DNA of 23,619 nucleotides, taken from the IMG/VR virus record IMGVR_UViG_3300045136_000266, positions 1 through 23,619 of that record; one strand, 5' to 3'. This DNA is from a virus. The notes under the pieces are model-generated. The model had not been told where the DNA came from. It worked only from the letters and a program-made list of their open reading frames with translations, and ran no database searches. The position numbers and the translations under genes were made by a program. Below are positions 1 through 23,619 of this stretch, one piece after another. How positions within the stretch are numbered: position 1 is the first letter of the stretch; each line of letters starts with the position of its first letter.

Positions 1-140
1 ACGGAAGAGTAGAACCCGCCCGACTTCGTATTGGTCATTTCATCAAACTCAGACTCAGCGTCATAGCTACCGTCCATGACGGCTAGTGCCTCTTTGAAGG
101 TAGCAACGGCGTTCTTACCGGCAAGGTAAACCTGAGACAC
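1..140 (-). CDS. Probable tail tube / major tail protein, N-terminal part only
   Basis: This is the first 46 codons of a minus-strand gene cut off by the left edge of the window. It starts at a GTG (138-140) with a GGAG sequence about 10 nt upstream. The visible protein begins MSQVYLAGKNAVATFKEAL and continues through acidic, polar sequence. No domain can be proved from so short a piece. Gene order (connector, head closure, gp10-like, terminator, then this) is where siphophages normally place the tail tube protein, so the role is inferred from position. It is preceded by 67 bp of non-coding DNA holding a run of eight Gs (200-207). It could instead be another minor tail protein. Confidence 0.55.
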   Translation of the reverse strand, partial: MSQVYLAGKNAVATFKEALAVMDGSYDAESEFDEMTNTKSGGFYSS

Positions 141-207
141 GGGCGTATCACTCCGCTACGGTTCTCGGGCGAGGTCCTCGTCAAGAGGTCCGGCGCGCCG
201 GGGGGGG

Positions 208-678
208 TCACTCACCGGCAATCGCGATCTCGTAGTCAAGGTTCGTCGAACTCGTAATCCGGAGCAGGTCCGCGGTGCCGGCCGTAATCGCCCGACCGGC
301 CGACCAGCGCACAAGAAACTCATCGCCGGCCTGTAGGACGATCGACTTAACGAGCGTCGTCGCGCCGTTCGTGACCTCGGTATCTACCGTCAGTGTGCCG
401 CTCGTCCCGAGGTGCCGGACATATAAAAACTTAACCTGAGTAAACGCGCAGGTATCACCGACACCGTTCGTCAGCGAACCGGAAAGATCAAGCGTCTCGG
501 TCCCGTTAAGCGTTCGTACGTCGGCGTACCCCTTGTTCGCCCGGTTCGCGGCACCGGAGCCGATTGTAAACTGCTGCACGTAATTACGCCCGAAATCGTC
601 CTTAAGCTTACGGGAGTGCGAATCAACCGCCGAGGTCATTCGGAGATTTAGGCCGACGGAAAGGGTATCGAGGGGCAT
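208..678 (-). CDS. Small beta-rich virion structural protein, function unknown
   Basis: A 156-residue protein starting at ATG (676-678). The sequence is rich in Thr, Ser, Gly and Val, alternating as in beta sandwich proteins, with a segment FLYVRHLGTSGTLTV near residue 84 and an end reading NLDYEIAIAGE. There is no signal peptide or membrane segment. It lies between the tail terminator and the probable tail tube gene, so a structural role in the tail or neck is likely. I do not recognise the family. Its texture resembles the 143-aa protein encoded at 5555-5986, which is also a small Thr/Ala-rich virion-type protein, but no clear sequence match between them was seen. Confidence 0.75.
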   Translation of the reverse strand: MPLDTLSVGLNLRMTSAVDSHSRKLKDDFGRNYVQQFTIGSGAANRANKGYADVRTLNGTETLDLSGSLTNGVGDTCAFTQVKFLYVRHLGTSGTLTVDTEVTNGATTLVKSIVLQAGDEFLVRWSAGRAITAGTADLLRITSSTNLDYEIAIAGE

Positions 679-708
679 TAGGGGGGCGTCTCCCGGGCGA
701 GGGTGATG

Positions 709-1230
709 TTAGGAGTAAGAGCGTCCGCAGAGAAACGTCCAGTGCACGCGGCGGGCATAGACCGGCGCGCCGTCCCGGCCGCGGTCCGGGTCTTCTTCGG
801 TCGCGTTGCCAGGGCTAGGCCAACGCGTCATCTCGTAGCCGGTACCAACCGTCGGCGACCAGCTGAACCGCTCGTACGGCGGGTCCTTTCTTGGAAGTAA
901 CGCCTCGTCGATTAGGCCGCCGAGTTCGACCGCCTCCGCTTCGGAGCCGTAGACGGTTATTTGAACGGCAACCTCAAACGTATGACCGTCCTTAAGCGTC
1001 GTCTGATAGTCGCCCTCGCCGGCCGTTACCAGCACAGCGACGGGCAGCGGCGCCGACGGCGGAGCGTAATTGCGCCAGAGCCACTCGTCCGGCCCGCGGC
1101 CCGAGCGGAGAAAGCCAGCGCGAAGCTCGGCACGCTCGGTTAGATAGACCCAGAGAGCGTCTTGCAGCGACCTGGCCTCGCCCTCGGGCGGGGGTAGGTA
1201 GGGGAGGCCTGCAAAGGCACACGGAATCAT
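709..1230 (-). CDS. Tail terminator / tail completion-like protein
   Basis: A 173-residue protein. Residues about 20-110 follow the usual plan of siphophage tail terminators of the DUF3168/gpU type: an N-terminal helix (SLQDALWVYLTERAELRAGF), a PPSAPLPVAVLVTAG strand, a short turn, then HTFEVAVQITVYGSEAEAVELGGLIDEAL, which is the typical strand followed by a helix. This protein would cap the tail tube and join it to the head. The ATG (1228-1230) overlaps the TGA of the preceding gene as ATGA, indicating translational coupling. Its place next to the neck genes and just before the presumed tail tube fits. The last 50 residues are less typical. Assignment rests on pattern and order. Confidence 0.7.
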   Translation of the reverse strand: MIPCAFAGLPYLPPPEGEARSLQDALWVYLTERAELRAGFLRSGRGPDEWLWRNYAPPSAPLPVAVLVTAGEGDYQTTLKDGHTFEVAVQITVYGSEAEAVELGGLIDEALLPRKDPPYERFSWSPTVGTGYEMTRWPSPGNATEEDPDRGRDGAPVYARRVHWTFLCGRSYS

Positions 1231-1415
1231 TCCGCACCCTCTTCTGTAGACGGAGGCGTAAACGTCGTGCCGTCGTAGGTCCAGCCGGCGCTAACCGGAG
1301 AGTCCTCTTGAAGTACGATAGCAATCGTACAGGCCGGCGGCGACCAGGGCGTCTGACCATCCCAGCGGATGATATTCTCGACCTGGCCGCTGCGGAGAAT
1401 CGCGTAGCGAGTCAC
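1227..1415 (-). CDS. Small tail-fibre companion protein
   Basis: A 62-residue protein beginning MTRYAILRSGQVENIIRWDG. I chose the GTG at 1413-1415, which lies 5 bp after the fibre stop codon; the open frame upstream reads into fibre coding sequence. The pattern of a first strand TRYAIL, then NIIRWDG and a GWTYDGTTFTPP end resembles short proteins found beside phage tail fibres, often labelled fibre assembly or fibre C-terminal accessory proteins. The TGA overlaps the ATG of the tail terminator gene. It probably helps fold or cap the fibre, but that is inferred from position. Confidence 0.65.
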   Translation of the reverse strand: MTRYAILRSGQVENIIRWDGQTPWSPPACTIAIVLQEDSPVSAGWTYDGTTFTPPSTEEGAE

Positions 1416-1420
1416 CGGTA

Positions 1421-3604
1421 TTACCCGAAGGAGTAGACCCAGCACGCTCCGTCTGCCCCGTTACCGCCCGCTCCAGAGGATACGCCTGAGCCTCGAAGCG
1501 CGCCGCCCCCGCCGCCCCCGCCGCCAGGGAATCCACCGGTCGCCCCGGCCCCGGCCGTCCCAGATGTCGCTGACCCGCCTCCTCCGCCGCCCGCGCCGCA
1601 CATGCCGGGAATCGTTTCGTTAGCCGGCGAGGAGCCGTTGCCGCCTCCGGCGGCGCCGCCTCTGCCGCCATCCGCCGTACCGCCGACACTCGTCGCGCCG
1701 CTGCCCCCGTCGTAGGTCGTGCTGCTGTTCGTACCTGACCCGCCTCCTCCGCCGCCCGCGCCGCCAGCCGCCGCCGGGGTGTTGCCCGTATTGTTGGCGG
1801 TCCCGTTGCCGCCGCTACCGCCGTCGGCCTTATTACCGACACCCGGGTTGTTGGCGGAGGCCGTTACCGTCCCGCCGCCGTTACCGCGACCGCCCCCCTT
1901 GCCGCTTAGATACGTCCCGAAGTTCGTATCACCACCCGGCGTCCCGTTATTCCCGTTCTGCCCGACGGTACTCTGCGCTGCAGCCCCGTTACCGCCCGCG
2001 CCGATCGTCACGGCAACCGAGGACGGTAGGTCCGCGTCAGCAAAGATACACTCCGAGATACCGCCGCCAGACCCGCCTGAGCCGCCCGCACACGTTCCGG
2101 ATGTATCATAGCGTCCGGAGCCGCCGCCGCCGCCCCCGCCGATACAGATAACGCGGTGAAAGCGATAGCCGGACGGCTTATTCCACGTCCCGCTTGTCGT
2201 AAAGGTCGCCAGGTGTGGCGTCTTCGTTGTTAACGTATAAGCCGCCCCGGCGCCGCCGTCAGCCCCCTCAAGCCCGGTCCCCGGCGTAAGGACGCGCTCC
2301 GCGGAGAGCGTCCCGTGAGTCGCGAGCGTCAAATACTGCGCGTCCGTCGGCGCGCCGCCTCCGCCGGACGCGGAGAGCGTCCCGCCGCTAAAGGTTAGAC
2401 CTGAGCCGATCGTTACAGCCGACCACGTATCCGCAGCGGAGCGATAGTAAATCGTATTCGTGCCGGTTAACGCGGCGAGCGCGGTTAGATCAGCGTCGTA
2501 CGCCTGTACATCGGCGCCAATAACGAGGCCGAGCGTCGCCCGCTGAGCCGCGGCGTCCGCGTCGTCGAGGATCGCCCGCCCGGCGGCCGTACAGGCGATC
2601 TCTTCGATAACGCCAGCGCCGGACGAGGCGCGACCAAGAAGCCGGTCGGTCGCCGATACGTTCTGAATCTTCGCGTAGGTTACGGCCCCGGAGTCGATCG
2701 TCCAGGTCGCCCCCGAGCTGCTGACGGTAATATCGCCTTTATCGCCGTCGGTAAGCCCGGTCCCTGTCGCCTCGATCGTTAGCGTCCCTGCTCCGTCGTT
2801 ATACGTTAGCGCAATGCCGGACCCGGCGACGAGGAGAGACGCGACCTGATCCTCGACCGCCTCGTTAAAGTTGCTAATCGCCGCCGCCGTATGCGTATGA
2901 CTTACGGCCGCGTAGGTCGCCGAGAGATCCGGGATATCTGACGCAACGAGGGCGCGGAATGACGGCGCCCCGGACGCCGCGTCCGGGGAGGCGAAAACCT
3001 GATTGCCGGAGCTAACTGACGCGGCTCCGGTTCCCCCGCGAGCGACCGGCAGGACGCCTGAGGTTACGTCAGCGGCCGCGTGCGTATGAGCGGTCGTCGC
3101 GTAGGTCGCCGAGAGGTCCGGTAGGTCCGCCGCCTGAATCGCCGCATCAACCCAAGCCGTCCCGTTATAGCGGAGTACTTCACCGGCCGTCGGCGTCCCG
3201 AGCGTTACGTCAGAGAGCTCGTTAAGCGTCGTCGCGCCGCTGCCGGTTTCGATAGCGGCGACCGCGTCTTGGATCTCAATTAGATGCTCAGCTAATAGCA
3301 TCCCGTAGATTCGGGAGCCGGCCGGCAGGTCAATATCCGGCCCGAGGACTGAGCCGATCGTTAGTACGTCCCCGACCCGGCCGGTTATCTCTAGGCCGAC
3401 GTAACCGGAGGTGTCCGTTACGCGGCCGTACGCATCGACGGCGGTGGGCGTATAGGCGGCGACGTAGAGCGGCTCAGTAGTAGACGGCGTCCCAAAGGCG
3501 GCTCCCTCACCAGCACGAAGCGTTAAGGCCATCTCGCCGGCTAATCGGGCTGCCGCCGTCCGCGCGGCAAGGTGATTCCGTGGGCGATGAAAGATAGTCG
3601 CCAT
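1421..3604 (-). CDS. Tail fibre / adhesin with glycine-rich C-terminal domain
   Basis: A 727-residue protein with the modular layout of a receptor-binding fibre. An N-terminal part (about 1-110, with YVAAYTPTAVDAYG) probably attaches it to the virion. A middle region carries fibre repeats: LNELSDVTLGTPTAGEVLRYNG, then two copies of a DLPDLSATYA...HTH unit. The segment TLNELSDVTL plus AWVDAAI is typical of phage shaft repeats. From about residue 489 to the end is a glycine-rich domain with many GGxGG runs and a SVAVTIGAGG strand, as in glycine-rich adhesin tips. It ends ACWVYSFG. Its place between the neck genes and the tail terminator is unusual; fibres normally follow the tape measure. The opposite strand holds a long proline-rich open frame that is only a shadow of the glycine codons. 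Confidence 0.88.
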   Translation of the reverse strand: MATIFHRPRNHLAARTAAARLAGEMALTLRAGEGAAFGTPSTTEPLYVAAYTPTAVDAYGRVTDTSGYVGLEITGRVGDVLTIGSVLGPDIDLPAGSRIYGMLLAEHLIEIQDAVAAIETGSGATTLNELSDVTLGTPTAGEVLRYNGTAWVDAAIQAADLPDLSATYATTAHTHAAADVTSGVLPVARGGTGAASVSSGNQVFASPDAASGAPSFRALVASDIPDLSATYAAVSHTHTAAAISNFNEAVEDQVASLLVAGSGIALTYNDGAGTLTIEATGTGLTDGDKGDITVSSSGATWTIDSGAVTYAKIQNVSATDRLLGRASSGAGVIEEIACTAAGRAILDDADAAAQRATLGLVIGADVQAYDADLTALAALTGTNTIYYRSAADTWSAVTIGSGLTFSGGTLSASGGGGAPTDAQYLTLATHGTLSAERVLTPGTGLEGADGGAGAAYTLTTKTPHLATFTTSGTWNKPSGYRFHRVICIGGGGGGGSGRYDTSGTCAGGSGGSGGGISECIFADADLPSSVAVTIGAGGNGAAAQSTVGQNGNNGTPGGDTNFGTYLSGKGGGRGNGGGTVTASANNPGVGNKADGGSGGNGTANNTGNTPAAAGGAGGGGGGSGTNSSTTYDGGSGATSVGGTADGGRGGAAGGGNGSSPANETIPGMCGAGGGGGGSATSGTAGAGATGGFPGGGGGGGGALRGSGVSSGAGGNGADGACWVYSFG

Positions 3605-3611
3605 AGAGCGG

Positions 3612-3887
3612 TTATCCGGTGTTAACGCCGAGGATCTCGCGAATCTTGCCTTTTGACTCGAGCAGCGCCCGGCGGAGCCAAGGCCGGGCCGCCATTCGCC
3701 GCGTACCTAGCTCTAGCCAGCGGGCCTTCGCAAGCGGGGATCCGACCCGGGCGATCATCTTGTTAGCGTCATACTCCCAAGACACGGAGCGGCGGAGATG
3801 ACCGGTCTGCTTATACGGCGGCTCGCCAGGCTTCGACCGGAGCGCCCCGTAGATCCGCGTCTTCGAGGCAATCTTTAGAGTAGCCAT
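3612..3887 (-). CDS. HK97 gp10-like neck protein, C-terminal half (split gene, part 2)
   Basis: A 91-residue protein. The run SKPGEPPYKQTGHLRRSV, then ARVGSPLAKARWLELGTRRMAARPWL, is the signature C-terminal half of the HK97 gp10 family (head-tail joining / tail completion), including the ARPWLRRAL end. Family members are usually about 130-150 residues and have an N-terminal helix before the PGEPP motif. Here that helix is missing and is instead found in the preceding gene (3895-4209). It starts at ATG 3885-3887, with AGGGG a few bases upstream, 7 bp after the previous stop codon. The two products probably act together at the neck. Confidence 0.82.
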   Translation of the reverse strand: MATLKIASKTRIYGALRSKPGEPPYKQTGHLRRSVSWEYDANKMIARVGSPLAKARWLELGTRRMAARPWLRRALLESKGKIREILGVNTG

Positions 3888-3894
3888 ATAACCC

Positions 3895-4209
3895 CTACGC
3901 CTTTTTCTTCCAGCCCCAGCTTGGCTTATAGGCGCGGAAGGTACCTTTCGCGGTCACCTTAAGGTACTGTTCCTCCCCCTTAAGAAGCCGGTAGGCGTAG
4001 TTCCGCCGGTTAAACTGCTTGCGGAACTGGGCGTCAGTCCTCGCCCGCCGAGAGACCTCGCCGGCTGTTAGCGTACCGGCCGTCGAGAGTAGCTCGCGGG
4101 CGCGGCCGAGGACAATAAGTGCCGCCGCCTGAATCCGCTTAGCTAGCTCCGCCTTGATCGCGGCTTTGACCGCATCGCCGTTCCACTCAGACTGTACGAT
4201 AGGCGCCAC
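3895..4209 (-). CDS. gp10-like N-terminal helix protein (split gene, part 1)
   Basis: A 104-residue protein starting at GTG 4207-4209, 2 bp after the previous TAA; its SD is the GGAG inside the last codons of that gene. Longer in-frame extensions lie within the upstream coding sequence and are rejected. The start, MAPIVQSEWNGDAVKAAIK followed by a helix ending IVLGRARELLS, matches the N-terminal helix of gp10-family neck proteins as I know them. After that it diverges into a basic tail (FRKQFNRRNYAYRLLKG and AYKPSWGWKKKA). The PGEPP half follows in the next gene. Function as a separate subunit is inferred. Confidence 0.7.
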   Translation of the reverse strand: MAPIVQSEWNGDAVKAAIKAELAKRIQAAALIVLGRARELLSTAGTLTAGEVSRRARTDAQFRKQFNRRNYAYRLLKGEEQYLKVTAKGTFRAYKPSWGWKKKA

Positions 4210-4211
4210 GC

Positions 4212-4553
4212 TTAGGTTAACTCCAGGCAGTCGACCGTATAGACCGTCCCAGAGTCGGCGATATCCGACGAGCCGTCTACCCGCGGAGCGGCAAGAACGA
4301 GCAGCGTCTTGCGGAACCGCGGCCACTCGATCGTATCGCCCGTTGTTAGCCCGTCGGGGAACCGGCTCGAGAAGACGGTATAGCCGGTCCGCGCCCCCTC
4401 GATTCCGTGAGCGTAGAGACGCGAGGCGCTCATCGGCTGAACCGACGCCCGCGTCGCGTACGGCGTCCGCGTTTCGACCTTAACGCCACGTACATTGGCG
4501 TAGGTTTTTGTGTAGGCGATGATCCGGTCACCGCAGAGATCTTCGAACGCCAT
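4212..4553 (-). CDS. Head closure / head-tail joining protein
   Basis: A 113-residue protein starting at ATG 4551-4553, just after the connector stop codon. It has no signal peptide or membrane segment. Sequence such as PYATRASVQPMSASRLYAHG and DGLTTGDTIEWPRFRKTLLVLAAP has the shape of the small beta-barrel stopper proteins (HK97 gp7 / SPP1 gp16 type), in which an IEW-type strand and a closing DCLEL strand are common. Its place between connector and gp10-like gene is the standard place of the head-closure protein. The identification relies mainly on order and size. Confidence 0.7.
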   Translation of the reverse strand: MAFEDLCGDRIIAYTKTYANVRGVKVETRTPYATRASVQPMSASRLYAHGIEGARTGYTVFSSRFPDGLTTGDTIEWPRFRKTLLVLAAPRVDGSSDIADSGTVYTVDCLELT

Positions 4554-4556
4554 CGG

Positions 4557-5450
4557 CTAGATGACCTCGATACGCTGATAGTCAGAAAGCAGGTCGCGGA
4601 GGGTCGCCTGCGCCGCGCCGTCGATATCTGAGAGCGTATAGGATCGCACGCCGAGGGCCTCAGACTTAAAGATCCCGGTCGCCCGGATCTTTTCACTGAG
4701 TACCTTAACCGCCAGCCGGGCGGCATCCTTAATGATCGCCGGCACGTCCGCTGTCGCGTAACCGGCGCGGTACTCGAGCCAGACTGAGGCGGCACGGGAA
4801 GAGCGGGCGATACCGACCCGCCGCGTCGGCCAGGCCGGGGCATCGGCGAAGGACTCGTAAAGCTCGACTTCGGGCCAGCCGCGGTCCTCGACGAGGTCCC
4901 ACTCGCGAAGATCACGGGCGTAGAGGCCGACGGAAACCCCTCCGCCGAGCGCCCCGAAGGTGCCCGCCGGCGGGGCGAGTACGGCGCTTGGCCAAAGGTC
5001 AAGGGCACTCTCGACCGTCGCCGACCAGCCCTCGCCGAGGGCCGTAATCGCTGCCGCTACGTCGGTAAGCGTCGGTAACCCTGTTAGGTCGATCGTCGCC
5101 GTCGTCGATATACCGGCGGTCACCGAGGTAAACGTCCACGCGTTCGCGGCAAACGTAACGAACGCCCGTTGATGATTCGGGGACGTATTAACGATCGCAA
5201 GGGCCGCCGTCCAGTCGGCCGCGACGCGGTCAACGCTAACGACCGGGCGACCGCGGAGCCGGGCGCGGCGCGATCGTCCGGGTTGTTCCGCGTGCCGGTA
5301 CGTCGTCAGGCCCATCGGATAGCCGACGACCTGCTCGATAAGCCCGTCGGCGGCAGCGAGCACGGAGACCTTACGCGCCTCCGGCAGCTCGCCGTAAGAG
5401 GGCCACGCCTCCTCCGCCTCCGCTGGCGTAAGCAAGGGTTCGGACGCCAC
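4557..5450 (-). CDS. Head-tail connector / adaptor protein with an inserted domain
   Basis: A 297-residue protein starting at GTG 5448-5450, with GGAGG 7 nt upstream. The N-terminal helix bundle (LTPAEAEEAWPSYGELP and KVSVLAAADGLIEQVVGYP) and the strand RLRGRPVVSVDRV are typical of gp6/gp15-type adaptors that extend the portal channel. The C-terminal part (VWLEYRAGYATADVPAIIKDAARLAVKVLSEK) is the other usual half. Between them, about residues 85-175, is an extra Ala/Thr-rich stretch (FVTFAANAWTFTSVTAG, TIDLTGLPTLTDVAAAITALG). It makes the protein longer than common adaptors of about 100-200 residues and may form an outward-facing domain. Confidence 0.78.
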   Translation of the reverse strand: MASEPLLTPAEAEEAWPSYGELPEARKVSVLAAADGLIEQVVGYPMGLTTYRHAEQPGRSRRARLRGRPVVSVDRVAADWTAALAIVNTSPNHQRAFVTFAANAWTFTSVTAGISTTATIDLTGLPTLTDVAAAITALGEGWSATVESALDLWPSAVLAPPAGTFGALGGGVSVGLYARDLREWDLVEDRGWPEVELYESFADAPAWPTRRVGIARSSRAASVWLEYRAGYATADVPAIIKDAARLAVKVLSEKIRATGIFKSEALGVRSYTLSDIDGAAQATLRDLLSDYQRIEVI

Positions 5451-5480
5451 GCCTATGCCTCCGGTTAGGCAGAAAGGAAG

Positions 5481-5542
5481 GGCCGGGGCGGGCTGCGAAC
5501 CCGCCGGCGGCCGGGTTTAGGCCGCCCCGCCGCGCCCCGGCC
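5481..5542 (-). other. Structured intergenic RNA / possible attenuator or weak terminator
   Basis: The 104 bp between two capsid-region genes holds several perfect inverted repeats. An outer stem pairs GGCCGGGGCG (5481-5490) with CGCCCCGGCC (5533-5542). An inner stem pairs GGCGGCC (5506-5512) with GGCCGCC (5520-5526). Two further stems compete with these: GGCGGG/CCCGCC (5487-5492 with 5500-5505), and AACCCG/CGGGTT (5498-5503 with 5512-5517). Downstream on the minus strand the sequence is only moderately T-rich (CTTCCTTTC). It may partly terminate or meter transcription between the abundant capsid proteins and the connector. Confidence 0.4.
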
Positions 5543-5554
5543 GAGGGCGGCAGA

Positions 5555-5986
5555 TTAGACCGCGGAGTGCTTAATAACCTGCTGACTAACCGTCGAATCC
5601 GGCGCAACCGGCCGGTGCGACGCACACGATAGCTCGATTAGGATCCCGTCGAGTACCGCGTTAGCCGTACCGCGGTTAAGCACGGCGCGGACGTATCGTT
5701 TCGTCGGCCGGTGCAAGTCGGCAATCAGGATTTTGTTCGAGTCGGCGTCGGCGGCGTTGCCGGTTGCGACGCCGGACGCGTCCGTCCAGCCGGTCGATCC
5801 GTCGTCGGAATACTGAAGCGTAAGGCTCGTCGCCTGCGTGGCGGTTAGCGTGCCAAGAAGAGCGATCGCCCGGACGCTTTCGTACCCGAGCGTATCGACA
5901 GCCGCGCTATTCACGGGCGTCGTTCCGGCCGCGGTCGCGTTCGCGACGCGGACTGTCTTTACGGAGTAAGTCAAATTTCGGTTCAC
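5555..5986 (-). CDS. Small virion protein, decoration-like
   Basis: A 143-residue protein starting at ATG 5984-5986, directly downstream of the major capsid gene. It reads MNRNLTYSVKTVRVANATAA, then a core with LQYSDDGSTGWTDASG, and a later segment RPTKRYVRAVLNRGTANAV. I know this general pattern (YSDDGSTGW, RPTKRYVR) from many phage genomes as a conserved small structural protein, usually near the capsid gene and often without an assigned role. Position and beta-rich composition suggest capsid decoration or a capsid accessory protein. There is no signal peptide or membrane segment. Confidence 0.75.
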   Translation of the reverse strand: MNRNLTYSVKTVRVANATAAGTTPVNSAAVDTLGYESVRAIALLGTLTATQATSLTLQYSDDGSTGWTDASGVATGNAADADSNKILIADLHRPTKRYVRAVLNRGTANAVLDGILIELSCASHRPVAPDSTVSQQVIKHSAV

Positions 5987-6021
5987 GGGTAAAGTCCCTC
6001 GGAATGCAGGCCGGATAGGAA

Positions 6022-6053
6022 AGAGGCGGGGGGGGGGTACCCCCCTCGCCTCT
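6022..6053 (-). terminator. Probable partial terminator after the major capsid gene
   Basis: On the minus strand the sequence AGAGGCG, one unpaired base, GGGGGG, a short loop, a run of Cs and CGCCTCT forms a very stable hairpin 34 bp after the capsid stop codon. It is followed by TTTCCTAT, which is only weakly T-rich. A ten-base G run on the plus strand (6028-6037) makes the exact loop flexible. It is likely to lower read-through from the capsid gene or to protect the 3' end of its mRNA. Confidence 0.5.
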
Positions 6054-6086
6054 AGGATCGCATTGCGTTATTGCGGCCCGATCCGA

Positions 6087-7469
6087 TTAGGTCGAGCACT
6101 TCTGAATTTTAAGCCGCCACGGCTCAAGCACCATCCCGCCGAAACGGACGCGGCCAACGATCGCCACTTGATTCATCTCGGCGTATAGCTCGCGGAGGAC
6201 CTGGATCGAAAAGCCGACCCGCTGGACGAGCTGATAGCCGCGAAAATCACCGAAGATCACCGGATACGCGTTCGGCCCTTGGTCGGGCATAAAGCCCGAG
6301 AAAATGACCGGGTAGCCGTCGATCGTCCGGCGGGCCGGGCCCGAGAGGCCGTTCTCCTGATCGCCGAGGCCGATAAGATAGCGGCTCGCGGAGTCTTTGA
6401 ACTTCCGGACCGTCTTCCAGGCGTTCGTCTTGTTCATTACGTAACGCCCGTTTTCGTCATACTGCTCGGGCATCCCGAGATTGAGGTCAAGTAGGCCGTC
6501 GGCCGTCAGCGCGGAGGCGTTGCCAGAGACGACTACGTCCGGCTGGTTCGGCGTTCCGGGCGCCATTAGGATTCCCTGCGGCTCCTGTCGGCCGGTCCCG
6601 TTAAGGATTTTGTCATCCCACAGGAGATCAATCGTCTCCCGGAACTTGTCAGTCGCCCACTGAAGGACGTTAAGGGCGGCGTCTTCGAGCTGATTGTTCG
6701 TGAGCACGCCGGTTAGCATAAACGTATGGACCGGGATCGTAATTGACCCGAAAAGGTCAGAATCCGTAACGCGGGCCGCGGTAACAGAGGCGGGGTTCTC
6801 GCCCGTCTTTGTGACCCGGAAACCGGTCGTGTAGATATTTGACGCCGAGTAGTTGACCTTCATCAGCTCGACAAACTCGCGGGCGGTCTGGTAGTTGCTA
6901 ACCAGGCCGGCGACACGCGTTGGGGTCGGCTTCCGGCTAACGAGCTGCGCGAGCTGATCAGCCGGTGCGAGATAGCCGCCCTGAGGGTCGATACCGCTTT
7001 CGAGCGTCTTAAGCTCGGCGGCGCGGAGGCCGCCGCGGCCCTCGCGGAGGTAGCGGCTAAAGGCCCGCTTATACTCCGGCGCGTTAACCGCACGCCAGGT
7101 CTCCTCGCCGAAGACTCCGGCGCCGTCTTGAAAGAGCGTATCACGATCCGCCGTCCGTTCGACGTACGTCGCGCCGGCCGGCTGTATAAACGGGTCGGCG
7201 CCATCAGGAAGCGGTAGACCGCGACTCGGTGCGGAGAGGAAACGGTCGAGCTCGCCGGTTGTTGCGCGGATCTCCTCGCGCTGGGCGACCGCCTCGGCGT
7301 GAGCCTTAATCTCCGCCTGGAGCGCCACGCACTCCTCGCGGAGGGCTTTGGCCGCCATTAGGTCCTCCTGCGTCATCTCGTTACCGCGGGCGACGAGTTC
7401 CTTCGCTTTCGCGGTTTTGTGTTGCAGCTCGCGAACCTTTGCGGCGTGCTGCTCGGGGGTCAGAAACAT
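6087..7469 (-). CDS. HK97-fold major capsid protein
   Basis: A 460-residue protein starting at ATG 7467-7469. Residues 1 to about 75 are a charged coiled coil (VRELQHKTAKAKELVARG, ALREECVALQAEIKAHAEAV) like the HK97 delta domain that is cut off during maturation. The mature shell domain follows, with the usual landmarks: PQGGYLAPADQLAQLV, REFVELMKV, then SITIPVHTFMLTGVLTNNQLED, WDDKILNGTG near the middle, and GYPVIFSGFMP with VIFGDFRGYQLVQRVGFSIQV near the end. The protease gene directly upstream would process it. Length is normal for a capsid protein with a delta domain. Confidence 0.95.
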   Translation of the reverse strand: MFLTPEQHAAKVRELQHKTAKAKELVARGNEMTQEDLMAAKALREECVALQAEIKAHAEAVAQREEIRATTGELDRFLSAPSRGLPLPDGADPFIQPAGATYVERTADRDTLFQDGAGVFGEETWRAVNAPEYKRAFSRYLREGRGGLRAAELKTLESGIDPQGGYLAPADQLAQLVSRKPTPTRVAGLVSNYQTAREFVELMKVNYSASNIYTTGFRVTKTGENPASVTAARVTDSDLFGSITIPVHTFMLTGVLTNNQLEDAALNVLQWATDKFRETIDLLWDDKILNGTGRQEPQGILMAPGTPNQPDVVVSGNASALTADGLLDLNLGMPEQYDENGRYVMNKTNAWKTVRKFKDSASRYLIGLGDQENGLSGPARRTIDGYPVIFSGFMPDQGPNAYPVIFGDFRGYQLVQRVGFSIQVLRELYAEMNQVAIVGRVRFGGMVLEPWRLKIQKCST

Positions 7470-7532
7470 CGTCGGTCTTCGCCTCTGCTAGTGCGAGGGC
7501 CCCTCCTAGGGGATACGTCTCCGGCGACGCCC

Positions 7533-8342
7533 TTAGGAGAGCGCCTCGAGGTCGAGCGCCAGAAGGTCCGCCTGCAAGCGAAGGACTTCTTCTGGGTCAA
7601 CCGTCGACGCGGTCGCCCGCAGGGCGGCGTCAACTCGGTCGCGGATCCGCAGGAGCGTTGCCCGCCGGGCGGGCGATACCGACCGGCCAGACTCGGCCCG
7701 CTTTGCCGCGACCTGCTCCGTCCGCTCGCACGCCTCGGCGACGGCAGCCAGCGCCGCGTCGAGCTGCTCTTCCAGGCGTAGCCCGCCACGCGTGGCCCCC
7801 GCCTTAACGTGTGTGATCTCGCATGCCTCGTTCGCCGGCTTCATAACCGGAGAGAGCTCATAAAGTCGGACGCGGCGGAGGATCGTTGCTCCGTGGCTCG
7901 CCCGGTCGAGATCCTCATCGGTCGGCGTATAGCTGACGCTATCCCAGTACTTGCGCACGTCATCAAGGTGATCGACAAACTCCCGGGTAAGCGAGCGGAA
8001 CCCGATTGATAGCTTACGGCAGACGCCGGCCTTTATGAGCGTATGACACTCCGCCGCGTGCGGCGTGTCGACAAGCTCGGCGCGGCAGTATAAGCCACGC
8101 TGATCCTCCGCCGCCGCGACCGGTCGCCCGATCGGCTGGTCCCAATTGTGATTAAGCCCGCCGATAAATCCGTCCGCAAGAAATTTCGGCAGATCTTGAG
8201 CGAAGCAGCCCGGAGCGAGGATCTCCCCGTAGCTGTCAACGTTATTCGTTGCGGCAGCGTAGCCCTCGAAGTAGCGGACACCATCGGCTTTCGTATCAGC
8301 CGACTTAATCTCGAAGTTAAGCGTGCGGAGCCGGGTCTTCAT
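7533..8342 (-). CDS. HK97-family prohead protease
   Basis: A 269-residue serine protease (peptidase family U35/S78 type). It has the usual order: FEGYAAATNNVDSYGEIL near the N-terminus, catalytic His65 in GGLNHNWDQPIGR, and Ser112 in RKLSIGFRS. The segment VRLYELSPVMKPANEAC is the usual end of the protease domain. Residues from about 185 to the end are charged and helical (EEQLDAALAAVAEACERTEQ), consistent with a fused scaffold-like tail. It starts at ATG 8340-8342 behind a strong GGGAGGG ribosome binding site. It would cut the delta domain from the capsid protein during prohead maturation. Confidence 0.95.
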   Translation of the reverse strand: MKTRLRTLNFEIKSADTKADGVRYFEGYAAATNNVDSYGEILAPGCFAQDLPKFLADGFIGGLNHNWDQPIGRPVAAAEDQRGLYCRAELVDTPHAAECHTLIKAGVCRKLSIGFRSLTREFVDHLDDVRKYWDSVSYTPTDEDLDRASHGATILRRVRLYELSPVMKPANEACEITHVKAGATRGGLRLEEQLDAALAAVAEACERTEQVAAKRAESGRSVSPARRATLLRIRDRVDAALRATASTVDPEEVLRLQADLLALDLEALS

Positions 8343-8404
8343 GAAGCCCTCCCGTGCGGTAAAACGTAAAACGTGCCCGCGGATCGCTCCGTAGGAGATT
8401 CGTC

Positions 8405-9964
8405 CTAGGCGAGATCGTCTAAGGATAGCTGCTGCGAGAGCGATACAGACGCCTCTTGATTCGCGGCCTTTAGGGCGGCGAGGAGCTTCGCGCGGATCGG
8501 GCCGAGTACGCCGACCTTCGTCTTACCGGAGGCGTTTACCCCGTACTGGCCAGCGAGCGCCTTAAGCTCGCCGAGGTTTAGTCCGGCAACGAGAGCTTTT
8601 AAGGCGGACTCGAGGGCCTCGGCCGTCGTCTTGCCGGCCTCGGCGTCGGCGTGAAGCGCCGAGAGTGCGGCGAACGCGTCAAGGACTTTCTGTAAGTCAA
8701 CGGCGTCCGGATCCGGCGCTTCGGCGAGCGACGGCGGGAGCACAGCCTCGATATAGCCGCGAATCGCCGCTAGAGCGGCTTTCTTCGTCTGATGCGAACC
8801 AAGGTTAAGCCGTTCCGCGAGCAGGATCGCTTCGGCCGTCGTTAGGTTTTTGCCGGCGTAGGCAACCGCCTCTTTGATCCAGAGCTTATCGACCTTGCCG
8901 GCGGCGGCCTGGGCACGCCACTCCGCAATTTTCGCCTCCCATTTGAGGATATTCGCCGGGGCGGACGGCGTATCCGGGGCGTCCGGGATCGCCGGGCCGG
9001 CCGGGGCATCGTCCGAGAGGTCGAGGCCGGGTAGAACCCGAGGCCACGGCTTCGCCGGCTCCGGTATCGGGACCGTTACGCCCTCTGGCGGGACGTAGAC
9101 CTTCCCCGGTTTCGGGTTAACGAGCGTCGGTCCCCAGGCTACCGCCGGCGGGCCGCCGTACTCCGGAAGGAGGATCGGGACGACGCTACACTGACAGTGA
9201 GGGTGAAGCGGCGGAAACCGAACCTGACTATAGTCCGGGTGATCCCCGACAACCGCAAACGCCTGATGCAGTTTTGCCGTCCGGGCCTCGGCGGCAACCA
9301 TCAAACACATCGGGCACGCGTCGGCGGACACAAGCCACTGCCAGCCGGCAACAACCCCTGACTCGATTGCGGATAGCTCCCCGGCGGCGTGAAACGCTCG
9401 AGCGGCCTCGGTCGCGGCGATCCGCCGGGCACGCCAGGTCTCGGCCTCCGTAAAGACCGCCTTCACTCGTCGCGTTAGCTCGCGGACTTCCTCCCCCCGG
9501 CCGACGAGGCCCTCGACTAACTCGCGGCGCAGCCGCTCGAGCGCCTCGTCGATCGCAAGCTGCGTCGTCGCGTTCGTCGAGGCGGCGAAGGTAAAGGCCG
9601 CCTTGGCGATTACGGTTTTTAGATGTGGATCGGTAACGCGCCACTCGTCCGGGTCAAGGCCGATCTTAGCGCGGAGGGTTTTGCCGCCGGCGTCGTAGTA
9701 GGTCGATAAGACCGGTGCGATTGCCCGCGCGGCCGGATCATTGTAGTCAGCGAGCGACGGGAAGGCCGTTGGCGGCGGGATTCCGAGCGATGGGTCCGTG
9801 CCGGCGATCGCGGAGAGGAAATCCTTTTTCTGTTTCGCTGTTAGCTTCCGGAGGACCCGGTAGAGGGCAGCGCCGCCGGGCAGCCCGTAGGTATTTGCCT
9901 CCGTATCCGGGCCGCTAGCGGCCCGATCTGCTGACCGGAGGTCAGCCGCGTCGAGGTCAAGTCG
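8405..9964 (-). CDS. Minor head (SPP1 gp7 / Mu F-like) domain, expressed by -1 frameshift from the portal frame
   Basis: The frame is open from the stop at 10055-10057 down to 8405 but has no ATG, GTG or TTG until a GTG at 9464-9466, which would remove the first 166 residues. The sequence upstream of that GTG is convincing protein (GLPGGAALYRVLRKLTAKQ, then a helix AIDEALERLRRELVEG), so the gene probably begins by frameshift from the portal at 9964-9970. The core of the gp7/Mu F fold follows: FTEAETWRARRIAATEAARA and the zinc-type motif CPMC...HPHCQC (Cys51, Cys54, His90, Cys91, Cys93 counted from the GTG). The C-terminus holds a Pro-rich linker and two SAP/Rho_N-like helix pairs (LNLGSHQTKKAALAAI and YGVNASGKTKVGVL). 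Coordinates given are those of the shifted part, 519 residues. Confidence 0.8.
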   Translation of the reverse strand, partial: RLDLDAADLRSADRAASGPDTEANTYGLPGGAALYRVLRKLTAKQKKDFLSAIAGTDPSLGIPPPTAFPSLADYNDPAARAIAPVLSTYYDAGGKTLRAKIGLDPDEWRVTDPHLKTVIAKAAFTFAASTNATTQLAIDEALERLRRELVEGLVGRGEEVRELTRRVKAVFTEAETWRARRIAATEAARAFHAAGELSAIESGVVAGWQWLVSADACPMCLMVAAEARTAKLHQAFAVVGDHPDYSQVRFPPLHPHCQCSVVPILLPEYGGPPAVAWGPTLVNPKPGKVYVPPEGVTVPIPEPAKPWPRVLPGLDLSDDAPAGPAIPDAPDTPSAPANILKWEAKIAEWRAQAAAGKVDKLWIKEAVAYAGKNLTTAEAILLAERLNLGSHQTKKAALAAIRGYIEAVLPPSLAEAPDPDAVDLQKVLDAFAALSALHADAEAGKTTAEALESALKALVAGLNLGELKALAGQYGVNASGKTKVGVLGPIRAKLLAALKAANQEASVSLSQQLSLDDLA

Positions 9965-11418
9965 AAAGGGTCGCGGGCGGCCTCCCGGCCGCCCGGGTAA
10001 GTGACGACAATCGCCGCTCGCAGGCCGTCGCCTGCGGACGCGACGCTTACCGGATCAGAGGCGGCGGTAGATGCCTGGTGGGCAGCCGCGCTGGCCTGAT
10101 CGTAGTAGATTTCGTCTTCCGGGCCGGCCTCCTGCCCGATCAGCCGACGGTACTCTGCTCGCTTAATGCCCTTATAGACCGCGTAGGCCTTACCGGCCCG
10201 ATCCCAGACGGCATCCTGAGCGTCCGCAAGGCAGGCAACTCCGTCGTAGCAAAACCGGAACCGATGCCCTTTCGGCGGCATACCGGGCCGCCCGGTTAAG
10301 TGTCGGGTCAGAGCGGCAGCGAGCGACTTCTGTAGCGGTATAAGCAGTTCGTCATAAAGTCCACGCCGCGCCGCCTCCATATTGGCGTAGGTCTTATGGT
10401 CGGCGCCGGAGGATAGGCCGGCGATCATCGGGTTAACGCCGGTTAGCGCACAGACCTGATCTTCGAGCCGGGCCGGAATCCGGTCAAGCGCAAGCTGCTC
10501 TGGTGAGAAGCCGACCGGAGTAACGGATACCGGGTACGTCGGGACAAACGGCTTGCCGCGATTTTCGCCACCAAGCTGCTCGATCCAGGTCGCTTTAAGG
10601 CTACGTGCCTGATCGCCAGCGATACCGAGCGATTGTGCGGACCCAGCCGGCGCGATGATAACGGACGGAACGCCGGCGTTCCGAAGGATCTGAGCGACGA
10701 AGCCGTCCGCCTCATTTAGGCCGCAGAGGACGCGGGCGGCGGCGGCTTTATACGCCGAGAGGCCCTTCCGCGGGTTGCGCGGATCGAGCTTCCCCCATCG
10801 CCAGTGAAGAACTGACTCCGGCGGAAGTACGTATTCCCGCCCGTTGACACGGTAAAGGTAGCCGCCGACGAACTGCGTACCGGATCGGTCCCAGACCGGC
10901 TCAATCATCCAGTTTGGGCACCACCAGTGCTCGACGGGTACGCCTGCTTCGGAAGTGATCAGCAGTGAGTAGGCGTTGCCGTCAAGGACAGCGAAGGTGG
11001 CCATCGCCGCTGACCAGGTGTAGTAGTCGTAGCCGGGATTCGGCCCGGCCTTAAAGAGCATCGCTCCGGGGTCGCCTTCGATCGGGACCTCTTCAGACTC
11101 TGACCTAGCGGGACCGACGACCTGCAGGTCCGGCTCCGGGAAGTTGGCCTCGATAACACGGAGGACGGCGGCTGTCGCCGTATTACGCCACGGATCGCCC
11201 GCCTCAGCCTCATAGTTAAAGTCCGCCCCCGGGGAAAGGCCGAGGATGTCGCTAAGCATAGCGCGGGCGTCGCCGAGGCCGTACGACCCGCTGCCGTCAT
11301 GAAACGCAGCCGGGACACTAATCCCGGCGCCAGGTGCGGCTTTAGCGCCAAACGTTGCGGCGATCCAGTCGCGGGCGGCGGCGTCGTCGAGGCGGTCGGC
11401 GGGAGAACGTCTCGGCAC
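9841..11418 (-). CDS. Portal protein (HK97 family)
   Basis: The zero-frame product is 525 residues, starting at GTG 11416-11418 with AAGAAGGG 7 nt upstream. It carries the usual portal features: YDYYTWSAAMATFAVLDGNAYSLL, then HWWCPNWMIEPVWDRSG, YLYRVNGREYVLPPESVLHWRWG (the strand before the crown and stem), GLSAYKAAAARVL, and a C-terminal DQVCALTGVNPMIAG with TYANMEAARRGLYDELLIPLQKSL. The twelve subunits would form the DNA entry vertex. After residue 485 the zero-frame tail (DLTSTRLTSGQQIG onward, 40 residues) looks unlike folded protein, while the -1 frame continues into the minor head domain. See the frameshift signal at 9908-9986. Confidence 0.92.
   Translation of the reverse strand: MPRRSPADRLDDAAARDWIAATFGAKAAPGAGISVPAAFHDGSGSYGLGDARAMLSDILGLSPGADFNYEAEAGDPWRNTATAAVLRVIEANFPEPDLQVVGPARSESEEVPIEGDPGAMLFKAGPNPGYDYYTWSAAMATFAVLDGNAYSLLITSEAGVPVEHWWCPNWMIEPVWDRSGTQFVGGYLYRVNGREYVLPPESVLHWRWGKLDPRNPRKGLSAYKAAAARVLCGLNEADGFVAQILRNAGVPSVIIAPAGSAQSLGIAGDQARSLKATWIEQLGGENRGKPFVPTYPVSVTPVGFSPEQLALDRIPARLEDQVCALTGVNPMIAGLSSGADHKTYANMEAARRGLYDELLIPLQKSLAAALTRHLTGRPGMPPKGHRFRFCYDGVACLADAQDAVWDRAGKAYAVYKGIKRAEYRRLIGQEAGPEDEIYYDQASAAAHQASTAASDPVSVASAGDGLRAAIVVTYPGGREAARDPFDLTSTRLTSGQQIGPLAARIRRQIPTGCPAALPSTGSSGS
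9908..9986 (-). other. Programmed -1 ribosomal frameshift signal, portal to minor head
   Basis: Reading the minus strand: GGGAGG (9986-9981) acts as an internal SD-like element. After 10 nt comes the slippery heptamer CCCTTTC (9970-9964). It lies in the portal frame as C CCT TTC (codons 484-485), which is the X XXY YYZ phase. After 17 nt follows a perfect 7-bp hairpin GCTGACC-TCC-GGTCAGC (9946-9930), and then an 18-nt perfect palindrome centred on CTAG (9925-9908). A -1 slip moves ribosomes exactly into the minor-head frame, giving 485 + 519 = 1004 residues. The 17-nt gap to the hairpin is longer than in well-known bacterial sites, so efficiency is uncertain. Confidence 0.7.
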
Positions 11419-11431
11419 AACGAAACCCTTC

Positions 11432-12982
11432 TTAGTAGACGGTCATCTCGAAGCCGCCGAAGCGGTCGAGCCAGCCGCAGGCGTTTGCCCAGGCCATAAC
11501 GCGGTCATCGTGATGCCCGGGCGGCGCGGACGCCTTGCCCGTCTCATCTACGCGGAAGACCTGCATTTCGTCGATCGTCGCCTGGCTCCGGATCGCCAAG
11601 CGGCCGTCGCGAAGCCGGGCCGCGAGCGCGGCGATCGCCTCCGGGCGCGTCGCTGGCGTCGTCGCCCAGCCGGGTGTCCCATCATGACCGGCTAAGAGGA
11701 CCACCCCGCCGCGGTGACGGAGGCCGAGGAGGACCGCGTGCCCGTGGTTATTGCGCTCGACTAAGACGGGCACGCGGTAGACTTGAGCGATCGTCCAGAG
11801 CCGGGCCGCGAACTCATCCGGCTCCCAGCGGCCAGAGAGCGTTCCCCACTCGGTGCCGTCGGCGTCAAGTAGTACGGCGACGGAGTAGTCCGGGTCAACC
11901 GTACGCCCCCGCTCGGCCTGGCGGCCCTCGGCCGGATCGGCCGAAATAAACGCCCGGACGCGCCGCTCGGCTAGCTCGGCAGGGGTGGCGTAGAGGGCTA
12001 GCGAACCGTCAGCGATCATCTCCCGCAGATTGACGGGGGCTATATCCTCAGCGATCGGCCCTCGGACGTTAGCCGCCTGGGCGCTAACCCAGGAGTACGG
12101 GAACCGAGAGCGCCCGGAGGCAACGAACGCCTCGGTCGGATTGGCCGGATACTCCTGCGGGACGAGTGCCGGGTCGTGAGCCTCGGCGAGGACCCGGGCG
12201 TACCAGTCGGCGTCGCGGCCCGGTCGCGACCACCAGGGCAGAAACGCAGTCGCGAAGCCGTTCGTGCCGGCGACTGCTTTCGTCCACTGCGCGTGAAAAA
12301 AGCCACCGATCCCGTTTGCGGTCGAGAAGATGACGATCCTCCCCCCGTGATCGATCGTCGGCTTCGCCGCGTTATAGAGTTCGCCCGCGTATTCGGCAAA
12401 GGCGGCCTCGTCGAAGAGGATTAAGCTTGCCGTAAAAGACCGCCCGGCGCTACGCGTTGCCGGAAGGGAGCGGATCCGCGACCCGTTCGCAAGGCCAAAC
12501 TCGTTAATCGTCGCTTTATCGCGTCCCGGCCGGTGCGGCGCGACGGCCTGGATCCAGCCCGGCAGGCGGTCGTAGATAAAGCGAGCGCGGCGGAGTAGCT
12601 CGTCCGCCTCGAGTTGACCTTTCGAGAAAACTAGAATTAGCCGCCCGGGGCGGAAGACGGCCAGCCAGACGGCGTAGGCAACCGCTAGCCAGGAGATTCC
12701 GAGCTGGCGTGCCTTAAGGACGATTACGCGGTCCGACGCGTCGAACGTCGCTAGCACGCTTCTCTGGCCGTCCCAAAGCCGAAACGGCAGTTCCGAGCCG
12801 TCGCCCTGAGTATCCTGAATACGTACGTGCGTGTCAATAAAGTAGGCCGGGTCCGCCGCGCAGCGGTCAAGCTCCGAGCGGGTCCGGTCGCGGTCTTCTT
12901 CGCCGCGGGCAATCCGGCGGCGGGTTAGCTCCGCGCACGCACGGAGGGCTAGCGGGGCAGAGTAGCGAACCTTACGCGTCAC
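11432..12982 (-). CDS. terL: Terminase large subunit
   Basis: A 516-residue DNA-packaging motor with both expected domains. ATPase: adenine/Q region LWDGQRSVL near 70, Walker A-type loop LKARQLGISW (about 89-98), Walker B LILFDEA (187-193) and a coupling motif IFSTANG (218-224). Nuclease (RNase H fold): Asp349 in FISADPAEG, Glu409 in VLVERNNHG and Asp492-Asp493 in HHDDRVMAWA. It starts at GTG 12980-12982 with GGGAGG just upstream. It lies between the small terminase and the portal, as expected. It cuts and pumps phage DNA at the portal vertex. Confidence 0.95.
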   Translation of the reverse strand: MTRKVRYSAPLALRACAELTRRRIARGEEDRDRTRSELDRCAADPAYFIDTHVRIQDTQGDGSELPFRLWDGQRSVLATFDASDRVIVLKARQLGISWLAVAYAVWLAVFRPGRLILVFSKGQLEADELLRRARFIYDRLPGWIQAVAPHRPGRDKATINEFGLANGSRIRSLPATRSAGRSFTASLILFDEAAFAEYAGELYNAAKPTIDHGGRIVIFSTANGIGGFFHAQWTKAVAGTNGFATAFLPWWSRPGRDADWYARVLAEAHDPALVPQEYPANPTEAFVASGRSRFPYSWVSAQAANVRGPIAEDIAPVNLREMIADGSLALYATPAELAERRVRAFISADPAEGRQAERGRTVDPDYSVAVLLDADGTEWGTLSGRWEPDEFAARLWTIAQVYRVPVLVERNNHGHAVLLGLRHRGGVVLLAGHDGTPGWATTPATRPEAIAALAARLRDGRLAIRSQATIDEMQVFRVDETGKASAPPGHHDDRVMAWANACGWLDRFGGFEMTVY

Positions 12983-12994
12983 GGGGCCTCCCGG

Positions 12995-13573
12995 TCAGGC
13001 GCCCGGAGTCTCAGCTATAGCGGTAGCGATATCGGCCAACGTCTCATCGGGGAGCGTTGATAGGTCTGACGCGGCGGCGTCGAGCACGCCGGCCTTAATC
13101 GCCGCGGCGGTTTCGACCGCCGCGACCGCGTCCCGGAACGTCCAGCGGGCTGGCTCAAGGGTAATACGAACCGGGCCGTCCGGCCCGTCCGTCGTCTTCG
13201 TTACACGTTCAAGCGGGCGGGCAATCATCTCCCGCGCCCGCCGCTCGAGGAGGTCGCCTAGCTCGTAGTGCCGTTCGAGCGTCTCTTGCCGTCGCCGCTC
13301 CCAGAGCGCGGCTTTACGGGCGGCCTCTCGGTCTCGGGCCGCCTGAAGGTAAGCGTCGTAGGCCCTCGCCCGCTCGACCCACTTCCACCGTGCAGAGAGT
13401 TTACAATAGTGTGCGGGGTGCCAGCGTGGCAGCCCCTCGGGTAGCGGAGGGCCGAGGTGCGGGTCGGCCATCCGCTCGACGCAACGGCGGTGCGGTGGCT
13501 GCTCAAGATAGACGCGAAACGCCGCGTAGGCCGTCTCAGGCTCCCTCGGCAGTCGTTCCCAGGGCCGCGCCAT
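12995..13573 (-). CDS. terS: Terminase small subunit-like DNA-recognition protein
   Basis: A 192-residue protein. I chose ATG 13571-13573, which overlaps the preceding TAA as TAATG; the longer in-frame version adds an Arg/Pro-rich stretch that lies inside the previous gene. The start, MARPWERLPREPETAYAAFRVYL, and the segment LSARWKWVERARAYDAYL, are typical of small terminases that carry a WxRLPxEP opening followed by a helix-turn-helix unit ending in a WxxRARAYD motif. A long charged helix (about 85-135) would form the oligomer core. It would bind the packaging site and hand DNA to TerL, whose gene follows after 12 bp. Confidence 0.75.
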   Translation of the reverse strand: MARPWERLPREPETAYAAFRVYLEQPPHRRCVERMADPHLGPPLPEGLPRWHPAHYCKLSARWKWVERARAYDAYLQAARDREAARKAALWERRRQETLERHYELGDLLERRAREMIARPLERVTKTTDGPDGPVRITLEPARWTFRDAVAAVETAAAIKAGVLDAAASDLSTLPDETLADIATAIAETPGA

Positions 13574-14064
13574 TAGTCGTCCTCGTCGTCCCCGCTCCGG
13601 TCGGCCGACCGAGTGGCGGCGTCGATTGCTTCCTCGGCGTCTTCGAGGTCCGGGTCGAGTTCGTCGGCTAGCTCGCGGAGGCGGTCGCACGCCTCGCCGA
13701 GAGCTTCGCGCCTCGCCGCGTTATAGGTCTCGCTGTAGGTTAGCTCGGCTGCCGCCGCTGCCGCGGCGAACCGCGCTTTAAGGTCATCGATCTCGGCGGC
13801 CGCCCCCCGTTTTGTCGCTGCGAGACGGGCGCGGTAGTCCTCGACCGCGGCGGCAAAACGCTGGTTATCAGCGCGGGCTGCCTGAAGGGCGACGAGGGCC
13901 TCGTCCCGCTCGGCGCTCGCTGCCCGCGCTGCCGTTACGGCGGCGTGCTCCCGGTCCTTAGCCCGACAAAGCTGCCCGCGTAGGTCTTTAATGACCCGGC
14001 CGTAAGTAATAACGAGCAGGGCAAGCGGTATGCCGACCCCGAGAGTAAGGACGGTAGAAAGCAT
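13573..14064 (-). CDS. Membrane-anchored coiled-coil protein (possible inner spanin)
   Basis: A 163-residue protein with one N-terminal membrane segment (about 5-21, TVLTLGVGIPLALLVITYG) followed by a long Ala/Glu/Arg-rich coiled coil (about 28-150) and an acidic end (SADRSGDDEDD). The ATG (14062-14064) overlaps the previous stop as TGATG. One anchor plus a long coiled coil next to a holin-like gene is the layout of an Rz-type inner spanin, but the sequence alone cannot prove this, and no outer spanin was found. A packaging or scaffold role is also possible as the terminase genes follow. Confidence 0.72.
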   Translation of the reverse strand: MLSTVLTLGVGIPLALLVITYGRVIKDLRGQLCRAKDREHAAVTAARAASAERDEALVALQAARADNQRFAAAVEDYRARLAATKRGAAAEIDDLKARFAAAAAAAELTYSETYNAARREALGEACDRLRELADELDPDLEDAEEAIDAATRSADRSGDDEDD

Positions 14065-14303
14065 CAGGTGCGCTCCTGAGCGGACAGGCGGGTATATACG
14101 GCTAGACGGGGCCTCACGGGAGCGGGATGACGGACCGCTCGCTCGTCACGTTCGATCGTAAACTTTCGGGGCGCGTCGTCGAAGACTAGGTCGGCCTGGC
14201 GCGGGTCGATCTGAATCTTTTGCACGCGGATACGCAGGCGATCGCCGCTTGCCTCGTGAGTGATCGTTAGCCAGTCGCCGTCTTTTCGCTTAAGGACGAG
14301 CAT
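14064..14303 (-). CDS. CsrA-like RNA-binding regulator
   Basis: A 79-residue protein beginning MLVLKRKDGDWLTITHEASG. The opening MLVLxRK-G-x-L-x-I matches the first strand of CsrA/RsmA, and residues about 38-54 (ADLVFDDAPRKFTIERDE) match the end of the CsrA core, where the usual sequence is close to VRIGVNAPKEVSVHREE. Known RNA contacts of CsrA lie in strand 1 (Leu4, Arg6, Arg7) and strand 5 (Val42, Arg44); here the matching places read L4-K5-R6-K7 and I50-E51-R52. A 25-residue basic tail follows. CsrA dimers bind GGA motifs in mRNA leaders. This copy is divergent and could act on host or phage mRNA. Confidence 0.7.
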   Translation of the reverse strand: MLVLKRKDGDWLTITHEASGDRLRIRVQKIQIDPRQADLVFDDAPRKFTIERDERAVRHPAPVRPRLAVYTRLSAQERT

Positions 14304-14334
14304 CGCGAGGTCCTAAAAGATCGTCAAAGCGTAG

Positions 14335-14550
14335 TTAGTTGCGGAGCGACTCGACGACGCGAGCGATCGCGTCAGCAAGTTCCGGAGTAAACTTCCGGAT
14401 CGCGTTTGCTGCGACCGATAGGGCGGCCGCCACGACGACGGCGTAAGGGCCGAAGTCGGTTTGCGAGATGCTTTGCAGTACCACTGTCAAAAAGGCGCCG
14501 ACGGCTGCAAGGCCCGCGCCTTTAAGGATCGATACAAGTTTTTCGGTCAC
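14335..14550 (-). CDS. Holin-like small membrane protein
   Basis: A 71-residue protein. I chose GTG 14548-14550 because a consensus GGAGG (14561-14557) lies 6 nt upstream; an in-frame TTG 11 codons earlier has no SD. Two hydrophobic stretches are seen, about residues 12-27 (AGLAAVGAFLTVVLQS) and 36-51 (YAVVVAAALSVAANAI), followed by a charged end (KFTPELADAIARVVESLRN). Size and layout fit a class II-type holin. It is the first gene after the minus-strand promoter near 14614-14641, so it leads the packaging/head operon. No endolysin was found in the window. Confidence 0.7.
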   Translation of the reverse strand: MTEKLVSILKGAGLAAVGAFLTVVLQSISQTDFGPYAVVVAAALSVAANAIRKFTPELADAIARVVESLRN

Positions 14551-14556
14551 GAAAAG

Positions 14557-14561
14557 CCTCC
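14557..14561 (-). promoter_or_regulatory. Ribosome binding site that fixes the holin start
   Basis: GGAGG on the minus strand, 6 nt before the GTG at 14550 and preceded by a run of eight Ts. This supports a 71-residue holin rather than the longer TTG-started version. Confidence 0.75.
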
Positions 14562-14593
14562 AAAAAAAATCCCGATCTAGCAAGAAAACAGGC

Positions 14594-14621
14594 TGGACAT
14601 TGTACCTTCATGCAGTATAAT
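14594..14621 (+). promoter_or_regulatory. Sigma70-type promoter for the plus-strand island
   Basis: TGGACA (14594-14599; 5 of 6 to the -35 consensus), a 16-bp spacer, and a perfect TATAAT (14616-14621). This predicts a start of transcription near 14628 and a leader of about 100 nt before the first plus-strand gene. It is the best promoter match noticed in the window. Confidence 0.65.
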
Positions 14622-14641
14622 TCTAGTGTACCGGCGGCCAA
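14614..14641 (-). promoter_or_regulatory. Opposing promoter for the lysis/packaging operon
   Basis: On the minus strand: TTGGCC (14641-14636; 4 of 6), 16-bp spacer, TATACT (14619-14614; 5 of 6). It predicts transcription towards the holin gene. Its -10 box overlaps the -10 box of the plus-strand promoter, so the two should compete for RNA polymerase. Confidence 0.45.
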
Positions 14642-14680
14642 CAGGGCGGGCCGGACGAACCAGGAGTAAGCTCGACCTGC

Positions 14681-14701
14681 GGCCGGTCGCGGTGGCCGGC
14701 C
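14681..14701 (+). repeat. Leader hairpin, copy 1
   Basis: Arms GGCCGGTCGC and GTGGCCGGCC around a single G, 28 nt before the first plus-strand start codon. It differs from copy 2 (15051-15071) at two bases. Both changes turn A-U pairs into G-U pairs, so the RNA hairpin is kept on the plus-strand transcript. Confidence 0.7.
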
Positions 14702-14716
14702 ACATTATCCCTGCCT

Positions 14717-14722
14717 AGGAGG
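14717..14722 (+). promoter_or_regulatory. Consensus ribosome binding site
   Basis: AGGAGG, 7 nt before the ATG at 14730. A full consensus site here is strong support for a real plus-strand gene in an otherwise minus-strand region. Confidence 0.85.
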
Positions 14723-14729
14723 AACTAAG

Positions 14730-15038
14730 ATGAGCACTGAAATCAAACACATCACGGCCAACATCAAGGTGTGGGCGAAATACGCCCAAGAAATCGCGGA
14801 CAACGGGCGCCGCGGTGACGATCGCCAGATCCTGATGATTGGCCCCGACGCATCGGGGCAAAACGAAGAGTGGGTCTATTTGGAAACAAACGGCGACCCG
14901 GTTCTTGTTGGGTGGGTGGATGATGACACACCGTCGGGATACGCGGCGTCCAACGAGTTTGCGCCGCATCTAGACAACCCGGAGTGCCACTGGATCGTCG
15001 AGGCCTTGGGCTGGTCGGCGTCACCGCCGCAAGCATGA
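14730..15038 (+). CDS. Small acidic protein of unknown function
   Basis: A 102-residue protein beginning MSTEIKHITANIKVWAKYAQ. It is strongly acidic, with runs such as NEEW and WVDDDTPSG and far more Asp/Glu than Lys/Arg, and has no membrane segment or signal. The family is not recognised. It has its own promoter, a long hairpin-bearing leader and a consensus SD, and runs against all neighbours. Its codons (AAA, GAA, CAA, few Leu TTA/CTA) look different from the minus-strand genes, where TTA, CTA and GTT are frequent; this suggests recent acquisition. Small, acidic, independently expressed phage proteins are often anti-host or anti-defence factors, but nothing in the sequence proves that. Confidence 0.82.
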   Translation: MSTEIKHITANIKVWAKYAQEIADNGRRGDDRQILMIGPDASGQNEEWVYLETNGDPVLVGWVDDDTPSGYAASNEFAPHLDNPECHWIVEALGWSASPPQA

Positions 15039-15050
15039 GTTTCTTCCCGC

Positions 15051-15071
15051 GGCCGGTCACGGTGACCGGCC
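15051..15071 (+). repeat. Leader hairpin, copy 2
   Basis: A perfect inverted repeat with arms GGCCGGTCAC and GTGACCGGCC around a single G, 21 nt before the second plus-strand start codon. It lies between the two plus-strand genes and is not followed by a T run, so it is not a classical terminator. Confidence 0.75.
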
Positions 15072-15092
15072 GTCCTGAAGAAGGGACTAACG

Positions 15093-15407
15093 ATGGTACA
15101 TAAAGTCTCGCATGATATCATTGTTGAGGACGCAGCCGGGCAGCTACTCTGTCGCGATACGCGGATCGGAGTACGCTCGGCTCGCGAAGCCGCCGAGCGG
15201 CTTATGACTTCGACCCCGCGGGCGTGCCGGGTTAGCATTACGTCGAACCTAACCGGCGCGATCCTCGGCGTATGGGTCCGCCTCGGCGGCGACTGGCGGC
15301 GGTCGTTCGATTCGCCCTACGGGCTACGACCGCACGGCGACCCAGCCGGCGAACTGAAGCGACCGCCAGAACGGTACGATAAAGGCGTATCCGGCGGCTC
15401 GGAGTAG
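15093..15407 (+). CDS. Small protein of unknown function
   Basis: A 104-residue protein starting at ATG 15093, with AAGGGA 6 nt upstream. It reads MVHKVSHDIIVEDAAGQLLC, then a helix SAREAAERLM and strands CRVSITSNLTGAILGVWVRLGGDW, followed by a polar, probably disordered end. No family is recognised. It follows the acidic gene after 54 bp and carries the same hairpin in its leader, so both are probably co-regulated. Its last 28 codons overlap, tail to tail, with the end of the CmoA-like gene on the other strand. That end is the conserved side of the overlap, so this C-terminus is likely the more flexible one. Confidence 0.68.
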   Translation: MVHKVSHDIIVEDAAGQLLCRDTRIGVRSAREAAERLMTSTPRACRVSITSNLTGAILGVWVRLGGDWRRSFDSPYGLRPHGDPAGELKRPPERYDKGVSGGSE

Positions 15408-16043
15408 CTCGACGTTACCGGCTGGCGTTAGGGGGACGAGGACGTTCTCGAGCGCCCGCCGCTTCGCCTCGATCGCCGCGGCGTTATAGCCGGCCGCGGC
15501 CTTTTCGGCGAGGTAGAGGCTTACGAGCAGGTCGTCGGCCTCGGCGTTTGCCTCGATCGTCTTTTCGACCAGGATCAACGCGCCGCCCGGTACGGTCGTC
15601 CGCCAGGCCTCGCGCAGAATACGCGGCCGATACTCGACCGGGATAAATTGAAGCGTCAGGACGGCAAGCGTAAGGCTCGCTTTTGCCGTCGGGTAGCCGC
15701 GGCGAAGGTCAAAGTCGCGGACCTCGACAAGGCCCGTCTGAATCGGCCCGGCAAGTTCCGCCCGGGCAGCCTCGGTCATCGCCGGGGAGTTATCGAGCAG
15801 CACGTACCGATTCGTCGCCCCGAACTCCCGCCAAAAGGGCACAATCATATCGCCCCGGGAGCACCCGAGGTCGACAATATCGGTCCCCGGCCGGACAAAG
15901 CGACGGCCGACGCGAAGGACTAGCTCCCGCATCCGGTCGAGGTCAGGGATCGACCGGCGGAGCATATCCGGGAAGCACGCGGCGACCTCGGCGTCGAAAG
16001 TCCATGCCCCGGAGGGCACCACGCAGTCGATTACGGAGTCCAT
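15324..16043 (-). CDS. CmoA-like (carboxy-SAM synthase family) methyltransferase-fold enzyme
   Basis: A 239-residue class I SAM-fold protein that matches CmoA along its length as I remember the E. coli sequence (247 residues): AWTFDAEVAACFPDMLRRSIP near the start, motif I DIVDLGCSRGD (55-65), LLDNSPAM (82-89) for the acidic loop, LTLQFIP (129-135), PGGALILVEKTIE (152-164), and GYNAAAIEAKRRALENVL (185-202). The last segment contains Arg195, which aligns with Arg199 of E. coli CmoA, the residue that holds the carboxylate of carboxy-SAM. CmoA makes carboxy-SAM from SAM and prephenate, normally for the tRNA enzyme CmoB, which is absent here. The ATG overlaps the HAD gene by 13 bp. A user of the product is probably encoded nearby. 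Confidence 0.82.
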   Translation of the reverse strand: MDSVIDCVVPSGAWTFDAEVAACFPDMLRRSIPDLDRMRELVLRVGRRFVRPGTDIVDLGCSRGDMIVPFWREFGATNRYVLLDNSPAMTEAARAELAGPIQTGLVEVRDFDLRRGYPTAKASLTLAVLTLQFIPVEYRPRILREAWRTTVPGGALILVEKTIEANAEADDLLVSLYLAEKAAAGYNAAAIEAKRRALENVLVPLTPAGNVELLRAAGYAFIVPFWRSLQFAGWVAVRS

Positions 16044-16477
16044 GCGGCAATCGCTTCAAGGACGGTCTGCTCGTCGGTCGCGGCGAGCGACCGTATGCCT
16101 GCCTCGGCGTACTTAAGCCGGGTCTTCGGGTTCGACTCCAGCCCGAGGTAGAGCCGGCCGTCATAGCCGAGCTTAGGCATAACACGCGTGACTAACGCGT
16201 GTAGTTTCGCTTCCGGTGGCGATAGGCCAAACTCGTTAAAAAACGCCCACTGCGGTTGCCAACCGGTTACATCAGCGATCCGGGCTAGTGTCGCATTCGC
16301 CCATCGGACCGGCCGGGCCGTCATTAGTACGGTTCGGTACCGGCGCGCAATCGCGACGAGCCACGAGCGGTAAGTCTCCGTCGCGATTCGCCTACTCATC
16401 GGGATGCGAGTCAAATCGCCGGGCGGCGTCTCAGCGAGGGTGTAGTTTAGGTCCAGGAGAAGGATCGGGCCGGTCAT
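16031..16477 (-). CDS. HAD-like hydrolase with altered catalytic motif
   Basis: A 148-residue small HAD-fold protein. Motif I reads LLLDLNYTLAE, with nucleophile-type Asp9 but Asn11 where phosphatases have the second Asp. Motif II is VLMTARP (Thr53). A Lys91 follows in PPEAKLHAL, and motif IV is LYLGLESNPKTRLKYAEAGI, where the usual acidic pair reads Glu-Ser. The fold is clear; phosphatase activity is uncertain because the second Asp normally acts as general acid/base. The gene overlaps the methyltransferase fusion by 47 bp and the CmoA-like gene by 13 bp, so the three are translated together and probably act in one pathway. Confidence 0.78.
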   Translation of the reverse strand: MTGPILLLDLNYTLAETPPGDLTRIPMSRRIATETYRSWLVAIARRYRTVLMTARPVRWANATLARIADVTGWQPQWAFFNEFGLSPPEAKLHALVTRVMPKLGYDGRLYLGLESNPKTRLKYAEAGIRSLAATDEQTVLEAIAAWTP

Positions 16478-18011
16478 CGTAGTCGCCCCACGAATCGATG
16501 CCGAGCCGGCGGCCGAACGCAGCTAAAGCCTCCTCGGCTAGTCCCATCCGCGTGCCGTCCGGGTACGGAAGGTCAAACTCGAAGAGGATTGCCTCCCGTA
16601 AACGATTATACTCTAACGGCCGCGGCTGTTCCGCGATTAGCGCAATCCGCCCTCCCTCTTGCTTGACCCGAACCCGATCGAAGGCGATCGAAAAGAGGTC
16701 GGCAAACTCCCGACTGGTAAAGTACTTCTGAGCCTTAGGCCGGCCTCGTAGGTCGCCGAGCGTTACGCCAGGCTCGTACGGGAAGAGAAACTTCGTATTA
16801 TGCGAGGTTACACGATCTAAGTACGCGTCGTCGCTCAGCGTGCTAGCGTACTGCGGCACCCGACGCGAATCGGTTGCCGCAAAGACACGAGTCGTTGGGC
16901 TACAGAGAGCAGCAAAAATCCGCACGATCGCCTCGCGGTCTTCCCGAAAAGGGACCGAGTTAAATACGGCGGAGCAGACGATCGAGGTCCACTGCACCCC
17001 GGAAGCAACATCGGCGAGGAACTCGCGGGCGAGCAAGATAGACGCCTTCCGGTCGATCTCTCCGTCGTCGCCTAGCCGGTACGGCTCGAACGGCGAGACC
17101 TGGATGCCGAGCGAGCGTAGGAGCTCTGTCTCGTGCAGGTGACCGGCGCCGAAGTCTACGATCCGCGGGCCGTATATCCGTCGCCAGGCGGCCATCTGCT
17201 TTGGGTCTGACGGGTTAAAAGCCGTCGTTTTTCTTGAAAGCAAAAACGTAAAGCCCGAGCCAAGAGTCCCCCTGCGGACCCGGCTTGCGCGGCGAAAAGA
17301 ATTGTAGCGGAGGAAGTCGGCGTACTCAGCGTTAATCGCAAAATCCATCGTAAGGAGGTTCGTCAGAACCTCGGCCAGTTCGCCCTTCTCCTCCGGAATT
17401 AAGACGACGGGGATCGAGGCCCGGTTAACACGGGCGGCGTAATGCAGGCGGCCACGGCCGTTAACGACGCGGAGCGTCTCGGCAGTCGCGACGATCGGCA
17501 TATCGACGCCCGCCCGAGCGAGCGTCCGCGCGCCGTTCTGCACCTGCATCGACCAGCGACCGTGATTTACGCGGACAAGATCGGCGACGGGTAGCGGCCG
17601 GGCGTTTAAGCACGCGAATCGCTCGTCCCCTTCGGCGTCCGGAATTGCGTCGAGGTCGATCGCCGCAATACGCTCAAGGAGCCGCTGCTCCATGTTTTGT
17701 CCGGTATCCGCTCCGCTCATATCGTTAGTCGAGCGGTTAAAGAGTAGGTTCCGCGCCATATACGCATTGCGGCCCTGCTCGACCGGAGCGATCGAAACCG
17801 GGACTTCCGAATAGCCGAGACGGCGAGCGACCGTTACACGCTGATGCCCAGAAACGATAACGCCAGAGGCGTCCGTATAGATCGGCAGGATAAAGCCGAG
17901 CTTGCGGAGCGATAGCTCTAGCCAGTCAAGGCGACGTGCGTGCGCCCTCCGAGGGTTCTGCGCAAACGGCCGTATCTGGTCGATCGGCACGAGCCGGATA
18001 TCGGTCGTCAT
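16431..18011 (-). CDS. Double ParB-fold / methyltransferase fusion protein
   Basis: A 526-residue protein starting at ATG 18009-18011, which overlaps the previous TGA as ATGA. Domain 1 (about 5-75) is a ParB/sulfiredoxin N-terminal fold: VPIDQIRPFAQNPR, then GVIVSGHQRVTVARRLG (GHQR at 55-58). Domain 2 (about 140-225) repeats the plan with a shorter signature, LRVVNGRGRLHYAARVNRASIPVVLI. Domain 3 (about 280-465) looks like a class I SAM-binding fold: RIVDFGAGHLHE as motif I, FEPY as the acidic loop after strand 2, and SIVCSAVFNSVP as motif IV. No DPPY/NPPY motif of standard DNA N-methyltransferases is present. ParB-fold domains can bind or hydrolyse nucleotides or cut DNA. The substrate is unknown. 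Confidence 0.78.
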   Translation of the reverse strand: MTTDIRLVPIDQIRPFAQNPRRAHARRLDWLELSLRKLGFILPIYTDASGVIVSGHQRVTVARRLGYSEVPVSIAPVEQGRNAYMARNLLFNRSTNDMSGADTGQNMEQRLLERIAAIDLDAIPDAEGDERFACLNARPLPVADLVRVNHGRWSMQVQNGARTLARAGVDMPIVATAETLRVVNGRGRLHYAARVNRASIPVVLIPEEKGELAEVLTNLLTMDFAINAEYADFLRYNSFRRASRVRRGTLGSGFTFLLSRKTTAFNPSDPKQMAAWRRIYGPRIVDFGAGHLHETELLRSLGIQVSPFEPYRLGDDGEIDRKASILLAREFLADVASGVQWTSIVCSAVFNSVPFREDREAIVRIFAALCSPTTRVFAATDSRRVPQYASTLSDDAYLDRVTSHNTKFLFPYEPGVTLGDLRGRPKAQKYFTSREFADLFSIAFDRVRVKQEGGRIALIAEQPRPLEYNRLREAILFEFDLPYPDGTRMGLAEEALAAFGRRLGIDSWGDYDDRPDPSPGPKLHPR

Positions 18012-18652
18012 GGCAGCCCGAGTCTCCGGCGGATCTCCCGCTCGATATCTGCTACAGCAAGACCAACCGCCCCGGTTACCTCCTCGTTCCATCGAAGGTA
18101 GTCGTCACGTGCGACTAGAAACCGGTAGTAACCGAAGAGCAGAATTACGTTATTCGGCATACGCGCGTCATCATCGGCTGGCTCTTCGCCGAAGTCTGCT
18201 ATCGGATCGGTGTTGACTCGGCGGCTTAGCTCAGCGATCTCCTCTTCGGTAAATCCGACCGCCTCCGGCTCCCAGTCGTCTTCTTCTCGGAGGCCGTCGA
18301 GCACAGCGGCGAGGACCCGTTCGTCCCACTCCGCCATGTCGCTCGTCCGGTTATCAGCGATCCCGTACATCGTTAGCTCTACGCCGCTAAGGTCAGAGCG
18401 GACGGCCGCAAGGTGTGTCCACCCGAGCGCCTTCGCTGCAGCGAGCGTCCCGTTGCCAGCGTGAACGATACCTGAGTCGTCAATAACGACCGGCTTCTGC
18501 TGACCGAACCGCGCAAGTGACCCGCGGATCGCTTCTAGATTCCGCGCCGGGTGCAACCGAGCATTCGCCGGATCAGGCGTTAGGCTGCCAATCGGGACGA
18601 GGAGGCTTTCGAGTACCGGGTTGCCTTTCCAGACAACGTCAGGATTAGCCAT
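18008..18652 (-). CDS. ParB/Srx-fold domain protein
   Basis: A 214-residue protein starting at ATG 18650-18652. Residues about 16-105 form a ParB-like N-terminal domain: LLVPIGSLTPDPANARLHP, LARFGQQKPVVID, GIVHAGNGTLAAAKALGW (signature GNGT at 66-69, where chromosomal ParB has GERR) and GIADNRTSD. The second half is acidic and helical, with a segment NNVILLFGYYRFLVARDDYLRW. Phage proteins of this type often sit beside DNA methyltransferases. Here it is the first gene of an overlapping four-gene cassette. It lacks the ParB DNA-binding HTH and is unlikely to be a partition protein. Confidence 0.85.
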   Translation of the reverse strand: MANPDVVWKGNPVLESLLVPIGSLTPDPANARLHPARNLEAIRGSLARFGQQKPVVIDDSGIVHAGNGTLAAAKALGWTHLAAVRSDLSGVELTMYGIADNRTSDMAEWDERVLAAVLDGLREEDDWEPEAVGFTEEEIAELSRRVNTDPIADFGEEPADDDARMPNNVILLFGYYRFLVARDDYLRWNEEVTGAVGLAVADIEREIRRRLGLP

Positions 18653-18678
18653 GGTAGCTTCACGACAAGAGGAGAGAC

Positions 18679-18846
18679 CTACCTATTAGGACGGTTACGC
18701 GGCGCGGGTTGCCGGCTGGTTGCGCGGATAAGGCAGACGAGAGACCAAAGGCAGCGGAGCGAGGCGAGCGTTAGGGCAGGGCCAAAGATCCAGCGACCGA
18801 GGATCTCCGACGGCGGCACCCAAAGGAGCCAGTCGTCGGGGATCAC
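18679..18846 (-). CDS. Very small membrane protein, 55 aa
   Basis: Starts at GTG 18844-18846, overlapping the TGA of the previous small gene as GTGA, and ends with TAG at 18679-18681. It begins MIPDDWLLWVPPSEILGRW and has one hydrophobic stretch (about 19-42, IFGPALTLASLRCLWSLVCLI) followed by a basic, Pro/Arg-rich end. The coupling and a plausible membrane topology support it. The function is unknown. It fills the gap before the ParB-fold gene. Confidence 0.6.
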   Translation of the reverse strand: MIPDDWLLWVPPSEILGRWIFGPALTLASLRCLWSLVCLIRATSRQPAPRNRPNR

Positions 18847-18983
18847 CGGCGTAGGCCGCGACGGGCGAGCGATCGGTCCGCCTCGGTTTTCCCGTCAGCC
18901 CACGCTTCGGCGAGGAGCCGCGCACCGAGCCAGACGAGATACGCGACGCGGTAAACAAGGCGGCGAAGAAGAGGGGCAAACAT
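18843..18983 (-). CDS. Very small basic membrane-associated protein, 46 aa
   Basis: I chose ATG 18981-18983, which has GGAG 8 nt upstream, in place of a longer in-frame start. The protein reads MFAPLLRRLVYRVAYLVWLG, then ARLLAEAWADGKTEADRSL and an Arg-rich end. The N-terminal 25 residues could be an amphipathic or membrane helix. The function is unknown. It is coupled to the next small gene by GTGA and follows the metallophosphoesterase gene after 87 bp. Confidence 0.55.
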   Translation of the reverse strand: MFAPLLRRLVYRVAYLVWLGARLLAEAWADGKTEADRSLARRGLRR

Positions 18984-19070
18984 CGCGGCGGCTCCGGAGC
19001 GGCCCGGGGCGGCCGAGCACGCGGCAGGCACGGCGAAAGCGACGCGTCCTGCGACGCGGCCCCGAGCAGA

Positions 19071-20525
19071 TTAGGCCGGGACTCCGTTTGGGTAAGTAGG
19101 GGGGAGAGTAACGGGACCAGAGTGACTCCAGCGACCGTCGTAATACCCGACGTTAAAATAGCGTCGGGTCCGCGCCGCCGCCTCGACGATCGCACCGGTC
19201 CGAGGGTCCTGCCAGAGCGTTGCGAGGTGGCCGCCGACGTGTGCTTCGAGACGCCGCTTGCGCATAAACGGCGTCTGATCCTGAGCGGTCCCGGTCTGAT
19301 AGACCCAGACGTTCCGGATATTCAGAAAGTCCAGCTTATGATAGTGACCGATCGCCAGGACGGCCGGCTTCTCCCCGCCGCCGAAACTCTCGACGACCTT
19401 TTGAGCCGCGTAGCTCGTCGCGTAGGCAGAGCCGCCGCCGGGGTGCATCACCGTCAGGATCGCCTCTGCGCCCGTCTCTCGGTGGCGGAGTACTACGTGA
19501 GCCTCCATATAACCAATATCGTGCCAGTCGTCTCGACCCGCGTCACGAAACGCTCGCTCGGCCATCCGGCCGATATCAACGCCAGATCGCTGCGCGTACC
19601 AGCCCTCGTGGTCATCGCCGGCGATCGCGTAGGTTATTACTCCCGGCCGGCGCGGGTAGACGCGGGCTAACTCGCGGAGCTGGGCGTCCATGCCGTAGAC
19701 GGTCCGGTCGTGTAGGTTAAACGGCGCCTCGCCCTCGATCCAATTGCCGGTATGCAGGACCGCCTGTACGCCCTCTGCGGCGTACAAATCATAGAGACCC
19801 TCGATTACGTCCGGCCGGAAGTACTTACTACCGATGTGCGTATCGCCGGTTAGTCCGAGTCGATAGACGCCGTGCCGGTCCGAGAGTAAAACGAGCGGCG
19901 GCCGATCGCCGCCTCCGATCGGCGGGCGGCGATCTAGCGAAAGAAGGCCGCCCGCCTCGTGTAGTCGGTAGCCACGATCTGTAAGGTCGGCCACAACACC
20001 CCTACAGACCTCCGCGAGAGGAACCGGGCCTTTTCGGAGCCGGGCGAGCAACTCGTCGGCTAGGCCCGCCCCCTTCGTCGTCGCGGGCCTGACGGGCGGC
20101 ATAGTTGCCCCGGCCGCCGGCGGCGTCGGGATCTCGGCCTCGCGGCTCGGGCCGCGCCCCTCGGGCGATTCTCGGCCGCTTGACTTGATCGCCTCCGCGA
20201 TCGAGGCGAGGGTTACCGGGCCGCCGGCGGCGGAGATTAGCGCTTCGGCGGTGCGCAAAAAATGAGTTAGCCCGGATAGGATCTCGGCGCCGACCGGCGA
20301 CATCTTCTTTTCGGTCGCCCCGGTAGCCGGCATAGCCTCCGGCGGCGGTTCGAGCGAGCCGAGCGACGCCGGAGGGTCGTACCGGGCGGCCTCAGCGGCC
20401 CAGAGCATCGCCGTATTGCGCGAGATGCCCGCTTTGCGGGCGGCGGCGGTTTTGTTTCCGCCGCAAGCGCGGAGCGTCCGCAGGAAGGCGGCCCGATCGG
20501 CGTCAGTATAGACGCGGCGGGGCAT
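19071..20525 (-). CDS. HTH - calcineurin-like metallophosphoesterase
   Basis: A 484-residue two-part protein. Residues about 5-50 form a Fis/transposase-type helix-turn-helix (RAFLRTLRACGGNKTAAARKAGISRNTAMLW pattern). A second, weaker winged-helix-like segment lies near 155-200. The phosphoesterase domain (about 220-460) has the motif order GDTH (227-230), GNW (260-262), GDDHE (303-307), MHPGG (His361) and GHYH (393-396). Standard enzymes have GD at the second site and GNH at the third; here these read GN and GDDH. The rest (GMDAQLRELARVYPRRPGV, QTGTAQDQTPFMRK) is like a phosphoesterase family I know from many phages, whose substrate is unknown. A role in nucleic-acid processing is likely given the HTH. 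Confidence 0.83.
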   Translation of the reverse strand: MPRRVYTDADRAAFLRTLRACGGNKTAAARKAGISRNTAMLWAAEAARYDPPASLGSLEPPPEAMPATGATEKKMSPVGAEILSGLTHFLRTAEALISAAGGPVTLASIAEAIKSSGRESPEGRGPSREAEIPTPPAAGATMPPVRPATTKGAGLADELLARLRKGPVPLAEVCRGVVADLTDRGYRLHEAGGLLSLDRRPPIGGGDRPPLVLLSDRHGVYRLGLTGDTHIGSKYFRPDVIEGLYDLYAAEGVQAVLHTGNWIEGEAPFNLHDRTVYGMDAQLRELARVYPRRPGVITYAIAGDDHEGWYAQRSGVDIGRMAERAFRDAGRDDWHDIGYMEAHVVLRHRETGAEAILTVMHPGGGSAYATSYAAQKVVESFGGGEKPAVLAIGHYHKLDFLNIRNVWVYQTGTAQDQTPFMRKRRLEAHVGGHLATLWQDPRTGAIVEAAARTRRYFNVGYYDGRWSHSGPVTLPPTYPNGVPA

Positions 20526-20551
20526 CAGCGGCGGCTCCGGGGCGAGTCGGG

Positions 20552-20899
20552 TTAGAGCGCGTCACGGCTAAGTAGCTCTTCGGCGAGCGACCGACCGAGG
20601 GCGGCCGGGTGGGCGGCCTTCGCCCGGACCTCCCGGGCCTTCAGGACGGCGGCGGCCGCTAGCGCCTCAAGGTCGTAACGGAGGACGAGGTCAGCAGCCT
20701 GAGCGGCAATCCTCGCATCGCGATCCGGGCCAACCGGCACGCCAGATACGCCGCCCGCGGGAATGATCTCGGCCGCCGGCCCAGACCCGCGGCCGCGCAG
20801 CAAAGCGCGTAGCTCGAGTACGGCGAGGGCGGCGATAATACCCCAGACGATAAGGTCAACGGCCGGGATCGCCGGGATCGAAAACGTCATCGGTGGCAT
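20552..20899 (-). CDS. Single-pass membrane protein, 115 aa
   Basis: Starts at ATG 20897-20899 and overlaps the end of the peptidase gene by 13 bp. One membrane segment (about 13-34, VDLIVWGIIAALAVLELRALLR) is followed by a Gly/Pro linker and two Ala-rich helices (AAQAADLVLRYDLEALAAAAVLKA). The end, SLAEELLSRDAL, is charged. No family is recognised. It is coupled to the membrane peptidase and may be its partner. Confidence 0.72.
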   Translation of the reverse strand: MPPMTFSIPAIPAVDLIVWGIIAALAVLELRALLRGRGSGPAAEIIPAGGVSGVPVGPDRDARIAAQAADLVLRYDLEALAAAAVLKAREVRAKAAHPAALGRSLAEELLSRDAL

Positions 20900-22227
20900 A
20901 GTCGAGAGGATGCCCTGCGCCGTAGACAGATAAGGACGCTAAGACCGAGGAGGGCCAAGGCGGGAGCGCTAATCTTAAGTAGCTCCTCCGCTGATAGAGC
21001 AATGCCCGGCAGTTCAGCTATCGGCAGCCCGTCGGGGTGAAACTCCGGGTCATTCGTAGCGATTACGTCAAGCGCTGCGAGGCCCTCCGGGACGACCAGA
21101 TCGACACCGTAGTTGATAACGCCGTCACCCGCCGCGTCCGTTACGACCGTCAGGTCCGGGGCAATTACCGGCGGCTCCGCGGAGCGGGCGGCATCCCGGT
21201 CTTCACTGCGGGTCGGCGGCGACGGCGGCTTAGGCGACGGCGTTAGAGCGGGGACGTTCGATCTTAAAACCGGCGGTGGCGTCGGCGGCTGCCGAAGATG
21301 CGGGTTCGCCTCATAGCTAAAGAGGACGTACCCGTCCGGACGGAGCACGCCGCGGACGTGCACAACTCGTCCGCCGAGGGTCACGGCGTAAACCCCCTCG
21401 GTGCCCGCGTATACCCGCGCTGGCGTAGTCCGCGGTGGCGTCCGGCACCGGCCGCTATGACAGACCTGCGCGTTTACCGGCGCGGAGGCAAGCAGGATCA
21501 CTAGGAGGACGGCAGCCGCGAGCCGGCGCCGCGCGGTCAACGCGGTACGAAGACGGCGAAAAAGCAGGAGGGCGAGTAAGGCAAAGGCCGCAACGGAGAC
21601 GCCAGCAAAGAGCGCGGGCCGGGCTGGCAACCGCGTCCAAATCCACGCCCAGCCGTAGGCACCATCTACCCAGCGCCGAGCAAACTCCGCAGCGGGCATC
21701 CAGTGATACTTGCCCGGATCGTTGTTATCGACGACTGATGCCCACTCCCCGGTCCGATAGTGGATCAGTGAGATCATGTGATGAATACGACGGTAGCCGT
21801 ACAGGGCACCGGTATTCATCGTCGCGCCGATCGGGTAGCCCTGGCGGGAGAGCTTATCGAGGATCGACGGGTCGCGGCCGACGTAACTCGCCCACTTCTC
21901 ATCCGGTAGTACCTGACTGACAAGCCGCTCAAGCTTATCTGGGGAGTATCCGCCCGGCCGCCGCTTTGCTGTCCGCCAGAGCGTCGAGGCCGTCCCGCCC
22001 TCTAGCCCCGGGACGCCCTGGTACTGCCCGTTCGCGAGGATTGACGCGATGACGCATAGGCCGGCGCCGTCGATCCCGCCCTCATTACGGACGTGCATCG
22101 AGGGCGGGATCGGGGCGGTCGCCCGGACGCCCCGGTACTCAGGCACCGTCAGTGCTATTTCGCCACGGCTATCCGGGATCGGCCCCGGCTGACTAGCGAG
22201 GGCCAAGAGGACTAGCACGGCACGCAT
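20887..22227 (-). CDS. Membrane-anchored papain/C39-like cysteine peptidase
   Basis: A 446-residue protein starting at ATG 22225-22227. Residues 1-13 are a hydrophobic signal-type start. The segment from about 45 to 200 has the order of a papain-fold (C39-like) peptidase: Cys58 in GIDGAGLCVIASILANGQ, then His149-His150 in YRRIHHMISLIHY, then Asn168-Asn169-Asp170 in ASVVDNNDPGKYHW. Membrane segments lie at about 205-223 and 236-250, the second ending in a signal-like SAPVNAQV. A beta domain (about 268-305), a Pro-rich linker and a third membrane segment (about 418-436) follow. The peptidase part would face the outside of the inner membrane if the start acts as a signal. Activity against cell wall or host peptides is possible but unproved. 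Confidence 0.72.
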   Translation of the reverse strand: MRAVLVLLALASQPGPIPDSRGEIALTVPEYRGVRATAPIPPSMHVRNEGGIDGAGLCVIASILANGQYQGVPGLEGGTASTLWRTAKRRPGGYSPDKLERLVSQVLPDEKWASYVGRDPSILDKLSRQGYPIGATMNTGALYGYRRIHHMISLIHYRTGEWASVVDNNDPGKYHWMPAAEFARRWVDGAYGWAWIWTRLPARPALFAGVSVAAFALLALLLFRRLRTALTARRRLAAAVLLVILLASAPVNAQVCHSGRCRTPPRTTPARVYAGTEGVYAVTLGGRVVHVRGVLRPDGYVLFSYEANPHLRQPPTPPPVLRSNVPALTPSPKPPSPPTRSEDRDAARSAEPPVIAPDLTVVTDAAGDGVINYGVDLVVPEGLAALDVIATNDPEFHPDGLPIAELPGIALSAEELLKISAPALALLGLSVLICLRRRASSRLCHR

Positions 22228-22236
22228 TAGGGCATC

Positions 22237-22470
22237 TCAGCGGCGTTCAGAGCGGAGCAGCAGGCCGGCGACTAGGCCAGCCGCGACAACGGCGAGGGCG
22301 GCTAGGCCACCGACGGCGACCCCGGTGCGGAAGCCGTCGGCCCAAACGAGACCGGCAAGCGTCCGTACTAGCCCGCCGAGGCCCTCGGCCTTAACCGCGG
22401 CGATAGCAGTTTCGAGATCATCCGGCTTACTAGCGGCGACCTGGGCGAGCAGGAGCAGGGGGGATATCAT
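22237..22470 (-). CDS. Small membrane protein, 77 aa
   Basis: The ATG overlaps the stop codon of the zinc-ribbon gene as ATGA (22467-22470). The protein begins MISPLLLLAQVAASKPDD, a possible signal sequence ending near VAA-SK, and has a C-terminal membrane helix (about 50-71, GVAVGGLAALAVVAAGLVAGLLL) with a basic tail (RSERR). The function is unknown. Its place before the peptidase gene suggests a membrane complex. Confidence 0.7.
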   Translation of the reverse strand: MISPLLLLAQVAASKPDDLETAIAAVKAEGLGGLVRTLAGLVWADGFRTGVAVGGLAALAVVAAGLVAGLLLRSERR

Positions 22471-23156
22471 CCGGCGGCGACCTCCGGAGCGGGGGCCGTT
22501 GAGAGCGTCGCGACAACACGCCCGTGACGGTCAAGAACGAGCGACCAGTCCGGAAGCTGACCGATCTGTGCGAGCCACGCCCGCGCGGCCTCGCAGCGGC
22601 GCCGCGCGGGGCCGGAGGCGGGCAACTCGCCCGGCCTATCTATAGCCCCGCGGTAGCCGTTGTATAGCCGGCGACGGTCACGTTCCGAGAGGATCGGCCC
22701 GGAGGGCGAGGCCGCCCGCCGGCACGGTATGTGTTTACTCCGCTTGCGCTCCGCCCGGCCGGTCTCATCGGCAAACCGCTGCAGTCGAAGTCGGGTCTCG
22801 TTTGCGGCGCTCATCGAGTCGCAGCGTACGCAATAGGTCGCGTCAGCAACCGGCCCCGAGGACGCAGTGACGCTGCCGCGGCAGGTCGGACAACGATCGG
22901 GCGACCAAGTCCCGCCGCGGTCGCGACGCCGAAAGATCCGCACGCCGTGCACGGTTACCTCGTCCGCCTCGCCGATCGCCTCGGGCGGGCCAGGGGCGTG
23001 AAACGGCGGCGGCTCTTTCGCGGCGCCGAAACGGTGATCAGGCGTTAGTTGAGCACAGCCGAGGAGGATGACCGTTGGGGGCGGGACGTAAGCGCGGTGC
23101 CCCGGGAGGCGGCGGTCGCGGGCGGCTTTAGCGGGCGGCGTCGGCGCGTCGGACAC
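22467..23156 (-). CDS. Zinc-ribbon protein of unknown function
   Basis: A 229-residue protein starting at GTG 23154-23156. The centre carries a four-cysteine zinc ribbon, CPTC (Cys89, Cys92) and CVRC (Cys109, Cys112). The rest is basic (ETGRAERKRSKHIPCRRA, LSERDRRRLYNGYRGAI). The N-terminal 60 residues are Pro-rich. A C-terminal segment, RCEAARAWLAQIGQLPDWSLVLDRHGRVVATL, looks folded. It could bind nucleic acid. It overlaps the preceding gene by 29 bp and the next by 4 bp. Confidence 0.72.
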   Translation of the reverse strand: MSDAPTPPAKAARDRRLPGHRAYVPPPTVILLGCAQLTPDHRFGAAKEPPPFHAPGPPEAIGEADEVTVHGVRIFRRRDRGGTWSPDRCPTCRGSVTASSGPVADATYCVRCDSMSAANETRLRLQRFADETGRAERKRSKHIPCRRAASPSGPILSERDRRRLYNGYRGAIDRPGELPASGPARRRCEAARAWLAQIGQLPDWSLVLDRHGRVVATLSTAPAPEVAAG

Positions 23157-23418
23157 AGGCCAAATCCTCCTGAAGTGCGACGATCGCCGCGATTCCTCGC
23201 GTAACGGTTGGTTGCGTAACGCCGAAGATGCGCGCGATCAAGCGGTGACTCCAGCGGCTTACGCGGCCAGTGACGGGGTCCGGCGTGCCGGCCGTGCTGA
23301 GATACCACCAGAGAAAATTGCGCCGCGCCAGGATCTGGGTCGCGTCAAGGTCCTCGGGACGGCCCGGCGGAGAGGCGCTAATCCCTGGACCAAAGTCAGT
23401 AGCCAAAGCAAATTTCAT
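23128..23418 (-). CDS. Small helix-turn-helix DNA-binding protein
   Basis: A 96-residue version starting at ATG 23416-23418 is preferred. Upstream in-frame starts at 23478 (ATG) and 23523 (TTG) have no SD and add Arg/Thr-rich sequence; the chosen start has only a weak GGATCG. The C-terminal half holds a helix-turn-helix: SHRLIARIFGVTQPTVTRGIAAI, with the turn at GVTQPTV. It may regulate the leftward accessory operon that it begins. The family is not named. Confidence 0.65.
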   Translation of the reverse strand: MKFALATDFGPGISASPPGRPEDLDATQILARRNFLWWYLSTAGTPDPVTGRVSRWSHRLIARIFGVTQPTVTRGIAAIVALQEDLACVRRADAAR

Positions 23419-23619
23419 GGGCGATCGATCCGGTCTTACGGTGCGAACTGATTGGCCGCAGCCTACCGCCCTTGCCATTACGTGCGTGCCGCGATACGCC
23501 GTCGCGGCGTCACACGCGCGCAAACCGTACGCTCGATATCACTTCCGGCCCCTTTGACGTGATACCCGCCCCCCCCCGCACCGATCGTGGTACGTCGCCT
23601 GACAGCCGTCAACTCGACT

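Follow-up and report, generated by a model that had tools for sequence, protein, structure and literature searches.

The head gene region of this virus raises the question of how its MuF minor head protein is translated, given a reading frame that overlaps the end of the portal gene and offers no start codon ahead of its conserved sequence. The window (the whole stretch of DNA analysed) is a 23,619-base virus record, and its open reading frames and profile matches place terminase, portal, MuF, protease and major capsid genes in this order on the minus strand. Elsewhere in the window, a single ORF at 16431-18092 joins a ParB-N-like domain to a methyltransferase-like domain (phrog_5475, E=2e-97), and a further phage-encoded methyltransferase lies at 15324-16043 (annotated in PHROGs as a tRNA methyltransferase).

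Portal and MuF in two overlapping frames

The two frames in question, assigned from the ORF list and profile matches, are:

9841..11418, minus strand: portal gene, zero frame, 525 aa
8405..10054, minus strand: MuF minor-head frame, -1 relative to portal, open from 10054 with its stop at 8405

They overlap by 214 nt, close to the 210 bp given in the first-pass annotation. The portal protein matches Phage_portal PF04860 (E=1.2e-32; 113.8 bits, above the curated cut-off of 39.1), and the MuF frame is matched strongly by phrog_2662 and phrog_115 and at 25.4 bits by Phage_Mu_F PF04233 (E=2.5e-5), under the 29.6-bit cut-off. The profile phrog_2662 covers portal and MuF together, and both of its halves are matched in order but in two reading frames, with portal residues 119-465 corresponding to profile positions 106-441 of 717, and the MuF frame to positions 485-707 (E=3.7e-30). 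Scored by codon-usage log-odds in 30-nt bins, the portal frame leads as far as 9971 and the MuF frame from 9970 on, with the exception of the bin 9940-9911 where the portal frame is slightly higher; from the break, MuF stays open for 519 codons, and its codon usage is phage-like. Homology of MuF to its relatives begins at the NTYGLP block (9895; alignment A7).

Searches of IMG/VR with the MuF and portal alignments identified one close relative, represented by two contigs (3300010157_002024 and 3300010885_029793). These contigs, L013 and L034, come from two metagenomes and are identical over the 4269 bases where they overlap; no further member of the clade was found in these searches, and in an IMG/VR scan for the heptamer and its flanks the hits besides the relative (L115 and L117) proved to be unrelated DNA. 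The relative is 55% identical to the window phage in portal and 56-64% identical in MuF at the amino acid level, and its MuF scores 37.6 bits against PF04233, above the cut-off. Its portal homology runs to 'PGGxxxARDPF' and MuF then follows in the -1 frame, so that the break is the same as in the window phage. In L034 most bins ahead of the break give their highest score to the portal frame; a clear preference for the MuF frame sets in only about 120 nt past the break, since the linker has low scores in every frame.

A start-codon scan agrees with the earlier claim that ATG, GTG and TTG are all absent from the MuF frame between 10054 and 9466. The nearest start, GTG at 9466, is residue 168 of the stretch beginning at 9967 and falls within the Mu-F match (147-262), as well as within a helix (161-203) predicted in a modest structure model (mean pLDDT 71); a PDB search with this model gave no significant match. 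In L034 the first start past the break is a GTG 62 codons on, approximately 40 codons into the conserved part, and in both phages the interval from the break to conserved MuF sequence is free of start codons. Standard gene calling would break the gene in two and place the start of MuF wrongly at 9466.

The frame break and its surroundings

The features surrounding the break, all on the minus strand, are as follows:

9975..9994, minus strand: upstream hairpin, GGGCGGCC-GGGA-GGCCGCCC, with the SD-like element in its loop and 3' arm
9981..9986, minus strand: SD-like GGGAGG, 10 nt upstream of the heptamer; AGGGGG at equal distance in L034
9964..9970, minus strand: candidate slippery heptamer C_CCU_UUC (X_XXY_YYZ) in portal phase, CCT and TTC being portal codons; CCCTTTT in L034
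9908..9946, minus strand: downstream 7-bp hairpin (9946-9930) and 18-nt palindrome (9925-9908)

The position and exact portal phase of the heptamer, and the SD-like element ahead of it, are as first described. The counterpart heptamer in L034, at 5470, is also in portal phase, and the sequences at the break read GGGAGGCCGCCCGCGA-CCCTTTC in the window and AGGGGGACGCCCGCGA-CCCTTTT in the relative. In-phase heptamers of any kind are infrequent (four among the 485 codons of portal ahead of the break, none in MuF), and CCT is a rare proline codon, accounting for 8.4% of Pro codons in the window phage and 4.1% in the relative. In each phage the anti-SD energy of the SD-like element ranks within the top 0.3% of positions for strength, and the element is kept at -10 despite different encoded residues (REA vs QGD). 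When synonymous codons were drawn by usage with the amino acids fixed, an equally strong SD together with the heptamer arose in 1.1% of draws for the window phage (P 0.011) and in 0.07% for the relative (P 0.0007). In the one pair of phages to which the conservation statistics apply, and with the frame-break layout present in two lineages only, the longest exact nucleotide match of the portal alignment is 15 nt and reaches into the heptamer (the next is 11 nt; a run of 15 nt is equalled once in MuF); at identical amino acids 41% of codons are identical.

We propose that portal and MuF are joined by a dnaX-like programmed -1 frameshift, and on the sequence evidence we put the probability of this reading at roughly 0.86. 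A ribosome translating the portal gene would meet C_CCU_UUC with tRNA-Pro on CCU and tRNA-Phe on UUC, while GGGAGG, 10 nt upstream, would pair with 16S rRNA and promote a backward step of one base, after which CCC and UUU in the -1 frame could be paired anew by the two tRNAs. Without a slip, the ribosome would add 40 more residues, an unconserved tail, and stop at 9841 to give the 525-aa portal; ribosomes that slip would continue in the MuF frame to 8405 and give a 1004-aa portal-MuF protein (...ARDPF-RLDLD...; 485 + 519 aa). Both lengths are those predicted at the outset. The portal ring would then include some MuF-bearing subunits; the suggestion that these are few is not supported, as the efficiency of slipping is not computable. 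Both heptamers, C_CCU_UUC and C_CCU_UUU, are good shift sites in E. coli; the H_HH.U_UU.Y class is efficient in E. coli, with C_CC.U_UU.C named as a high-level site, and an upstream SD is an established stimulator of -1 frameshifting (PMC4066793).

The RNA structures near the break contribute less to the argument. The downstream elements described in the first-pass annotation are present, as a stem of GCTGACC/GGTCAGC at 9946-9930, 17 nt downstream of the heptamer, followed by the palindrome CGGGCCGCTAGCGGCCCG at 9925-9908. The proposal that they stimulate slipping is not supported and we have dropped it: they have no counterpart in L034, they fold at most slightly better than shuffled sequences (z about -1.5 in the window, ranging from -0.7 to -2.2 with the stretch folded, and about 0 in the relative), and the 17-nt gap puts them far from the slip site. 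The downstream hairpin and palindrome are thus probably not the stimulator. Downstream RNA structure accompanies many bacterial -1 sites, and the absence of a conserved one here counts against a frameshift. The upstream hairpin has 8-9 bp and sits about 4 nt before the heptamer; it folds well in the window (z -3.1, at -22.5 kcal/mol), but L034 retains no more than the outer stem (z -0.1), and whether the hairpin has a role in frameshifting is uncertain.

Relatives and competing explanations

Among the records searched, 44 of 85, or about half, have a single uninterrupted portal-MuF frame, counted from tables as a match reaching profile position 590 or beyond without a stop; a fused product is therefore acceptable to such viruses. 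One-gene fusions, whose existence had been noted at the outset, are also reported in Microbacterium phages (PMC7302621), and Arthrobacter phage Sonali has one that is annotated as such. The split relatives L002, L015, L017, L018, L021, L025, L026 and L056 have ordinary ATG or GTG MuF starts, and a frameshift was rejected for them; among the split relatives examined only the window phage and its close relative are without one. In L015 (3662-4137) MuF starts with a GTG at 3914, within the portal gene, and the two genes overlap by 220 nt in a +1 relation. Searches of bacterial genomes and of plasmids gave no relatives, and no relative of the frameshift type was seen among named phages.

The start positions in these split genomes, about 4 to 45 codons upstream of NTYGLP in alignment A7, together with the strong SD-like sequence, are what would be expected if MuF were a separate protein initiated at a non-standard codon near 9964-9890 by way of GGGAGG. 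We consider this unlikely. In neither phage does the MuF frame offer an ATG, GTG or TTG, or any near-cognate codon suitably spaced from the SD; the only candidates are ACG 9904 and CTG 9883 in the window and ATA at codon 32 in L034, none of them shared, and separate initiation leaves the conservation of the heptamer in portal phase unexplained. Less probable again is that the region is an evolutionary relic from which MuF is no longer expressed. The start codon is indeed absent and frameshifting is itself deduced from sequence, but the long open MuF frame has phage-like codon usage and, over its length, is about 55% identical to L034 in amino acids.

A true single-ORF portal-MuF gene that had acquired a new frameshift mutation, or an indel in sequencing or assembly, would look much the same, such genes being common among the relatives. 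The independent relative argues strongly against this, because frame relation, absence of a start, C_CCU_UUY and an SD at exactly -10 are all kept in it: the break falls at the identical codon in a phage only 55% identical, on contigs of two metagenomes agreeing at 100%, with the SD conserved and the rare CCT codon at the break. Sequencing error as the cause of the frame break is thus very unlikely. The smallest probability is that which we attach to slippage by RNA polymerase rather than the ribosome; the site in L034 includes a T6 run, but the CCCTTTC of the window contains no long homopolymer, and an SD conserved at -10 would be expected only where it is the ribosome that slips. Conservation of the heptamer and SD in a related phage, a check proposed at the outset, supports a programmed -1 frameshift.

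In L034 the programmed -1 frameshift would have a large product, with a fusion of about 2180 aa (498 + 22 + 1662 codons). The relative's MuF (L118:4001-8989, IMGVR 3300010885_029793) is about 1680 aa long with repeat-like stretches and a C-terminal 560 aa that have no Pfam or PHROG match; that of the window phage has only 519 aa. It is hard to imagine such a fusion on all twelve subunits of one ring, and its size would fit a need for ratio control. We lean, if only slightly, towards the view that this phage clade builds mixed portal rings by -1 frameshifting, with only some subunits carrying the MuF domain (and in L034 also a C-terminal extension of >1300 residues beyond MuF), thereby fixing the number of MuF or cargo domains per capsid.

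Comparison with known frameshifts and portal-MuF architectures

The -1 frameshift of E. coli dnaX uses an upstream SD, a slippery heptamer and a downstream hairpin, with 10 nt between SD and heptamer. The phage pair resembles it in having an SD-like element 10 nt upstream of an in-phase X_XXY_YYZ heptamer, but differs in the heptamer itself (C_CCU_UUY rather than A_AAA_AAG), in having no conserved downstream hairpin, and in that the shifted product would be the longer one. T7 gp10 is a frameshifted head protein. Like it and phage A2, for which a -1 frameshifted head protein is described (as cited in PMC5009743), the locus would give a structural head gene a frameshifted minor form, although in those phages the gene is that of the major capsid protein and here it is the portal. 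As in the lambda gpG/gpGT frameshift (Xu, Hendrix and Duda 2004, as cited in PMC6316719), a pair of morphogenesis genes would be linked by ratio-setting -1 slippage, although gpG and gpGT are tail chaperones and here the pair is portal and minor head protein. Ratio-setting frameshifts thus have precedents in the tail chaperones and major head proteins of phages; the one proposed here, a known kind of frameshifting with no earlier report found in the open-access literature for a portal and MuF pair, would set the number of portal subunits bearing the minor head protein.

The single-ORF fusions of phrog_2662, in Microbacterium clusters EA and EB, Microcystis phage Mwe-Yong1, Sinorhizobium phages Aussie and StopSmel, and Arthrobacter phage Sonali, carry both domains, likewise portal first and MuF second, in a single protein, but place MuF on every portal subunit and use no frameshift. 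In SPP1 the MuF protein gp7 is likewise linked to the portal gp6, and is portal-bound in few copies inside the procapsid (PMC6316719), but it is the product of a separate gene and the link is one of protein binding and not fusion. MuF proteins often bear effector domains (PMC5512222), and a coded ratio would offer a simple handle on the MuF copy number tolerated per portal ring. The frameshift case would connect three architectures of one module: single ORF, frameshift and separate genes.
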